A stretch of DNA of 64,000 bases from Elusimicrobiota bacterium. GTDB lineage: Bacteria > Elusimicrobiota > Elusimicrobia > UBA1565 > UBA9628. The DNA lies in assembly GCA_023213235.1 (NCBI GenBank), contig CP096137.1:507587-571586 (forward strand), given 5' to 3'. A model generated the notes under the pieces. The model worked only from the letters and a program-made list of their open reading frames with translations, was not told the DNA's origin and searched no databases. A program made the position numbers and the translations under genes. This document shows positions 1 to 64,000 of this stretch, piece after piece (the first letter of the stretch is position 1; every line of letters begins with the position of its first letter).

Positions 1-401
1 GCTTCCCGGCCCTCAACGCGTCGCTCAACGCGACGACCTCGGTCCTGCTGGTCTCGGGCTGGGTCCTCATCAAGAAGAACCGCCGCGAGGCGCACCGCTG
101 GACGATGGTCGCGGCCTTCCTGTGCTCGGCGCTGTTTCTCGCCTGCTACCTCTACTATCACTTCCACGTCGGGTCGGTGCGCTTCCAGAAGACGGGCTGG
201 ATCCGGCCGGTGTACTTTACCATCCTGCTGACGCACACGATCCTCGCCGTGCTCGTTCTGCCGGTGATCCTGCGGACGCTCTATCTCGCGGCCAAGGAGC
301 GCTTCGAGGAGCATCGCCGCGCGGCTCGCTGGGCGTTCCCGATCTGGCTGTACGTCTCGCTCACGGGCGTGACCGTCTACTGGATGCTCTACCGCCTCTG
401 A
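1..401 (+). CDS. DUF420 membrane protein, 5' end outside the window
   Basis: The reading frame is open from base 3 and ends at TGA 399-401, so the N-terminus lies upstream of the window. About 132 residues are visible, with four hydrophobic segments. Histidines typical of DUF420 are present in EAHRWTM, YYHFHVG and LTHTILA. DUF420 proteins are small integral membrane proteins related to CtaM/YozB, which help assemble haem-copper oxidases. A SCO-type copper chaperone is also encoded in this window (36714-37286), but there is no oxidase gene here. The family call is good; the role in oxidase assembly is inferred from relatives. Confidence 0.8.
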   Translation, partial: FPALNASLNATTSVLLVSGWVLIKKNRREAHRWTMVAAFLCSALFLACYLYYHFHVGSVRFQKTGWIRPVYFTILLTHTILAVLVLPVILRTLYLAAKERFEEHRRAARWAFPIWLYVSLTGVTVYWMLYRL

Positions 402-469
402 ATCTGCAACTCTGGTGCCAGACGTTGCAGTTGCAGATTCCCGAAAGTGCAACTGCAACGCCTGGCACC
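400..469. repeat. Nested inverted repeats between convergent genes
   Basis: Two inverted repeats share sequence. Arms 400-411 and 429-440 are perfect 12-base complements. Arms 414-435 and 448-469 are 22 bases each with one mismatch and carry the core GGTGCCAG/CTGGCACC. The arm at 429-440 overlaps the arm at 414-435, so the two hairpins exclude each other. The element fills the gap between the DUF420 stop and the stop of the convergent Fe-S carrier gene and may act as a two-way terminator. A REP-like mobile origin is possible. Confidence 0.75.
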
Positions 470-480
470 GTTGTTGCTGA

Positions 481-801
481 TTAGGTGGAGAACGACTTGC
501 CGCAGGAGCAGGTCGAGGTGGCCTGCGGGTTCTTGACGACGAACCCGGACTTCATCATCGTCTCCTCGTAGTCGACCTGCGAGCCGCCGATGAAGAAGTC
601 GGCCTTGGGGTCGACGACGGTCTTGGCCCCGAAGGCCTCGTGGACGATGTCTTCCTTGCCGAGCTCGTCGCTGACGAGGAACTCGTAGCTCATGCCCGAG
701 CAGCCGCCGGAACCGACCTTGACGCGCAGGACGGGCTGCAGGCCTTTCTTGGAGGCCAGGGCCACGATCTTCTTGGCGGCGCGCTCGGTGAGCGTGATCA
801 T
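481..801 (-). CDS. A-type Fe-S cluster carrier (IscA/HesB family), second of a pair
   Basis: This 106-residue protein belongs to the IscA/ErpA/SufA family, which passes Fe-S clusters to apoproteins in the cytoplasm. The three ligand cysteines are seen in GSGGCSGMSY (mid-protein) and STCSCGKSF (C-terminus). ATG 799-801 lies 4 bases after the stop of the paralogous carrier (806-808) and has no clear Shine-Dalgarno site, so it is probably co-translated with that gene. A naive translation runs both genes together because of a lost base in the first one. The exact subtype (IscA or ErpA) cannot be decided from the sequence alone. Confidence 0.87.
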   Translation of the reverse strand: MITLTERAAKKIVALASKKGLQPVLRVKVGSGGCSGMSYEFLVSDELGKEDIVHEAFGAKTVVDPKADFFIGGSQVDYEETMMKSGFVVKNPQATSTCSCGKSFST

Positions 802-805
802 GTTC

Positions 806-1128
806 TTAGAACTGCTTGGACTTGCCGCAGCCGCAGGAGCCCTTCTCGAGCGGGTTCTTGATGCGGAAGCCGGAGGAGGTCTCGTCCTCGGCGTAGTCGA
901 TCGTCGCGTTCTCGATGAACTGGAGGGACTTCTCGTCGACGATGACGTCGAAGCCGGCCTGGGGAGGACCTTGTCGGTCGCGGCCTTGTCGTCGAAGCCG
1001 ATGCGGTACTCGTAGCCGGCGCAGCCGGACTCGGCGACGCGCAGGCGCAGCGCCTTTCCGGCGGCGCTCTCCTCGGTCTTCATGAAATCGGTGATCTTCT
1101 CGGCGGCCTTCGGCGTGATCGTGAGCAT
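806..1128 (-). CDS. A-type Fe-S cluster carrier (IscA/HesB family), first of a pair, one apparent frameshift
   Basis: About 107 residues. The N-terminal half ends in VAESGCAGYEYRIGFDD; the C-terminal half, in another frame, ends in EKGSCGCGKSKQF. Adding one G to the G run at 961-964 joins the halves into a normal IscA-type protein with all three ligand cysteines. ATG 1126-1128 has GGAG six bases upstream. The gene follows a strong promoter overlapped by an IscR-like site (1148-1203), so the pair is probably controlled by cluster status. The frameshift looks like a sequence error; a true pseudogene is less likely because both halves are well conserved. Confidence 0.85.
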
Positions 1129-1147
1129 ATCTTCTCCGGGGGCTATG

Positions 1148-1203
1148 AAACCCGACTAAAATAGTCGTATATACAGTATACGTCGGAAGGCGGCGGCAGT
1201 CAA
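1148..1203 (-). promoter_or_regulatory. Promoter with IscR-type-1-like operator for the Fe-S carrier pair
   Basis: On the minus strand TTGACT (1198-1203) and TATACT (1175-1180) are separated by 17 bases, a near-consensus promoter with a start near 1168. Overlapping that start, 1148-1172 matches the published E. coli IscR type 1 motif at all but three of its constrained positions, including the perfect core GACTAAAATAGTC (1154-1166). A second, complete match lies upstream of cysM (33011-33035). The position suits repression by an Rrf2-family Fe-S sensor. No Rrf2 gene is in this window. Confidence 0.75.
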
Positions 1204-1260
1204 GACGGGTGTAATAACCGCCCCGCTCCGGACACCGATGAGAGACCGACAGGAGACAAA

Positions 1261-1884
1261 ATGAAACTCGCCTTCGCCTTGCTCGCCGCCCTCGCCGCCT
1301 CCGCCGCCGCTCAAGACGCGACTCTCGCGAAGATCTCCGGCCCGGTGTCGATCGTCGGGGCCGGAGGCCGCAAGGCCGTCGCCGCGAAGGGCGGGGAGAG
1401 CCTCATCTACGGAGACACGATCAAGGTCGGCAAGGGCGGGATCGCCCAGATCGCGCTGAAGGACCGCGGCGCGGTACTGCTGCGCGAGGAGACCGTGATG
1501 ACGCTGACGGGCACGCCGCGCGCGACGGCGCTCTCGTTCCGCTTCGGCGAGTTCCTCATCGGGCTGTCGAAGAAGCTCGAGAAGGGGCAGACGTTCAAGG
1601 TGCGCACGGCTTCGGCCGTGGCCGCGGTGCGCGGGACCCTGTTCTGGGGCAAGGGCGACAAGGAGACGAAGGCGACGACCTACGCCGGCTTCGGACACAC
1701 GGTCGCCGTCACGGCCAAGGGGCGCACCGTGCTCGTGACGCCGGGCAAGACCGTGACGATCCCGTTCGGCGAGGCCCCGGCCGATCCCGTGCCGAGCACG
1801 GTCACGATCGACTACGCGAAAAACTTCGCGATCGACGGCGGCCTCCAGAGCCTCGAGAAGCTCGTCACCGACAAGACCGAGTAA
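1261..1884 (+). CDS. Secreted FecR-domain protein
   Basis: The 207-residue product starts with a signal peptide (MKLAFALLAALAASAAAQ) and has AGGAG seven bases before ATG. The central part is a FecR-type domain: a glycine-rich start, the block FGEFLIGLSKK, and the family hallmark TASAVAAVRGTLFW at about residues 118-131. FecR domains occur in sigma-regulator proteins and in many periplasmic proteins of unknown role. There is no transmembrane helix or sigma-factor neighbour, so a FecR-type anti-sigma role is not supported. It is followed 67 bases later by a very large secreted protein on the same strand. Confidence 0.8.
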   Translation: MKLAFALLAALAASAAAQDATLAKISGPVSIVGAGGRKAVAAKGGESLIYGDTIKVGKGGIAQIALKDRGAVLLREETVMTLTGTPRATALSFRFGEFLIGLSKKLEKGQTFKVRTASAVAAVRGTLFWGKGDKETKATTYAGFGHTVAVTAKGRTVLVTPGKTVTIPFGEAPADPVPSTVTIDYAKNFAIDGGLQSLEKLVTDKTE

Positions 1885-1951
1885 GGCGGGGCCCACGCCC
1901 GCGGGCCGAGAGGCCCAGAGTAGAAACCGGCGGCGTTGTTATAATTGGAGG

Positions 1952-4900
1952 ATGCAGGCCGCAGTCCTCTTGTTGGCGTTGAGCGCCGCCGCCGCGGTGC
2001 CGGAGCCGGTCCCGGTCCAGGCCGCGACCCCGGCCCCCGCCGCGTCGTACGCCCCGAACGTCACGCCCGAGCTGCTCGCGCGCTGGAGCGTGCCGCTCGA
2101 CGCGTACATGGCGATGACGCCCGAGCGAAAGGCGCAGCTGCGCGACGACCTCGCCGCCGGCGAGCGCGTCCGGACGCGCCGCGTCGAGCTGATCCGGCGC
2201 CTGCGCCCGCAGGAGTGGGCCGGCTTCGTGGACGCGAAGGGCTTCCTGACGCCCGACGGCGCGCGCATCGTCGAGGACTACGAGACCAAGCTCAAGGCCG
2301 CCGGGCTCGCCGTGCCCGTCGGGGTGACGATCGAGCGCGCCGACGGCAAGGAGATGACGGCCGAGGACTTCACGCGCGCGCGCGCCGTCCTCGACGGCGT
2401 TTTCGACGGGACCGCGCGCCTCGGAGAAGGGGCAAGGCCAAGGCCGGCGACGAGCTCGTCGTCGACGCGCGCGTGCGCAACGAAACGGTGCGCTCGCTGA
2501 CGATCAGCAACCCCAAGCGCGGCCTCAGCCTCGAGATCGGGCAGCTCGGCATCGACGGCCGCACGAACCTGATCGCGCCGAGCCCGTACGCGAACCTGGC
2601 GAAGTCCTGGGAAAGCAAGCCCGAGTCCTGGGTGGACTACCGCGTCAAGGCGCAGGTCGCGTACGTGGACATGAAGGCGCGCTTCTTCAACGACGGGCCC
2701 GACCCGCGCGTCGGCCGCATGATGGACCTCGCGCAGTCGCTCGGCGTGCCCCAGCGCGACATGGATCAGATCCGGCAGAGCCTCGCCTACGACGACGCGT
2801 ACCGGGCGCAGGGCCTCGTGATCTCGAGCCTCATGGCGCAGATGGGGCGGGCCTATCACCTCGGCGGCCCGGTCGACGTCGCGTGGAGCGTCACGAGCCT
2901 CACGAAGCTGATGCACCTCGCGCCGAACCAGGCGTTCGACGAGTCGATCGGCTTCCGCATCCGCCTTCCCGGCGACGAGCTGTTCCTCGGCGTCTTCGGC
3001 GGCGTCATGCAGAACATCTCGCCCGTCAGCAACCGCGTCTATCAGGAGCTGATGAGCAACGGACGCGTGGAGGCGGGGCTGAACTTGGAGCAGGCCCCGC
3101 ATTGGACGACGGCGCTGTGGGGCCGCGTGCCCGGGATGGACGACGCGAACTTCAGCGTCTCGGTCGGCCAGCGCTACAACAAGGACACGACGGTCTCCCA
3201 GGGCGAGGCCGCGCTCATGACGAGCTTCAAGCGCGTGCCCGTGGCCGTTCGCGCCTCGCTGAGCCGCGAGACCGGCGACGCCGTCGAGTTCGACCGGCAG
3301 AAGGCCCGCCTGCAGGTCGACGCGCAGCTCTCCGACCGGACGAACGCCTACCTCGCCTACGAGCGCGACAGGATCCGCTACGGCAACGCCGAGCTGAACT
3401 CGAACGCGGTCGTCGCGGGCCTGACGATCAGCCTCGACGGCAAGCGCGGCGGGGACCGGCTCACGGTCGACCACCTCTTCGGCGGGCAGTACGAGGCCAA
3501 CGCCTCGCCGCTGCGCCCGTTCCTGCCGGAGGCGACGAAGGTCGTCACGGGCGCGATCGCCGACGGCCTCGAGGCCGCGGAGCGCGCGGCCGACCTCTCG
3601 CGCCTCGTCGGCTCGGGCGCCAGCGCCGCGCAGATCGACGCGGGCCTCGACCGCCTGTCGCTCGCGCTCTCGCGCCTCGGCCCCGAGGCGTCGGTCGCGC
3701 TGATCGACCGGATGAGCGCGCTGCCGCTGTCCGACGACCAGAAGCGCCTGCTCGCCGACGCGCTGACGCGCGTGACGACGCCCGGCTCCGAGGCCGAGCA
3801 GCGCGTGCGCCGGGCGTTGACCGCGCTCGGGCCGGCCGTCGACGCCTACATCGCGCGCGCGGGGCCGCCCGCGCCGACCTGCTCGCCCGCATCCAGGGCG
3901 ACGCCGGGCGCGCCCTCGAACTGCTGCGGCTGCTCTCCGACCAGGAATCGTGGAACGCGGTCGCGATCGCGGCCGGCCGGCAGAGCCTGCTGCGCTCGCT
4001 CGCCAAGGCGCAGGTCATCGACATCCCGGTGCTCGACTCGCAGATCAAGTTCCACACGCACGCGCCCGTCCTGATCGCGGCGGCCGGCGCGCTCAACAGC
4101 CGCCTCTCGCCGCTGGCCCCCGTGCGCGCCGGCGAGGCGGAGCCGTGGCTGCTGCGCATGGCCGGCGACGAGCTCGGCCTGCCGCCGGGGCCCGTGACGT
4201 CGGAGATGGTCGCGGGCCGCCTCATCCAGATGGGCCAGGACCGGCTCATGAGCGAGCTCGACTCGCGCCTGGCGCCGGCGATCGACCGGCTCGTGGCCTC
4301 GGGCTCCTACGACCGCGGCCAGATCACGTCCTCGATCTTCGGCGCCCTTCCGCCCACGGCGGCGGCCGCCCTGCGCGCGCGCTTCGGCGACAATCTCGAG
4401 GGCCTGCTGCCGCCCGCGGGCGCGACGGCCGAGCAGATGCGCGCGTTCCTGCGCGACCGCCTCGGCGCCGAGCTCTCGCGCGCGCTCGGCGACGAGTTCC
4501 GCGGCGCGGCCGCGCGCGCCGTGGCCGAGATGACGTCCTGGGCCGCCGACCTCATCCGCCGCGAGATGAACCTCGCGACGATCCACCTGATGCTCGCCGC
4601 CGAGGAGCTCGACCGCCTGACCGTCGACAGGGGCCGCAAGGCCTCCGATATCGGCGTCGAGATGATGTCCCGCTCCTTCCGCATGCTCGACGAGCGCAAG
4701 CGCGGCAGGATGAGCGACGCGGTGCGCGGCGCGAAGGCCGCGGCGATGGAGAACTTCGCCGAGGGCGAACGCGCGCTCGCCGCGCGCTTCGTCTCGCTCG
4801 GCCGCGAGAGGCTCTCGGAGATGACGCTCGACCCGTCGTGGCCGCAGGGCTTCACCGTCGCCGTCGCCGACGAGTCCTGGCCGGGGCTCCTCGGCGCCTA

Positions 4901-5135
4901 CGGCGACGGCGCGTTCTTCGACCTCGTGCGCCGCATGGCCGACAAGCGCCGCGCGACGGGCAAGACCGCGCCCATGAAGCTCACCTTCGAACTCGATTCC
5001 GGCTCCGGTCGCGCGCTCGGCGGCACGTCGATCTGGAACGAGAAGAACGGCGACCTGAAGATCGTCCTCTCGCCCCCGAAGGACCAGCGCCAGGCGGATT
5101 TCCGCCTGCGCGGCCTCGAGAGCTACCTTAAGTAG
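1952..5135 (+). CDS. Large secreted protein of unknown function (~1060 residues), two apparent frameshifts
   Basis: I do not recognise a family. The start is ATG 1952, six bases after a perfect TATAAT (1940-1945). A signal peptide (MQAAVLLLALSAAAAV) is followed by a helical region. At roughly residues 370-510 there are alternating polar/hydrophobic strands (for example VAVRASLSRETGD, TNAYLAYERDRIRYGN) that look like beta-barrel strands. The second half is long, helical and rich in arginine and acidic residues. The frame changes at G runs 2429-2432 and 3861-3864; one added G at each gives a continuous protein to the TAG at 5133-5135. The FecR gene just upstream may be a partner. An outer-membrane location is inference. 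Confidence 0.7.
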
Positions 5136-5210
5136 ACAGGATCGTCGCCCGCCTTCGATGGCGCGCCCGCCCGGGCGCCGCTACCCTATCCGGGACGCAC
5201 GGAGGGAGCC

Positions 5211-5708
5211 ATGTACCGTCCGAAGACCGTCATTCCGCCGGCCCGCGCGACGCGCGAGCCCGTCGTGAAGACCGGCCTCGACTGGTCCGCCGCCGGCTGG
5301 GCGGGACTCGTCGCCGGCGCGGTATTCCTCGCCCTGCAGACCGCGCTGTCGGGGCACGGATTCCGCCTCATTGCCTCGGTCGCCCTCGGCGGGTCGGTGA
5401 TGGCCGAGAGCGCCGGGTTCAGCGCCGTCGTCGTGCTCGCCGCCGCGGCCGTGCATATTCCGCTGTCGCTGATCTACGCGCGCGTCATCGCGATCATCGT
5501 CGACGGGCGCCCGCAGGGCTTTGCGGCCGCGGCGGGAGCGGTCATGGGCTGCGCGCTGTACGGCTTGAACTTCTACGCTTTCGCGAACTTCTTTCCATGG
5601 GTCGCCGCGGCGCGCGGGCCGGGGAGCCTGGCCGCGCATGCGGCCTTCGGCGCGATCTCGGGAGGACTTTACGCGAGGCTGGCTCGGCGCCCTAGCGAGG
5701 AGCGTTGA
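5211..5708 (+). CDS. Hypothetical membrane protein, four helices
   Basis: The 165-residue protein has a polar N-terminus of about 28 residues, then four hydrophobic segments (about 30-48, 58-92, 105-125 and 138-155). GGAGG sits eight bases before ATG. No family is recognised. The 3' end overlaps the convergent gene 5692-6150 by 17 bases, which supports genuine but compact gene ends. Glycine-rich helices such as GWAGLVAGAVFLAL hint at a small transporter-like or structural membrane protein; nothing more can be said. Confidence 0.7.
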   Translation: MYRPKTVIPPARATREPVVKTGLDWSAAGWAGLVAGAVFLALQTALSGHGFRLIASVALGGSVMAESAGFSAVVVLAAAAVHIPLSLIYARVIAIIVDGRPQGFAAAAGAVMGCALYGLNFYAFANFFPWVAAARGPGSLAAHAAFGAISGGLYARLARRPSEER

Positions 5709-6150
5709 CTGAAGCGTGCCGCCGGCCAGGCTCGGCGCGAGGAGTACCTGAAGCGGCCGCGGAAGTCCTCTCCGCGATCGCGCCCAGGAATAACGAAAGC
5801 ACGCCTCCGAAGAATGCACCCGTCAAGCCGACCCCGATTCGCCTCACGAGGAAAGCCGGCTCCTCGAATTGCAGGGCGACGGCCACGTAGAGCAGGCTCG
5901 ACAAGACGCCGATCTTGAGAGCGGATCTGGCGGCGAAATCCCACTTCTCCGCCGCGAGACGCTCATTCGCGCGGGCGGCGCTCAATTCCGCGGGCGAGAA
6001 CCGAGCGACAACAATCAGGACTGTTCCGCCGACCACGATAGCCAGCGCGTCCCAAGCGAAGAACGGGCCAAGCCCGCGAGTCCCGGCGCCGAGAACGGCC
6101 TCTACGGCGAAGACCGCGAGAAACGCCCCAAAGCAGAGATAAGCGCGCAT
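5692..6150 (-). CDS. Small membrane protein, possibly MotA/TolQ-like fragment
   Basis: The 152-residue product has three to four hydrophobic segments. The block WDALAIVVGGTVLIVVA resembles the first helix region of MotA, and VGLTGAFFGGVLSLFLGAI resembles the later MotA/TolQ channel helix, but the cytoplasmic domain of MotA is missing. The likeness is weak and may only reflect helix composition. It has its own excellent promoter (6157-6185) and an ATG six bases after the -10 box, so it is not simply read through from the RiPP-like genes upstream. The C-terminus is basic. Confidence 0.6.
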   Translation of the reverse strand: MRAYLCFGAFLAVFAVEAVLGAGTRGLGPFFAWDALAIVVGGTVLIVVARFSPAELSAARANERLAAEKWDFAARSALKIGVLSSLLYVAVALQFEEPAFLVRRIGVGLTGAFFGGVLSLFLGAIAERTSAAASGTPRAEPGRRHASVNAPR

Positions 6151-6156
6151 GGCCGA

Positions 6157-6185
6157 AGTATAACCCCGCCGCCGCCCAGTGTCAA
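6157..6185 (-). promoter_or_regulatory. Consensus promoter, leaderless, for the MotA-like membrane protein
   Basis: Minus strand: TTGACA (6180-6185), 17-base spacer, TATACT (6157-6162), then six bases to ATG at 6150. The expected transcription start falls on or next to the start codon, so the mRNA should be leaderless. Confidence 0.75.
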
Positions 6186-6194
6186 CGGAGGGCG

Positions 6195-6656
6195 CTATTT
6201 GTCGGCAGTATGGCTGTCGCCCTTATCGGTCATGTTGGAGCCGTAGCTGCCCCAGTTCCCGGTGTTGAAGTCGTCGAAGCAGTGAGCCTTGTCCGCACGC
6301 GATTTGAGGTCCCCATCCTCCAACTCGGCGAAGCATCCGGCCTTGGCGACCGCCCGGAGGCGAGGGATCATCAGATGGATCACCCCGTCGTTGTTGTCGA
6401 CGACCTTGATCTTCAACTGGCCGAGGCTAATTCCGCTCTCCTTGAGTACGGCCGCAGTGTCGGTTTGCAGGCGCACTTTGAACTTCGGATCTATGAGAGC
6501 CCTTTTCACGACGGACGCGAACTCGTCCTTGTGCAGGCCGAGACGATCGTCTTGAAGGCACCAAAAAGCCATATAGGCTTTGCCAGGGCTAAGTCCTTCG
6601 GGCATGCGCAGCGCGCCGATGTCCACGGACTTCTTTCCCGCTTTTTTCTTGCTCAT
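6195..6656 (-). CDS. Candidate RiPP precursor with nitrile-hydratase-like leader (NHLP)
   Basis: The 153-residue protein has a basic N-terminus and then a stretch at about residues 44-98 that matches the NHLP leader pattern: FASVVKRALIDPKFKVRL, then TDTAAVLKESGISL, then a strand region ending in VIHLMIP. In NHLP (proteusin-type) precursors this leader recruits modifying enzymes. The 55-residue tail that follows is unlike nitrile hydratase: it has two cysteines and a C-terminal part rich in Asp, Asn, Gly, Ser and Thr (FDDFNTGNWGSYGSN). No GG cleavage site is obvious. The gene lies 11 bases after a JmjC-type oxygenase gene and has a strong GGAGGAG site. Precursor status is inference from leader plus neighbour. 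Confidence 0.7.
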   Translation of the reverse strand: MSKKKAGKKSVDIGALRMPEGLSPGKAYMAFWCLQDDRLGLHKDEFASVVKRALIDPKFKVRLQTDTAAVLKESGISLGQLKIKVVDNNDGVIHLMIPRLRAVAKAGCFAELEDGDLKSRADKAHCFDDFNTGNWGSYGSNMTDKGDSHTADK

Positions 6657-6667
6657 CTTCGCTCCTC

Positions 6668-7826
6668 CTACGGCTTAAGCAGTCCTTCCCGGATCAGCCT
6701 TTTCACGAGGGTCAATTTGGCCGCGCCGGACATCCCGCGCGGGAGCTGCTTCGCCGAGAAGCGGGGCGTGCGGGCAACGAATTTCAAAGCCGGCCATATC
6801 CGAGTCGGTCCCGAGAGTGAGTTGCCCGAAAAATCGATGGTTGCACGCCCGTTCTTCATTGACACGAGCGGCAGGGGCCCGGGCCGCACGCTCACGCGGG
6901 TGTCGAGCGTCACGCTTTCCGCGCGGGCCACGGCTGAGAAGTGTCCGTCGAGCAGGGGACTTCCCGTCTCCAGCATCCGGCGGCGTAGACGCAGCAACGC
7001 CTCGCGCACTGGAAGGGGGTTTTCAGCGCGCGCAGCGCCGCAGCCCCGTCGCTGCGCGCTGGCCGCATTCCGCGGGGAGGCACGGCCTTGCGGAAGGCGA
7101 CGTTCGTCTCGGCGATGATGGACAGGGCTTCTTGAAAGACGTCCATCCATTTGACGGCGTGTATCCCGATGGTCAAGTGCAGCGAAGGACCGTCTGCGGC
7201 CCGCGCCTCATGGATGTGACCGCGGGGAACGTAAAGTAAATCTCCGGCTTTAAGAACGGCTATCAACGACGGCCGCCCTAGCCCTGCCGGATCGACGTCG
7301 TAGCGTTGGCTTTGCAGCGGCAACGCCAGGCGCGGAGGGTAAACCCTCCAGGATTTCGTGCCGGCGAGTTGGAGAACGAAGACGTCGTGATCGTCGAAGT
7401 GAGGAAGGAATCCTCCCGAGCCGGGGGCGTGAAGTATGCGTTGGCCCCGATGCGATGATCGAGGTCGCGCTCAAGCGTCCGGCACAGAGACGACACCGGC
7501 CCCCATCGCTGGTCGATCGCGTTGACAATGAGCGTGTGCCCGTCCGCGAACAGGCGGTAAAGCGCGTGGATGTCGGGATAGCCGCTCGGAGTCAGCGGCG
7601 GCACTGTCGTCGTCAAGCGGTCCCCTTGGCGCTTGACGATCCTCAGCATGGCCGTTACGTCCGCGTGCCGGGCCTGGCGTATGGCTGCGTCAAGATCGGA
7701 CTCGGCGAAGAGCCCCGCATAGACGGCCGCCCGTCGCCGGATGAGCAGGGGCTTGCGCTCCCAATTTCGCGACATGAAGTCCCGCGTTCGTATGGGCTTC
7801 AGCAGCGCGTCCAATCCCCAGTCCAC
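6668..7826 (-). CDS. JmjC/cupin_4 Fe(II) oxygenase, two apparent frameshifts
   Basis: When one base is restored in each of the G runs 7423-7427 and 7015-7019, this is a 386-residue protein of the bacterial ROXA/MINA53-like JmjC group (2-oxoglutarate hydroxylases acting on proteins). The N-terminus MSRNWERKPLLIRR is typical. The metal triad is seen as His143 and Asp145 in LPHFDDHD, and His206 in VPRGHIHEA; SLHLTIGI follows as expected. The C-terminus (about 310-386) looks like the winged-helix domain of ROXA-type enzymes, ending in LVKRLIREGLLKP. GTG start, six bases after TATTAT (7833-7838). It is the first gene of a two-gene unit with the NHLP-type peptide, its likely substrate. Base composition is visibly less GC-rich than the flanks. 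Confidence 0.82.
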
Positions 7827-7832
7827 GGGCAG

Positions 7833-7838
7833 ATAATA
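7833..7838 (-). promoter_or_regulatory. -10 element of the oxygenase/peptide unit
   Basis: TATTAT lies six bases before the GTG start at 7826 in the 59-base gap to the next gene. No good -35 box is seen. The arrangement matches the leaderless pattern found elsewhere in this window. Confidence 0.55.
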
Positions 7839-7885
7839 ACAGAAACGCGCGAAGCCGGATCAGACGCCCGAGGACGAATAAACGT

Positions 7886-10800
7886 TCAGCGCAGCTGCGC
7901 GTCGAGCCAGAGCACGAGGGCGATCGCGGCGATGAGGCCGCCGAGCGCCAGCGCGGCGAGCATCCCCGCGCCCGCGACGGCGGCGACGAGCAGAAGGCCC
8001 GTGAGGCCGAACGGCGCCCACGAGGTCATCGCCATGAGGCCCAAGCCGAGGACGGCGCCGGCGATGCCCCAGATGAAGAACGACCCGGCGGCCTTCTTCG
8101 AGGAGCGCCACGTCGAGTTCCAGCGGCGGCCCGCCTCGCGGTCGGCGACGGGCTCGGGAATCGGCGCGCCGCTCTTGGCGGTCTTGTAGGCCACGCCGAC
8201 GCTGCGGAAGTACCCGACCCAGCCGGCGATCGTGCCCGCGATGGCCGCGGCGAACGTCGCCGGGAAGATGTTGGCCATGCGGATCCAGCCGTCGGAGAGC
8301 GCGGCCTTCCCCTCGGGGAACTGGAAGCGGTCCGTCAGCGAGTTGAGGCGCTGGAGCTCGGCGCGCAGCGAGCCGTACGTCCAGTGGTCGAAGAACTTGC
8401 CGGCCGGCCCGCCGATCTCGGCGAAGCGGAAGGCGAAGGAGACCATCGCGGTCAGCGCGTACGGAGCCGCCGCGATCACGCCGGCGACGATGCCGACGAG
8501 GCCGAAGGCGACGCCGAGCGCGAACGCGACGAGCTTCAGGAAGACGTTCCCCAGGAAGCCGAGCGCGCCCTTGTACTCGAAGTCGTCGGCGACGACGTGC
8601 TTGAAGTACGGGCGGCCGAGCAGCAGCGCGCCGAACGCGGCCGAGCCGAGCACGCCGGAGACGGCGCCGGCGACGAGGCCGAAGAGGAAGGGGAAGATGC
8701 GCCGCGCGATCTTGGCGGCCGTTTCCCACGCCCAGCGCAGGAACGGGAGAATCTCGCGGACGACCTGGTCGGCGCCGCGATACGCGGCGACGGAGCCGGC
8801 CTGCAGGACGCCGAAGGCGACGCCGGCCGTTCCGAGCGCGAGGCCCGAGAGGAAGCCGGGGAGCGCGTAGAGCTTGGCGAGGCCGACGGCCTTGCCGGAG
8901 GCGATCCAGTAGTTCAGCGAGCGTCCCCAGCCGGCCTTCGCCGCGTCGGCGGCGTTCGGGATCAGGCGCGTCCACAGCGCGGGCTGAGAGACGGCCAGCG
9001 CGACGCCCGTCGACGCGACGGGCACGCCGACGTAGGCCGCGGCGCCCAGCGCCCACAGCTTCCAGCCGGCGAGGCCGGCGAGCCAGCCCGGCGCGAACGC
9101 GATCGCCGCGACGACGCCGGCGCCGAGGCCGAGCGCGCCGAGGACGGCGGAGATCACGACCTTGCCGTTCGGAAGCGGAGCGTCAGCCGCCGGCTCGACG
9201 ACGGGAGCTTCCTCGGACGACGGCCGAGCCGCCTGTTCGGGGGATTTTTCGAGCTTCGCGTCCTGGAGCGAGGCGAGATACGCCTTGCCGCCCGCGACGG
9301 TCAGCGCGAGCGCGGTCGGGATCGAGGCGAGCGCCCAGCTCGCGGCGCGGACGTAGACGCGCCAGACCGGCAGCTCGCGGCCCTCTCCGGAGAGCGAGAT
9401 CTCGGCGACGGAACGGGCCTCGCGCAGAGCCTGCGGGAGCGAGCGGCGCTCCCACGTGCGGTAGTAGTCCTCGCGCGACGTGCCGGCCCACTTGCTGCCG
9501 AGGGCGACGCCGTGCGTGAGCGCGACGGGCAGGCCGAGGACCGCGCCGAGCGCGAGGCCGCCGACGAAGATCGCCGCGGCGGGAACGAGCAAGGTCAAGC
9601 CGAGGGCGACGCCGGCGGTGATCTGCCACTCGCCGGGCTTGGAGCGCAGGCCGTCCTCGCGCTCGAAGATCGCGCCGACGGGGCGGAACAGGTTCGACGC
9701 GAGCCACCACGCGGACTTGAACACGCCGCCGATCGTGCCGAACACGAAGCCGAAGAAGAACGGGACGATGTCCTTGAGCACCTCGACGAGCCGGTTCAGG
9801 AAGCGCTTGAGCGCCGGGAGGAACTGCGTGATCACGGCCATGAAGCCGGTCCACGAGGCGGCGACGGCGCGGCCCGCGACGACGAGCACGTCGGCGACGA
9901 AGGCCGACAGGACCGCGGAGACGCCGCCGGCGACGGCCGGAAGCGCGAGGAAGAACTTGTTCTCGGAGGCGCGAGGCGCGGACTCGCCGCGCAGCGCGGC
10001 CGCGACGCGGGCCCCGGCGTCCATCCACCCGCCCCACGACTGCGTCGCGCCGAGAGAACCCTGAGCGAGCACGGCGTCCGCCGTGCCCTTCCACGCCTGC
10101 GGCTGCGAGAGCGCGAGGCCCGAGGCCGCGCCGACGGCGGCGGCCGCGGCGAGCAGGCCGATGTTCGCGAGCGTCAGCGGCAGGATCAGCAGGTAGCCGA
10201 CCGCGCCCGCGGCGACGGCCGCGCCGATGACGGCCAGCGTCGCGGGGAGCGCGATGCCGTCGCGCGGCTCGACCTTCGCCTCCGCGCCCTCTTCGTCCGC
10301 GCGGTTCGGGCCGGAGTCGCCCGACTGGGCGTCCGTTCCCTTATAAGCGGAGACCGACGCGCGCCAGAACGTGGCGATCGAGAGGAACGGGAGCGCGAGC
10401 GCGCCGTACGCGGCGATCGCGACGCCGTTGAGGACGCGGACGGTCCGCGCGGCCAGCGAGAGGCTCTTCTCGGCGGCGGGGAAGCGGCGGCCGATCAGGA
10501 CGTCGAAGGCGCCGTCCTTCTCGACGGAGCGCGTCCAGCGATTGAAAAAGGTCTCGGCCTTCGGGGAGAAGCGGCCCCACTTGAACGCCTGGCCGAGCGC
10601 GAACATCAGCGCGTGCAGCGGGCCGACGACGAGGCCGATCGCGGCGCCGAGCGCGCCGGTGACGAGGATCGCGGCGAGCGCGGCGAGCTGGGTCAGGCGG
10701 TAGCCGATCCAGCCGGGCACGGACGCGGGCTTATAAGACGAATAGAAGGCGTCGTGGGCGATCGGAGCGGCGAGCAGCGCGGCGCCGGCGGCGGCCGAGA

Positions 10801-12088
10801 AGAACACGCCCTTGACCGCGCCCCAGATCAGGCCGCCGAAGAAGGGGAAGATGCGGACGATGAAGCGGCCGACGAAGTCGATGACCTGCTTCATCCACGG
10901 CAGGAAGCCGACGATCACGTCGCGCAGGCCGCGTAACGCCGCGAGGAACGGCGTGCCGACGAGGCGGTAGGCCGCTCCGAGCACGAAGGCGACGGGCGCC
11001 ATCACGTAGCCGGCGAGGACGAACAGCCAGGCGATGACGGGGTACTTGAAGAGGTTGGCCGAGAGCTCCTGCTTCATCGCGCCGTCGGCGGACTTGCCGC
11101 GGAGGACGGAGTCGAAGATCAGGCCGAAGCGGCCCCAGAACTTGAACGTCATCGCGCCGGCGGTGAGCGAGGAGTCCTTGAGGTCCGCGGGGAAACCCTT
11201 CCACGTCTCGACGGAGAACGCGGCGAAGCCGGCGAGGGCGCCGAGAGCGACCCATCCGATCGTGAAAGCCAGGGCGGGAATAGCGATGTAAGACGCGATA
11301 AGGCCGTTTATCAACACGGCGGCGGCAGCCGACGTGTACCAGGCGGCGGCGCCGCCGGCGATCGCGAGGGTGAGGCCGATGGCGACGCGGGGCTTACGGG
11401 CCTTGGGCGCCTCGGGGGCGGACGGCGGAACGGGAAGTTCATCGGAGGAGGAGGGGGCGGGCGTCAGAGCGGGAGTCAGGGCGGAGGGGCGGGAATCATT
11501 AACGGAAGCAGCGGCCATGACGGGCGACTCGAGATTGCCATTAATAAAGGAACCGTCGAAAAAGCGATTGAGGGTTCCCATCAGCGCCGAAGGCGCGGCG
11601 TTCGGCGTTTTGGCCGTCGGAACGGCGACCAATCCGTTCGCGCCGTTGGTCAAAGACGCGACGGCGGAGATCTCCACGGAACGAGTCCCGCTGTTCTGGT
11701 CGGCGGCGGCGACAACGGCGACGGACTTCGCCGCGGCAGGCAAGGCAGACGGTCGGAACGACAACGGAACGGAATGGGCGGGTACGTGGGGGACGGCAAC
11801 GGCGTTATTTTTCACGGCAACGGAATGGGTGACCGGCGTGGGAACCAGTCCGGGGACGGCCAAAGACGGAGCGAGGCCGAGGGTATTGGACGGATTAACA
11901 ATGTTTATCGGCGACGGCAAATCGATCCTCATCGACAACGGAGTGACCACCGGATTCCCATTGGAAGCCGTTCCCGCGTTCGCGCCGCGCGTTTGCGCCA
12001 GCACCTCGTACACGCCCAGGCCGGGGGCGGTGTGAACGAGGGCGAGCGAGATAAACGACGCGATGAAACGGCGGAAATTGAAGTTCAT
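7886..12088 (-). CDS. Giant polytopic membrane protein with three ~358-residue modules
   Basis: About 1400 residues, of unknown function. I chose ATG 12086-12088 because it begins a signal-like sequence (FNFRRFIASFISLALVH) eight bases after TAGAAT. Residues up to about 230 are Ser/Thr/Ala/Pro-rich and extracytoplasmic in type. The rest is three tandem modules, each with several long Ala/Gly/Val helices around the marker FLPWMKQV, FLPALKRF or ILPFLRWA at about residues 396, 755 and 1112. Each marker is followed by an FPFFFG-like turn and a helix pair. Linkers between modules are acidic (GDSGPNRADEEG, EEAPVVEPAAD). The modules have diverged and no catalytic motif is visible. A transport, scaffold or envelope role is possible. 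Confidence 0.8.
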   Translation of the reverse strand: MNFNFRRFIASFISLALVHTAPGLGVYEVLAQTRGANAGTASNGNPVVTPLSMRIDLPSPINIVNPSNTLGLAPSLAVPGLVPTPVTHSVAVKNNAVAVPHVPAHSVPLSFRPSALPAAAKSVAVVAAADQNSGTRSVEISAVASLTNGANGLVAVPTAKTPNAAPSALMGTLNRFFDGSFINGNLESPVMAAASVNDSRPSALTPALTPAPSSSDELPVPPSAPEAPKARKPRVAIGLTLAIAGGAAAWYTSAAAAVLINGLIASYIAIPALAFTIGWVALGALAGFAAFSVETWKGFPADLKDSSLTAGAMTFKFWGRFGLIFDSVLRGKSADGAMKQELSANLFKYPVIAWLFVLAGYVMAPVAFVLGAAYRLVGTPFLAALRGLRDVIVGFLPWMKQVIDFVGRFIVRIFPFFGGLIWGAVKGVFFSAAAGAALLAAPIAHDAFYSSYKPASVPGWIGYRLTQLAALAAILVTGALGAAIGLVVGPLHALMFALGQAFKWGRFSPKAETFFNRWTRSVEKDGAFDVLIGRRFPAAEKSLSLAARTVRVLNGVAIAAYGALALPFLSIATFWRASVSAYKGTDAQSGDSGPNRADEEGAEAKVEPRDGIALPATLAVIGAAVAAGAVGYLLILPLTLANIGLLAAAAAVGAASGLALSQPQAWKGTADAVLAQGSLGATQSWGGWMDAGARVAAALRGESAPRASENKFFLALPAVAGGVSAVLSAFVADVLVVAGRAVAASWTGFMAVITQFLPALKRFLNRLVEVLKDIVPFFFGFVFGTIGGVFKSAWWLASNLFRPVGAIFEREDGLRSKPGEWQITAGVALGLTLLVPAAAIFVGGLALGAVLGLPVALTHGVALGSKWAGTSREDYYRTWERRSLPQALREARSVAEISLSGEGRELPVWRVYVRAASWALASIPTALALTVAGGKAYLASLQDAKLEKSPEQAARPSSEEAPVVEPAADAPLPNGKVVISAVLGALGLGAGVVAAIAFAPGWLAGLAGWKLWALGAAAYVGVPVASTGVALAVSQPALWTRLIPNAADAAKAGWGRSLNYWIASGKAVGLAKLYALPGFLSGLALGTAGVAFGVLQAGSVAAYRGADQVVREILPFLRWAWETAAKIARRIFPFLFGLVAGAVSGVLGSAAFGALLLGRPYFKHVVADDFEYKGALGFLGNVFLKLVAFALGVAFGLVGIVAGVIAAAPYALTAMVSFAFRFAEIGGPAGKFFDHWTYGSLRAELQRLNSLTDRFQFPEGKAALSDGWIRMANIFPATFAAAIAGTIAGWVGYFRSVGVAYKTAKSGAPIPEPVADREAGRRWNSTWRSSKKAAGSFFIWGIAGAVLGLGLMAMTSWAPFGLTGLLLVAAVAGAGMLAALALGGLIAAIALVLWLDAQLR

Positions 12089-12124
12089 GTGGAGAGATTC
12101 TACGCGCGAAGTTGTGTAATCCGT

Positions 12125-12208
12125 ACGGGTCCCCTGGCCCAAACACATGTTCGTTATTCGGCCCAAACATTTCTGGGACCCGTCCTAGGACCCTGGCACC
12201 CTGGACAG
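12125..12208. repeat. Repeat-rich intergenic segment before glutamine synthetase
   Basis: ACGGGTCCC (12125-12133) and GGGACCCGT (12175-12183) are perfect complements. Between them the motif GGCCCAAACA occurs twice in the same direction. CTAGGACCCTGGCACCCTGG follows, sharing the GGTGCCAG-type core of the element at 400-469. It may be a member of a dispersed family. No clear promoter for the downstream gene is seen in it. Confidence 0.5.
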
Positions 12209-12211
12209 GAG

Positions 12212-12298
12212 ATGAGCAAGATTCGTATCATTCTCTCGACGGAGGAGGCCCGACGCCGGCGATACAAGCTGGTCCGGGATAATCCGTCGCGACGCTAA
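12212..12298 (+). CDS. Possible 28-codon basic small protein
   Basis: ATG 12212-12214 follows AGGAG after one base and opens a 28-residue frame, [20 protein letters not shown] then VRDNPSRR, ending at TAA. The sequence is amphipathic, basic and in a natural codon style. It lies just upstream of the type III glutamine synthetase. It could be a small protein, a leader peptide or chance; no homologue is recognised. Confidence 0.35.
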
Positions 12299-12315
12299 AA
12301 CCGTTGGAGGGAAGA

Positions 12316-14490
12316 ATGACCCCCAGACAGCATGGAGCCGTTGAACCGATGGCCAAGTCCAAGTCCCGCTCCGCCGCCCCCGCCCGCCCGAAGGTCTCCG
12401 ATTACTACGGCTGCAACGTGTTCGGCCTCGAGACCATGAAGCTTCTCCTGCCGAAGGACACCTTCCGCAAGGTTCAGGACGCCGCCGCCAAGGGCGAGCG
12501 CCTCGACCTCGACTCGGCCAACGCCGTCGCCTCCGCGATGAAGACGTGGGCCATCCAGAAGGGCGCCACCCACTATTGCCACTGGTTCCAGCCGCTGACC
12601 GGCGCGACCGCCGAGAAGCACGACGCGTTCATCGACCCGACCGGCAACGGCAAGGTCCTCGAGACGTTCACGGGCGCGATGCTGACGCAGGCCGAGCCCG
12701 ACGCCTCCTCCTTCCCGTCCGGCGGACTGCGCGTGACCTTCGAGGCCCGCGGCTACACGGCCTGGGACCCGACCTCGCCCGCGTTCATCCTCGAGAGCGA
12801 GAACGGCTCGACTCTGTGCATCCCGACCTGCTTCGTGTCCTACACGGGCCACGCCCTCGACACGAAGACCCCGCTGCTGCGCTCGATCACCGCGCTCAAC
12901 AACGCGGCGCTCGGCGTGCTGTCGCTGTTCCAGAGCGACGCGAAGAAGGTCGTCGCGACCCTCGGCGCGGAGCAGGAATACTTCCTCATCGACAAGGAGT
13001 ACTACGACGCGCGCCCCGACCTCCTGCTCGCGGGCCGCACGCTCTTCGGCGCCGGCTCTCCCAAGGGCCAGCAGCTCGAGGACCATTACTTCGGCGCGAT
13101 CAAGGACCGCGTGCTCGCGTTCATGATCGACTTCGAGAGCGAGCTGTATAAATTGGGGATTCCGTTGAAAACGCGCCACAACGAGGTCGCGCCCCACCAG
13201 TTCGAGTGCGCCCCCGTCTACGAAGAGGCGAACGTCGCCGTCGACCACAACCAGCTCGTCATGGACATCATGAAGCGCGTGGCCGAGCGTCACGGCCTGG
13301 CCGCGCTGACCTACGAGAAGCCCTTCGCGGGCGTCAACGGGTCCGGCAAGCACAACAACTGGTCGCTCGGCACCGACACGGGCAAGAACCTCCTCTCGCC
13401 CGGCGCCACGCCGCACGACAACCTGCAGTTCCTGATCTTCCTCGTCAGCATCATCAAGGCGGTGCACACGCACGCCCTGCTGCTGCGCGCGGCGATCGCG
13501 AGCTCGGGCAACGACCACCGCCTCGGCGCCAACGAGGCGCCTCCCGCGATCATGTCGATCTTCCTCGGCGCGCAGCTGACGAAGGTCCTCAACGACCTCG
13601 AGAAGGGCGTCGTCACCAAGGGCACCGACCCGCAGTGGATCTCGCTCGGGATCAACCACATCCCGGCCGTCATCAAGGACAACACCGACCGCAACCGGAC
13701 CTCGCCGTTCGCCTTCACGGGCAACAAGTTCGAGTTCCGCGCGGTCGGCGCGTCCGCCAACAACGCGATCCCGATGTCGGTGCTCAACTCGATCGTCGCG
13801 GCCCAGCTGATCTCCACCAAGAAGGAGATCGACGCGGCCCTCAAGAAGGGCAAGCCCTTCAAGGAGGCCGTCCTCTCGGTGCTCCGCCAGATGTACACCG
13901 ACTCGAAGGCCGTCTGCTTCGAGGGCAACGGCTACTCGGACGAGTGGGTCGCCGAGGCCAAGAAGCGCGGCCTGCCCAACGAGAAGACCACGCCCGCGGC
14001 CCTCAAGGGCTTCGCGCTCAAGAAGTCGGTCGCGCTCTTCGACAAGCTCGGCGTTCTCACCGAAGAGGAGACGCACTCCCGCTACCACATCCTCCTCGAG
14101 AAGTACGCCAAGGACATCGACATCGAGGCCAAGCTCATGATCGAGATGGCGTCGACGCTCTTCGTCCCGGCCGCCGTCGAGTACCAGAACGAGCTGTCCA
14201 AGACTCTGACGGCGCTGTCCGCGAACGGGGTCAACGCCCCGGCGCAGGCCTCGCTGCTGCGCTCGGTCGCCGAGAAGGTCGAGAAGACCCTCGTCGCCGT
14301 CGAGGGGCTCAAGGCCGAGCTCGCGAAGGCGGACGCCGTCTCCGACGTGGAGAAGCGCGCGTTCGCGTACTGCGACAAGGTCAAGCCGTATTTCGAATCC
14401 ATCCGTTCTGAAGTGGATTCGCTCGAGCTTCTGATGCCGGCCGCTTCGTGGCCGCTTCCGAAGTACCGCGAAATGCTGTTCCTGATGTAA
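12316..14490 (+). CDS. glnN: Type III glutamine synthetase
   Basis: The ~724-residue length and sequence match the GSIII (GlnN) family, which makes glutamine from glutamate and ammonia with ATP. Landmarks are the N-terminal [11 protein letters not shown], the CHWFQPLTG block, [11 protein letters not shown], the metal/substrate region [10 protein letters not shown], the nucleotide region [10 protein letters not shown] and [15 protein letters not shown] 12316 was chosen because GGAGGG lies five bases upstream; an in-frame TTG at 12304 is less likely. The gene is followed after eight bases by mrp. No PII-type or NtrC-type site was recognised upstream. Confidence 0.95.
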
Positions 14491-14498
14491 GAGGGTTT

Positions 14499-15578
14499 AT
14501 GCCTAGCAAAGACGAGATTCTGAAGGCGCTGTCGACGTGCATCGAGCCGGAGCTTCACAAGGACATCGTGACGCTCGGCATGGTGCAGAATCTCGTCGTG
14601 GACGCCGGCGTGGTGAGCTTCGACTACGTGCTCACCACGCCGGCCTGTCCTCTCAAGGGCATGATGCAGCTCGAGGCCGAGACCGCGGTGAAGAAGGTCC
14701 CCGGCGTGACCGCGGTCAAGATCAACATGACGGCCTCCGTGAAGAAGGACGCGCGGCTCGAGAACATCCTGCCGCCGGGCATCAAGAACCTGATCGCCGT
14801 CGCGGCCGGCAAGGGCGGCGTCGGCAAGTCCACGATCGCGTCGAACATGGCCTGCGCGCTCGCCCTGGACGGCGCGCGCGTCGGCCTCATGGACGCCGAC
14901 ATCTACGGCCCCAACCAGCCGCAGATGATGGGCGTCTCCGGCTACAAGCCCGTCGCCGGCGCCGACAACAAGATCGAGCCCGCCATGAACCACGGCGTGA
15001 AGGTCATGTCGATGGGCTTCTTGATGGACCCGGACGCGCCGGTCATCTGGCGCGGACCGATGCTGCACGGCGCCATCACTCAATTTTTGAAGGATGTGAA
15101 GTGGGGCGAGCTCGACTACCTGATCCTCGACCTGCCGCCGGGCACCGGCGACGTCCAGCTCACGCTCTGCCAGACCGTCCCGCTCGCGGGCTCGGTCATC
15201 GTGACCACGCCTCAGTCGATCGCGCTCTCCGACGTGCGCAAGGCCGTCGCGATGTTCAAGAAGCTCAACGTGCCGATCTTGGGCGCCATTGAGAACATGT
15301 CGGGCTTCATCTGCCCGAAGTGCTCCACCGAGAGCAAGATCTTCGCCGAGGGCAGCGCCGCCGCCCTCAAGAAGAACCACGGCATCGACCTGCTCGGCTC
15401 GATCCCGCTCGATCCCAAGATCGGCCAGGCGTCGGAGGACGGAGCGCCGCTCGTCATCGCGCATCCCAACTCCGCGCCCGCCAAGGCCCTGCGCGAGGCG
15501 GCGCGCCGCGTCGTCGCTCAGGTATCGATTCGAAACGCCACGTCGAAGCCCCTTGAGATTAAGCTGGTGAAAGCTTAG
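14499..15578 (+). CDS. mrp: Mrp/NBP35-type Fe-S carrier ATPase
   Basis: The 359-residue protein has an N-terminal DUF59 (MIP18-like) domain (about 5-85) and a ParA/MinD-type ATPase domain. The deviant Walker A is AAGKGGVGKST, the second P-loop-linked motif is MDADIYGPNQPQ, and LILDLPPGTGD is present. The CPKC pair in GFICPKCSTESK is the cluster-binding motif of Mrp/ApbC proteins. These proteins carry Fe-S clusters to targets, which fits with the IscA-type genes in this window. It starts eight bases after glnN, so the two may be cotranscribed. Confidence 0.93.
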   Translation: MPSKDEILKALSTCIEPELHKDIVTLGMVQNLVVDAGVVSFDYVLTTPACPLKGMMQLEAETAVKKVPGVTAVKINMTASVKKDARLENILPPGIKNLIAVAAGKGGVGKSTIASNMACALALDGARVGLMDADIYGPNQPQMMGVSGYKPVAGADNKIEPAMNHGVKVMSMGFLMDPDAPVIWRGPMLHGAITQFLKDVKWGELDYLILDLPPGTGDVQLTLCQTVPLAGSVIVTTPQSIALSDVRKAVAMFKKLNVPILGAIENMSGFICPKCSTESKIFAEGSAAALKKNHGIDLLGSIPLDPKIGQASEDGAPLVIAHPNSAPAKALREAARRVVAQVSIRNATSKPLEIKLVKA

Positions 15579-15607
15579 TTCGAATCTTGAGAATATAAAG
15601 GAGAATT

Positions 15608-16093
15608 ATGACTACCGCTACCGCCGCCCCCGAGACCACCCCGATCAAGGTCGGAGCCGTCGCTCCCGACTTCAAGCTGCCCGACTCCGAGAAGAAGGAG
15701 TGGACGCTCTCCGAGTTCAAGGGCAAGAAGCCCGTCGCGCTCTTCTTCTACCCGCTCGATTTCTCGCCCACGTGCTCGAAGGAGAACGTCTGCTTCTCCA
15801 ACGACCTCTCGCGCTACGAGAAGTTCGCCCAGGTCTTCGGCATCTCGGTCGACTCGGTCTGGTCGCACAAAGCCTTCAAGGCGCAGAGCGGCATCAAGCA
15901 CACGCTCCTCGCCGACATGCACCGCTCGGCGATCAAGGCCTACGGCCTGTTCAAGCCGGCTGCGAACATTTCCGAGCGGGCCACCGTCCTGATTAATTCC
16001 GACGGCAAGGTCGCGTTCGTGAAGGTCGAGGGCGACATCACGAAGGAGCGCGACTACAAGGAGCTCGAGGCCGAGCTCGCGAAGCTCAAGTAA
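15608..16093 (+). CDS. Thioredoxin-dependent peroxiredoxin
   Basis: A 161-residue AhpC/TSA-family protein that reduces peroxides. The peroxidatic cysteine is in YPLDFSPTCSKENVC. A second cysteine follows after five residues, close to but not identical with the C-x4-C spacing of PrxQ/BCP enzymes. The C-terminus carries no further cysteine, so an intramolecular disulfide of the PrxQ type is possible. AAAGGAGAA precedes ATG. The gene lies 29 bases after mrp and ends in a strong terminator, so glnN-mrp-peroxiredoxin may form one unit. Confidence 0.9.
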   Translation: MTTATAAPETTPIKVGAVAPDFKLPDSEKKEWTLSEFKGKKPVALFFYPLDFSPTCSKENVCFSNDLSRYEKFAQVFGISVDSVWSHKAFKAQSGIKHTLLADMHRSAIKAYGLFKPAANISERATVLINSDGKVAFVKVEGDITKERDYKELEAELAKLK

Positions 16094-16112
16094 AGCTTCT
16101 TCCGGAAAATAA

Positions 16113-16148
16113 AGCGCCCCGGGCCGAAAGGCTCGGGGCGCTCTTTTT
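16113..16148 (+). terminator. Rho-independent terminator after the peroxiredoxin gene
   Basis: AGCGCCCCG and CGGGGCGCT, with inner GCC/GGC pairs and a GAAA loop, form a long GC stem followed by a run of five T. It is the clearest intrinsic terminator in the window. Confidence 0.92.
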
Positions 16149-16150
16149 GA

Positions 16151-16180
16151 ACTGTTTCCAGGAAGCAGTGATTATCAGTA
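16151..16180. repeat. Palindromic repeat, partial copy
   Basis: The sequence ACTGTTTCCAGGAAGCAGTG followed by ATTATCAGTA matches, with small changes, the centre and right half of the perfect 44-base palindrome at 16447-16490. It lies directly after the terminator. The two copies bracket a single small gene. Confidence 0.75.
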
Positions 16181-16185
16181 AGCGA

Positions 16186-16433
16186 TCAGCGCCCGAAGTG
16201 GGTCTCCTCGGCTTCGTCGGTCATGAAGAACAGCCGGTACTCCCTCGCGGCGGAGTCGTCGTCGATGAACATGCGCGTGTGCGCGGGGACGGCGGCTCCT
16301 CGACGAGATACTTCATCGGGCTCTTGGGTTCCGGCTCGTAGAACTTCTCCCAATAGGACGCGGTCCAGCCGTCCTTCCCGCCTCCGAGCCGGAAATAGGC
16401 CTCCTTGAAGGCGGCTTTGGAGACTTCTTTCAT
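16186..16433 (-). CDS. Small conserved-looking protein, one apparent frameshift
   Basis: N-terminal frame: MKEVSKAAFKEAYFRLGGGK and onward to KYLVEEPPSP. C-terminal frame: AHTRMFIDDDSAAREYRLFF, ending in EETHFGR. One G added to the run 16285-16288 joins them into an ~82-residue soluble protein without cysteines. I do not recognise the family. It is bracketed by the palindromic repeats at 16151-16180 and 16447-16490, so it could be cargo of a small repeat unit or simply lie between two hairpins. No clear promoter or ribosome site is seen. Confidence 0.6.
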
Positions 16434-16446
16434 GGGTTGGATGACT

Positions 16447-16490
16447 ACTACTGATAATCACTGTTCCCGGGAACAGTGATTATCAGTAGT
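16447..16490. repeat. Perfect 44-base palindrome
   Basis: Every base from 16447 to 16468 pairs with 16490 to 16469; the centre is CCCGGG and the arms contain ACTGATAATCACTGTT. It ends ten bases before the stop of the convergently read VOC gene. It is the complete form of the element at 16151-16180. It could be a transcription stop, a REP-type element or a protein-binding site. Confidence 0.9.
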
Positions 16491-16499
16491 GCGGTGCCG

Positions 16500-16976
16500 T
16501 CAGCCCTTCGCGGCCTTCTCGATGGCTTTGAGGTCCGGCTTGACCATCTTCATGACCTCGTTCATCACGCGCGTCGCCTTCGCCTTGTCCTTGCCGGAGA
16601 TCGCGTCCGAGACGGCCGTCGGATAGATCTGCCAGGACAGCCCGTACTTGTCCTTGAGCCAGCCGCACTGGACCGGCTTGCCGCCGCCGGCGATCAGCGC
16701 CTTCCAGTAGTAGTCGATCTCCTTCTGGGTCTTGCAGGGGACCGACAGCGAGACGGCCTCGGTGAACTTGAACTCGGGCCCGCCGTTGAGCGCCTGGAAG
16801 GCGCGGCCGGCGAGAGTGAACTCGACGATCAGCACCTGGCCCGCCGGACGGCGGCTGCCGGGCGTGTAGTAGGCGACGCGGTCGATCCTCGAGCCCTTCT
16901 TGAAGACCGAGACGTAGAATTTTGCGGCCTCGAGGGCCTGGGTGTCGAACCAGAGGCACGGCGCGATCTTATCCAT
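16500..16976 (-). CDS. VOC-superfamily protein, PhnB/3-dmu-9_3-mt type
   Basis: The 158-residue protein shows the vicinal-oxygen-chelate fold pattern of the PhnB-like group: CLWFDTQALEAAKFYVSVF at the start, RAFQALNGGPEF, and the family block IDYYWKALIAGGG with QCGWLKDKYGLSWQI. These proteins are often labelled 3-demethylubiquinone methyltransferase by error; the true function of most is unknown. ATG overlaps the end of the upstream membrane-protein gene by eight bases, so the two are cotranscribed. A lysine-rich helix closes the protein. Confidence 0.88.
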   Translation of the reverse strand: MDKIAPCLWFDTQALEAAKFYVSVFKKGSRIDRVAYYTPGSRRPAGQVLIVEFTLAGRAFQALNGGPEFKFTEAVSLSVPCKTQKEIDYYWKALIAGGGKPVQCGWLKDKYGLSWQIYPTAVSDAISGKDKAKATRVMNEVMKMVKPDLKAIEKAAKG

Positions 16977-17352
16977 GACTATTCTCCCACCAGGCCCTCA
17001 GGCCCGGGTTCAAGCGTTTCCACAGGATTCCATGATACGAAGGTTTTCTCGTCTCAAGCGCGATCAACGCCGCGGCCGCCGCCAGGCACAGCGATGCGGC
17101 GACGGGCCATGACGGGTAACCGTGGACCGACGCGGTCCAGCACAGGACGAGGAACAGCGCCGTCCACGCGAGCTCGAATTCCCGCGCGATGCGGAACACG
17201 TTGCAGAACAGGAAGTAGTGCAGGACGGCGAAGGCGACCGCGCCGCCGGCCCAGGGCAGGCGCGTCCACGCGAAGGCCGACAGCGCGGCGCCGATCAGCA
17301 GCGCCGCGCCGTCGCGCGCGGACATCCGGAAGCCGGGGGCGAACTCGGGCAT
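16969..17352 (-). CDS. Hypothetical membrane protein
   Basis: ATG 17350-17352 was chosen because TATACT lies seven bases upstream (17360-17365) and the product then begins MPEFAPGFRMSARDGAALL. The 127-residue protein has three or four hydrophobic segments and ends in the basic tail LWKRLNPGLRAWWENSHG. No family is recognised. It shares a 36-base divergent promoter region with the short-chain dehydrogenase gene and overlaps the following VOC gene. Confidence 0.65.
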   Translation of the reverse strand: MPEFAPGFRMSARDGAALLIGAALSAFAWTRLPWAGGAVAFAVLHYFLFCNVFRIAREFELAWTALFLVLCWTASVHGYPSWPVAASLCLAAAAALIALETRKPSYHGILWKRLNPGLRAWWENSHG

Positions 17353-17388
17353 GTCTCGGAGTATAAAGGGAATTGATAAGATCGCGCC
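17353..17388. promoter_or_regulatory. Divergent leaderless promoters in 36 bases
   Basis: On the minus strand TATACT (17360-17365) is seven bases from ATG 17352. On the plus strand TAAGAT (17377-17382) is six bases from ATG 17389. The two -10 boxes are 11 bases apart, so both genes cannot easily be transcribed at the same instant. Confidence 0.6.
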
Positions 17389-18156
17389 ATGCCCGCCCTC
17401 GATCCGAAATCGTTGACCGTGCTCGTCACCGGGGCCACGTCCGGCTTCGGCGAGGCGATCGCGCGCCGCTTCGTGAAGGAGGGGGCGAAGGTCGTCGCCA
17501 CCGGCCGCCGCGGCGGCCGCCTCCAGGCGCTCAAGAAGGAGCTCGGCGCCCGCGTCCACGTCCTCGAGTTCGACGTGCGCGACCGCAAGGCGACGGAGAA
17601 GGCGCTCACCACCCTGCCCAAGGAGTTCGCCGAGATCGACGTGGCCGTCGCCAACGCGGGCCTGGCGCTCGGCCTCGAGGGCGCGCCGAAGGCCGACGTC
17701 GCCGACTGGGACGACATGATCGCCACCAACGTCAACGGCCTGCTCTACACGGTCAAGGCCGTCCTGCCCGGAATGATCGCGCGCGACCGCGGGCACGTGA
17801 TCGCGCTCGGCTCGGTGGCGAGCGACTTCCCGTACCCGGGCGGCAACGTCTACGGCGCGACGAAGGCCTTCGTCGGCCAGTTCGCGCTGAACCTGCGCGC
17901 CGACCTGCTCGGCTCGAACGTGCGCGTGACGACCGTCGAGCCCGGCCTCGCGGAGACCGAGTTCTCGCTCGTGCGCTTCAAGGGCGACGCCGAGAAGGCC
18001 GCGGCACCGTATAAAGGAATCGAGCCCCTGAACGCGGACGACGTCGCCGAGTGCGTGTACTGGGCGGCGACCTTGCCGCGGCGCGTGAACATCAACCGCG
18101 TGCAGGTCATGCCCGTCATGCAGGCGTTCGGGCCGTTCGCGTTCCGCCGGACTTAG
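17389..18156 (+). CDS. Short-chain dehydrogenase/reductase, YdfG-like
   Basis: A classical 255-residue SDR. The cofactor motif is TGATSGFGEA (residues 14-23), followed by ATGRR, which suits NADP. NAG is in VAVANAGLAL and the catalytic YGATK is present, with GSVAS upstream. The C-terminal block VNINRVQVMPVMQAFGPFAF resembles YdfG, an NADP-dependent 3-hydroxy-acid (serine/malonic semialdehyde) dehydrogenase. The substrate cannot be fixed from sequence. Leaderless promoter; it ends three bases before a convergent gene. Confidence 0.9.
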   Translation: MPALDPKSLTVLVTGATSGFGEAIARRFVKEGAKVVATGRRGGRLQALKKELGARVHVLEFDVRDRKATEKALTTLPKEFAEIDVAVANAGLALGLEGAPKADVADWDDMIATNVNGLLYTVKAVLPGMIARDRGHVIALGSVASDFPYPGGNVYGATKAFVGQFALNLRADLLGSNVRVTTVEPGLAETEFSLVRFKGDAEKAAAPYKGIEPLNADDVAECVYWAATLPRRVNINRVQVMPVMQAFGPFAFRRT

Positions 18157-18159
18157 CGG

Positions 18160-18795
18160 CTACTTCTCCTTGTAGACGACGCTCTTGGGGCGGTTGGCCG
18201 CGTCCACGCCCTTGAGCTCGAGGCTCTCGATCTCGCGGCGGGGGACGCCCATGCGGTACTTCCCTTTGGCCGACATCTCTTCGATGCGCAGGACGCCGCC
18301 GCCGCCCTTCTCGCCCATCGGCAGGACGACCGTCGCGTCGCAGCCGTCCGCGTCCTTGGTGAGGCCGACCTCGGCCTCGCGAGTGGGCAGGTCGTGCTCG
18401 AGCATGTCGAGCTGGGTGAGGTCGATCTTGAGGCCGGCGTTGTCGGGGGTCATGCCCTTGACCTCGAGAGACTTCCAGGTCTCGGACTTGATGCGCGGGT
18501 GGGTGGGCTTGTAGCACTCCTTGTCGGTGCCGGAGTTCATCCGCCAGTACATGTCGACGAGCGAGCCCTTGTCCTTGACGTCGCCGACGAGCTTGCACGA
18601 GGAGTCGGCGTAGGTGTGGACGATGAGGACGTTCTGCGGGTTCTTGTCCTTGTGGAGCTCGAAGAGGCGCACGACCTCGCCGGGCGCCTCGGGGATCTTG
18701 TAGTCCGCGGAGCAGGGCTTGAGCGCGGCGCGCTCGTCGCGGGGCGCGGCCGAGGCGGCCAGGGCGGACAGCAGAAGAGCGGGGATGATATTCAT
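18160..18795 (-). CDS. Secreted protein, possibly DUF4833-like
   Basis: The 211-residue protein has a signal peptide (MNIIPALLLSALAASAAP). The body has four cysteines (KPCSADY, SSCKLVG, KECYKP, DGCDATV) and a segment, NVLIVHTYADSSC to VDMYWRMNSG, that recalls DUF4833 secreted proteins. I am not sure of that family. The cysteines may form two disulfides, in keeping with the DsbA-type proteins in this genome. It has no operon partner. Confidence 0.7.
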   Translation of the reverse strand: MNIIPALLLSALAASAAPRDERAALKPCSADYKIPEAPGEVVRLFELHKDKNPQNVLIVHTYADSSCKLVGDVKDKGSLVDMYWRMNSGTDKECYKPTHPRIKSETWKSLEVKGMTPDNAGLKIDLTQLDMLEHDLPTREAEVGLTKDADGCDATVVLPMGEKGGGGVLRIEEMSAKGKYRMGVPRREIESLELKGVDAANRPKSVVYKEK

Positions 18796-18859
18796 GGGAA
18801 TAGGATGTCAGGAAGGGCGCCGCCGGGCCATGATCGCCGCGCAACGGTTGCGTCGCCCC

Positions 18860-18887
18860 TTGATAAATTCCTCCGCACGGCTACAAT
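18860..18887 (+). promoter_or_regulatory. Leaderless promoter
   Basis: TTGATA (18860-18865), 16-base spacer, TACAAT (18882-18887), then seven bases to ATG 18895. Confidence 0.65.
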
Positions 18888-18894
18888 AGCCCGT

Positions 18895-19473
18895 ATGGAC
18901 GACGAAGACGTGCCCCCGCTGAGCCCCGTCAAGGTCACCTTGTTCGTGCTCTTCCTGGGAGGACTCGCGTTCGGCGGCTACACGGTCTGGCGCGCCAATA
19001 AGGCGCAGACGGCCGTGGCCGAGGCGTCGAAGGATTATCGAAAGCTGTTCCCCGCGCGGGGCCAGGAGCCGCCGCCCCCGGAGATCAAAACCGTGATCCC
19101 GCTGTCGGCCAAGCCCGAGTCCGGGATGCTGCTCAAGATCGACGACGAGATGCGCCCGCCGAAGCCCCAGCCCGCCGAGCCGCCGCCGGCCGTCGAGACG
19201 AAGGCCGAGGCCGTCGTCGCGGCTCAGCCCCCGGCGCCCGCGCCCGCCGCGCCGGCCAAGCCCGCGCCGAAGGCGTTCAATCAGCCGCGTCTCAATCAGG
19301 GCGGCTACTCCGGCATGGGCGGCGGCGGCATCGGCTTGAGCGGCGTGGGCGGCTCGTTCGGCGGCGGCGGCGCGCCGAAGGGCGCCGCGGCCCCGGCCGG
19401 AGCGCCTCCCGCCGGCGCGCCCGACATTTCGGCGCTGCTGCAGGGCGCGGCCGCCGCCGAACCCAAGAAATAG
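18895..19473 (+). CDS. Membrane-anchored proline/alanine- and glycine-rich protein
   Basis: The 192-residue product has a short acidic N-terminus, one transmembrane helix (about residues 12-30, VKVTLFVLFLGGLAFGGYTV), then a low-complexity periplasmic stretch: Pro/Glu-rich, Ala/Pro-rich (PAPAAPAKPAPK) and a Gly-rich block (GGYSGMGGGGIGLSGVGGSF). Such proteins often span the periplasm or bind the envelope. No domain is recognised. It is followed at once by a DUF1287 gene in another frame, so the two are probably translated together. Confidence 0.7.
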   Translation: MDDEDVPPLSPVKVTLFVLFLGGLAFGGYTVWRANKAQTAVAEASKDYRKLFPARGQEPPPPEIKTVIPLSAKPESGMLLKIDDEMRPPKPQPAEPPPAVETKAEAVVAAQPPAPAPAAPAKPAPKAFNQPRLNQGGYSGMGGGGIGLSGVGGSFGGGGAPKGAAAPAGAPPAGAPDISALLQGAAAAEPKK

Positions 19474-19474
19474 C

Positions 19475-20035
19475 CTGATCACCGCGCTCGCGCTGGCCGC
19501 CGTCCTCTCCGCCGCGGCGGCTCCCGCCCCGGACGTCCGCGCGGCCGTCGTCGCCGCCGCGCAGGCTCAGACGAAGGAGACCGTCGTCTATGACGGGCGC
19601 TACGTGCGCATCCCCTATCCCGGCGGCGACGTTCCCGCCGGCATCGGCGTGTGCACCGACGTGGTGATCCGCGCGTATCGGACCGCGGCGGGCATCGACC
19701 TGCAGAAGCTCGTGCACGAGGACATGAAGAAGGACTTCGGCGCCTATCCCAAGAACTGGGGCCGGCGCTCCCCCGATCCGAACATCGATCACCGCCGCGT
19801 GCCGAACCTGCGGACGTTCTTCACGCGCGCCGGCGCGTCGCTTCCCGTCACGAAGAGGGCGGCCGACTATCTGCCGGGGGACCTCGTGACCTGGGATCTC
19901 GGCTCCGGGCTCACGCACATCGGCGTCGTGGTCGACGGCGGCCTCATCGTCCACAACATCGGCCGCGGACCCAAGCGCGAGGACGTGCTGTTCGAGTGGA
20001 CGATGACCGGCCACTACCGCTACCCGCCGCGTTAA
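19475..20035 (+). CDS. DUF1287 (NlpC/P60-like) secreted protein
   Basis: The core from YPGGDVPAGIGVCTDVVIRA to GHYRYPPR is a clear DUF1287 domain: CTD, then DFGAYPKNWG, then LPGDLVTWDLGSGLTHIGVV, then HNIGRGP. The cysteine and histidine suggest a CHAP/NlpC-type amidase or peptidase acting on the wall. The coding frame runs back through a signal peptide (LITALALAAVLSAAAAPAP) to the stop of the preceding gene. No ATG is available, so CTG 19475 is taken as start; a base error at the start is possible. The stop overlaps that of the convergent transglycosylase gene (TTAA). Confidence 0.82.
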   Translation: MITALALAAVLSAAAAPAPDVRAAVVAAAQAQTKETVVYDGRYVRIPYPGGDVPAGIGVCTDVVIRAYRTAAGIDLQKLVHEDMKKDFGAYPKNWGRRSPDPNIDHRRVPNLRTFFTRAGASLPVTKRAADYLPGDLVTWDLGSGLTHIGVVVDGGLIVHNIGRGPKREDVLFEWTMTGHYRYPPR

Positions 20036-21539
20036 GGCTTCGCGGAGGAGGCGTCCTTTTGTCGAGGCCGGCCTTCACGTTCGCGGAGAGGCCGAGCACC
20101 TTGTCGACGTACTCCTGGGAGTGGTTGTAGCCGAAGATCGAGCGAGCGACGTCGCGCTTGTAGCCGTGCGCGCTCAGGTACGACCCCACCGAGTACGCGG
20201 CGTCGGGGAAGTGGAACGGGTCGCGCTTGCCGCCGTCGGGCGAGCGCGCGTAGTGCTCCCAGCTGGAGGGCAGGAACTGCGGGATGCCCATCGCGCCCGC
20301 GTAGGAGCCGCGGATGTCCGCCGCCGTCCGGGGGCCGAGGTCGCCCCTGGCCTCGAGGCGCGTCAGCGCGACGAGGTCCTTGCCGGCCTGCTTGGCGGCC
20401 CTCGTGGGCCGGCCGTCGGGCCCGACGCGCGCGGCGATGTCGCGCAGCGTGCCGACGAGGGGAATTTCCCGGTGTTGCCGCCCCAGCGCGTCTCGACGCC
20501 GAGGATGCCGAGGATGTGCTCGGGTTTGACTCCGAAGTCCTTCTCGGCCTTGTCGAAGACGCCCTCGTGCTTGGCGTAGGCGTCCATCGCGCTCTTCGGC
20601 GGCGGGCCGGTCGGAACGGTCGGAGAGGTCGGGGGCGGCGGGTTCATCGCCAGGCGGCGGACCTCCTCGCGCTCCTGGAGGGAGAGCGGCGGGGCCTCGG
20701 CGATCGCGCGCGCGGCCTCCTGGAGGGCCTCGGGCTTGGCCGGAGGCGCCGGCGGCGCGGAGGCGCGCGCGACGGCGGCCGACACCTCTTCTTCATCCTC
20801 GGCGGCGGCGTCCTGGCCGCTGGCCGCGAGGGCGGCGCGGGCGGCGCGGCTCACGTTCGCCGGCGTGTCCTGTCCGGAGGCGCGCAGGGCGGCGAGCGCG
20901 GGGCGCAGGCGGTCGTCGACCTTTTGGTCGAGAGCGACCTGCGCCAGCAGCCCCTTCTCGAGGCCGAGGCGGTCGCGCTGGCCGGCGGCCGCGGCCTTGA
21001 GGGTCTTGGCGGCCGAGACGAGGCCGCCGGCGGCGCCGCCGAGCGCGGGCTTGGCGTCGCTCTCGGCCTTGGGCGAGGGCGCGGAGGCGCCCGGGGAGGG
21101 CGACGAAGCGCCGGGCGCGGAGTCGCCGTCTTTCGCCGCGCGGCGCTCGCGCGCGGGCTCCCCGGGAAACGAAGCCCAGCCGCCCGCCGAAGGCACGGCC
21201 ATGCCCCGGGTAGCACCGCGCCGCCGCCGGAGAGGCGCGCCGCGGCCGCCGCCTCGGCCGCGACGGCGGGGCGTCGCCGTCGGCCGCGCCGGCGCCCGAG
21301 GGACTCGAGAAGCGGCGGCGCGCGGAGGCGGCGAGCGCGGGCTCGGGAGCGGCGAGCTCTCCGGCCGCGACGGGCGCGGCCTCGGCCGCGGGCCGCGGCG
21401 CGGGATAGTACGAGGCGGTCGGGCGGCTCGGCAGGACGAGGCCTCCGGTGGCGGGCGCGCGCCCGGCGCGGCGAATCGCCCAGAGCGCGAGGACCAGGAC
21501 GGCCGCGCCGCCGGCGGCGGCCAGGCGGCGGCGCTTCAT
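20032..21539 (-). CDS. Lytic murein transglycosylase (MltB/SLT type), several apparent frameshifts
   Basis: The C-terminal part is an MltB-type lytic transglycosylase: HILGILGVETRWGGNTGKFP with the catalytic Glu, then MGIPQFLPSSWEHYA and SYLSAHGYKRDVARSIFGYN. The N-terminus has one helix (VLVLALWAIRRAG), and a long Ala/Pro-rich linker follows. Frames join if one base is added in the runs 21268-21271, 21204-21207, 20459-20462 and 20057-20060; the last gives the ending DKKDASSAKP and TAA at 20032-20034. ATG lies just after the desaturase stop (TAGcATG). It cleaves peptidoglycan to anhydro-muropeptides in the periplasm. Confidence 0.82.
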
Positions 21540-21540
21540 G

Positions 21541-22566
21541 CTACCGGGGAACGGCGTGGAAGCCGACGAGCCGGCTGCGGTCCTCGTCCCAGAGCGTGAG
21601 TGAGACGCACTTGAACGCGCTCCAGAACGTCAGGCGCGGCACGTTCTGGAAGACCGGGTTCTCCTTCATGCAGCTCTCGAGCTTGTAGTTCGGGATGCGG
21701 CTGTTGAGGTGATGGATGTGGTGGAAGCCGATGTTGCCGCTGATCCACTGGAAGAACTTCGGGAGATGGAAGTACGAGCTGCCCTTGAGGCTCGCGGTCA
21801 CGAGGTCCCACTTCTCGTCCTTGCTCCAGTAAGTCTCCTCGAATTGATGCTGGATGTAGAACAGCCAGACGCCCGCGATCGCGGTGAACACGCCGACGGA
21901 GAGCTGCACGAGGAAGAAGGGCTTCATGCCGACGGTGCAGTACGCGTAGTACAGCAGGGCGGCGAGCGCCAGGTCGTTGAGCAGAATGCTGCGGCGCTCG
22001 GCCTTCCAGCTGGAGGGGATGATCCAGGGCAGGCGGTGGTAGATCACGAAGTGGAAGGCCGGGCCGACGAAGAACAGCACGGGCACCGAGCGGTACATGC
22101 GGTACTTCAGACGGCCCCACTTCGACAGCGCGAGGTACTCCTTGACCGTCAAAGTCTCGATGTCGCCGTAGCCGCGGCGGTCGAGGTTTCCCGAGGTCGA
22201 GTGATGGATCGCGTGGGTCTGCTTCCAGTACGTGTACGGGGTCAAGGTCAGCACGCCGATCACGGCGCCGACCCAGTCGTTGGCGCGCGCGGACTTGAAG
22301 AAGGACCCGTGGCCGCAGTCGTGCTGGATGATGAACAGGCGCATCAGCAGGGCGGAGGCGGGGATGGCGAGCAGGATCGTCAGGGGCCACCAGCCGCGGT
22401 ACGCGGTCCAGTACGAGAGGACCATCACGGTGAAGAAGGGGAGCGCGGTGTTGACGAGCTGCCAGATCGAGCTCGGGAGATGAGGCTCCTTGTACCGCGC
22501 CAGAATCGCGTTGAGCGACGCCAGGTCGGAGGAGACGCCGGGGCCGGGGGCCGCGCCGCTGCTCAT
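21541..22566 (-). CDS. Membrane fatty-acid desaturase
   Basis: A 341-residue di-iron desaturase of the acyl-lipid (DesA/Delta-12-like) group. The three histidine boxes are HDCGHGS, HAIHH and HHIHH, set between two pairs of transmembrane helices (about 38-80 and 200-240). It introduces double bases-paired unsaturation into membrane lipid acyl chains, using an electron donor not seen here. ATG lies seven bases after TAGTAT (22574-22579), so the transcript is probably leaderless. The downstream transglycosylase gene starts one base after its stop. Confidence 0.92.
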   Translation of the reverse strand: MSSGAAPGPGVSSDLASLNAILARYKEPHLPSSIWQLVNTALPFFTVMVLSYWTAYRGWWPLTILLAIPASALLMRLFIIQHDCGHGSFFKSARANDWVGAVIGVLTLTPYTYWKQTHAIHHSTSGNLDRRGYGDIETLTVKEYLALSKWGRLKYRMYRSVPVLFFVGPAFHFVIYHRLPWIIPSSWKAERRSILLNDLALAALLYYAYCTVGMKPFFLVQLSVGVFTAIAGVWLFYIQHQFEETYWSKDEKWDLVTASLKGSSYFHLPKFFQWISGNIGFHHIHHLNSRIPNYKLESCMKENPVFQNVPRLTFWSAFKCVSLTLWDEDRSRLVGFHAVPR

Positions 22567-22593
22567 TGAGGCGATACTACCAAAAAGGGGCGG

Positions 22594-23358
22594 CTAGCGG
22601 CGGGCGTGGCCTTTCGCCTCGGGGATCCATTTCCGGATGTCCTCGATGCGCTGGTCGTCGGGGGGATGGGTGCGCAGGTACTTGTCGAGCGGCGAGGTAT
22701 TAGAGCCGCCGGCCGCTTGGGACATGCGCTCCCAGAAGCCGACCGATGCCTCCGGATCGTAGCCGGCCTTGGACATGATGATCAGGCCGATGCGGTCGGC
22801 CTCGCTTTCCTGGCCGCGCGAGAAGGGAAGCAGGACGCCGACGTTGGCGCCGACGCCGTAGGCCTGTTGGGCGAGCTGCTGGGTGGCGGCGGGCTTGCTG
22901 GCCATCGCCGTCGAGAGGGCGGCGCCGCCGAGCTGGGCCAGCAGGCCCTGGCTCATGCGCTCGGAGCCGTGGCGCGCCAGGGCGTGGGCGATCTCGTGGC
23001 CGAGCACGACGGCCAGGCCGTCGTCGTCCTTCGTGACGGGAAGGATGCCCGTGTACACGGCGACCTTGCCGCCGGGCAGGCACCACGCGTTGATCATCTT
23101 GGGGTCGTCGAGGAGGGTGAACTCCCACTTGTAGTCGGGCTTGTCGGCGGCCTTCGCCAGCCGGGCGCCGACGCGCTGGAGCTGGGCGTTGGCGGCGGCG
23201 TCGGTGGAAACCTTGGCCTGGGAGAGCGCGTTCTTGTACTCGCTCTCGCCCAGCGCGGCCTCCTCCGACGCGCTGACGAGCAGCAGCGCCTTGCGGTTGG
23301 TGTAGGGCACGCTCTTGCAGGCGGCCAGAACGAGGAGGGCGGCGAGAAGTTTCTTCAT
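22594..23358 (-). CDS. M48-family metalloprotease lipoprotein
   Basis: The 254-residue protein begins with a lipoprotein signal (MKKLLAALLVLAAC; lipobox LAAC). The zinc motif is LGHEIAHALARHG, and the third ligand lies in GQESEADRIG, as in M48 peptidases such as LoiP/BepA. These are periplasmic proteases for outer-membrane quality control. The preceding block INAWCLPGGKVAVYTGIL is also typical. TACACT lies seven bases before ATG. It is separated from the desaturase gene by 27 bases and may be cotranscribed with it or not. Confidence 0.93.
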   Translation of the reverse strand: MKKLLAALLVLAACKSVPYTNRKALLLVSASEEAALGESEYKNALSQAKVSTDAAANAQLQRVGARLAKAADKPDYKWEFTLLDDPKMINAWCLPGGKVAVYTGILPVTKDDDGLAVVLGHEIAHALARHGSERMSQGLLAQLGGAALSTAMASKPAATQQLAQQAYGVGANVGVLLPFSRGQESEADRIGLIIMSKAGYDPEASVGFWERMSQAAGGSNTSPLDKYLRTHPPDDQRIEDIRKWIPEAKGHARR

Positions 23359-23460
23359 CGTGTCCAGTGTACGAGGGTTGATGTCCGGGAGTCATTGTGA
23401 TCATGTAAAAAAATAGCGGCGCAAGGCGAGAGGAGCCCGCCGATGTCGTACACTAAGGGC

Positions 23461-23895
23461 ATGAAGCTCCTGCTCGCCGCCTTCCTCGTCCTGCCTGCCG
23501 CCGTCCGCGCGGAGGGCCGCTTCGGCGTCGGCGTCCTGGCCGGCGTGCCGTTCGGCGCGACGGCGAAGTACGAGTTCGACGCGCGCCGCGCCGTGCAGAG
23601 CCACCTCGGAATATCGGACGGCGACCTCACCTGGAACGCGGACTTCCTGCGCCTGTTTCCCGACGCCCTGCCGCGCCGCCGCCCGGAACAGCGCGCGCCG
23701 CTGTACGCCGGCCTCGGCCTCAAGCTCAAGTCCGAGCGCCGGACCTTCGCCGGCATCCGCTTCGTGGGCGGCGTCTCGCTGTACGACTCCAAGCGCCCGT
23801 ACGAGTTCTTCGCCGAGGTGGCGCCGGTCCTGCGCTTCGTGCCCTCCGAGGGCGGGGCGTTCGACGGCGCGGTCGGCCTGCGGCGCTACTTCTAG
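23461..23895 (+). CDS. Small outer-membrane beta-barrel-like protein
   Basis: The 144-residue protein has a signal peptide (MKLLLAAFLVLPAAVRA) and then short alternating strands (FGVGVLAGVPFGATAKYEF, TFAGIRFVGGVSLY) ending in a terminal aromatic (LRRYF), as in outer-membrane barrels. No family is certain. TACACT lies six bases before ATG. Its stop overlaps the convergent gene's stop (CTAG). Confidence 0.65.
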   Translation: MKLLLAAFLVLPAAVRAEGRFGVGVLAGVPFGATAKYEFDARRAVQSHLGISDGDLTWNADFLRLFPDALPRRRPEQRAPLYAGLGLKLKSERRTFAGIRFVGGVSLYDSKRPYEFFAEVAPVLRFVPSEGGAFDGAVGLRRYF

Positions 23896-25043
23896 AACGA
23901 GCCGGAGGCCCCGCCGCCGCCGAAGCTCCCGCCTCCGCCCTTCGGCCCCTCCGCGGGCCCCGCGGGCGGACCGGCCGGAGACGACGCGACCGCTCCGGCG
24001 ATGAGCCCGAGCGCGCCGCCGGGAGCGCTCTCCCCGAGCGCCTCCGACGAGTAGCCTCCGCGGCGGCCGCCCGCGCCTGAGTCGAGCCAGCGCTTCAGGA
24101 TCAGGGCCGCGAGCATCAGCTCGGTCCCGAGCACGGCCGGGTCCCAGGAGTTCCGCTCGACGCCCAGGTACGGCTTGATCGAGCACTGCGCGACGAGCAG
24201 GCCGATCGCGCCCGCCCAGATCAGGGTCCGCGAGCGGGCGCTCGCGCCCCAGGCGAGCCAGACGGCCGGGATCAGGAAGATCGCGGCGAAGGTCGCCCAC
24301 GCGAAGGTCCCCGAGACGGGCGACGGATAGCGGTTCGCGAGCAGGCGCTCGAGCTTGAGGTTCAGGACCAGCGGCACCGCCAGCGCCAGGAAGAAGCGGA
24401 CGAGCTCGAGACGGTCGCGCTCTCGCCGGGACAGCCCCGGCCACAGCGTGACGGCGGCGAGCAGCGCGGCGTAGAGGGCGGCGAGCAGGACGCGGACGGT
24501 CTCGGCGCCCCAGTCGAACGCGGCCAGCAGGAAGCCGAGCGCGACCGCGGCCCCGAGCGTGGCGACGCGGTAGCCGTAGCGGACGTAGGCGGCCGCGGCG
24601 GCGATCGCGAGCGCGCCCGCGAAGACGCCCTCGGAAAAGCGCCAGCGCGACTCGCCCGGCGCCAGGCGCTCCGCCCCGTAGGCGAACAGGACGGCGGCGC
24701 CGCACAGGAGCGCCTCCTCGGCGCCGAAGCGCCGGACCTTGAGCGACTTGATCCCGGCCTCGGCCCCGGCGAGCGCGCACGCGGCCAGCGCCCACGCGTA
24801 CACGGCCGACTCCGCGCGGCCGCCCGCGTCCTTGAGCATGAGGAACGCCAGCGCGGCGAGCATCGCCGCCGCCAAGGCGAACAGCAGGAGCCGCACGGGC
24901 GTCGCCGCGCGGGAGGGAGGCTCCCCGGCCGCGGCCTCCGCCTCCGCGCGCTTCTCCGGGGCGATCAGGCCCGCCGACGCCCAGCCGCGGACGCGGTCAT
25001 GGTCGAAGGCCCGCCGTTCCTCGTCCTCGCCGAAGATTCTCAC
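23892..25043 (-). CDS. Polytopic membrane protein paired with DUF2157 protein
   Basis: A 383-residue protein. GTG 25041-25043 overlaps the stop of the DUF2157 gene (GTGA), so it is translationally coupled to it. A soluble N-terminus (RRAFDHDRVRGWASAGLI) is followed by about ten hydrophobic helices and a glycine-rich C-terminal tail (GGGGSFGGGGASGSF) like that seen after TPM-type membrane proteins. The N-terminus resembles the short segment that precedes DUF2157 and DUF4401 domains. No active site is visible and the function is unknown. Confidence 0.7.
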   Translation of the reverse strand: MRIFGEDEERRAFDHDRVRGWASAGLIAPEKRAEAEAAAGEPPSRAATPVRLLLFALAAAMLAALAFLMLKDAGGRAESAVYAWALAACALAGAEAGIKSLKVRRFGAEEALLCGAAVLFAYGAERLAPGESRWRFSEGVFAGALAIAAAAAYVRYGYRVATLGAAVALGFLLAAFDWGAETVRVLLAALYAALLAAVTLWPGLSRRERDRLELVRFFLALAVPLVLNLKLERLLANRYPSPVSGTFAWATFAAIFLIPAVWLAWGASARSRTLIWAGAIGLLVAQCSIKPYLGVERNSWDPAVLGTELMLAALILKRWLDSGAGGRRGGYSSEALGESAPGGALGLIAGAVASSPAGPPAGPAEGPKGGGGSFGGGGASGSF

Positions 25044-25990
25044 GCGCCCTCCTCCTTGAAGCTCCTGCGCGCGAGCAGCAGGACCGCGATCAGGCCGGCG
25101 GCGCTGAAGACGACCGTCCACATCAGGATGTCGAAGCTGTGCCAGCCGCCCCAGCGCAGGAACGACGCCAGCGTGGCCACGTAAAAATAGCCGACCGCGG
25201 CGGCGAAGGTGTCGAAGCGCCTGCGCGTCAGCGACCACCGGCCGAGCGCCGCGCAGGCGGCGGCCAGGAGCCAGTACCGGGGCTCGTGAAAGCGCGTCGC
25301 GTCGACGAGCAGCGAGCCCAGGCCCAGATGCACGCCGAGGGAGAGGTAGACCGGCTCGAAGTGCGGCTTGAGCTCGCCGTCCCGCACGGAGGCCCCCAGG
25401 CCGGCCAGGGCCGCCCCGTAGGCGGCCAGCGCCAGACGGACGCCGCTTCCGCCGTGGCCTCCGAACCAATCCCAGCGGCCGCCGCGGAAGCCGAGGAAGG
25501 CCGCGAGATTGAGCAGCCCCGCCGCGAGCACGAGCCGGTTGTCCATCCGGTAAGCGAGCGCGACCGCGAGCAGGCCCGAGCCCAGCAGGTAGAGGTCCCA
25601 CCAGGAGCCGAGCACCTTCCACTTCCACTCGAGATAGGAGAAGAAGATGCCGACGAGCCCGCAGCCGAGGTAGAGGACGTAGTCGAAGGCCGCGTTCGGG
25701 TGCTCGGCGCGGCCCGGCGCGAACGGCCGCGCGCGCGCGGCGCACCACCCGAGGCAGGCGGCCGCGCCGAGGGCGAGCGTCGCGGCGATCGTCAGCGGCC
25801 CGATCTGGTCGAGCTTGTCCTTCACGGCCGCGCCCACGCCGGCGAGGATCAGGAGCGCTCCGAGATACAGGAGAGCGTGGAGCTCCCGGGCCAGGGGGAC
25901 GTGGGCCCGGCGTTCGAGCTCGTCGATCCGGCGGGCCGCGGCCTCGGTCAGGGCGCCGCGGGCCAAGAGGGCGGAGACGAGCTCGTCCAT
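25040..25990 (-). CDS. DUF2157-like membrane protein
   Basis: ATG 25988-25990 (MDELVSALLARGALTEAAAR) was chosen because a strong promoter ends seven bases upstream. The 316-residue protein has an N-terminal soluble helix-turn segment with REL-type motifs (DELERRAHVPLARELHALL) and then nine or ten hydrophobic helices, the layout of DUF2157 proteins. Their function is not known. It forms an operon with the membrane protein 23892-25043. Confidence 0.75.
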   Translation of the reverse strand: MDELVSALLARGALTEAAARRIDELERRAHVPLARELHALLYLGALLILAGVGAAVKDKLDQIGPLTIAATLALGAAACLGWCAARARPFAPGRAEHPNAAFDYVLYLGCGLVGIFFSYLEWKWKVLGSWWDLYLLGSGLLAVALAYRMDNRLVLAAGLLNLAAFLGFRGGRWDWFGGHGGSGVRLALAAYGAALAGLGASVRDGELKPHFEPVYLSLGVHLGLGSLLVDATRFHEPRYWLLAAACAALGRWSLTRRRFDTFAAAVGYFYVATLASFLRWGGWHSFDILMWTVVFSAAGLIAVLLLARRSFKEEGA

Positions 25991-25997
25991 GGCCCGC

Positions 25998-26066
25998 AGT
26001 GTAACCTCCGTCACGCCGCGGGTCAAGCCCGCTGGGCCTTGACGCCCGACGGAGCGGGGCTACACT
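25998..26066. promoter_or_regulatory. Back-to-back promoters
   Basis: Minus strand: TTGACC (26021-26026), 17 bases, TACACT (25998-26003), seven bases to ATG 25990. Plus strand: TTGACG (26039-26044), 16 bases, TACACT (26061-26066), giving a ~30-base leader for the gene at 26105. The -35 boxes are 12 bases apart. Confidence 0.75.
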
Positions 26067-26072
26067 GACGTC

Positions 26073-26094
26073 GACGGAAATACGAGTTTCCGTC
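26073..26094 (+). other. Inverted repeat in a 5' leader
   Basis: GACGGAAA and TTTCCGTC are perfect 8-base complements six bases apart, just at the expected transcription start of gene 26105. It could be an operator or a 5'-terminal RNA hairpin. Confidence 0.55.
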
Positions 26095-26104
26095 ACACAC
26101 CGAG

Positions 26105-26638
26105 ATGATCAGGACCAGCCGTTCCCGCCTCGAAATCCGCCAGGAGCCGGACGCGACCGCCTCGATCGCGGGCCTCGCGCTCGTCTCGTTCGGCCTCGTC
26201 GAGATGATCACGATGTTCTTCGCCGCGGTCCTCGCGTGGGCGATCGAGAAGCCCTTCGAGCCGATCGCCTCCACGATCCGCTTCGTCTTCGGCGCGGTCT
26301 TCGTCGCCTCCGGCTGGCTGTTCCTGCGCGGGCGCTCGCGCGTCGTCATCGATCTCGATCACCGCATGGTCGCGCGCTACCTCGGCGTCGGGGGCCACTC
26401 CGCCGGCGGCAACGCGACCTGGGACCTGGCCGAGTTCCGCGCGGTCGTCCTCGTCAGCCGCGAGCGCCGCCGCATGCTCGTCGGCGCGACGGCCCGCAAC
26501 TGGGTCGTCTGCCTGCGCCGCCACGACGGCGGCGACCTCGAGCTGTACTGGGCCGGCGACGCCCAGGACGGCGCCCGCGCGGCGGCGGCGGCGGCGGACT
26601 TCGCCGAGCTTCCCTATTACGGCCGGGAACCCCGCTAG
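26105..26638 (+). CDS. Membrane protein with PH-like cytoplasmic domain
   Basis: The 177-residue protein has two transmembrane helices (about residues 22-45 and 58-75) and a C-terminal domain with strand pattern RSRVVIDLDHRMVARYL, WDLAEFRAVVLVSRE and NWVVCLRRHDGGDLELYW, as in bacterial PH-like domain proteins. The role is unknown. It has an SD-poor start and a short leader with an inverted repeat. Its stop shares four bases (CTAG) with the convergent eRF1-like gene. Confidence 0.65.
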   Translation: MIRTSRSRLEIRQEPDATASIAGLALVSFGLVEMITMFFAAVLAWAIEKPFEPIASTIRFVFGAVFVASGWLFLRGRSRVVIDLDHRMVARYLGVGGHSAGGNATWDLAEFRAVVLVSRERRRMLVGATARNWVVCLRRHDGGDLELYWAGDAQDGARAAAAAADFAELPYYGREPR

Positions 26639-27756
26639 CGCGGGCGCAGCGGAGACGGCCGGCCGTCCTTGGTCGAGTAGCGCCCGCGCAGGGCGCGGGC
26701 GGTCGGCGGCTGCGGCGCCTTGACGACCGGAACCTTCAGCTCGGCGCCGATGCGGCAGACCCCGTCGAAGCGCGCGTCGTGCATGACGCGGTACACCTCG
26801 CAGCCCATCGCGAGCGCGCGGTCGACGAGCTCGGAGACGAGGTCGAGCACGGACTCCGTCGGGCGGAAGCACCACGGGCACGAGCGGTGCTCGACCGAGA
26901 GGTGGCCGCACTTGCCGCACGAGCGCCCGAGCTTGGCGTAGCCGTCGCGCACGAGCACGCGCGAGACGCAGCCCTGCTGGACGGCGGCCGCGACGGCCTC
27001 GAGCCCGGTGACGGCGCCGCCCTGGCGCGCCTCGTCGAGCAGGCGGTGCACGAGCACGCTCTCGCGCACCATGCGCGCCTGGCGCTCGTTGTGGAGGACG
27101 CGCTCGAGCACGGCGTCGACGGGGCGGTCCGGTCCGAGCACGGGCTCGAGGATGAGCTCCTTCTGCAGGGACGGCTCGAGGAGGGGGACGAACGCGGCCT
27201 CGAGCGCCGGCGGGGCGCCGAGGATCAGGCGGTCGGCGCGGCGCTCGCGCGCCAGCGCCGCCGCCCGCGCGGCGATCTTGCGCAGGTTACCCCCGACGAG
27301 CGTCTCGAGCTCGACGGCCTCGCCCATGTTCAGTTCGACGAGACGCGCCGACTCCGAGCCGAGCAGGAGCGCGATGAAGCGGTGATACTGGCCGCCCAGG
27401 GCGGCCAGCGGGCGCAGGTCGAGCGACGTGCCCGCCCGCAGCGTGCTCTTGAAGGGCTGAGGCAGGCCGAAGGCCTCGAAGAGGCCCCGCTTGGCGCACG
27501 AGTGGACGGAGACCATGCGGTGAGGCCCCGGCACGAACTCCCTGGTCACGAAGTCCTCGATGAGGTCGAAGTCGCGGGAGAGGGCCTTGAGGGCGGGATC
27601 GAGGCGCGCCTCGGCGGCGAGCTGGTGCAGGGCCGAGGGGTAGAGCCCTCCGGGATCGACCGCGAGGTGCAGGGTGACCGCGTCCGCGTCCTTCGTGCGA
27701 AAAGCCTGGAGGGCTTCGATCCTTCCGGCGCTCAAGAACAGTGATGCGGGCGGCAT
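26635..27756 (-). CDS. eRF1-like protein (baeRF/Vms1-type family)
   Basis: The 373-residue protein resembles bacterial/archaeal eRF1-like proteins (baeRF), relatives of the peptidyl-tRNA hydrolases Vms1/ANKZF1. The middle has the eRF1 domain-2-like strand FIALLLGSESARLVEL. The C-terminal third resembles an L7Ae/eL8-like domain (DRALAMGCEVYRVMHD) with an inserted zinc ribbon, CGKCGHLSVEHRSCPWC. A GGQ triplet occurs at residues 121-123 (LAALGGQYHRF); whether it has the role of the release-factor GGQ is unknown. A role in ribosome rescue is inferred from the family. It is monocistronic with a good promoter (27778-27806). Confidence 0.78.
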   Translation of the reverse strand: MPPASLFLSAGRIEALQAFRTKDADAVTLHLAVDPGGLYPSALHQLAAEARLDPALKALSRDFDLIEDFVTREFVPGPHRMVSVHSCAKRGLFEAFGLPQPFKSTLRAGTSLDLRPLAALGGQYHRFIALLLGSESARLVELNMGEAVELETLVGGNLRKIAARAAALARERRADRLILGAPPALEAAFVPLLEPSLQKELILEPVLGPDRPVDAVLERVLHNERQARMVRESVLVHRLLDEARQGGAVTGLEAVAAAVQQGCVSRVLVRDGYAKLGRSCGKCGHLSVEHRSCPWCFRPTESVLDLVSELVDRALAMGCEVYRVMHDARFDGVCRIGAELKVPVVKAPQPPTARALRGRYSTKDGRPSPLRPR

Positions 27757-27777
27757 GGTCTTAGGTCCTGTCCGCCC

Positions 27778-27806
27778 AGGATAGCCGCGGACTCCCCGCC
27801 CGTCAA
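27778..27806 (-). promoter_or_regulatory. Promoter of the eRF1-like gene
   Basis: TTGACG (27801-27806), 17 bases, TATCCT (27778-27783), then 21 bases to ATG 27756. Confidence 0.7.
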
Positions 27807-27936
27807 GGAAACTCCAGGTTAAGGGGCCCCGTTACCAGGTCCGTCAAAATGGCGTTCCCTTTCGTCCATAGGCTCGCGCGCAAGGGCCTGGTATCTTCAG
27901 CCATGCCGCGATGCTTTTCGCGGCGGGAGGCGCACC

Positions 27937-28545
27937 ATGAGAGAGATCAAATGCCTGGCCGTCGCGGCGCTGGCGCTGTTCCTGGCCGCGAACGCGGGCG
28001 CGAAAGGCCGCTCGGACGCCTGGATCACCACGAAGGTGAAGGCGACCTTGGCGGGTCACAAGAACGTCAGCGCGGTCGGGACCAACGTCGACACGAAGAA
28101 CGGCGTCGTCACGCTGAGCGGCGAGGTCGACACGCAGGCGGAGAAGGAACTCGCGGGCCGCTACGTCCGCGAGGTCGACGGCGTCCGCTCGGTCAACAAC
28201 CGCCTGATCGTCAAGGGCGACGGCGACCGCGACGACTCCGGCATCCTGGACGATCGCGATGATCGCGACGACCGCGACGACGATTCCGTGCGGGATTCCT
28301 CGCGCGAAGGCATCGGCGACCGGGCGCTCCATAAGATCGGGGACGCGGCGCTCGGCTCCCGCGTCAAGGCCGCTCTCGCCGGCAACCGCGGCACGAGCGC
28401 GATCCGCACCAACGTGGACACCGAGCGCGGCGCGGTGACCCTGCACGGCACCGCCAAGAGCGACGCCGAGAAGGACCTGGCGGAGAAGCTCGTGCGAGAG
28501 GTCGACGGCGTCAAGTCCGTCGACAACCGCATCGACGTCCGCTGA
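27937..28545 (+). CDS. Periplasmic protein with two BON domains
   Basis: The 202-residue protein has a signal peptide (to about residue 24) and two BON domains, about 26-95 and 130-202. Each follows the pattern: WITTKVKATLAG or LGSRVKAALAG, then TNVDTKNGVVTLSG or TNVDTERGAVTLHG, then VREVDGVRSVNNRL or VREVDGVKSVDNRI. They are joined by an acidic Asp/Arg linker (DDRDDRDDRDDD). BON (OsmY-like) proteins bind phospholipid or envelope surfaces and are often stress-induced. A GCCGCG/CGCGGC hairpin (27905-27924) stands just before the GGAGG site. Confidence 0.88.
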   Translation: MREIKCLAVAALALFLAANAGAKGRSDAWITTKVKATLAGHKNVSAVGTNVDTKNGVVTLSGEVDTQAEKELAGRYVREVDGVRSVNNRLIVKGDGDRDDSGILDDRDDRDDRDDDSVRDSSREGIGDRALHKIGDAALGSRVKAALAGNRGTSAIRTNVDTERGAVTLHGTAKSDAEKDLAEKLVREVDGVKSVDNRIDVR

Positions 28546-28554
28546 ACGATTCGG

Positions 28555-28626
28555 CCGGCGCGCGGCCTCTGAGGGGGGCCGCGCGCCGGTGGGGCCGGGG
28601 GTCCTTCACGGGGCCCCCGGCCTTCT
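28555..28626 (+). terminator. Two tandem GC-rich hairpins after the BON gene
   Basis: Arms 28555-28567 and 28577-28589 are perfect 13-base complements. A second hairpin around 28593-28623 (GGCCGGGGG with CCCCCGGCC) is followed by TTCTT. Together they should stop transcription of the BON gene. Confidence 0.75.
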
Positions 28627-28639
28627 TACCGTCCGGGGG

Positions 28640-28668
28640 TTGACGGAACCGACAACCGGGGTTATCCT
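28640..28668 (+). promoter_or_regulatory. Promoter of the 46-residue membrane protein gene
   Basis: TTGACG (28640-28645), 17 bases, TATCCT (28663-28668). GGAG lies seven bases before ATG 28706. Confidence 0.65.
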
Positions 28669-28705
28669 CCGTCGACGGCCAACGTCCCGATCCGGAGAAC
28701 CCCCG

Positions 28706-28846
28706 ATGACCTTCACGATTCTCGCCGCCGTGCCCGCCGCCCTGCTCACCGCGATGTACTTCTACGAGCGCCGCGCCAATTCGACGCCCCATCGCGCGCG
28801 CGCGGCCAAGTCGACGCTCGACAACGCGCTGCGCGGTAGACGTTAA
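28706..28846 (+). CDS. 46-residue single-helix membrane protein
   Basis: The product has one transmembrane helix at the N-terminus (MTFTILAAVPAALLTAMYFY) and a basic cytoplasmic tail (RRANSTPHRARAAKSTLDNA). It has its own promoter, a ribosome site and a terminator hairpin downstream, which argues that it is a real gene. No family is recognised. Confidence 0.6.
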   Translation: MTFTILAAVPAALLTAMYFYERRANSTPHRARAAKSTLDNALRGRR

Positions 28847-28870
28847 GGCCGCTCCTCACCGACGTCGTAT

Positions 28871-28892
28871 GCCGGGCCGCTTGCGGCCCGGC
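28871..28892. terminator. Bidirectional hairpin between convergent genes
   Basis: GCCGGGCCGC and GCGGCCCGGC form a perfect 10-base stem with a two-base loop, between the 46-residue protein gene and fpg. There is no strong T run on either side. Confidence 0.65.
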
Positions 28893-28900
28893 TGAGGTTC

Positions 28901-29683
28901 CTAGCGCTGGCAGGACGGGCAGAAGGCGCTGGCGCGCCCTCCGATGCTCTTGCGGGTGCCCACGACCTTCCTGCGGCACGTCCCGCAGTCCTCGCGCCCG
29001 TAGACCATCACGTTCATCTGCATGCGGCCCGGACGGCCGAGCGGATCGAGGTAGGCGGCGTCCTCGAGGGTGGCCCCGCCGGCCTCGACCCCGACGAGCA
29101 GGACTTCGCGGCAGGTCCGCGCGAGCCGGTCCGACTCCGCGCGCGTCAGAGACTTCCCCGCGCGGCCGGGACGGATCCCCGCCGCGTGCAGGGCCTCGGT
29201 CGCGTAGATGTTGCCGAGCCCCGCGATCAGCTTCTGGTCCATGATCAACGCCTTGACGGGCGCCGAGCGCTTGCGCAGGAGCTTCCACAGGTAGTCGGGA
29301 GTGAACTCGGGATCCATCGGCTCCGGGCCGAGCTTGGGCAGCGGGCAGCCGACGCGCCCGAAGCGCCGCGAGTCGTGGAAGCGCACGGCCTCGGTGCCGA
29401 TCCACATCTGGAAGCGCACGTGCGGGCTCTCGCCGCCGACCGTGATGCGCCCCGACATCCCGAGGTGGAACACGACCTCGCCCCGGCCCTCGATCTCGAC
29501 GATGAGGTACTTGCCCCGTCTTTTAAACGCCGAGATCACGCCGCCCGTGAGGATCTTGATCGCGGCCAGCGGCGGCGCGCGGTAGAACGTCGGCTTGCCC
29601 ACGGCCACGGCCGTCACCGTCATGCCCGTGTAGCGCTCCGCGAGCACGCGGCGGACCGTCTCCACCTCGGGCAGCTCCGGCAT
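28901..29683 (-). CDS. mutM: Formamidopyrimidine-DNA glycosylase (MutM)
   Basis: A complete 260-residue Fpg protein, which removes 8-oxoguanine and ring-opened purines and cuts the backbone. The catalytic N-terminal MPELPEVETVRR (Pro2, Glu3) is intact, as are the helix-two-turn-helix block LIAGLGNIYATEAL and the C-terminal zinc finger (CGTC...CPSC). It starts one base after the rhodanese gene (TGAcATG), so it is the last gene of the cysM-mec-cysO-moeZ-rhodanese operon. That links oxidative DNA repair with sulfur metabolism. Confidence 0.96.
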   Translation of the reverse strand: MPELPEVETVRRVLAERYTGMTVTAVAVGKPTFYRAPPLAAIKILTGGVISAFKRRGKYLIVEIEGRGEVVFHLGMSGRITVGGESPHVRFQMWIGTEAVRFHDSRRFGRVGCPLPKLGPEPMDPEFTPDYLWKLLRKRSAPVKALIMDQKLIAGLGNIYATEALHAAGIRPGRAGKSLTRAESDRLARTCREVLLVGVEAGGATLEDAAYLDPLGRPGRMQMNVMVYGREDCGTCRRKVVGTRKSIGGRASAFCPSCQR

Positions 29684-29684
29684 G

Positions 29685-30211
29685 TCAGCGGCCGGAGCCC
29701 CTGTTCCAGGGCATGCGGCCGAGCAGGACCGCCATCGGGCAGATGTCCAGCGCCGCCGTGACCGCGAGCGCCCCGCCGACCGCGGCGGAGAGAGCCAGGA
29801 ATCGGACGTCGACGGCCCACGCGAGGACGAACCCGAGGATCACGAGAGTGCCGGCGGCGAATCGAACCTGGCGGTCCAATGCCCACACGCGGCTCGCCCC
29901 TTGATCGTCGGCTTGCCCGCCGCGGCCCAGGCGGAGAGGCCGCCGTCGACGATGTAGACGCGCTCGTGGCCGAGCTTCGCCAGGCGGGCCGCGGCGTCGG
30001 CGGCGCGCGAGCCGGAGCGGCAGAGCAGGTACACCGGCCGCGACGGGTCCACCTGGCCGGCCAACTCGCCGAAGCGCGAGAGCGGGAGGTTCAGCGCGCC
30101 CTCGACGCGCTCGGCGTCGCACTCGACGACCTCGCGCACGTCGACGAACTGGACGCCGCCCGCGGAGAGCGCCCGGTGCGCCTCCTCGGGCGCCACGCGC
30201 TGGGCGGCCAT
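29685..30211 (-). CDS. YgaP-like rhodanese with membrane tail, one apparent frameshift
   Basis: Residues about 1-103 are a rhodanese domain (QFVDVREVVECDAERVEGAL) with active-site CRSGSRA. One G added at the C run 29897-29900 (plus strand) joins it to a DUF2892-type two-helix tail (TLVILGFVLAWAVDVRFLAL, then DICPMAVLLG). This is the layout of the inner-membrane sulfurtransferase YgaP. ATG overlaps the stop of the MoeZ-like gene (ATGA). It may supply persulfide sulfur to the pathway encoded upstream. Confidence 0.85.
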
Positions 30212-31344
30212 CAGTACTGCGGAACCGAGGGGTCGATCTGCTCCGACCAGGCGTTGATGCCGCCGGCGACGTTGGTCGCGTCGTAGCCCTTTTCCCGGAG
30301 GAACTGGACCGCCTTGGCCGATCGGCCGCCCATCTTGCAGTGCACGATCACCTTCGCGCCCTTGTCCACCTCGGCGAAGCGCTCCGGCAGTTTGCCGAGC
30401 GGGATCAAGGTCGAGCCGGGGATCTTGGCGATCTCGTACTCGTGGGGCTCGCGCACGTCGAGCAGAACGAACTTTTCCTTCTTGTCGAGCTTGGCCTTCA
30501 GGTCGGCGACGGAAATCTCGGGAATGGTGGACACGGGTTTCTCCTTGAGGCCGCAAAAAGCCTCGTAATCGATCGGCGCCTTGATGGTCGGATTTTCAGA
30601 GCACACCGGGCAAGCGGGATTTTTCCGCACCTTCAGCGTGCGCCAGGTCTGCTCGAGGGCGTCGTAGAGCATGAGGCGGCCCTTGAGGGGGACGCCGATG
30701 CCGAGGATCAGCTTGAGCGCCTCGATGGCCTGCATCGTGCCGATCACGCCGGGCAGAACGCCGAGCACGCCGGCTTCCGCGCATGACGGCACGAGGCCGG
30801 GCGGCGGGGGCTCGGGGTAGAGGCAGCGGTAGCAAGGGCCGTCTTTGAGGCCGAAGACCGAGAGTTGGCCCTCGAACCGGAAGATGGAGCCGTAGGCGTT
30901 GGGCTTGCCCGTCAGGACGCAGGCGTCGTTGACGAGGTAGCGCGTGGCGAAGTTGTCCGTTCCGTCGGCGATGACGTCGTACTTGCGGAAAAGGTCCACG
31001 GCGTTGGCCGACGAAAGCCTGGTCTCGTGCAGTTCGACGTTGACGTGCGGATTGAGGCCCTTGAGCCGTTTCTCGGCCGACTTGAGCTTCGAGGTTCCGA
31101 CCGCCGCCGTGTCGTGGATGATCTGCCTTTGGAGGTTCGACTCGTCGACCACGTCGAAGTCGACGATGCCGATGCGCCCCACGCCGGCCGCGGCCAGGTA
31201 CAGCGCCAGCGGCGAGCCGAGGCCTCCCGCGCCGACGCACAGCACGGAGGCGTTCTTGAGCTTCTTCTGCCCTTCCGGCCCGACCTCGGGCATGATGAGG
31301 TGGCGGTCGTAGCGGGCCAGCTCCGCCTTCGTGAGCTCGGACAT
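30211..31344 (-). CDS. MoeZ/MoeB-like adenylyltransferase-sulfurtransferase
   Basis: A 377-residue ThiF/MoeB-type E1 enzyme with a C-terminal rhodanese domain, as in mycobacterial MoeZ and MOCS3. The nucleotide loop is CVGAGGLGSPLALYLA, followed by DESNLQRQ. Zinc cysteines lie in CYRCLYP and CPVC. The rhodanese active site is HCKMGGRSAKA (about residue 339). It adenylates the C-terminal glycine of a ThiS/MoaD-type carrier and places sulfur on it as thiocarboxylate. The start ATG 31342-31344 overlaps the cysO stop (TGATG). The carrier is encoded next door, so the target is probably CysO rather than molybdopterin synthase. Confidence 0.9.
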   Translation of the reverse strand: MSELTKAELARYDRHLIMPEVGPEGQKKLKNASVLCVGAGGLGSPLALYLAAAGVGRIGIVDFDVVDESNLQRQIIHDTAAVGTSKLKSAEKRLKGLNPHVNVELHETRLSSANAVDLFRKYDVIADGTDNFATRYLVNDACVLTGKPNAYGSIFRFEGQLSVFGLKDGPCYRCLYPEPPPPGLVPSCAEAGVLGVLPGVIGTMQAIEALKLILGIGVPLKGRLMLYDALEQTWRTLKVRKNPACPVCSENPTIKAPIDYEAFCGLKEKPVSTIPEISVADLKAKLDKKEKFVLLDVREPHEYEIAKIPGSTLIPLGKLPERFAEVDKGAKVIVHCKMGGRSAKAVQFLREKGYDATNVAGGINAWSEQIDPSVPQY

Positions 31345-31622
31345 CAAAGTCCTCCGGCGATCGCCGGAACGATCAGGATCGTATCGCCGGACTTCAGCGG
31401 CGTGGCCAAGCCCTGCTTGTCGCGGACGTCGTCCTCGTTGATGTAAACGTTGACGAAGGACCGAAGCTTGCCGTCCGGCGTCAGGAGTTGCTGCTTGAGC
31501 CGGTCGTGCTTGCCGTACAGCTTCTCGAGGGCCTCGCCGACGGTGGCGGCCTCGACGGAGACGTTCTCCTGCTTGTCGGCGAACGCGCGCAGCGCCGTCG
31601 GTAATCGAATCTGAATGCTCAT
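31344..31622 (-). CDS. cysO: CysO-like sulfur carrier with C-terminal GG-Leu
   Basis: A 92-residue MoaD/ThiS-fold protein (MSIQIRLPTALRAFADKQEN; SFVNVYINEDDVRDKQGLAT; DTILIVPAIAGG). The reading frame ends in Gly-Gly-Leu rather than Gly-Gly. A carrier must expose the GG end to be adenylated, so the Leu must be removed, and a JAMM protease is encoded directly upstream. This resembles CysO-type carriers with short C-terminal extensions. With CysM it would make CysO-cysteine, from which cysteine is released. A sequence error at the end cannot be excluded, but the stop overlaps the next ATG neatly. Confidence 0.87.
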   Translation of the reverse strand: MSIQIRLPTALRAFADKQENVSVEAATVGEALEKLYGKHDRLKQQLLTPDGKLRSFVNVYINEDDVRDKQGLATPLKSGDTILIVPAIAGGL

Positions 31623-31624
31623 GG

Positions 31625-32071
31625 TCAACCTTCCAGTAGTATCTCTTCTTCGACGAAGGATCGTCCGTCTTCCGTTCTCTGCCACGATCTCGAATCGACG
31701 ACCTTCCCGTCCTTCACCTGCAAGATCCAGTAGCTGCAGCACGGCATCGCCATCGTCAGATCGAACGGCGACGGCCACGCCGGGACCGTCGGGTGCGAAT
31801 GAAAGAACCCCACGACGCCGCGCCCGGTCCCCGACAGCTCGGCCTCGACCTTGGCCATCGTCTTCGGGTCGATCAGGTACTTGTTGGTCTTGGCCGAGGC
31901 GTCCCAGCCGTTGGGCAGCGGGCGCGCCTCCTCGACCGCGACGGTCCGGCCGATCACGTCGAAATTCTCCGGCACCGGGCCGATCAGCAAGCCGCAGCCC
32001 TCCTCGGGGAAGGCCTCGGCGCAGGTCTTGGCGGCGATCGCTTCGACGGCGCGGCTGACGCGCAGGCTCAC
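31625..32071 (-). CDS. JAMM/MPN+ metalloprotease, Mec-like
   Basis: A 148-residue JAB/MPN+ protein. The zinc motif is GFFHSHPTVPAWPSPFD (HxH, then S and D), with the upstream catalytic Glu in FPEEGCGLLIG. In the CysO pathway Mec hydrolyses CysO-cysteine to free cysteine; here it may also trim the extra Leu of CysO. GTG 32069-32071 overlaps the cysM stop (GTGA). Position between cysM and cysO strongly supports the pathway. Confidence 0.9.
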   Translation of the reverse strand: MSLRVSRAVEAIAAKTCAEAFPEEGCGLLIGPVPENFDVIGRTVAVEEARPLPNGWDASAKTNKYLIDPKTMAKVEAELSGTGRGVVGFFHSHPTVPAWPSPFDLTMAMPCCSYWILQVKDGKVVDSRSWQRTEDGRSFVEEEILLEG

Positions 32072-32997
32072 GGCTCCCAGAACCTCTCGCCGAGGTAGCG
32101 CTCGCCGGAGTCGCAGAACACGGTGGCGACGACCGCCTCGCGCCCCTGCTTGGCGAGGTCGCGCCCCAGGCGCACCGCGGCCGCGAGGTTCGCGCCGCCG
32201 GAGGGGCCGAGCAGGATGCCGCCCTTGCGTCCGAGGACTTTGGCCGCCTCCTGCGCTTCCTCCGTGCTGATCTGGATGCGGCTGTCGGCCACGGAGTCGT
32301 CGTAGATCTTCGGGATGATGCTGGTTTCCATATGCTTGAGCCCTTCAAGCCCGTGCATGGGACCGTCGGGCTCCATGGAAACCAAGCGGATGTTCTTGTT
32401 CAACTCGCGCAGGCGGCGCCCGGCGCCGACGAAGGTCCCGCTCGTGCCCAGTCCGGCCACGAAGTGCGTGACCTTGCCGCCCGTCTGTTCGAAAATCTCG
32501 GGGCCCGTCGTCTCGTAGTGCGCCGTCCAGGTCATCGGGTTCGAGTACTGATCGGCGTACCAATAGCGCTCCGGCTCGGCCTTGAGCATGAGGCGCACCT
32601 CGCGGATGGCGCCGTCGGAGCCCTCGAGCGGGTCGGTGAAGAGCAGCTCGACGCCGTAAGCCTGCAGGATCGCCCGCCGGTGCTTGGAGATCGAGCCGGG
32701 AACCGCGAGAGCCACTTTCACGCCCAGGCGCGCGCCCAGCCACGCGTAGGCGATGCCGGTGTTGCCCGAGGAGGAGTCGAGCAGGATCTTCCCGTTCGCG
32801 AGCTTGCCCGTCTCGAGCGCGTCCTTGATGATGAAGTAGCCGGCGCGGTCCTTCACCGAGCCGCCGGGGTTGGCCCACTCGGCCTTGGCGACGACCTTCA
32901 CCTGGTCCCCGAGCTCGGGAAAGGCGTAGGAGACGTCGAGCAGCGGGGTGTTCCCGACTTTAATGCCGTCGAATCGGGATTTTGCGGCGGTGGGCAT
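32068..32997 (-). CDS. cysM: Cysteine synthase, CysM type
   Basis: The 309-residue PLP enzyme has the lysine in NPGGSVKDRAG, the substrate loop SSSGNTGIAYA and the phosphate loop GLGTSGTFVG. It forms cysteine from O-acetyl- or O-phospho-serine and a sulfur donor. The gene order cysM-mec-cysO-moeZ indicates that the donor is CysO thiocarboxylate, as shown for Mycobacterium. ATG 32997 lies only five bases after a -10 box, so it is leaderless; an IscR-type operator overlaps its -35 box. Confidence 0.93.
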   Translation of the reverse strand: MPTAAKSRFDGIKVGNTPLLDVSYAFPELGDQVKVVAKAEWANPGGSVKDRAGYFIIKDALETGKLANGKILLDSSSGNTGIAYAWLGARLGVKVALAVPGSISKHRRAILQAYGVELLFTDPLEGSDGAIREVRLMLKAEPERYWYADQYSNPMTWTAHYETTGPEIFEQTGGKVTHFVAGLGTSGTFVGAGRRLRELNKNIRLVSMEPDGPMHGLEGLKHMETSIIPKIYDDSVADSRIQISTEEAQEAAKVLGRKGGILLGPSGGANLAAAVRLGRDLAKQGREAVVATVFCDSGERYLGERFWEP

Positions 32998-33002
32998 GGG
33001 CT

Positions 33003-33035
33003 ACTGTAACATACCTGACTAATTCAGTCAAGTAT
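33003..33035 (-). promoter_or_regulatory. cysM promoter overlapped by a perfect IscR-type-1 motif
   Basis: Minus strand TTGACT (33026-33031), 17 bases, TACAGT (33003-33008). The 25 bases 33011-33035 fit every constrained position of the published IscR type 1 motif (ATA-SYY-GACT-R-WWW-Y-AGTC-RRS-TAT). The site covers the -35 box and spacer, a repression position. A related site controls the A-type carrier genes at 1148-1172. Confidence 0.82.
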
Positions 33036-33044
33036 GAACGGAAG

Positions 33045-33063
33045 CTTGGGGCCAGGCCCCAAG
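33045..33063. repeat. GC palindrome CTTGGGGCC/GGCCCCAAG
   Basis: A perfect 9-base stem around a single A, between the cysM promoter and the end of nrdB. It could end nrdB transcription, though no T run follows. Its style is like the GGTGCCAG-core element at 400-469. Confidence 0.65.
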
Positions 33064-33076
33064 TTTCTCAAGTTTC

Positions 33077-34074
33077 TTAGAACTCTTCGGAGAACGCGAC
33101 CGCGCCGGTGACGCCGGTCTGGTACGCCGAGACGCGGCGCTCGAAGAAGTTGGCGAGCTCCTGGACGTCCTGCAGCTCCATGAAGTTGAACGGGTTCTTG
33201 TTGCCGTAGATCGGCTTGAGCCCGAGGTTCACGAGGCGCTGGTCAGCCACGAACTGCAGGTACTGGCGCATGCCGGCGGCGGAGAGGCCGGCGATGCCGA
33301 AGCCCAGGATGTCCTCGGCGAAGCCCATCTCGCACTCGATGGCCTCTTTCATCATGTCGACGACGTCCTGCTCCATCTTCGGCGTGAAGAGGGTGGGATC
33401 CTCGGCGCGGGACGTCTTGATGATCTCGAGCGCGGCGGCGATGTGCATGGACTCGTCGCGGAACACCCAGTTCGTGCCGCCGGCCAGGCCGTTCAGAAGG
33501 CCCTTGGAGCGCAGGAAGTACACGTACGCGAACGCGGCGAAGAAGAACAGGCCCTCGACGCAGGCCGCGAAGCAGATCAGGTTCATCAGGAACTGGCGCT
33601 TCTGCTCCTGGGTGTCGAGGCTCTCGAGCTTGTTGATCGAGTTCATCCACTTGAACATGAACTCGCCCTTGCGCTTGATCGACGGGATGTTCTCGATGGC
33701 CGAGAACGCCTTGACGCGCTCCTCGGGCTCGGGGATGTAGGTGTCGAGCAAGGTCAGGTAGAACTCGACGTGCACGGCCTCTTCGAAGAGCTGGCGCGAC
33801 AGGTACAGGCGCGCCTCGGGGAGTTCACGTGCTTGTACAGGTTCAGAACGAGGTTGTTGCCCACGATCGAGTCGCCGGTCGCGAAGAACGCGACGAGACG
33901 GTGGATCAGGTGGCGCTCCGCGGCGCTGACCTTGTTGCGCAGGTCGCCGACGTCGTGCGAAAAATCGACCTCCTCGACGGTCCAGGTGTTCTTGATCGCG
34001 GCCTTGTACATCTCGAAGAACACGGGGTACTTCATCGGGCGTAGCGTGAGGTCGAAGCCGGGGTTGAGGATCAT
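33077..34074 (-). CDS. nrdB: Ribonucleoside-diphosphate reductase, beta subunit (class I), one apparent frameshift
   Basis: About 332 residues after one G is added to the run 33818-33821. The di-iron/tyrosyl-radical region reads FATGDSIV (Asp), then LFEEAVHVEFYLTLLDTY, in which Glu, His and the radical Tyr keep the E-x2-H-x3-Y spacing of E. coli R2. Later ligands are in ACVEGLFF and RDESMHIAA. The C-terminus ends TGAVAFSEEF, the kind of tail that docks on NrdA. SD AGGAG precedes ATG. It lies downstream of nrdA on the same strand, but a terminator hairpin stands between them. Confidence 0.93.
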
Positions 34075-34116
34075 GGCGGGGGTCTCCTGGAAAAGGGGTA
34101 CGACTAAGGATACACC

Positions 34117-34152
34117 AAAAATCGACGGGCGGGGACCCGAAGGTCCCCGCCC
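34117..34152 (-). terminator. Terminator between nrdA and nrdB
   Basis: On the minus strand GGGCGGGGACC and GGTCCCCGCCC (34127-34137 with 34142-34152) pair perfectly over a four-base loop and are followed by GTCGATTTTTGG. Some transcripts must stop here, so nrdB may have its own promoter (TATCCT near 34107) or depend on read-through. Confidence 0.78.
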
Positions 34153-34165
34153 ATCACGGGTTATT

Positions 34166-36588
34166 TTACTGGCACGCCTCGCAGCTCTCCGGGTTCTCGA
34201 GAGAGCAGGCGACCGCCGCCGCGTCCGACACGGGCGCCGAGACCGGCGCCGCCTGAGCGGCCACCGCCGCGACCGTGGTCTTCGCGATCTTCGTCGCGGG
34301 ACGCGAGCGCAGGTAGTACGAGGTCTTGAGTCCCTTCTTCCACGCGTACATGTACATGGAGGAGAGCTTGCCGATGTTCGGGCTCTCCATGAAGAGGTTC
34401 AGCGACTGGGACTGGTCGATGTAGGCGCCGCGGTCGGCCGCCATGTCGATGAGCGAGCGCTGCGGGACTTCCCAGACGGTCCGGAAGATCGCGCGGACGT
34501 TCTCCGGGATCTCCTGGATGTCCTGGATCGAGCCCTCGGCCATCTTGATGCGCGCGCGCATCTCCTCGTTCCAGAGGCCGAGCTTCTTGAGCTCGAGGCA
34601 GAGGTACTTGTTCACCTGGAGGAACTCGCCGGAGAGCGTCTCCCGCTTGAACAGGTTCGAGATCTGCGGCTCCGTCGCCTCGTACGAGCCGACGATCGAG
34701 GCGATCGTCGCGGTCGGCGCGATCGCGAGCAGCAGGGAGTTGCGCAGGCCCTTCTTGATCATCTCGGCGCGCAGCTTCTCCCAGCGGCCCATGTCGGAGG
34801 GGTGACGCCCCAGAGCTCGAACTGGAACACGCCCTTGGCGGCCTTCGTCTCGGGGAAGGCCGTGTGCGGGCCCTTCACCGCCGCGAGCTCGACGGACGCC
34901 GAGAGCGCGTGGAAGTAGATCTCCTCGGAGATCTTCTTGGAGAGCTCGCGGGCGGGCTCCGAGTCGAACGCCAGGCCGAGCTGGAAGAACGCGTCCTGCA
35001 CGCCCATGACGCCGAGGCCGACGGGCCGCCACTTGGCGTTCGAGGTCTTGGCCGCGCCGGTCGGGTAGTAGTTGATGTCGATGACGCGGTCGAGGTACTT
35101 CACCGCGGTGCGGACGTTCGCCGCGAGCTTGACGAAGTCGAAGCGGCCGTCCTCGACGTACTTCGACAGGTTGATCGAGCCGAGGTTGCAGACGGCCGTC
35201 TCGCCCTGCGAGGTGACCTCGATGATCTCGGTGCAGAGGTTCGAGGAGTGCACGACGTTGGCCGGGGAGCCGGTCTGGTTCGCCTTCAGGTTCGAGGCGT
35301 CCTTCCAGTTCATCCAGCCGTTGCCGGTCTCGGCCAAGGACTTCATCATGCGGGCGTAGAGGTCGCGAGCCTTGACCTGGCGGACGAAGAGCTTCTTCTC
35401 CTCGCCCTCGAGGTAGGCCTCTTCGAAGGCCTTGCCGTAGAGGTCGGTCAGCTGCGGCATGGTCTTCGGGTCGAAGAGGGACCACATCCCGTCCTCCTCG
35501 GCGCGCTTCATGAACAGGTCGGGGATCCAGTGCGCGAGGTGCAGGTTGTGAGTGCGGCGCGCCGGGTCGCCCGTGTTGTCGCGCAGCTCGAGGAACTCCT
35601 CGATGTCGGCGTGCCACGTCTCGAGGTAGACGGCGCAGGCGCCCTTGCGCTTGCCGCCCTGGTTGACGGCGATGACGGAGGAGTCCAGCGTCTTGAGCCA
35701 CGGCACGATGCCGTTGCTCTGGCCGTTCGTCGAGCGTATGAGAGAGCCGCGGGCCCGCACGCGCGAGTAGCTGACGCCGATGCCGCCGGAGAACTTCGAC
35801 AGCAGCGCGATGTCGGTGTAGCGGTTGTAGATCGCCTCGAGGTCGTCGACGGGGGAGTCGAGCAGGTAGCACGAGGACATCTGCGGGTGGCGCGTGCCGG
35901 AGTTGAACAGCGTGGGCGAGCTCGGCATGTGCTCGAAGCGCGAGATCAGGTTGTAGAACTCGACGGCCTCCTGCACGGTGTCGGCGAGGCCGCAGGCGAC
36001 GCGCATGAAGAAGTACTGCGGGGCCTCGAGGACCTCGCGGGTCTCGGGGTTCTTGAGGAGGTAGCGGTCATAGACGGTGCGCAGGCCGAAGTACTCGAAC
36101 AGCTCGTTGCGCTGCGACTCGATCGCGTCGTTGAGCTTGCGCGAGTTGGCGGCGACGAACTGGCCGACCTTCTCGGAGATCAGGCCGTGGCGCACGCCGG
36201 CGGAGATGGACTGCGAGAACGAGTGGATGTCCTGGTTCTCGACCTCCTTCATGATGTACGTGGAGAGCAGGCGGGCCGCCAGGCGGGAGTACTCGGGCTC
36301 CTCGGCGATGAGCAGGGCGGACGTCTGGATGGAAAGGTTGTCGAGCTCCTTGGTGCTGGCGCCGTTGTAGAGGCCGCCGATCGTCTTCGTGGCGATCTTC
36401 AGGACGTCGATGTTCTCGAGGCCCTGGCCGGAGCGCTGGACCGCGCGGACGATCTTGTTGACGTCGACGGGCTCGAGGGAGCCGTCGCGCTTGCGGACCT
36501 GCATCGTGACCGCATTCGCGTCCTCGATCGAATCGTTTACGGGAGTGACAGGCGTGGTCTGCGCAGCCGTGTTCATCCTTTTCTCCAT
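34166..36588 (-). CDS. nrdA: Ribonucleoside-diphosphate reductase, alpha subunit (class I), one apparent frameshift
   Basis: About 807 residues after one G is added to the run 34799-34802. An N-terminal ATP-cone (VRKRDGSLEPVDVNKIVRAV) is followed by the barrel domain with SSCYLLDSPVDDLEAIY, the active-site region NLCTEIIEVTSQGETAVCNL, and PTATIASIVGSYEATEP. The tail ends in CSLENPESCEACQ, with the redox cysteine pair. It reduces ribonucleotides for DNA synthesis. ATG 36588 and ATG 36576 are both possible starts; the second begins MNTAAQTTPVT. Confidence 0.95.
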
Positions 36589-36655
36589 GACATTTTGTAG
36601 CGTTCTTTTGCTCGGATCCGCGGCGCGGCCCGCGCGCGTTTTCGAGCAGGGCAGT

Positions 36656-36684
36656 AGAATAACCTACGGATATATTTTTGTAAA
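36656..36684 (-). promoter_or_regulatory. nrdA promoter
   Basis: TTTACA (36679-36684), 17 bases, TATTCT (36656-36661), leaving a leader of about 60 bases. The AT-rich spacer (AAAATATATCC) might hold an NrdR-type box but no clean pair of boxes is seen. Confidence 0.6.
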
Positions 36685-36713
36685 GACCCAGATATACGTC
36701 GAGGAGCGATAGA

Positions 36714-37286
36714 GTGTTTAGAGTGTTGTTGAGTGGTGTCTTTTACATGACGGTGTTGGGAACGTCGTCGTGCTCGCGCCCCGCTCCTCCGTCGATGCGC
36801 GCGCTGCCCGAGTTCTCGCTGACGGCGGTCACCGTCGACGGGACCTCGCCCTTCGACAAGCGCGCGCTGCGCGGACGCCCGTGGATCGCGAACTTCGTGT
36901 TCACGCGGTGCGCGGGCCCCTGTCCGATGCTGACCGCGAACATGGCGTCGCTGCAGAAGACCCTGCCCTCGCGCGTGGGCCTGCTCTCCTTCACGGTCGA
37001 CCCGGACAACGACGGCCCCGAAGCTCTCACGCAGTACGCGCGCAAGTTCGGCGCCGATCCCCGCCGCTGGTTCTTCCTCACGGGAGAGAAGTCCGAGCTC
37101 GTGCGCGTGGTGCGCGACGGCTTCCTGCTGCCCGTCGTGGAGGATCCCACGGCCGCGGTCGGCGAGCGCTTCGCGCATTCCGCCAAGTTCGCGCTCGTCG
37201 ACCCTGAGGGCCGCGTGCGCGGCTGGTGGGACGGCGACGACGACAAGGCTCTCGCCGCGCTCGCCGAGGCCGCCGCCGGACTTTGA
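36714..37286 (+). CDS. SCO1/SenC-family copper chaperone
   Basis: A 190-residue thioredoxin-fold protein with the SCO motif CAGPCPM and the distant copper-ligand His in RFAHSAKFALVD. The N-terminus has a hydrophobic segment and a cysteine (GTSSCSRP), so it may be a lipoprotein. SCO proteins deliver copper to the CuA site of cytochrome oxidase or act as thiol reductants. GTG 36714 follows GAGGAG; an ATG 11 codons later is an alternative. It is divergent from nrdA. Confidence 0.88.
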   Translation: MFRVLLSGVFYMTVLGTSSCSRPAPPSMRALPEFSLTAVTVDGTSPFDKRALRGRPWIANFVFTRCAGPCPMLTANMASLQKTLPSRVGLLSFTVDPDNDGPEALTQYARKFGADPRRWFFLTGEKSELVRVVRDGFLLPVVEDPTAAVGERFAHSAKFALVDPEGRVRGWWDGDDDKALAALAEAAAGL

Positions 37287-37293
37287 CGGCCGC

Positions 37294-37749
37294 CTAAGGC
37301 TTGAAGGTTTCCGTCTCGCCGGGCTTGCGCAGCATCTTGTTGACCTCGTCGAGGTGCAGCTCCTCGCCGACGATCATCTCGCGCGCGTACTCCTCGAGCA
37401 GGACGGACTTGCCTTCGGCGGCCTTGAGCAGTTCCGTGTAGGCCGCGACGGCGCGCTGCTCGTGATCGAGCGACTCGCGCAGGATGTCGCCGATGTCGTG
37501 CTTCTCGGTCTCGAGCAGGGGCCCGATCTTCAGAGACGGGTGGCCGCCCATCAAGGTGACGAGCTCGCCCGCCTTGTGGGCGTGCATCAGGCTTTCCTCG
37601 GCGGTGGACTTAAGCCACGAGATGATCGGAATGCGGCCGTAGCCGTAGACCATCAGCGAATAGTGGGTGTAGCGCACGACGCCCGCGAGCTCGAGCTCCA
37701 TGATCTTGTTGAGGATCGGGACGATCGTCTTCTTGTCGGCTTCGTTCAT
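37294..37749 (-). CDS. Ferritin-like (bacterioferritin-type) protein
   Basis: A 151-residue four-helix di-iron protein. The ligand pattern is seen as ELELAGVVRYTHYSLMVYG, then STAEESLMHAHKAGELVTLM, then LDHEQRAVAAYTEL and IVGEELHLDEVNKML: Glu, the E-x2-H pairs and Glu in the expected order. There is no clear haem-binding Met. It probably stores or detoxifies iron. It lies 17 bases downstream of a membrane-protein gene on the same strand. Confidence 0.87.
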   Translation of the reverse strand: MNEADKKTIVPILNKIMELELAGVVRYTHYSLMVYGYGRIPIISWLKSTAEESLMHAHKAGELVTLMGGHPSLKIGPLLETEKHDIGDILRESLDHEQRAVAAYTELLKAAEGKSVLLEEYAREMIVGEELHLDEVNKMLRKPGETETFKP

Positions 37750-37765
37750 GGCGGTCTCCTGTGGG

Positions 37766-38212
37766 TCAGCGGCGTCGCGCGCCCGCCTTATAAAGGAACA
37801 TCGCGAGGACCGCGATGAGCAGGGCGAGCACGCCTTGGAAGGTCAGAAAGCAGGCGATCTTGAGCACGGCGAAGGAAGGCGACACGAAGCGCACGAGCCA
37901 GCCCGACGCCTCCCCGATGAACGAGGATCCGAAGCCGAGCCCGATGACCCACTTCTTGGTCCGGTCCTGCCACGGCGCGAAGATCGCGAGATGCGTCAGC
38001 AGGAGCACCATGACGCCCATCGTCGCGAGGTGAGCGTGGCTGACCTCGAGCAGGGAGGCCGCGCTGCGCGGCTGAGAGTACTCCTCGGCCGCGCCCAGGT
38101 AGTAGGCCTGGACGGAGGCCGGCGACAGCGACATGCGCTGAAAATACATCGCCGCGTTCGTCGCCCAGAGACCGGCCGCGAAGGCGAGCGTCCAATACAG
38201 GGTCAGGCGCAT
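37766..38212 (-). CDS. Four-helix membrane protein with conserved-looking histidines
   Basis: The 148-residue protein has four hydrophobic segments. Histidines at the membrane edge and within a helix (EVSHAHLATMGVMVLLLTHL) would suit haem or quinone binding. It follows the FMN-binding gene in what looks like one operon (apbE, porin, FMN-binding, this gene, ferritin-like). It may therefore be an electron-transfer partner of the flavoprotein. That is inference from position; no named family is recognised. Confidence 0.65.
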   Translation of the reverse strand: MRLTLYWTLAFAAGLWATNAAMYFQRMSLSPASVQAYYLGAAEEYSQPRSAASLLEVSHAHLATMGVMVLLLTHLAIFAPWQDRTKKWVIGLGFGSSFIGEASGWLVRFVSPSFAVLKIACFLTFQGVLALLIAVLAMFLYKAGARRR

Positions 38213-38249
38213 CAGGGGTTGTTCTGGAAGCCCCCGCTCTGCATGTATT

Positions 38250-38813
38250 TCATCTCGCCGAGTAGCTTAACAATTCGAGGCGGGGATTGATGACCCCGTG
38301 GACGGCGAGCGCGCGCCTGACCCCGCGGGCGACCGCCTCGGCGGTCAGTGTCGCCCCGGTGATGCCGCGCAGGCCGCGCCGCAGCGCGAGCTCGTCGTCG
38401 AGGGGCTTCTCGTTGAACTGGGCCAGCCAGCGCGGCGACGCGAGATAGTCGTCGGGCTCCGCGAAGGACAGTATTTCCACGAACTGGACGGCCCCGTCGG
38501 CGCCGATGACGACCATGATGGTCTCGTTCATCGTGCGCACGGGATGGGACTCGAAATAGGCGAAGGTGGAGCCGGCGACGTAGTAGGTCCAGACGCGAGT
38601 CTCGAGCTTGGCGCGCGCGGCCTTCTCGGCGGCGCGCGCCTGCTCGTCGGTCAGGAAGGCGGTGCGGCGCTGAGGAACGGCCCCCGGAAACGCCAGGGCC
38701 AGCGCGTCCTTCTGCGCCAGCAGCACGCGCGCCCGCGCCGGGGCCGCCCCGAGGAGGGCGGCCCCGGCCAGGACGGCGGCGGCTAGAAGATGTACGCGAT
38801 TCCGAGATTCCAT
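38250..38813 (-). CDS. FMN-binding-domain protein (covalent flavin type)
   Basis: The 187-residue protein has a signal peptide (VHLLAAAVLAGAALLGAAPA). Its C-terminal FMN-binding domain carries GITGATLTAEAV, matching the S/T-GA-T motif whose Thr receives FMN from ApbE, as in NqrC and RnfG. An apbE gene is two genes upstream. ATG 38811-38813 lies inside the end of the porin gene (31-base overlap), so both are cotranscribed. It is probably a periplasmic electron carrier. Confidence 0.85.
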   Translation of the reverse strand: MESRNRVHLLAAAVLAGAALLGAAPARARVLLAQKDALALAFPGAVPQRRTAFLTDEQARAAEKAARAKLETRVWTYYVAGSTFAYFESHPVRTMNETIMVVIGADGAVQFVEILSFAEPDDYLASPRWLAQFNEKPLDDELALRRGLRGITGATLTAEAVARGVRRALAVHGVINPRLELLSYSAR

Positions 38814-40084
38814 TGATTGACGCCCGTGCGCGCCTGATTCCGCAGCCACTGATGATCCGCCTTGAGGGCGACCTGCGGGATCGGCTTATAGGTGAGGCCG
38901 GCGGTGTACTCGACGCGGCTGTTCGCCGGGTTCTTCGCGAAGGCCTCCGGCGTGTCGGCCTGCGTGTCGTAGCGCTCGTAGCGGAAGAACGGGGCGAGGT
39001 AGTGTCCCTTGTTCTCCTTGACGAGCGACAGGACGTCGTAGGCGCCCTCGACATAGCCGCCGAACAGCTTGCTGCCGACCGACGTCCGGGCCGCGTTGGT
39101 GAAGCCCTGCGCGAGGTTGATGGTGTCCGCTCCGCCGATCCGGCCTTCGGTGTACAGCGCGCGCAGCTCGGCGCCGCGGTACTCGGCCTTGAGGTGGCCC
39201 TCCCAGAGCGTCACCGGAGCGGAGTTGAAGGTCAGGCTCTGGTCCGCCTGACCGGCGTAGAACGAGCCGCCGACCATCACGCCCTGGACGGGCTTGTAGT
39301 CGACGCGCGTGACGGAGGCGAGATCCTCGGCGAGGCTGTTGGCGCCCGAGGAGCGCCCGCCGCGCAGGCCGCTCGACGACGTGAACCCGCCGACTCCGGT
39401 GTTCGTCGTCGACTGGAGGCCGGTCACGACGTAGGAGCGGTACGAGAGGGGACCCCACTCGCCGAACACGCCCGCGCCGTTCTCGCGCCAGGTGGTCGGA
39501 ATGATGTTCTGCTCGACGCTGGTGCGGCGCACGCCGTGGAAGGTCGTCGGCTCGTGGAACTCGTTCTGGAGGCCGACGGGCATGAGCAGGACGCCCGCGC
39601 GGGCTCCGATCTCATCGCGGAAGCGGAAGTCGACGTACGCCATCTCGACGGAGACGGAGCCGCGGCCGGCGCCGGTCGAGCCGTGCTCGAATTCGAGCTC
39701 GGAGTTGAAGGTCATCCAGTCGTTGAACTTGTAGCCGACGTACAGCACCGCGCGCAGGAAGTCGGCGAAGTCGCGCGTTCCCGCCGCGGCGCCGTCCTGC
39801 CGGCGCTTGGACACGTTGTGATAGGTCATCTCGCCGTAGCCGCCGATCGAGACCTTGTTGGGGCGGGCGGAGTAGACCTTCGAGGCCGCGGGGGCGAGGC
39901 CGAGCACGGACTGAGTGGCGGCGGGCTCGGCGGCCTCGCCGAGCTTGAGCTTCTCCATTTCCTGCGTGAGCAGATCGAGCTTTCGCTCGAGCTCTCCGAG
40001 CTTCGCGGAGTCCTGCGCGAAGGCGGGAGCGGCGGGCGAGAAGGCGACGGCGGCGGCGACGAACGCGCGGATGAGGGGCTTCAT
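38783..40084 (-). CDS. Porin with N-terminal coiled coil
   Basis: A 433-residue outer-membrane protein: signal peptide (to AFAQ), a short coiled coil (KLGELERKLDLLTQEMEKLK), a Pro/Ala linker, then many beta strands (VSIGGYGEMTYHNV, LRAVLYVGYKFND) ending in the aromatic NLGIAYIF. The layout is that of trimeric anion-type porins (phosphate-porin/OprP-like). ATG overlaps the apbE stop. Location between apbE and the FMN-binding gene suggests a joint envelope function. Confidence 0.85.
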   Translation of the reverse strand: MKPLIRAFVAAAVAFSPAAPAFAQDSAKLGELERKLDLLTQEMEKLKLGEAAEPAATQSVLGLAPAASKVYSARPNKVSIGGYGEMTYHNVSKRRQDGAAAGTRDFADFLRAVLYVGYKFNDWMTFNSELEFEHGSTGAGRGSVSVEMAYVDFRFRDEIGARAGVLLMPVGLQNEFHEPTTFHGVRRTSVEQNIIPTTWRENGAGVFGEWGPLSYRSYVVTGLQSTTNTGVGGFTSSSGLRGGRSSGANSLAEDLASVTRVDYKPVQGVMVGGSFYAGQADQSLTFNSAPVTLWEGHLKAEYRGAELRALYTEGRIGGADTINLAQGFTNAARTSVGSKLFGGYVEGAYDVLSLVKENKGHYLAPFFRYERYDTQADTPEAFAKNPANSRVEYTAGLTYKPIPQVALKADHQWLRNQARTGVNQWNLGIAYIF

Positions 40085-40960
40085 GAACGTCCTCCTTTAT
40101 TAGGTGCGGGGGGATCCCAGGATCGAAGTACGCGCGCCCCGTGAACGACGCGGGGGCTTTGCCGAGCACGTAGAGAGCGGTGGACCAGCCGTCGGCCTGC
40201 GCGGCGGTCGGCGCCAGCACGGCGACGCTGAGGCGCCGGCGGATCGGAAGGCCGTCGAAAGGGGAGACGATGTGACCGGGGCGCTCGGAGTCGCCCGAGA
40301 CCGCGATCGAGGCGTCCTTGAGAAAAGCGGCTCAGCGGAGCCGGGAACGCGGACCTCCCACCCGGACTTGCCCGGCTCGGTTCCGACGGCCAACACCTGG
40401 CCGCCAAAGTTCAGAAGAGCGGACGTCGCCCCGGCGGCCTTGAGGACGTCGGCCGCGCGGTCGAGGGCCCAGCCTTTGCCGATGCCGCCGAAGTCGAGGC
40501 CCATGCCCGGAAGCGGGAGTTCGATCGTCTTTGCGGCCGGGTCGAGCCGCACCTTCTTCCAGCCCACGAGCGGCAGGGCGCGAGGGCCGCCGCCCAGGAT
40601 CAGCGGGAGAACGGTCGGGTCGTAGGCGCCGCCGGTGTCCTGCGCGCGCCGCAGGGCGAGGGCGGCCACCTGATAAAGCTCATCGGAGGCGCGGAACGGC
40701 CCTTTGCCCGCGGAGCGGTTGAGGGCGCTGAGTTCGCTCTCCTCTTTATAGCGGCTCAGGATCCGGTCCCAGCGCTCGATCTCCGCGAAGGCGGCGCTCA
40801 CGGCCGCGTCGGTCGCCCCGGGGGCGTCGATCTCGCACAGCGTGCCCATCACCCAGCGAACCCGCACGGAGCGGCGCTCCTGGGGCGCCGCTCCGTGCGC
40901 GTTCGCCGTGAGAAGGAGGAGCAGAGGCAGCGCCGTCTTATTGAGATTAAATTTCAACAA
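40081..40960 (-). CDS. apbE: FAD:protein FMN transferase (ApbE), apparent frameshifts
   Basis: The product begins with a signal-like sequence and shows the ApbE core: VMGTLCEIDAPG, RILSRYKEESELSALNRSAG, and LDFGGIGKGWALDRAADVLK with SALLNFGGQVLAVG. One A added to the run 40323-40326 restores the C-terminal half (LKDASIAVSGDSERPGHIV, AVLAPTAAQADGWSTALYVLG). One G added at 40108-40113 gives a stop (TGA 40081-40083) that overlaps the porin ATG. It attaches FMN to Thr in FMN-binding domains, here probably the protein 38250-38813. TTG 40957 or 40960 is the likely start, just after TAGAAT. Confidence 0.87.
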
Positions 40961-40978
40961 GGAGATTCTACCCCAAGT

Positions 40979-41005
40979 CCTTATTGAAATGCAAGATCAA
41001 TAAGG
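40979..41005. promoter_or_regulatory. Inverted repeat operator upstream of apbE
   Basis: CCTTATTGA and TCAATAAGG are perfect 9-base complements nine bases apart, just upstream of the TAGAAT -10 box of the apbE operon. The spacing (27 bases in all) suits a dimeric regulator. The regulator is unknown. Confidence 0.65.
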
Positions 41006-41011
41006 AGCGGG

Positions 41012-41048
41012 ACAAAAGAAGCGGGCCCGCTCCGAGGAGCGGGCCCGC
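41012..41048 (-). terminator. Terminator after the DsbA-like gene
   Basis: GCGGGCCCGCTC and GAGCGGGCCCGC (41021-41032 with 41037-41048) form a perfect 12-base stem; on the minus strand it is followed by TTCTTTTG. Confidence 0.85.
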
Positions 41049-41063
41049 CGACGCTTCCTCGAG

Positions 41064-41840
41064 CTACTTCTTCTCGAGCCGCGAGATGATCTTGTCGAAC
41101 GCCTCGACGGGGTACGCGCCGCGCAGGGGCACGCCGTTGATCAGGTAGGCGGGGGTGCCCTCGATGCCGAAGCCCTTGGCCTCGACCATGTCGGCCTCGA
41201 TCTTCTTGGCGACGGCCTCGCTCTTGGCGTCCTTCTCGGCCTTTTTGACGTCGATGCCGAGGTCCTTGGCGAGCAGCTTGTAGTACTCCTCGGAGAGCTT
41301 GCCCTGGTTCTCGAAGAGCGCGTCGTGGAACGCCCAGGCCTTGTCGACGTTCTGCAGGGCGATCGCCTCGAACCACTGCGCGGCCGGCATCGCCTGAGGG
41401 TGGAAGTTCAGGGGGAAGTTCTTGAAGTACACGCGCACCTTCTTGCCGTACTTCTTGCGCACCGCGTCGACGTTCTGCGCGCCCTGCTTGCAGTAAGGGC
41501 ACTGGAAGTCGGAGTACTCGACGATCGAGATCGGCGCGTCCTTCTCGCCGCGGAAGTGCGCTCCGGCGAGCTCGGGCTTGAGCGGGTTCTTGATCGCGTT
41601 CTCGCGCTCGGTTTCCTCGCGGCGCGCCTCGTCCATCTGGCGCTTGCGCTGGAACTCCTGCTGGGCCTCGACGACGACCTCGAAGAGCTTGGTCTTGTCG
41701 GCCTTCTTGAGCGCGGCGATCACGAGGTCGGGGTTGGCCTCGAGCGCCTTCTTGAGGTCTTCGCGCGAGATCTCGGCTCCGGCGGGAGCGGCGATCAGGG
41801 CGGTCAGCAGGACGGCGGCGGCGCGGGCGATCTTGGTCAT
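41064..41840 (-). CDS. DsbA-like thiol oxidoreductase (Thioredoxin_4 type)
   Basis: A 258-residue secreted protein: signal peptide (to APAGA), a helical N-terminal region with a charged coiled part (about 30-90), then a DsbA/BdbD-type domain with VEYSDFQCPYCKQGAQNV (CPYC) and the cis-Pro loop IEGTPAYLING. It forms or isomerises disulfides outside the cytoplasm. ATG overlaps the stop of the TlpA-like gene (ATGA). Confidence 0.9.
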   Translation of the reverse strand: MTKIARAAAVLLTALIAAPAGAEISREDLKKALEANPDLVIAALKKADKTKLFEVVVEAQQEFQRKRQMDEARREETERENAIKNPLKPELAGAHFRGEKDAPISIVEYSDFQCPYCKQGAQNVDAVRKKYGKKVRVYFKNFPLNFHPQAMPAAQWFEAIALQNVDKAWAFHDALFENQGKLSEEYYKLLAKDLGIDVKKAEKDAKSEAVAKKIEADMVEAKGFGIEGTPAYLINGVPLRGAYPVEAFDKIISRLEKK

Positions 41841-42316
41841 GAAGGTCTCCTATCGAGCAACGCGACGATATCATTTTCGACGGCACGCACGTCCAGGGGG
41901 CCCACCCAGCGGCGCTCGATGACCCCGTCCGGCCCGACGAGGAAGGCCGTCGGCAGCATGCGCACGCCCCAGGCGTTGGACGACGGGCGGTCGGCGAGAA
42001 GGACCGGGAAGGTCAGGCGGTGCTCCCGGGCGAAGGGGGGACCTTCGCGGGATCCTCGTCGAGCGATGGCGCCAGCACGACGAACCGCCCGTTCGCGCGC
42101 CCCGAGAGCTTCTCGAGCGCGGGCATCTCCTCGCGGCACGAGTCGCACCAGGTGGCCCAGAACACGACGAGCACGGGCTTGCCGCGGGAGGCCGCGATGT
42201 CGACGGCGCGGCCGGAGAGGTCGGGCAGGACGAGCGGCGGCGCCCGGCGCGAGCCGGCGGGGCTCCGCAGGCGGAAACCGAGAGGAGGCCGGCGAGGAAC
42301 GCTATTTTTTCAGCAT
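41837..42316 (-). CDS. TlpA-like thioredoxin lipoprotein, three apparent frameshifts
   Basis: Adding one base in each of the runs 42305-42310 (T), 42259-42262 (G) and 42035-42040 (G) gives a ~160-residue protein. It starts MLKKIAFLAGLLSVSAC, a lipoprotein signal. A TlpA/ResA domain follows: VLVVFWATWCDSCREEMPAL with the CxxC pair, and later VRMLPTAFLVGPDGVIERRW with the cis-Pro. It probably keeps periplasmic thiols or cytochrome partners reduced. It is coupled to the DsbA-like gene and lies ten bases after a strong hairpin. Confidence 0.8.
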
Positions 42317-42326
42317 GAAAGATAAG

Positions 42327-42359
42327 CCGCCCATCGCCCCCGTCGGGGGCGATGGGCGG
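42327..42359 (-). terminator. Hairpin between 9-codon ORF and tlpA (terminator or attenuator)
   Basis: CCGCCCATCGCCCCC and its complement GGGGGCGATGGGCGG form a perfect 15-base stem with a three-base loop. On the minus strand only a weak T-rich stretch (TTATCTTTC) follows, and tlpA starts ten bases after the stem. The stem could end transcription or hide the tlpA ribosome site. Confidence 0.75.
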
Positions 42360-42375
42360 TTGTCACGTTTTCGGC

Positions 42376-42405
42376 TTAGCAGCCGCAGGGAGTCTTCGGA
42401 CCCAT
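42376..42405 (-). CDS. 9-codon ORF MGPKTPCGC with strong ribosome site
   Basis: The sequence AAAGGAGG stands ten bases before ATG 42403-42405 and overlaps the TetR stop. The ORF encodes MGPKTPCGC and ends at TAA 42376-42378. The last three codons are TGC-GGC-TGC. A perfect 15-base hairpin begins 16 bases after the stop, and the thiol genes tlpA and dsbA follow. This is the layout of a leader peptide with attenuation by cysteine supply. A tiny functional peptide is an alternative. Confidence 0.5.
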   Translation of the reverse strand: MGPKTPCGC

Positions 42406-42420
42406 GGTATTAGTCCTCCT

Positions 42421-43020
42421 TTATACGACTTTGTACTGAACCAAAAGCTGTTTGGCCGTCTTTCCGACCCGCGAGAACACCGTCGCGTCCCGGCGCGAGC
42501 GCGCGAGCATCATCGCGCCCTCGTACATCGCCACGATCGACTCGGCCACGGCCTTGGCGTCGAGCTCGTTGCGGAAATAGCCCTTCGACTTGCAGCGCTC
42601 GAGGCAGGCCGACAGCCCGGCCGCCCATTCGTCGAAGAAGCCGGCGACGCGCAGGCGGAACGTCTCGTCCAAATCGCTCATCTCGAGGGCGATGTTGCCG
42701 ACGAAGCAGCCGGCCTTGCACCCGTTTCCGTCGAACACTCGCTCGGCCGCGGCGAACATCTCGGCGACGGCGTCCTCGGGCACGGCCTGCGCGCAGACGG
42801 GCTCGACCTTGCGCGACTGGAACTCCTTGATCTTGAAGTCGAGGACCGCCAGCGCGAGCTCGGACTTCGACCCGTAGTGGTGAATCAGGTTGCCCTTCGT
42901 CATCCCGCAGGCGTCGGCGATCTCGTCGAGGCAGGCGTGGTTGTAGCCCTTCAGGTGGATGACGTGCTCCGCCTTTTGAAGGATGCGCTCTCGGACGGCG
43001 AGGTCGGGTTTGCGGGCCAT
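42421..43020 (-). CDS. TetR-family repressor
   Basis: A 199-residue TetR protein. The helix-turn-helix is ILQKAEHVIHLKGYNHACLD then IADACGMTKGNLIHHYGSK. The ligand domain contains cysteines (VCAQAV, GNGCKAGCFVGN, ACLERC), which might sense thiol or metal stress. Its promoter is fully consensus and is overlapped by a palindrome, so it most likely represses itself. Downstream are the 9-codon ORF, tlpA and dsbA. Confidence 0.92.
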   Translation of the reverse strand: MARKPDLAVRERILQKAEHVIHLKGYNHACLDEIADACGMTKGNLIHHYGSKSELALAVLDFKIKEFQSRKVEPVCAQAVPEDAVAEMFAAAERVFDGNGCKAGCFVGNIALEMSDLDETFRLRVAGFFDEWAAGLSACLERCKSKGYFRNELDAKAVAESIVAMYEGAMMLARSRRDATVFSRVGKTAKQLLVQYKVV

Positions 43021-43025
43021 GGTCT

Positions 43026-43078
43026 ATTGACTGAACGGTTAGTCAATCAATTATAGGTCTTGAATCCCCCGCTGTCAA
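43026..43078 (-). promoter_or_regulatory. Consensus promoter and operator of the TetR gene
   Basis: TTGACA (43073-43078), 17 bases, TATAAT (43050-43055). Between the start site and ATG, 43026-43047 holds ATTGACT-8-AGTCAAT, an imperfect palindrome typical of TetR operators. Confidence 0.85.
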
Positions 43079-43195
43079 GCCTCCCGGCGCGGATTCCGTG
43101 TGACGGAGTCCGTCATGGCGAATTGACGGCGACTTGCGCGCCGCCTGCGCGGCGCTTGAGCGGTCCCCGATATACTCGGAGCGTAAGGAGGACGC

Positions 43196-43606
43196 ATGAG
43201 CGATAAGGATTTTCCGCCCGAGGACGCGCGGATCGACGAGGCCCTCGCCGAGTCGTTTCCGGCCAGCGATCCGCCGTCCTACAACGCCGGCATTCCCAAA
43301 GAGGAGAACATCATGAAACAGCGAGAGGAGTCGTCTTCGTCGTTCGCCTGGCTGATCGGCGGGTTCGCGCTCGGCGCCGCGTGCGGGCTGCTGCTGGCCC
43401 CGAAGAAGGGCAGCGAGCTCATCGAGGACATCGAGGACTGGGGCCGCGAGCAGGGCGAGCGCGGCCGCGACCTGTACGCGAAGGCCAAGGAGTACATTCC
43501 GCACCGCACGCGCCGCGCCGTCAGCGAGGCCGTCGGAGAGGCTCGCCGCGCCGGCGAGCGCGCCTATCGCGGCGTCCGCGACAAGGCCGAGGACTTCGAG
43601 GTCTAG
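43196..43606 (+). CDS. YtxH-like protein with acidic N-terminal motif
   Basis: The 136-residue protein starts with the short acidic motif IDEALAESFPASDPPSY seen in many small bacterial proteins, followed by a YtxH-type part: a Gly/Ala transmembrane helix (FAWLIGGFALGAACGLLLAP) and a charged amphipathic tail. YtxH proteins are linked to general stress. AAGGAGG precedes ATG. An internal ATG (MKQREESSS) could start a separate YtxH protein. The stop shares CTAG with the convergent epimerase gene. Confidence 0.8.
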   Translation: MSDKDFPPEDARIDEALAESFPASDPPSYNAGIPKEENIMKQREESSSSFAWLIGGFALGAACGLLLAPKKGSELIEDIEDWGREQGERGRDLYAKAKEYIPHRTRRAVSEAVGEARRAGERAYRGVRDKAEDFEV

Positions 43607-44682
43607 CGGGGAACGACGCCGACGCCGGCTTCGACGCGCGACAGGTCGTAGAGACCTCCGCGCCCGAAGCCGGCGCCGCGCGTCGGATTCTCGGACAGCC
43701 AGAGCGGGGTGTCCAGGTCGACGAAGTCGACGCCGCCGAGGCCGGCCGCGAGGTGGGCCGCGGCGCCCATCGCCAGCGGCGTTTCCACCATTCCGCCGAC
43801 CATGACCTTCAGCCCCGAGGCGCGCGCGATGAGGCCGCAGTCCCACGCCTCGAGCACGCCCATCTTCATGAGCTTGAGATTGAGCACCTGCGCCGCGCCG
43901 GTCCGCGCCAGGCGCAGCGCGTCGGCGCGACCGCGCAGCGACTCGTCGGCCGCGACGGCGATCCCGGACCGGACGTGGAACGCCTTGAGACCTGCCAGGT
44001 CGTCGGCGCCCGACGGCTGCTCGAAGAGGACGGGCACGATGCCGCGCGCGCGGCAGCGCCTGACGAGGGCGAGGGACTTCGACGCGTCGTAGCCCTGATT
44101 GGCGTCGAACGTCAGGCGCGCCCGCGGGTGGGCGCGCGCGACCTCGGCCACCCGCTCGGCGTCCTCGGCGACCGTCCCGCCGACCTTGATCTTGACCACC
44201 TTGACGCCGAGGGCGCGTATCTTCCGGGCGGCGGCGTAGGCCTCCTCCGGGGTGCCGAGCGTGACCGTCACGTCGGAGACGACGCGGTCGCGGGCGCCGC
44301 CGAAGAGCGAGCGCAGCGGGATGCGGGCGCGCCGCGTCCACGCGTCGAGCAGGGCCACGCCGAGGGCGGCGCGCGCGGCGCCGCCGTGACGGGGCAGGTC
44401 CGCCTCGAGCTCCTCGAGGCGCGTCCTCCAGGCGCCGGCGTCCTTCCCGAGCCAGCGCCGGCCGGCCTTGCGGATCTGCGCGAGGGATTTCGCCGCCGTC
44501 TCCCCGTTGAACGCCGGGAACGGCGAGGCCTCGCCCCAGCCTTCCGCGCCGTCCGCCAGGCGCAGGCGCACGTACACGGTCTCGAGCTCCGCCGAGGCGC
44601 CGCCCGCGATCGCGAACGGGGCGCTCATCGGGACCTTGAACAGGCGCGGCTCGATCGCGACGATCTCCGAGGTCTTCCTCAC
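43603..44682 (-). CDS. Dipeptide epimerase, enolase superfamily
   Basis: A ~359-residue muconate-lactonising-type enzyme close to L-Ala-D/L-Glu epimerases. Catalytic features: KVVKIKVGG (KxK), TFDANQGY (Asp), LFEQPSG (Glu), AADES (Asp), NLKLMKMG (second Lys), and MVGGMVETPLAMG. GTG 44680-44682 overlaps the stop of the DipZ-like gene (GTGA). It probably recycles murein dipeptides or epimerises another dipeptide; substrate uncertain. It is the third gene of a tight operon with SirB1-like and DipZ-like genes. Confidence 0.9.
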   Translation of the reverse strand: MRKTSEIVAIEPRLFKVPMSAPFAIAGGASAELETVYVRLRLADGAEGWGEASPFPAFNGETAAKSLAQIRKAGRRWLGKDAGAWRTRLEELEADLPRHGGAARAALGVALLDAWTRRARIPLRSLFGGARDRVVSDVTVTLGTPEEAYAAARKIRALGVKVVKIKVGGTVAEDAERVAEVARAHPRARLTFDANQGYDASKSLALVRRCRARGIVPVLFEQPSGADDLAGLKAFHVRSGIAVAADESLRGRADALRLARTGAAQVLNLKLMKMGVLEAWDCGLIARASGLKVMVGGMVETPLAMGAAAHLAAGLGGVDFVDLDTPLWLSENPTRGAGFGRGGLYDLSRVEAGVGVVPR

Positions 44683-45729
44683 GGCAGGGTCGTCACGACG
44701 CAGTTGTCGGAGAACGAGAAGCCGTGCACCGCGGCGCCCTTGCGGTCGGGGATCAGGTACAGCTCGTGCGCCGTGAAGATCGAGTCGCGCGTGAGGTCGT
44801 AGAGGCGCGCCGTGTCGAGCACGACGAAGCTGCGGCCGTCCTCGTCGAACTGGATGTCCTTGCCCTTGTTGCCCTCGTGCAGCCAGAGGTCGTCCTGCTT
44901 GACGAAGAACTTCGTGCGGCCGAGCTCGGACGGCGCGAGCACGGCCAGCAGCTGCGCGGCGTGATAGACGACGCGCACGAACGAGGTCTGCGTCTTGTTC
45001 TCGCTCTCGAGGCGCAGGCCGTCCTGCTCGATGTTCCAGCGGCCCATCGTGGCGATCTCGGAGTCGCGAGCCTCCACGATCAGATTGCGGCGCAGCGAGG
45101 AGTCCTTGTCGAGGACGAGAGGCGGCTTGACGCCCGGGCGCGCGCCGAGCGAGATCTCGGTCGTCGCCGTGCGGCACTCCTTGCGCGGCGGGTCCTTGAC
45201 GTCGGTCGGGGAGGGAGCTTGTCGGCGCCGACGATCTCGGCGAGCGCCAGCCGGATCTCGCTCTCGAACTCCTCATAGCCCCCTTCGCCCAGCCGGTCGA
45301 AGACGATGCGCCCGCGCCGGTCGACGAGGTACAGCGCGGGCCAGCCCTCGTTGGCGTAGGCCTTCCAGAGCCGCCGGTCGCCGTCGAGGAAGATCGGGTA
45401 GTCGACGCCGTAGCGCTTGAGCAGGTTCCGGACCCAGACGGCCTCGCGATGGACGTTGAGGTCCGGCGTCAGCACCCCGACGACCATCAGCTGGCTCATC
45501 GCGTAGCGGTCGAACCACGCGTGCAGGGCCGGCAGCACGCGCACGGAATTGATCGACGTCGGATTGATGAAGGCGACGACGACGACCTTGCGTTCGCGCA
45601 TGCGCGAGAGCGAGAGCTGGGTCGCGTTGAGCCACGCCGAGGCGGGGGAAAGTCCGGCGCCGGCGGATTGAGCGGGCGCTCCGCGCGCGCGGAGATCCCG
45701 AGCATCAGCAGGAGGAGCGCCGTCCTCAC
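44679..45729 (-). CDS. DipZ-like thioredoxin-fold protein lacking the CxxC cysteines, two apparent frameshifts
   Basis: One base added in each of the runs 45644-45648 and 45208-45211 gives a ~350-residue secreted protein: signal peptide (VRTALLLLMLGISARA), thioredoxin-like domain, then a beta-rich domain like the C-terminus of DipZ (GRSFVVLDTARLYDLTRD; GAAVHGFSF). In DipZ the redox site reads like WCINC; here it reads FINPTSINSVRVLP, so both cysteines are gone. The protein should be redox-inactive or use another chemistry. GTG start overlaps the SirB1-like stop (GTGA). Confidence 0.72.
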
Positions 45730-46583
45730 GCGGTTCCCGCGTCGCGGCCCGTGAGCACGATCTCGACCAAGGTCGAGAGCCGCTCGGCGCGGTCGGAGGC
45801 GCCCGTCTTCTGGTAGATCGAGATGAGGTTGCGCAGCATCCGCGCGAGGATGTCGCGGGAGCCGACGGGCTTGCCGAGTTCCGGGCGCCAATCGTAGCCG
45901 TTGCGCACGAGCATGCGCTTGACCTCGGGCAAGGTCATCAGCTGGCCCGAGCGGAAGCAGTCGACGAAAAGGGAAGACCCGCCTTCCTTGAACCCGGCGA
46001 GGAAGTGCCCCGGCGTGCCCACGCCGTACAGCGGCAGCCGCAGGCGGCGCGCGAGCAGGAGCACGAGCACCGTCAGCGTCACGGGAATGCCGCGCCGCGT
46101 GTCGATCACGCGCGAGAGGTAGCTGTTGTCGGGGTCGTAGTAGCGCGACTCGTTGCCCGCGAAGCCCAGCGACTGGAAGACGTGGTTCGTCAGGCGCCGC
46201 ACCGACTCGCCGATCCCGGCGTCGGGCGGCATGTCGGCGGCGATCTTCGCGGCGACCTTGTCGAGCCACGCGGCGTAGACCTTGGAGTCCACGTCGGCGA
46301 ACCCGAACCGGGAGATCAGCAGGCTGCCTTCCTCGAGATCGGGCGCCTTGGCCAAGGACAGGCGCACGAAGTCGCGGCGCAGGTCCTGGAAGCGCAGCTC
46401 GCCGGCCACCGACTCCAGGCGCACCGCCATCTCCGGCGTCGCGGCGGGGCGCAGCTCGTCGAGATAGGGGATGATCGCCGCGCCCACGCCGAGAATCTTG
46501 GAGCGGACCAGCGCCAGGCTGGCGGGGTCCTCTTCCTCTAATAGGGTCACGAGGCTGCGCAGGGCTTTCTCATCGAGCGGCAT
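45726..46583 (-). CDS. SirB1-like transglutaminase-like/TPR protein
   Basis: The 285-residue protein is of the SirB1 (YchA) type. The core reads DTRRGIPVTLTVLVLLLARR, then VGTPGHFLAGF, then LFVDCFRSG. The C-terminus has a short TPR-like helical stretch (LARMLRNLISIYQKTG). SirB1 relatives are thought to be transglutaminase-like scaffold or peptidase proteins; function is unknown. ATG 46583 follows TACAAT by seven bases; it leads an operon with the DipZ-like and epimerase genes. Confidence 0.87.
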   Translation of the reverse strand: MPLDEKALRSLVTLLEEEDPASLALVRSKILGVGAAIIPYLDELRPAATPEMAVRLESVAGELRFQDLRRDFVRLSLAKAPDLEEGSLLISRFGFADVDSKVYAAWLDKVAAKIAADMPPDAGIGESVRRLTNHVFQSLGFAGNESRYYDPDNSYLSRVIDTRRGIPVTLTVLVLLLARRLRLPLYGVGTPGHFLAGFKEGGSSLFVDCFRSGQLMTLPEVKRMLVRNGYDWRPELGKPVGSRDILARMLRNLISIYQKTGASDRAERLSTLVEIVLTGRDAGTA

Positions 46584-46590
46584 CGTCCGA

Positions 46591-46619
46591 ATTGTAGCGG
46601 GGGAATCGAACCTTTTCAA
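46591..46619 (-). promoter_or_regulatory. Leaderless promoter of the SirB1-like operon
   Basis: TTGAAA (46614-46619), 17 bases, TACAAT (46591-46596), seven bases to ATG 46583. Confidence 0.75.
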
Positions 46620-46674
46620 GGCTTCAGCTTCGGCGGAATATGATTGAATCCCTCGACGGAGCCCCGTCGAGACT

Positions 46675-47768
46675 ATGAGCGCCCCGCGCCCCCATGAAGT
46701 CCTGGCCGCCCTGCGCGCCCTCGAGGATCTGGCCTCGGCCGACCCGCTGAACGTGCGCGGGGTCCTGGCCACCCTGGTCTCGCTCGACGGCGTCCTGGGC
46801 GAGCGCGCGGGGTCCTCGTGCGTGATCTCCGACGACTCCTCCGAAGGGGGCGAGGGCCTGATCCCCGTTTCCGCCGCTCCCGAGGGCCTGCGCGAAGGCG
46901 TCGCCGCGGCCATCGAGGCCGGAGCGCCCCGTCTCGTCGAGGCGGACCTCACCGAGGACGACGTCCTGTTCGGCGCCGGCGGCCTGTCGGGCCGCGCCGA
47001 GGTCTGGCTCGAGCCCATCACCGGCGAGCTGCGCGACCGCCTGCGCGAGGTCCGCGAGGCGCTCTTGAGAGGCGAAGGCATGGTCGTGGAGTTCGCGTTG
47101 TCCGGCGACGACGCCGGCCGCCGCCGCCACTTCCCGCCCGACCAGCCCGGGGTGAAGGCCTGCTACCAGGAAGGCGAGCCCGAGCTCGAGGAAGAGGCTC
47201 AGCGCGGCGGCGTGCGCCGCCTCATGCGCTTTCCGCTGATCCCGATGGGCAAGGCGCTGATCCTCGGGTCCTCGGACGACTGCCGGCGCATCGCCGAGCT
47301 GCTCGACCGCCTCGGCTTCGTCGTCACGGTCGCCGATCATCGCCCCGGCCGCCTGCACGGCGAGGGTTGGGACCGCGCGCGTTGGCAGCTCGTCGAGGGC
47401 GGCTGGGAAGCCGCCCGGTCGGCGTGCCGTCCCGATTCGGAGACGTATATCGTCGTGGCGCTCAAGTCCCACTCGGCCGATCTGCGCGCGCTCAAAGGCG
47501 CCGTTCCGAGTCCCGCCCGCTATGTCGGCCTCGTCGGCCCCATCGGCCGCGCCGCCAAGCTGCTCGGCGAATTGCGCGAGCAGGGCGTGGAGCCCCGCTC
47601 CGGCGCGTTCTCCGCGCCCGCGGGCCTCGACGTCGGCGCCGAGACCTCCGAAGAAGTCGCGCTCGCCGTCGTCGCCGAGATTCTCGCGGTGCGCGCCGAG
47701 CGCAAGGGCGGCCGCCCCGCGCGCGCGCGCGGCCGGCTCCGCGCCCGCCCAGCGCAAGGGCGGCGTGA
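46675..47768 (+). CDS. XdhC/CoxI-family protein, one apparent frameshift
   Basis: About 364 residues. The N-terminal XdhC domain includes GSSCVISDDSSEGGEG; the Rossmann domain reads GKALILGSSDDCRRIAELLD and later YVGLVGPIGRAAKLL. XdhC-type proteins sulfurate and insert molybdenum cofactor for xanthine-dehydrogenase-like enzymes. One C added to the run 47715-47718 brings the frame to a TGA (47766-47768) that overlaps the GTG of the next gene, the coupling style seen elsewhere here. No molybdoenzyme gene lies in the window. Confidence 0.82.
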
Positions 47769-48394
47769 AGATTCCCGGCCTCGTGCTCGCCGCCGGACGC
47801 GGCAAGCGCTTCGCCGGCGGCTCGAAGATGCTCGCGCAGGTCGACGGCCGCCCCGTCCTGCGCCACGTCGTCGAGTCGGCGCTCGCCGCGCGCCTCGACC
47901 CCGTCGTCGTCGTGCTCGGCGCCGGCGCCCAGGACGGACTGCAGGCGATCGAAGGCCTCGACGACCCGCGCTTGCGCGTCGTGTTCAACCCGGCGTGGGC
48001 CTCCGGCAAGGCCTCGACGTTCGAGGCCGGCCTGCGCGAGGTGCCCGCCGACGCGCCCGGCGTCGTGGCCCTGCTCGGCGACATGCCGCGCGTGCCCGCC
48101 TGGCTCATCGAGCGCGTCATCGCCGAATTCGAGCTGTCGGGCAAGCTCACCTTCCCCGTGCATCAGGGCCACGACGGCCCGATCAAGGGCCACCCCACCG
48201 CCTACCCGCGCGAGCTGTTCGGCGAGGTCGGCCGCCTCGTCGGCGACGACACCGCGATGGCCGCGATCCGCCGCCACTGGGGCGAGGCGGTCAAGATCCC
48301 GCTCGACGACGACCTCACCCAGGCCGACATCGACACCGCGCAGGACCTCGAGCTGCTCAACGTGCGTCCCTCCGAGCAGGGCCGGCTGCTTTAG
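47765..48394 (+). CDS. Molybdenum cofactor nucleotidyltransferase, MobA/MocA type
   Basis: A 209-residue NTP-transferase: LVLAAGRGKRFAGGSKML at the start, NPAWASGKASTFEAGL, LLGDMPRVP (Asp) and the MocA-type block GPIKGHPTAYPRELF. MocA adds CMP (or MobA GMP) to molybdopterin. Pairing with XdhC is a common arrangement for xanthine-dehydrogenase-type enzymes. GTG start coupled to the XdhC stop. The stop shares TTAG with the convergent XRE gene. Confidence 0.87.
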   Translation: MKIPGLVLAAGRGKRFAGGSKMLAQVDGRPVLRHVVESALAARLDPVVVVLGAGAQDGLQAIEGLDDPRLRVVFNPAWASGKASTFEAGLREVPADAPGVVALLGDMPRVPAWLIERVIAEFELSGKLTFPVHQGHDGPIKGHPTAYPRELFGEVGRLVGDDTAMAAIRRHWGEAVKIPLDDDLTQADIDTAQDLELLNVRPSEQGRLL

Positions 48395-48849
48395 CGAGCG
48401 CGGCGCGAGATGTCGCGCGGGACATCATCAGTCTCGCGTGGGACCGATGATGTTCTCCGCGACATCGTGCGCGTCTTCCGGTAGCGCATTCCTTCGCGCT
48501 CCAGGCCGATCCTGTCGGGAATGATCATCGGCTGCCATCCCATCGGACGCCACAGAGCCGCAAGAGTGCTCAGCTTCACGTCGGCCCCCGCCTCGATGCG
48601 GGAGATGCGGTGCTGGCTGACGCCGGAAAGCGCCGACAGGTCGCGCTGGGTCAAATTCGCCATGCGTCTGAGGTACCAGACCTGGCGCTCGAACGTCCAG
48701 CCGCGCCATGCGCCGAGCTTCGTGCGCGCCGCCGCCAGCTCGTCGAGCGGGTCGAGCCCCTCCAGCGCCGCCTTCATTCGTTTCAATCGGTCCACGTATA
48801 CAGACGATCGAGACCCCCGAAAAGTTCCCAAAGTCGTGACGCCGCGCAT
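48391..48849 (-). CDS. XRE-family helix-turn-helix regulator
   Basis: The 152-residue frame contains a Cro/C1-type HTH: ANLTQRDLSALSGVSQHRIS then RIEAGADVKLSTLAALWRPM. HTH plus the upstream helical region suggests an antitoxin-like or HipB-like regulator, but no toxin gene is adjacent. The C-terminal 30 residues are basic and encoded by an inverted repeat (48409-48466). The start is uncertain: ATG 48849 or ATG 48777 (MKAALEGLDPLDEL) are both possible. Confidence 0.8.
   Translation of the reverse strand: MRGVTTLGTFRGSRSSVYVDRLKRMKAALEGLDPLDELAAARTKLGAWRGWTFERQVWYLRRMANLTQRDLSALSGVSQHRISRIEAGADVKLSTLAALWRPMGWQPMIIPDRIGLEREGMRYRKTRTMSRRTSSVPRETDDVPRDISRRAR
48409..48466. repeat. Imperfect 21-base inverted repeat at the end of the XRE gene
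   Basis: Arms 48409-48429 and 48446-48466 are complementary except for three positions, around a 16-base loop. It lies within the 3' end of the XRE frame. It could be a terminator for the convergent MocA-type gene or an operator. Confidence 0.6.
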
Positions 48850-48902
48850 ATCAGCGGGCGGTCGCGCCCCTGCTACGATCGAGGCTCCACGGAGGTTCCA
48901 CC

Positions 48903-49163
48903 ATGTCCACGATGACGCGCAACAATTACGGACGCCAGACCGCCCGCGAGGGCAAGGTCGCCAAGACCATCGAGCAGCAGACGAAGAACGTTCCGTCCGA
49001 CTGGTTTCTCTGGGCCGCGCTGGGTTCGATCGGCCTCGCGGCCGGCCTGCGGGCGATGGACCGCGAGGAGGACAGCCAGTTCGTCGGGATGTGGGCGCCG
49101 ACCCTGCTGATCCTCGGCATGTACAACAAGCTCGTGAAGATCCACGGCTCCGACCCGGACTAA
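48903..49163 (+). CDS. 86-residue membrane-associated hypothetical protein
   Basis: The product has a charged N-terminus and two short hydrophobic stretches (WFLWAALGSIGLAAGL and WAPTLLILGMYNKLV). GGAGG lies eight bases before ATG. No family is recognised. Its stop overlaps the greB stop (CTAA). Confidence 0.65.
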   Translation: MSTMTRNNYGRQTAREGKVAKTIEQQTKNVPSDWFLWAALGSIGLAAGLRAMDREEDSQFVGMWAPTLLILGMYNKLVKIHGSDPD

Positions 49164-49645
49164 GCGGAGTAGGCGATCGAGTCGACCGTCCAGGTCTCCC
49201 CGGACCAGTCGGCGCTCTGTCCGGCCTTCAGGCCGAGCAGAGCCTGGGCGAAGGGGGCGGCGTAGGATAAATACTCGCCGCCCTCTTCCGCCTCGTCCTC
49301 CCCGACGATGCGCACGGCGCGCTCGCCCGACGGGCCCTTGAGCACGGCGCGGGCCCCGAAGCGGATCTGATCCTTGGGCTGGTTCGCGGGGTCGACGGGG
49401 ATCACGGACTCGAGCCGCGCGCGCACCCAGCGTAGGTCGCGCTCGAGCTCGCGCTTGCGCCGCTTCAGCTTGGGGTCGTCCTGGGCGCCGGAGAACGGCT
49501 CCAGCTCGTTGAGCAGGCGGGCCTCCTCGTCCTGGTACAGGCGGATGCCGCGCGGCGTGCAGTAGTTGGGCTGGTCGGAGAGAGGACGCTCGGGCGGGTC
49601 CTCGTCGGGCCCCTGCGCGTCCTCTTTGACGAACGCCCGGCTCAT
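49160..49645 (-). CDS. GreA/GreB-family transcript cleavage factor
   Basis: A 161-residue protein with the GreA/B layout: an N-terminal coiled coil (RRKRELERDLRWVRARLESV) and a C-terminal FKBP-like domain (VRIVGEDEAEEGGEYLSYAA; ALLGLKAGQ). The N-terminal 50 residues (QPNYCTPRGIRLYQDEEARL) are of the GreB type. It rescues backtracked RNA polymerase. It starts five bases after hisS and is cotranscribed. Confidence 0.87.
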   Translation of the reverse strand: MSRAFVKEDAQGPDEDPPERPLSDQPNYCTPRGIRLYQDEEARLLNELEPFSGAQDDPKLKRRKRELERDLRWVRARLESVIPVDPANQPKDQIRFGARAVLKGPSGERAVRIVGEDEAEEGGEYLSYAAPFAQALLGLKAGQSADWSGETWTVDSIAYSA

Positions 49646-49650
49646 GGCGT

Positions 49651-50927
49651 CTAGTGCTTTCCGGCGATGAGCGCGCAGGCTTCGTCGAGCGTGAGGGACT
49701 GCTCGACGCCGGTGGCGAGCGCCTTGACGTTCATGACGCCCTTGGCCGCCTCGTCCGGGCCGATGACGATCGCGTAGCCGGCCTTCTTCTGGTCGGCGTA
49801 CTTGAACTGCGCCTTGAGCTTGCCGGTGCCGGGGTAGACGTCGATCGCCAGCCCCTTGCCGCGCAGCGCGGCGCCGACCTCGAGGGAGCGCGCGCGCAGG
49901 GCGTCGTCGAACACGGTCACGACGGCGTCGGGCGCGGCGTGGTCGAGGCCCTGGCCCTTCTCCTCGAGTATGAGCATGAGGCGTTCGAAGCCGATCGAGC
50001 CGCCGCACGCGGGCGTCGCGGCGCCGCCGAACTTGGCGGTGAGCTTGTCGTAGCGGCCGCCGCCGCCGAGCGAGCCCGAGAGCGACGCGTGGCGGAATTC
50101 GAACACGGGACCGGTGTAATAGCCCATGCCGCGCATGAGGCTCGGGTCGATCTCGATCTCGGCGCCGGGGACGAGCGTCTTCACCGACGCCGCGATCTTG
50201 TCGAGCGGGTCGGCGGCGACGCCGCCGCCGGAGAGCAGCGCCGTGGCCAGCGACGCGGCGCCCGCCGCGCCGATCGACGCCTCCAGCTCCTTCAAGACCT
50301 CGTCCTTGCCGATCTTGTCGAGCTTGTCGACGACGACGCAGGCGTGGCCGCGCTTGTCCTCGGGGATGCCGGCGGCCGCGAGCGCGGCGTCGACGGCGCG
50401 GCGGTCGTTGAGGTGGACCTTCACGCCGGTCAGGCCGAAGGCCTCGAACACCTTGAGGATCGCGGCGATGACCTCGGCCTCGGCGCCCCAGGAGTCGGAG
50501 CCGATGATGTCGATGTCGCACTGCGTGAACTCGCGGTAGCGCCCCTTCTGCGCGCGTTCGGCGCGCCAGACCGGGCCGAGGTGGAAGGCCTTGAAGGGGT
50601 GGGGAAGCGTCGAGCCGTGCTTGGAGTACCAGCGCGCCAGCGGCAGCGTCAGGTCGAAGCGCAGGCCGAGGTCGGCGAGTTCCGCCTTCTCGGCCGCGGC
50701 GCGCTCGAGGGCCTCGCCGCGCTTCATGATCTTGAAGATCAGCTTCTCGTTCTCGCCGCCGCCCTGGCCGAGCAAGGTCGACAGCTCCTCGACGGCGGAC
50801 GTGGCCACGGGCTGAAAGCCGTGCGAGCGGTAGACGCGCGAGATCGTCTCGACGGCCTTGGTCCGGGCGGCGACCTGGTCGGGCAAAAGTCGCGGAATCC
50901 CGACGGAGGGGTCGTGGGAATGGCCAT
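49651..50927 (-). CDS. hisS: Histidine-tRNA ligase, one apparent frameshift
   Basis: About 425 residues after one base is added to the A run 50885-50888, giving the N-terminus SGFRDFLPDQVAARTK. Class II motifs are seen: RFDLTLPLARW (motif 1-2), GPVWRAERAQKGRYREFTQCD (motif 2, shown in part), MRGMGYYTGPVFEF and the motif-3 block CGGSIGFERLML. The C-terminal anticodon-binding domain follows (YAIVIGPDEAAKG). It charges tRNA-His. ATG lies seven bases after TAAATT; addB diverges from the same 34-base gap. Confidence 0.95.
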
Positions 50928-50961
50928 GGCGGATAATTTAGCAAATCGCTAAGATGAGGGC
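50928..50961. promoter_or_regulatory. Divergent leaderless promoters of hisS and the AddB-like gene
   Basis: Minus: TAAATT (50935-50940) seven bases from the hisS ATG. Plus: TAAGAT (50950-50955) six bases from ATG 50962. The -10 boxes are nine bases apart, so polymerases must compete. Confidence 0.55.
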
Positions 50962-53900
50962 ATGAGCGCCCCGCGGCAAGGCCTGACGGTCGTCCACGGC
51001 CCCTTCGAGGCGCTCGAGGACGCCTTCGCCGCGCGCGTCCAAGAGCTCGCGCCGAAGGCGGGGACAAGCCGCTGCTCGTCGTGGCGCCCTCGCGCGTGCT
51101 CGCCGACCGGCTCGAGCGCCTGCTGACCGTCGAGAAGGGCCTCGCCCTGTTCGGCGTCCACTTCCACACGTTCCACTCGCTGGCCGCCGCCGTGGTGGAG
51201 GAGTCGGGGTTCCCGGACGCCGCGCTCGTCTCCGATCCCGTGTTCCACGACGCCGTCGTCGACCGCGTGCTCGACGCGGCGCCCTCCCTCGGCATCGGCC
51301 GCGCGTTCCGCTCGAAGGCGCTGGCCTCCTCCGTGCGCTCGTCGCTGCGCGACCTGATCGACGCCGGCGTGAACTCGCGGCAGATCGCCGAGCACTTCGG
51401 CTCGACCCTCATCCGCGACGAGGAGGAGGCCGCGCGCCTCAACGACCTGCTGGCGCTCCTCGCGCTGTACGAAAAAGAGCTCGGGCGTCTCGGCGTGCTC
51501 GCCCCGTCGGCGCTCGTGAAGGCCGCGGCGGAGGCGGCGCCGGGCTCGGCGCTGCTCTCGGGCTTCCGCGAGATCCACTACTACGGCTTCTACGATTTGA
51601 CCGGGCTGCAGCTCGACTTCTTCGAGGCGGTCACGTCGGCGCGGCCTTCGAGGCTGTACTTCCCGTACAGGAAAGGGCACCCGGCGTTTCGGTTCTCCGA
51701 CGAGCTCTTCGAGCAACGGCTATCAGGACGACCCGTCGAGGAAGTGAACGGCGGAAAAACGGCTTTGGGAGAATCACTGGAGGCACTGTTCGATCCGGCA
51801 CGGCCGCCGAGCATGGCCGATGGAACAATTCAACTTGTATCCGCCTCCGGCGCCCGCGACGAAGCCTGGGCCGCGGCCAAGGAGACCCTGCGCCTCCTGG
51901 AGGCGGGCGTCCCGGCGCACGAGATCGCGGTGATCGCGCGCTCGCTCGAGCCGTATCGCCCCGCGCTGGCCGAGGCGTTCGCCGCCGAGGGCCTGCCGCT
52001 GGACCTCTCCTGCGGCGAGCCCGTCCTGCGCCATCCCGCGGCCAAGGCCGCCCTCGACCTGCTCACCTTGAGCGAGCGCGACTTCCCGGCGCGCACGATC
52101 GAGGACCTCGCGGGCTCCCCGTACTTCTCGGCCGCGACGCCCAAGCGCGCCGCGCGCTGGCGGCGCCTCGTCGACGGCCTCGGCATCCGCGCCGGCTGGC
52201 TGCAGTGGCGCGGCAAGCTCGAGCCGCGCGTGGGCGCCGACGTGGAACTGCGCCCGCGCCGCGTCAAGGAGGGCCTCCCCGGCGAGGCGATCCCCGCCGA
52301 GGACGTCGGCGCGCTGTGGACCTTCGTGCTGGCGCTCAAGACCGCGCTCAACGCGCCGCCCGCCCAGTGGTCGGTCCGCGCCGAGCAGGCGCGGCGGATA
52401 TTGTCCGTTCACCTCGCGTTGCCTGAGAAGCCGACGCCCGCCGAGCGCGACGCGTTCGACGCGGTCGAGACGGCGCTGGCCGAACTCGCCGGCTTCGACC
52501 GGCTCGCCTCGGACTGCACGTGGGAGGCCTTCCTCGACGCCTTCGAGCGCAAGCTCACCCGCGCCGTGCGCGACGCCGGCAGCGGGAAGTTGAGTATCAG
52601 GGCTATGGATGCCATGGATGCTCGTGGGCACCGGTTCTCCGCCGTTGTTCTCATCGGCTTGAAGGAGAAGCTTTTTCCGAGACAGGTTCTCGAAGATCCG
52701 TTGCTGCGCGACGCCGCGAGAGCGGCCCTGCGCCACCCCGCCGGCTACTGGATCGGCCGCAAGGCCGCGGGCCACGAGGAAGAGCGCCTGCTGTTTTATC
52801 TGACGGTGTCCTCGGCCAAGGAGCGCCTCGTCCTCATCTACCCGCGCTCCGACGAGGCGGGCAAGGCCTCCGTGCCGTCGACGTACCTGCGCGAGCTGTG
52901 CCGCGCGGCGGGCCTGCCGGCCCCCGGCGAGGGCGACGAGCGCCGCGTCCCGCGCCAGCCGCTCGAGCGCCTGCGCGCGACGCCGCCGGAACTGCTGACC
53001 CCGCGCGAGGCCGCCATGCTGGCCGTCCTCCAAGGCGGCGCGCCCGATCCGGTCCTCGCCGCGGCCGACGCCTCGATCGCGCCGCTGGCCGAGGAGCTGC
53101 GCCGCGCCTCGGCGTTGAACGAGCGCGGCCTGCCGGGCGAGCACGACGGCTTGACCCGGCCGATCATGGCGGAGATCGAGAAGCTCAAGAAGTCCGGCCT
53201 CTCGCCGACGGCCCTCGACCTCTACGCGACGTGCCCGTTCCGCTTCTTCGCGGCGCGCGTGCTGGGCTTGGGTGAGAGGGAAGAAGCCTCGGACCGCGGC
53301 GAGCTGACGCCGCAGGCGCGGGGCACCGTCTACCACGCGGTCCTCGAGAAGTTCTACGCCTCGCTGACGCCCCTCGAGTGGTCGGGCTCCAAGGATTGGG
53401 GGCCGTCGTACGACGCGGCCGAGGAGTTCGTGTTCAAGCAGAACGACTGGAAGGCGCTCGGCATTTACCCGCTTCTGTGGGAGTCGGCCCGCCAGGACAT
53501 GGGCGCGCGCCTGCGCGAGTTTATTCAGTGGGACCTCGAACGTCTCAGGGCCTCCGGCCTCAAGCCGCGGCTCTACGAGACGGCGCTCAAGGGCTCGCCG
53601 CCGGAAGGCGCTCCGGGCGGAGTCCCGTGGAAGGGCGTGGCCGACCGCATCGACGCGTCCGCCGACGGCAAGACCTTCCACGTCGTCGACTACAAGACGC
53701 GCGCCGGCGCGCGTTGGAAGAAGCTCGCGGAGAAGGCGGCCGCGGGCGAGGTGCACCAGATCCCGTTCTACGCCGAGCTCGCGGGCGCCGCGATGGGGGC
53801 GGCGCGTCCTTCGGCGGCGCCGAGCTGCTGTTCCTCGAGGTCGAGGAGGGCGAGGAGCGCGTCGCCGCGCTGTCGGCCGAGGACTGGGGCCTGGCGCGCG

Positions 53901-54081
53901 GCCAGTTCCTGTCGATCCTGACCGAGCGCGTCGAGGCGATCGCCTCCGGCAAGTTCCCGATCCGTCCCGAGGACGGCGAGCGCGGGCACTGCTCCTGGTG
54001 CGAGTTCCCGACGGTGTGCCGCAAGGCGCACGGCCCGTGCGCGCGCGCGCCCTGCGCGTCAAGGTTCCCGGCGAGGCCTAG
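50962..54081 (+). CDS. addB: AddB-like helicase-nuclease subunit with Fe-S nuclease domain, apparent frameshifts
   Basis: About 1040 residues once bases are restored at 51060-51063, 53795-53799 and in the GC repeat near 54040. The N-terminus is a degenerate UvrD-like helicase without a clear Walker A. The C-terminus is a RecB-type nuclease: VVDYKTRAG (about residue 909) and QIPFYAELAG. Four cysteines for the iron-staple cluster are present: YATCPFRFFA near residue 757 and HCSWCEFPTVCRK at the end. With AddA (57027-60265) it processes DNA breaks for RecA. The two genes are not adjacent: four genes separate the subunits less usual than addBA. Confidence 0.83.
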
Positions 54082-54090
54082 GCGTGGGGC

Positions 54091-54119
54091 TTGACGCCTC
54101 CGCCGGGGCGTCCTACACT
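54091..54119 (+). promoter_or_regulatory. Leaderless promoter
   Basis: TTGACG (54091-54096), 17 bases, TACACT (54114-54119), six bases to ATG 54126. Confidence 0.75.
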
Positions 54120-54125
54120 GGCCCC

Positions 54126-54461
54126 ATGGCCGAGCGCGACTGCCCGAAGTGCCCGTTCTCGCCGATGACCGAGATCCAAACCGGGGATCTCGTCGTCGAC
54201 GAGTGCCCGCAGTGCAAGGGGCGCTGGTTCGACTTCGACGAGCTCGTCAAAAGCGTCGCCAATCCCGCCGCGTTCCAGGCCGTCGTCGCGAAGGGCCCGC
54301 TCAAGCCGAAGCCGGGCGAGGCGAAGTGCCCCGTGTGCCTCGAGAACATGATGAACGGCGGTTTCGGCAGCGAATTCCTGCGCGTGGATCAGTGCGCGGG
54401 GCACGGCTTCTGGCTCGACGAAGCCGAGCTGCGACTGCTCGACAAACTTCTGGCGAGCTAG
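54126..54461 (+). CDS. Protein with two TFIIB-type zinc ribbons
   Basis: The 111-residue protein contains two zf-TFIIB-type modules: CPKC ... DECPQCKGRWFDFDEL (residues 6-45) and CPVC ... DQCAGHGFWLDEAEL (75-105). In the second, one cysteine of the last pair is replaced by His. Such proteins are common and uncharacterised. The start was set by the promoter; an upstream in-frame ATG at 54084 would lie inside the promoter. The stop shares CTAG with the kinase gene. Confidence 0.85.
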   Translation: MAERDCPKCPFSPMTEIQTGDLVVDECPQCKGRWFDFDELVKSVANPAAFQAVVAKGPLKPKPGEAKCPVCLENMMNGGFGSEFLRVDQCAGHGFWLDEAELRLLDKLLAS

Positions 54462-55945
54462 GCGCGCAGGTCGGCGCCGCCGCCCTTGAAGGGCGGCAGC
54501 TGGAAGAAGAAGCGCGAGCCCTTGCCCGGCTCGCTCGTCAGCTCGAGGTCGGCGCCGTGCGCCTCGAGGATCATGCGCGAGAGCGCGAGGCCGACGCCGA
54601 AGCCCTTGGCCTCCTTCTTGCCCTCCTCGGCGCGGTAGAAGCCGGTGAAGATCTTCTCGCGCTCTTCGGGGGCGATGCCGATGCCCGTGTCGGCGACGAA
54701 GATCTCGACCTCGCCGCCATGGGCGCGCGCGCCCATGGTCACCGTGCCGCCCTCGTGGGTGTACTTGACCGCGTTCGTGAAGAGGTTGGCCACGACGAGG
54801 GACAGCGCGTCGGGGTCGCCGGCGCACGGAAGCTCGCAGTCCGGCGGGAGATCGAGAAGGGTCTTGAGCTTCTTGCGCGTCGCGAGGATCTCGAGGCGGG
54901 AGACGGCCCCTTTCAACAACGCGCACGCGTCGACGCGCTGGATATCGAGCGTGAACTTGCCCGACTCGAGGCGGCCCAGGTTGAGGAGGTTCGTCGCCAT
55001 CGTGGAGAGCGCCTTGATGTTGGCGGCGAGCATCTCGTGCCAGGGCGCGGCCTCGGCGGTCTCCGGCTCGTTTTCTTTGAGAAGCGCGTGCGCCGTGTGG
55101 ATGACGGCGAGCGCGTTGTTGAACTCGTGCGAGACGCCGGAGACGAGCTGGGACTTCAGCCGGCCGGCCTGGCGCTCGCGCTCGAACTGGGCGTTGAGCG
55201 CGTCGGCCATCGCGCGCATGCCGGCCAGGAGCTTGCGCACCTCGGGCGGGCCGTCGGGCATGTCGAGCGTCCACGGCTCGCCGAGCTTCCAGGCGGCGGT
55301 CTGCGCCTGCAGGCGGGCGACGGGCGACAGCACGATGCGCGAGACCAGCGCGGCGACGGCGAGGCTGCCGATGAGGCCGATCGCGAGGACGAACAGGAAG
55401 GTCGAGATCGCGGCGGCGCGGGTGGCCTGGCGCTGGGCGTCGAGGTGCTCGAAGGACAGGCGCCCGAAGTGCGACATGCGCTCGATGTGGCGGTCGACGG
55501 TCTCGTTGTCGAGCGCGAGGCGGATCGCCTCCTGCCGCGTGATGCCGCCGCGGGAGGCTTTGCGGAGGAAGTCGGCCTGCTCGGCGGCGTAGGCCGTGAA
55601 CTCGGCGCCGATCGCGTCCCATTCCGTCCGCTCCGAGGGGTCGTGGATGAGGATCGCGATGCGCGCATGGGTCTCGGCGAATTCGGCCGCGGCGGCGGCG
55701 CGGCGCTCGAGCCAGACGGGGTCCTTGGTGGTCAGGTAGTTGTCGGCGAAGGCGTCGACGCGGCGCAGCTGGTTGCGGTGAGCGGGGAGCTCGGTGAGGA
55801 CGACGAGTTGGTCGGCGAAGAGGCTTCCCAGCCGGTCCTCGGCCCGGCTGTGGGTGAGGTAGGAGACGGTCGAGAGGCCCGCGAAAACGCCGAGCGTGGT
55901 CGCCAGGACGGCGGTCAGGCGGGTCCGCAGGCTCCAATTTCTCAC
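54458..55945 (-). CDS. Orphan sensor histidine kinase
   Basis: A ~495-residue kinase. It has TM1 (about 10-30), a periplasmic four-helix sensor (35-180), TM2 (about 190-212), a HAMP-like region, then the dimerisation block SGVSHEFNNALAVIHTAHAL with the phospho-His. The ATPase domain has NLFTNAVKYTHEGG, VADTGIGIAPEE and GFGVGLALSR. No response regulator is adjacent. I chose GTG 55943-55945, six bases after CATGAT; TTG 55981 is a longer alternative. Confidence 0.9.
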   Translation of the reverse strand: MRNWSLRTRLTAVLATTLGVFAGLSTVSYLTHSRAEDRLGSLFADQLVVLTELPAHRNQLRRVDAFADNYLTTKDPVWLERRAAAAAEFAETHARIAILIHDPSERTEWDAIGAEFTAYAAEQADFLRKASRGGITRQEAIRLALDNETVDRHIERMSHFGRLSFEHLDAQRQATRAAAISTFLFVLAIGLIGSLAVAALVSRIVLSPVARLQAQTAAWKLGEPWTLDMPDGPPEVRKLLAGMRAMADALNAQFERERQAGRLKSQLVSGVSHEFNNALAVIHTAHALLKENEPETAEAAPWHEMLAANIKALSTMATNLLNLGRLESGKFTLDIQRVDACALLKGAVSRLEILATRKKLKTLLDLPPDCELPCAGDPDALSLVVANLFTNAVKYTHEGGTVTMGARAHGGEVEIFVADTGIGIAPEEREKIFTGFYRAEEGKKEAKGFGVGLALSRMILEAHGADLELTSEPGKGSRFFFQLPPFKGGGADLRA

Positions 55946-56057
55946 GCTTCCATCATGCGAATTTGAGGACGCCGGGCGCAATGACGACCGTTGGACCCAG
56001 TCGCGGGGGGACCCTTCGCCTCAGGCGGAAAACCACGCCGGTCTTTATACTGATGAC

Positions 56058-57011
56058 GTGAGGATTCGCCCGCTCTTATTGGCTCTTCTGCTCGCGGCTC
56101 CGGCCGCGGGCCAGGTGCGCGTCACGGTCCCCGCGATCGGCGGGGCCCCGGCCTTGGCGGTCGGACAGAGCGCCGCGACCCTCGCGGCGCCCTCCTTGGC
56201 GCCCCTGACGCCGGCGCTGTCTCTTTCGCCCGCCCTGGCGGCCTCCGCTGAATTCAAGCCGTCCGCGCTGATCCTGCCGGCCTCCATGACGCCCGCGCCG
56301 GCGGCGGCGACGCCGCTGCAGCGCTCGGGCGCCGGGGTCCAGCTCCTGCTCGACCTGGCGCGCACGCCCCAGGAGCGCGAGGCCGCGCAGTTCACGGGCG
56401 TGTTCGACGGGTCGAAGGCGCCGAAGGACGGCGCCCTGGTGACGCCGAACCTGGTCTACGACCGGCCTCAGCTCGGCCTGCCGATGATGCTCGCGGTCAC
56501 GCGCGACGCGGTGCACAAGCTCCTGCCCGCCCTGCGCGAGAGCGTCGCGCTCGGGAGCTGGAACGGTCCGCGCACGACGCTCGACGAGTCGTGCTGCGGC
56601 GACGCGGCGCCGAAGCTCGCGGCTTTGCTGCGCGCGAAGGGAGTTCCGGCCCGGCTCGTCGAGGCGGAGTTCCACTATTACGTGATGATCGAGACGCCGG
56701 AGGCGCAGATCATCGTCGATCCGACGATCCGGCAGTTCTTCGGCAAGAAGCAGGCGCCGCGCGGAATCCCGGACGTGTTCGTCGGGACGACCGGCGACCT
56801 CAACGAGCTCTTCGAGCACTACCGCGGCGCCAAGACGACGAAGTACGGTCCGCTGCGGATCTACTTCGCCGACGCCTACGTGCGGGAGGCCCAGCTTCTC
56901 AAGGTGGAGCAGGACATCCACCGCGGCGGCCCGCGCGACCTCGAGCCGCTGCGGCGCGAGCTCGGCTATCCGCCGCCGCCGCCCGCGCGCCCCAAGCTGA
57001 TCGTCCCGTAA
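56058..57011 (+). CDS. Secreted transglutaminase-like protein
   Basis: The 317-residue protein has a signal peptide and an Ala/Pro-rich N-terminal third (ALSLSPALAASAEFKPSA). The C-terminal part has a transglutaminase/papain-like triad: Cys in TLDESCCGDAAPKLAALLRA, His in EAEFHYYVMI, Asp in IIVDPTIRQFF. It may be a peptidase or transglutaminase acting outside the cell. GTG 56058 is six bases after TATACT. It lies 15 bases before addA. The family is recognised only at the triad level. Confidence 0.7.
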   Translation: MRIRPLLLALLLAAPAAGQVRVTVPAIGGAPALAVGQSAATLAAPSLAPLTPALSLSPALAASAEFKPSALILPASMTPAPAAATPLQRSGAGVQLLLDLARTPQEREAAQFTGVFDGSKAPKDGALVTPNLVYDRPQLGLPMMLAVTRDAVHKLLPALRESVALGSWNGPRTTLDESCCGDAAPKLAALLRAKGVPARLVEAEFHYYVMIETPEAQIIVDPTIRQFFGKKQAPRGIPDVFVGTTGDLNELFEHYRGAKTTKYGPLRIYFADAYVREAQLLKVEQDIHRGGPRDLEPLRRELGYPPPPPARPKLIVP

Positions 57012-57026
57012 TCGTATAATCGGGCC

Positions 57027-60000
57027 GTGGATGCCCCCGACAAGGAAGACCGCGACCGCGCGCGCCTGAGCCTCGAGGCCAGCGTCGTCGTCGAGGCCGG
57101 GGCGGGCACCGGCAAGACGACGCTGCTCACCGACCGCATTCTCTTCCTCGTGCTCGCCGGGCCCAAGCCCGCGAAGGTCGAGGAGGTCGTGGCTCTCACG
57201 TTCACAGAGAAGGCGGCCGGCGAGATCAAGGTTCGCCTCTCCGAGCGCCTGGCCGAGCTCGCCGCGCGCCTGTCGGGCGGACTCCTCAGCGAGGAGGCCC
57301 GCGCGCGCGCCGAGCGGACGCTCGGCGAGCTCGAGACCCGCTTCAAGACGCCGCCGGCCGCCGCGCTCGAGCGGGCGCGCGCCGCGCTCGAGGACCTCGA
57401 CAAGGCGCCGATCGGCACGATCCACTCGTTCTGCTCGCAGCTGCTGCGCCTCTACCCCGTCGAGGCCGGCGTCGATCCCGCGTTCCGCGTCGACGACGGC
57501 GAGGGGTTCTCCGAGCTGTTCGCCTCCGAGTGGGCGAAGTGGCTCGACGACGAGCTCGGCGAGCGCCCGCCGCGCCGCGCGCGCTGGCTCGAGCTATTGA
57601 AGGAGGTCGGCCTGGAGGAACTCGAGGCCCTCGCGCGCGAGCTCGGCGCGGAGAAGCTGCCGCCCGAGGCCGTCGGCGCGCCCGATCCGGCCGCCGCGCG
57701 CGAGCTTCGCGCGCTCGCGGACCGCGCGGCGGCCCTGCCCGCCGGAAAGCCGAAGCCGAAGGGCGGGATCCTGGACGCTCTCGCGGAGGCCGAGCGGCGC
57801 CTGCGCGCCGCCGCGGACGCCGCGGAGGCGGAGGAGCCCCCGCTGTCCGCCGCCGAGCCGCCGGAGCCGCGGACGGCGAAGTGGCCGAAGGCGTGGGAGG
57901 AGGACGCGGCCGGCGCCGAGGAATACGAGCGGATCATGGCCGTCGCCGCGGCCGCGTCGCCGCGGGGCGAGGCGGTCGCGCGCCGCGCGGCGCGCCTGCT
58001 GGCGCCGTTCGCGGCGCGCCTGCGGCGCGAGTACGCGCGGCGCGGCTGGGTTTCCTTCGACGGCCTCCTGCTCAGGGCGCGGGACCTCGTGCGCGACGCC
58101 GCGCGTCCCCGGGAGGAGCTCAAGCGCCGCTTCGCGGCGATCCTCGTCGACGAGTTCCAGGACACCGATCCTCTCCAGGGCGAGCTGCTGCTGTACCTGT
58201 CGGAGGCGCCCGGCCGCGCGGCGCGCTCGTGGACCGAGGTCGTGCCCGCGCCGGGGCGGCTGTTCGTCGTCGGCGACCCGAAGCAGTCGATCTACCGCTT
58301 CCGCGGCGCCGACATCGCGGCCTACGAGGGCTTCATCGGCCGCCTGCGCGCGGGCGGGGCGCTCGCCTGCGACCTGACGGCGAACTTCCGCTCGGTCCCC
58401 GGCGTCGTGGGCCCGGTCAACGACGTGTTCTCGCTCGCGATGAAGGCCGAACCCGGCGCGCAGCCCGGCTACAAGGCGATCCGCCCGGCCAAGGCCGCGC
58501 TCGAGGGCCCGGGGGTCCAGGCGGCCGTCATCACGAGCCCCGGGGGAACGGCCGACGCCGCGGCCTGCCAGCGCACCGAGGCCGCCTGGGTCGCGGGACG
58601 CATCCTCTCCGGAAAGCGTCCGCTCAAGGACTACGCGGTGCTGCTGCGCTCCTCGTCGGCCCTGCCCGCCTTCCTCGACGCCTTCAAGCGCGCCGGCATC
58701 CCGTACGCCGTCGAGATCGAGCGGCACTTCTACGGCGCGCCCGAGGTGGGGGACTTGCTCAACCTTCTGCGGGCCTTGGACGATCCCGACGACCGCGCGG
58801 CGCTGGCCGGCCTGCTGCGCTCCCCGCTCGCCGCGCTCAGCGACGACGCGCTGCTGTGCCTCGCGCGCGCCGGCGCCCTCGACTACCGCAAGGATCCGCC
58901 GCCGAAGGCGTTGGCGGAATCCGACCGCGCGGCCGCGGCCCGCCTCTTCGAGACCCTGCGCTCGCTGCGCTCGCGCGCGGGCCGCTCGCCTCTGGGCGAG
59001 CTCGTCGCCGCGGCGCTGTCGGAGTCGCGGCTGCCGGAGCTCGCCGCGCGCGCCTATCACGGCCAGCAGACGACGTCGAACCTGCTCAAGCTGCAGCGCC
59101 TGGCGGCCGAGGCCTCGGAGTCGCGAGGCGCGACGCTCAAGGACTTCGTCGCCGAGGTGCGCGAGAGCGCGCGCGAGTCGCGCCGCGAGGGCGAGAGCCC
59201 CCTGGCCGACGAGCGGCTCGAGGCCGTCCGCATCATGAGCGTCCACAAGTCCAAGGGCCTCGAGTTCCCGGTGGTCTTCGCGGCGAATCTCTCCGCGCGC
59301 CCGGCGCCGGGGACGCCCGCTTCCGCGCGTCTCGATTGGGCGACCGGGAAGGCGGCTCTGCGCGTGGGCAAGGCCGTCTCGGCGGCGGCCGCGCTGTCGG
59401 CTTCGCGCGAGAAGCGGCTCGAGCGGCGCGAGTCCGTGCGCCTCCTCTACGTCGCGATGACGCGCGCCAAGGAGAGCCTGTTCCTGCTCGGCCGGGAGAA
59501 GCCGGAGTCGGGGTCGCTGTCGTCGCACCTCGACCTGGCGGGCGCCTGGCCGGCGGGCGGCGTCCCGCGCGGGCTGCCGGCCCTGTTCATCGAGGCCGGC
59601 AAGGCCGGGGAGCACGAGGCCCCGCCCGCCGCGGGGGCGCCCCCGCCGCCGACGCGGCGGCCACGGCGGCGGCGTGGGCCGCGCGCGAGGCGCGTCTGGC
59701 GGGGACGGGCCTTCCCCGGTCGCGCTCGGCGACGGCCTATCTCCACGAGACGCCGAAGAAGCCGGCGCCGCCCGACGAGGCGCCGGGCTCCTGGGCCGGC
59801 GCGGAGACGGGGCAGCTGTGCCACCTGGTTCTGCAGGGCTGGGATTTTAAGAAGAACGGAGACGTTCCCACGGCGTGCAGGAACGCGCGGACCTTGCTCG
59901 AGCGGCGCTCGCCGGGGCCGCGCTGGAAGGCGGCGGAAGCGGAGGCCGCGTCGGTGCTGGCGGGCTTCCTCGCCTCGGAGGCCGCGCGCGAGCTCGCGCG

Positions 60001-60265
60001 CGCCGAGATTCTCGGGCGCGAGACGCCCTTCGCCCGCGCGGACGGCCCGACCGTCGTGCGCGGCGCCGCCGACCTCGTCTACCGCCTCGACGGCCGCCTG
60101 GTCGTCGCCGACTTCAAGAGCGAGAAGGCCGATGAAAAGAGCGCCGCCCGCCTCCGCGAGAGATACGCGGCCCAGGGGGCCGCGTACCTCGACGCGGTGA
60201 GGCGGGCGTGGGGGGAAGAGGCCGAGTTCCGGCTCCTCTTCCTGCGAAACCCCTCGCTCGGGTAA
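57027..60265 (+). CDS. addA: AddA-like helicase-nuclease subunit, one apparent frameshift
   Basis: About 1079 residues with one base added at 59633-59644. UvrD helicase motifs are complete: Walker A GAGTGKTTLL, ALTFTEKAAGEIK, DEFQDTDPLQ, VGDPKQSIYRFRGAD, NFRSVPGVV, IMSVHKSKGLEFPVV and LLYVAMTRAKESL. The C-terminal nuclease has HLVLQGWDF, GAADLVYRLDG, VVADFKSEKAD and YAAQGAAYL. It works with AddB (50962-54081) in recombination repair. GTG start six bases after a perfect TATAAT (57015-57020). Confidence 0.88.
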
Positions 60266-60266
60266 G

Positions 60267-60836
60267 CTACTTCGTTCCGAGTCCGCGCTTGATGCGGCGC
60301 GCGTGCTCGAGGTGCGCCTCGACGACGGGGCGGGTGTCCTGCACGTGCGTCGCCAGGGCCGCGGTCTTGGCCGCGGGGGCGAGCTTCTTGTCGATCTTCT
60401 CGAGCAGCCCGTTGTGGCCGTCGACCATCGCGCCGATGTAAGCGCGGTCGAAGTCGGAGCCTTCGGCGCGGTCGAGCTTGCGCGAAATCCCGAGATGCTT
60501 GTCCCGGAGCTTGTTGCTCAGCTCCCCGTTGGCGGGCTGGATGCCGATCTCGCCGAGCTTGCGCCGGTTCTCTCCGTGATCGACGATCATCTGGCGCGCG
60601 AAGGCGAGGACCTCCTCGTTCTTCGACTTCTCGACGGCCTTCTGCGCGAAGGCGATCTCGTCCTGATTGACGAGGTCGAGCACGGCGACGGCCTCCGCCT
60701 CGGAGATGCCGGCGACGGGCGGGTTGGCGAGGTGGGTCGTCCGGTGCTTGTCTCCGGGCGCCTCGGCGGTGGGGTGCTGGGCGAAAGAGGGGACGGTCAG
60801 GGCCGCGCAGAACGCGGCGAGAAAGATGGTCTTCAT
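60267..60836 (-). CDS. DUF4142 secreted protein
   Basis: ATG 60834-60836 (MKTIFLAAFCAALTVPSFA) gives a signal peptide and a 189-residue product. The helical body (QDEIAFAQKAVEKSKNEEVL; AFARQMIVDHGENRRKLGEI; HNGLLEKIDKKL) is a DUF4142 domain, a ferritin-like four-helix bundle of unknown role. A small hairpin (TCCTGCTC/GAGCAGGA) in the leader includes part of the AGGAG site. It ends one base from the convergent addA gene. Confidence 0.85.
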   Translation of the reverse strand: MKTIFLAAFCAALTVPSFAQHPTAEAPGDKHRTTHLANPPVAGISEAEAVAVLDLVNQDEIAFAQKAVEKSKNEEVLAFARQMIVDHGENRRKLGEIGIQPANGELSNKLRDKHLGISRKLDRAEGSDFDRAYIGAMVDGHNGLLEKIDKKLAPAAKTAALATHVQDTRPVVEAHLEHARRIKRGLGTK

Positions 60837-60918
60837 GGGATTCTCCTGCTCTCTCGAGCAGGACAAGGATAACTCTCGCGAGGCCGGACTCCCATGATGA
60901 GCCCGTCTCGAATTCGTC

Positions 60919-63900
60919 TTATTCCGGCTTGCGGCGGTTCTCGAGGTCGCGCAGCTTGCGCTCGTAGTCCTTGCGCAGCGTCTCGCGCTCCTCGGCGAGG
61001 CGGCGCAGCTTCTCGTCGAACTGCGAGGCGTACTCGATCTTCGCCATGTTGAGGTCCTGGCGCAGCCGGCGCTCCTGCTCCTGGTAGCGCTCGGCGATCT
61101 CGGCCTCCTTCTGCGCGATCAGCGAGCCGTGGCGCGTGCGCTCGGTCTCGAGCTCCTTGACGCGCGCCTCGTGCTGGGCCAGCGACGACTCGCGGTCCGC
61201 CGCGGCCGCGCTCTCGAGCTCGCGGCGGCGGCGCTCGAAGTCGTCCTCGAGCTTCGCGCGGCGGTCGGCGAACGCCTTCTCGAGCTCGCGGCGGCGCGTC
61301 TCGGCGGCGGCCTCGCGGCGCTCCGACTCCTCGCGCAGCGCCGCCGCCTCTCGCTCGCCCGTCTCGCGCAGCTTCAGGCGCAGAGCCTCTTCGCGCTCGC
61401 GCAGCGAGCGCTCGAACTCGGCGCGCGCGGTGGCCGTCTGCTCCTCGTAGGAGGCGATCAGCTCGCGCTCCTTGGCGATGAGGGCGGCGTCGGCTTCCTT
61501 GATGCGGCCGCGCAGGGCTTCCTCGACGAGCTTCTCGCGCTGGACGAGCGCGGCCTCGAGCTCGCGGCGGCGGTTGAGCAGTTCCACGTCGCGCTCGTCC
61601 TCCCACTGCTTGCGCTCGCGGTCGATCTGCTCGCGCTGGGCTTTCAGCCACGCGGCTTCACGCCGCGTGAGCTCCTCCTGCATCTCGCTTTCCTTGCGGA
61701 TCCAGGCCTGCTGGAGCGCCGTCTCGGCCCGCGCGAGCTCGGCCATGCGCTCGTCGACGGCCTTCTGCATGCGCGCCTCGAGGTCGGCGCGCAGCTGATT
61801 GGCGGCGGCCTCCCGGTCGCGCGCCTCGATCTGCAGCTGCAGACGCTGGGTGTCGAGCTCCTGCTGGCGGCGCTTCCAGGCGTCTTCCTGGGCCGCGGCT
61901 TTGCGCGCCTGCTGGCTTTCGAGCTCCTCGACGCGCAGCGTGAAGCGCTGCTCGAGCTCCTGGCGCAGGGAGGCGAGCGCCGCCTCCTTCTCCCGGTGCG
62001 TCGCCTCGAGGCGCTCGCGCTCCGTGCGGAAGAGCGCCTCGCGCTGGGCGGCCCACTCCTTGTCGCGGGCGGTCCACGCCTGCTGGAGGGCGGCCTGCTC
62101 GCGCACGTACTTGTCCTTGAGCGACGCCTCGAGCGCGGCGTGGCGCTCCTCGAGCACCAGGCGCTCGCGCGCGACCGCCTCCTCGTACGCCTTGCGGTAG
62201 CGCTCCTCCTGCGCGGCGGCTTCGCTCTTGATCTGCGCCTCGCGGGCGAAGGCGGCGTCGCGCAGGGCGGCCTCCTTGTCGGCGAAGCCGGCCTCGAGCC
62301 GCGTCTGAGTCTCCGCGGCCTGGCGCCGGAGCGTCTCGCGCTCCTCGTCCAGCGCGGAGCGGCGGGCTTCGAGCTCGGCGCGGGCGGCCTCGTCGGCGTG
62401 CGCGCGCTCGGCGCGGGCGCGGCCCTCGTTCTCGCGGGCGATCGCGGCGGCGCGTGCCTCCTGGCGTTTAAGTTCATCGGCGAGACGTCGCCGAAACTGT
62501 TCCTCGAGCGCCTGGAGCTTGGCCTCGTGCTGGGCCTCGTGCTGCGCCTCCTGCTTGAGCGCCTGGTCGAGCAGCTCCTGGCGCAAAGTCTCGGCGGCCT
62601 CGTCGTGCGCCTTCTTCCAGCGCGCCTGCTCGGCGGCCATGATGCGGCGCTGCTCGGCCTCGCGCGCCATGAAGGCCAGCGACAGCTCCTCGTCGCGCTT
62701 GGCGGCGGCCGCCTCCATCGCGCGGCGCTCGGAGGCGGTCTGCTCGCCGAACTCCGCGCGGGCGCGCTCGAGCGAGTCGCGGTGCTCCTGCTGCAGGCGC
62801 CTCTCGCGCTCCGCCCAGCGGCCCGAGAACGAAGCCTCGAGCTCGGCCTGACGGCGCACGAGCTCGCCCTCCATCTCGGCGCGGGACTTCTCCAGGGCCT
62901 GCACGTCGGCGGCGCGCTGCGCGGCCAGCTCCTCTTCCTTGACCCGGTAGCGGGCCTCGAGCTCGCGCCGCTCGTCCTCGAGGCGCTGGCGGCTCGAGGC
63001 GAGAGACTCGCGCAGCTTGGCCTGATGGGCCTCCCACTGCTGCTTCTCGCGCTCGGTCCACTCCGCCTGCATCTGCAGGAAACGGCGGCCGAGCTCCTCT
63101 TCCTTCTGCCGGTAATGATCCTGGAGCTCCTGCTGGCGCCGGAAAATCTCCTCTTCCTTCTTCTGGTAGCCGCCTTCCATCTCGCGCAGGCGCTCGTTGA
63201 GGGCCTCGGCGCGTTTGGCGTGCTCGGCTTCCATCTCGGCACGCTGGGCGGCGAGCTCGCTGCGGCTCTTGGCCAGGATGTCCTCGATGCGCTTCTGCTG
63301 CGCCTTCCAGACGTCCTTTTCTTTCAGAACGAGTTGATCCTGGAGCTGCTGGTACTTGGTAACGAGCTCGGCTTCCTGCTTCTCGTAGTGAGCCAGAACG
63401 GCCTTATTTCTCTCCTGGAGGGACTCGTCGAGCTTGGCTTCCTTCTCGCGGTAGTGCTCTTCCAGGAAGCGGCGCTCGGCCTCGAGGCGCTCCTGCAGGC
63501 GGCCCCACTCCTCCTCGTTCTTGTGCTGATAGGTCCGGTCGAGGGCGGCCTGGCGCTTGGCGTGCTCCTCGTCGAGATGGCGGCGGTGGTCCTCGAGATT
63601 CTGCTCCTTCTGGCGCAGGCGCGCCTCGAACTGGGCGAGCTTGGCCTCGAACTTCTCCGCGAGCGCGTGCTCCTCTCGGCCGAGGGCCTCGCGATTGTTC
63701 TTGATGAGCTCCTCGACGTCGCGCTCGTAGCGGCGCCGGTACTCGCTCTCCTTCGCCTTGATCGCCTCGTCGAGCAGCCGCTGCTGGCTCTCGAGGTCGC
63801 GCTCCTTGGCGCGCAGCGAATCCGTCTGGATCTTCAGGCGCTCGAGAAGGGAGGACTTCGTGTCCGCGAGGGCCTTCTCCTGGTGGGCGAGGGCGCCCTG

Positions 63901-64000
63901 CAGCTCGCGCTCCGCGTCTTGGCGCGCGGTGCGCACGGCCTCGATGAGCTCGCGGCGCAGGCCGCCGATCGCCGACTCGCGGGCGGCGATCTCGCGCTTG
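60919..64000 (-). CDS. Giant coiled-coil protein, 5' end outside the window
   Basis: The frame is open from the window edge (64000) to TAG/TAA near 60919, giving over 1025 residues of almost pure charged coiled coil with heptad patterns (for example QERNKAVLAHYEKQEAELVT; EEIFRRQQELQDHYRQKEEE). It has no transmembrane helix or cysteine-rich part and ends in RDLENRRKPE. Repeated use of RYRVKEEE- and QAELE-like units suggests internal duplication. It may be a cytoskeletal or scaffold filament. The N-terminal domain that could give function is not visible. Confidence 0.85.
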   Translation of the reverse strand, partial: KREIAARESAIGGLRRELIEAVRTARQDAERELQGALAHQEKALADTKSSLLERLKIQTDSLRAKERDLESQQRLLDEAIKAKESEYRRRYERDVEELIKNNREALGREEHALAEKFEAKLAQFEARLRQKEQNLEDHRRHLDEEHAKRQAALDRTYQHKNEEEWGRLQERLEAERRFLEEHYREKEAKLDESLQERNKAVLAHYEKQEAELVTKYQQLQDQLVLKEKDVWKAQQKRIEDILAKSRSELAAQRAEMEAEHAKRAEALNERLREMEGGYQKKEEEIFRRQQELQDHYRQKEEELGRRFLQMQAEWTEREKQQWEAHQAKLRESLASSRQRLEDERRELEARYRVKEEELAAQRAADVQALEKSRAEMEGELVRRQAELEASFSGRWAERERRLQQEHRDSLERARAEFGEQTASERRAMEAAAAKRDEELSLAFMAREAEQRRIMAAEQARWKKAHDEAAETLRQELLDQALKQEAQHEAQHEAKLQALEEQFRRRLADELKRQEARAAAIARENEGRARAERAHADEAARAELEARRSALDEERETLRRQAAETQTRLEAGFADKEAALRDAAFAREAQIKSEAAAQEERYRKAYEEAVARERLVLEERHAALEASLKDKYVREQAALQQAWTARDKEWAAQREALFRTERERLEATHREKEAALASLRQELEQRFTLRVEELESQQARKAAAQEDAWKRRQQELDTQRLQLQIEARDREAAANQLRADLEARMQKAVDERMAELARAETALQQAWIRKESEMQEELTRREAAWLKAQREQIDRERKQWEDERDVELLNRRRELEAALVQREKLVEEALRGRIKEADAALIAKERELIASYEEQTATARAEFERSLREREEALRLKLRETGEREAAALREESERREAAAETRRRELEKAFADRRAKLEDDFERRRRELESAAAADRESSLAQHEARVKELETERTRHGSLIAQKEAEIAERYQEQERRLRQDLNMAKIEYASQFDEKLRRLAEERETLRKDYERKLRDLENRRKPE

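Follow-up and report, generated by a model that had tools for sequence, protein, structure and literature searches.

A JmjC-type oxygenase gene paired with an NHLP-like precursor gene in an Elusimicrobiota bacterium: a probable minimal leader-guided modification system

The DNA stretch considered here, referred to as the window, comprises 64,000 nucleotides (positions 507,587 to 571,586 of contig CP096137.1, assembly GCA_023213235.1, Elusimicrobiota bacterium). It contains a gene for a JmjC-type oxygenase of the family PF08007 and, directly downstream, a gene for a protein of 153 amino acids resembling NHLP precursors (Table 1). Both had been recognised in a first-pass annotation made from the DNA alone, and the arrangement is as described there, since the second open reading frame begins 11 bases after the JmjC stop codon. 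It is preceded by a strong AGGAGGAG site. A promoter-like site lies ahead of the next gene, which suggests from sequence that the pair may represent its own transcription unit. The membrane gene that follows (152 amino acids, 5692-6150) was ruled out as a third member: besides its own promoter-like site it has no Pfam match and no blastp counterpart at the second locus described below. On the other side lies the gene for a repetitive membrane protein of 1426 amino acids (7886-12166, minus strand), whose end comes shortly before the start of the JmjC gene. Inspection by eye of the open reading frames in the window's first 16 kb revealed no epimerase, methyltransferase, YcaO, lanthipeptide enzyme or C39 transporter, and the sole C39 peptidase match of the genome is located at 1.22 Mb, about 0.7 Mb from the pair.

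Table 1. Features of the gene pair in the window and of partner genes at related loci
Feature	Position	Strand	Basis or remark
NHLP-like precursor, 153 aa	6195..6656, stop included	-	ORF, profile matches, structure match
NHLP-type leader region, ~residues 44-107	6336..6527	-	profile matches and predicted helices/strands; putative boundary
Putative core/tail, ~residues 108-153, Asp/Asn/Ser/Thr/Gly-rich, predicted disordered	6198..6335	-	putative boundary
AGGAGGAG ribosome-binding site of precursor gene	6662..6669	-	read from sequence; overlaps JmjC stop codon
Sigma-70-like promoter of next gene, TTGACA-17-TATACT, 11/12	6157..6185	-	consensus match only
JmjC_2 (PF08007) oxygenase gene, GTG start, three frames	6668..7826	-	PF08007 match, alignment
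JmjC N-terminal fragment, first frame	7425..7826	-	sequence
JmjC catalytic fragment, second frame; H143, D145, H206 and lysine aligned with L005 K162	7021..7422	-	alignment
C-terminal fragment of JmjC, third frame; putative winged helix (RRE-like)	6668..7018	-	sequence, model of a relative
First frameshift, one base missing by CCCCCGG run	7422..7430	-	sequence
Second frameshift, loss of one base within or beside AAAACCCCC run	7019..7030	-	sequence
Tat-signal-like TDSD-repeat protein of L028	L028:5438-5968		upstream of JmjC
Peptides ending SDGGGTGKSDGND	L107:2081-2224, L108:2048-2197, L109:2077-2226		upstream of JmjC and aldo/keto reductase

The JmjC gene of the window has no single open reading frame and is spread over three frames. 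It matches PF08007 with 85.5 bits in the genome scan (family threshold 22 bits). The HxD...H motif and the 2-oxoglutarate lysine are kept in all 29 aligned JmjC proteins, in the window enzyme only with its two frameshifts read through. This means that the residues His143, Asp145 and His206 had been assigned correctly, while the term “intact” does not hold for a gene with a twice broken frame. For structure prediction a planctomycete relative (L027, pLDDT 67) stood in for the frameshifted enzyme. The closest solved structures to this model are MINA53, NO66 and RoxA, and by this prediction the enzyme is one of the MINA53/NO66/RoxA fold, whose members hydroxylate protein side chains. At the C-terminus of the model predicted strands (residues 325-355) are followed by predicted helices (356-367 and 382-394); ROX enzymes are likewise known to carry a winged helix. 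The corresponding fragment of the window enzyme gave no Pfam match. With MINA53, NO66 and RoxA/YcfD, which modify ribosomal proteins, the enzyme shares the predicted fold, HxD...H, the 2-oxoglutarate lysine and the putative C-terminal winged helix, but those enzymes are not paired with leader peptides.

The 153-residue protein matches the NHLP model TIGR03793 over residues 47-117 with 29.4 bits in the protein search; the scan of the genome gave 30.6 bits, and both values lie under the cut-off of 50.9. Its further matches to PF02979 (nitrile hydratase alpha; residues 45-100, 25.6 bits, cut-off 27.2), TIGR04351 (26.6 bits) and NF038399 (24.6 bits) are also below the cut-offs, the last two below curated ones. 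These profile scores mark it as a remote NHLP relative. The model predicts helices at residues 43-55, 57-65 and 67-73 and strands at 84-87 and 93-96. Its top Foldseek match is a RiPP proteusin precursor solved by NMR (8tb1, E 0.02, probability 1.00), obtained with a model whose pLDDT is only 48, with leader helices at 70-80; the second match of the same low-confidence model is nitrile hydratase. The first-pass proposal of an NHLP-type leader is thus backed by the HMM search and by the structure match, albeit with scores below the cut-offs. A remnant of nitrile hydratase was ruled out, as the match to PF02979 spans only positions 40-96 of a 184-position profile and no Cys metal motif of the kind present in the alpha subunit was seen in the sequence. 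The leader ends in a degenerate AVAKAG where NHLP leaders normally show AVAGG, the precursor of the second locus has LKATG in this place, and a GG-type cleavage motif before the core is absent from both. As the first-pass annotation had stated, the tail is rich in Asp, Asn, Ser, Thr and Gly: these make up 44% of the last 55 residues versus 27 ± 6% in 55-residue windows of other nearby proteins. Asp plus Asn alone account for 20% versus 7 ± 4%, and none of the background windows reaches this value.

PF08007 genes and NHLP-like genes each occur twice in the genome, arranged as two adjacent JmjC-NHLP pairs of identical order that lie 2.8 Mb apart. At the second locus an open JmjC gene (404 amino acids, 97.1 bits against PF08007) is followed by an NHLP-like open reading frame with one frameshift, which scores 25.3-25.6 bits against TIGR03793 (cut-off 50.9, not reached). 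When both loci were compared by blastp the JmjC genes alone matched (40% identity in the tree alignment) and the flanking genes did not. By inference, the odds of two chance adjacencies within 3.8 Mb would be less than roughly one in a million. Recurrence, here and at the related loci described below, is the strongest evidence for a real pairing of JmjC and NHLP genes. A protein search of 341 genomes of the phylum revealed no relative of the enzyme outside this genome. The pair is also less GC-rich than its flanks, as had been noted before, with values of 0.576 (NHLP gene) and 0.648 (JmjC gene) in a window of 0.694, and it lies within the lowest 1.6% of same-size windows. The lack of relatives among the searched genomes of the phylum and the low GC of the pair would both fit acquisition by transfer. 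Another genome of the same class, G170, in which a protein search found no JmjC relative, encodes six tandem NHLP precursors of 65-86 bits (L006 and L022, G170:C12:380612-382743).

Outside the phylum a counterpart was found by genome-contig scan in a Planctomycetales MAG (L027), where 12 bp separate a JmjC gene with 41% identity from a downstream NHLP precursor that reaches 67.8 bits against TIGR03793, above the curated cut-off. The co-occurrence of NHLP and JmjC homologues implied by the first-pass annotation is therefore seen both within the genome and in this pair. The core of the L027 precursor is Cys/Gly-rich and not Asp-rich, therefore the choice of target may vary. Among 384 planctomycete genomes NHLP is present in 15 and PF08007 in 38, and both occur less than 1 kb apart in two, namely G341 (which holds L027) and G706. 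One contig of G706 carries NHLP precursors together with JmjC, an HlyD protein and LanM, and in both L027 and G706 the partners have the usual make-up of NHLP precursors, including a short core. In G360 the neighbours of the JmjC gene are an ABC transporter and a peptide that is DDGG-rich and has a leader-like end. The shorter PF08007 proteins L040-L042 have no precursor-like neighbour in the stretches examined, tblastn of the L027 precursor against plasmids gave no match, and the scan of viral contigs gave no relatives.

Further JmjC genes, whose neighbours were selected by eye and not by an unbiased survey, adjoin other small proteins. All seven best JmjC matches of an alphaproteobacterial order (L028, L095-L100) are directly preceded by a protein whose N-terminus is Tat-like and which carries TDSD-type repeats. 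Double-glycine peptides with Asn/Gly/Ser/Asp-rich ends lie alongside the JmjC genes of L101 and L104, a DP-rich peptide is found just upstream in a Streptomyces plasmid (L034), and peptides ending SDGGGTGKSDGND occupy this position in further Streptomyces plasmids (L107-L109). Many of these double-glycine, DP-rich and Tat-signal TDSD-repeat partners are Asp-rich. The repeats were assigned no function by Pfam, nor by NCBIfam where scanned, and the TDSD-type repeats fall in no known family. In the JmjC tree the two enzymes of this genome join (84/84) and most repeat-linked enzymes group; the NHLP-linked ones do not all fall in one clade. Since no single NHLP-linked clade exists, the tree makes partner swapping likely.

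Cupin-4 is the older name of PF08007. A 2022 study of sponge microbiomes noted four families of gene clusters that hold NHLP and cupin-4 (PMC9426513); like the window pair they combine an NHLP domain and a cupin-4 enzyme in one cluster, but they are known by annotation only, whereas the window pair is minimal, recurrent in one genome and compared across phyla. BipG and PbsQ are JmjC/cupin hydroxylases acting on ornithine in biphenomycin-type RiPPs (PMC12707348, PMC12257519); as Fe(II)/2-oxoglutarate hydroxylases of a RiPP core they resemble what is proposed for the window enzyme, and they differ by their ornithine target, by a multi-enzyme pathway and by a precursor that is not called NHLP in the passages considered. 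RRE-like domains fused to PF08007, and bacterial homologues in RiPP-like contexts, were described in 2025 (PMC12710340), and modifying enzymes bind the folded NHLP leaders through their RRE domains (PMC12455567). With proteusin/NHLP precursors of the polytheonamide, MprE or landornamide type (TIGR03793) the 153-residue protein has in common a predicted nitrile-hydratase-like helical leader followed by a tail predicted to be disordered, and they provide the best structure match of its model (pLDDT 48). It differs from them by sub-cut-off scores, the missing GG motif and the Asp-rich tail, and the window pair has no radical SAM, YcaO or LanM partner. No paper combining nitrile hydratase, leader peptide and JmjC was found in the openly accessible literature. 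Nevertheless, the first-pass statement that NHLP plus JmjC is “not described” is not supported as worded, since related cases are reported in PMC9426513, PMC12710340, PMC12707348 and PMC12257519. Novelty lies in the reduction to two genes and in the Asp-rich tail; enzymes of this type and peptides of this type had both been known before. The core idea of an NHLP leader peptide with a tailoring JmjC enzyme survived every test run, which “intact” and “not described” did not.

Quite probably the 153-residue protein is the substrate of the JmjC enzyme, and both genes probably constitute a minimal leader-guided RiPP-type modification system in which the enzyme hydroxylates the precursor tail. The leader, with its predicted nitrile-hydratase-like fold, would be bound by the Fe(II)/2-oxoglutarate oxygenase, probably via its putative C-terminal winged-helix (RRE-like) domain. 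The acidic disordered tail of about 46 residues would then be hydroxylated on side chains, with the beta-carbon of Asp or Asn as the foremost candidate, and leader removal and export of the product might follow. Asp/Asn as target, suggested by tail composition, is a possible rather than a probable choice. Gene adjacency, NHLP homology, conserved metal and 2-oxoglutarate residues and recurrence with precursor-like partners are direct observations. Our reading as a minimal RiPP system builds on the NHLP and nitrile hydratase alpha matches, the proteusin Foldseek match, the two pairs of the genome, the NHLP context of L027 and G706, the retained HxD...H and lysine, the Asp plus Asn content of the tail and the TDSD-repeat, double-glycine and DP-/SDGND-type peptides beside related JmjC genes. 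From the literature, RiPP hydroxylation by BipG/PbsQ and the engagement of RRE domains by NHLP leaders argue in the same direction. Counted against it are the TIGR03793 and PF02979 scores below the cut-offs, the breaks in the window JmjC gene (two) and in the precursor of the second copy (one), the Cys/Gly-rich core of L027 and the absence of the enzyme from the other genomes of the phylum (341 searched).

Also counted against it are the missing canonical GG site and the lack of a nearby protease, transporter or second enzyme, with C39 about 0.7 Mb away. The missing cleavage site and the lack of a protease and transporter would also suit a protein or adaptor that functions without processing and is hydroxylated in its entirety, like ankyrin or ribosomal proteins, and the alphaproteobacterial Tat-signal TDSD-repeat partners resemble whole secreted proteins and not short peptides. 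Yet the partners in L027 and G706 are typical precursors with short cores, and we consider this alternative unlikely, although it deserves attention.

A decaying, horizontally acquired pair that is now a pseudogene could be read from the three frameshifts at the two loci, the low GC and the degenerate GG site. However, each of the three shifts can be explained by the loss of one base, and two lie within or next to homopolymer runs; the triad is intact when read through, and the second JmjC gene is open. Both frameshifts of the window JmjC gene are probably assembly errors, because other genes of the window such as 1952-5135 are similarly broken and the one-contig genome has a completeness score of only 83.6%. 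Decay is therefore regarded as rather improbable. Frameshift-broken genes apparently lie at 481-1128 as well as at 1952-5135, and since both breaks in the latter fit single missing bases, homopolymer undercalls are suggested to be widespread in this assembly. Very improbable is an ordinary ribosomal oxygenase (a RoxA/YcfD-like arginyl or histidyl hydroxylase) standing by chance beside a small nitrile-hydratase-like protein, for despite MINA53, NO66 and RoxA being the closest solved structures, the two PF08007 genes of the genome each stand next to one of its two NHLP-like genes, the L027 gene likewise has an NHLP neighbour, and 340 further genomes of the phylum lack the enzyme, which would not be expected of a housekeeping modifier of ribosomes.

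With the minimal RiPP reading preferred, the pair provides a system of only two genes in which the action of JmjC oxygenases on ribosomal peptides can be tested directly. It would also connect peptide maturation in bacteria with ribosomal oxygenases of eukaryotic type, and it draws attention to Asp-rich cores. We tentatively propose a class extending across phyla, in which ROX-like JmjC oxygenases might act in the maturation of small, acidic proteins that are rich in Asp and Gly and carry exchangeable leaders (NHLP, double-glycine or Tat signal), and yield products rich in hydroxy-Asp; the window pair would be its minimal NHLP form. Speculatively, poly-hydroxy-Asp could bind metals or minerals.

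A PF08007-type cupin gene was also observed near YcaO and NRPS genes on a linear plasmid of Streptomyces sp. NBC_00158 (L092, 3956-7794).
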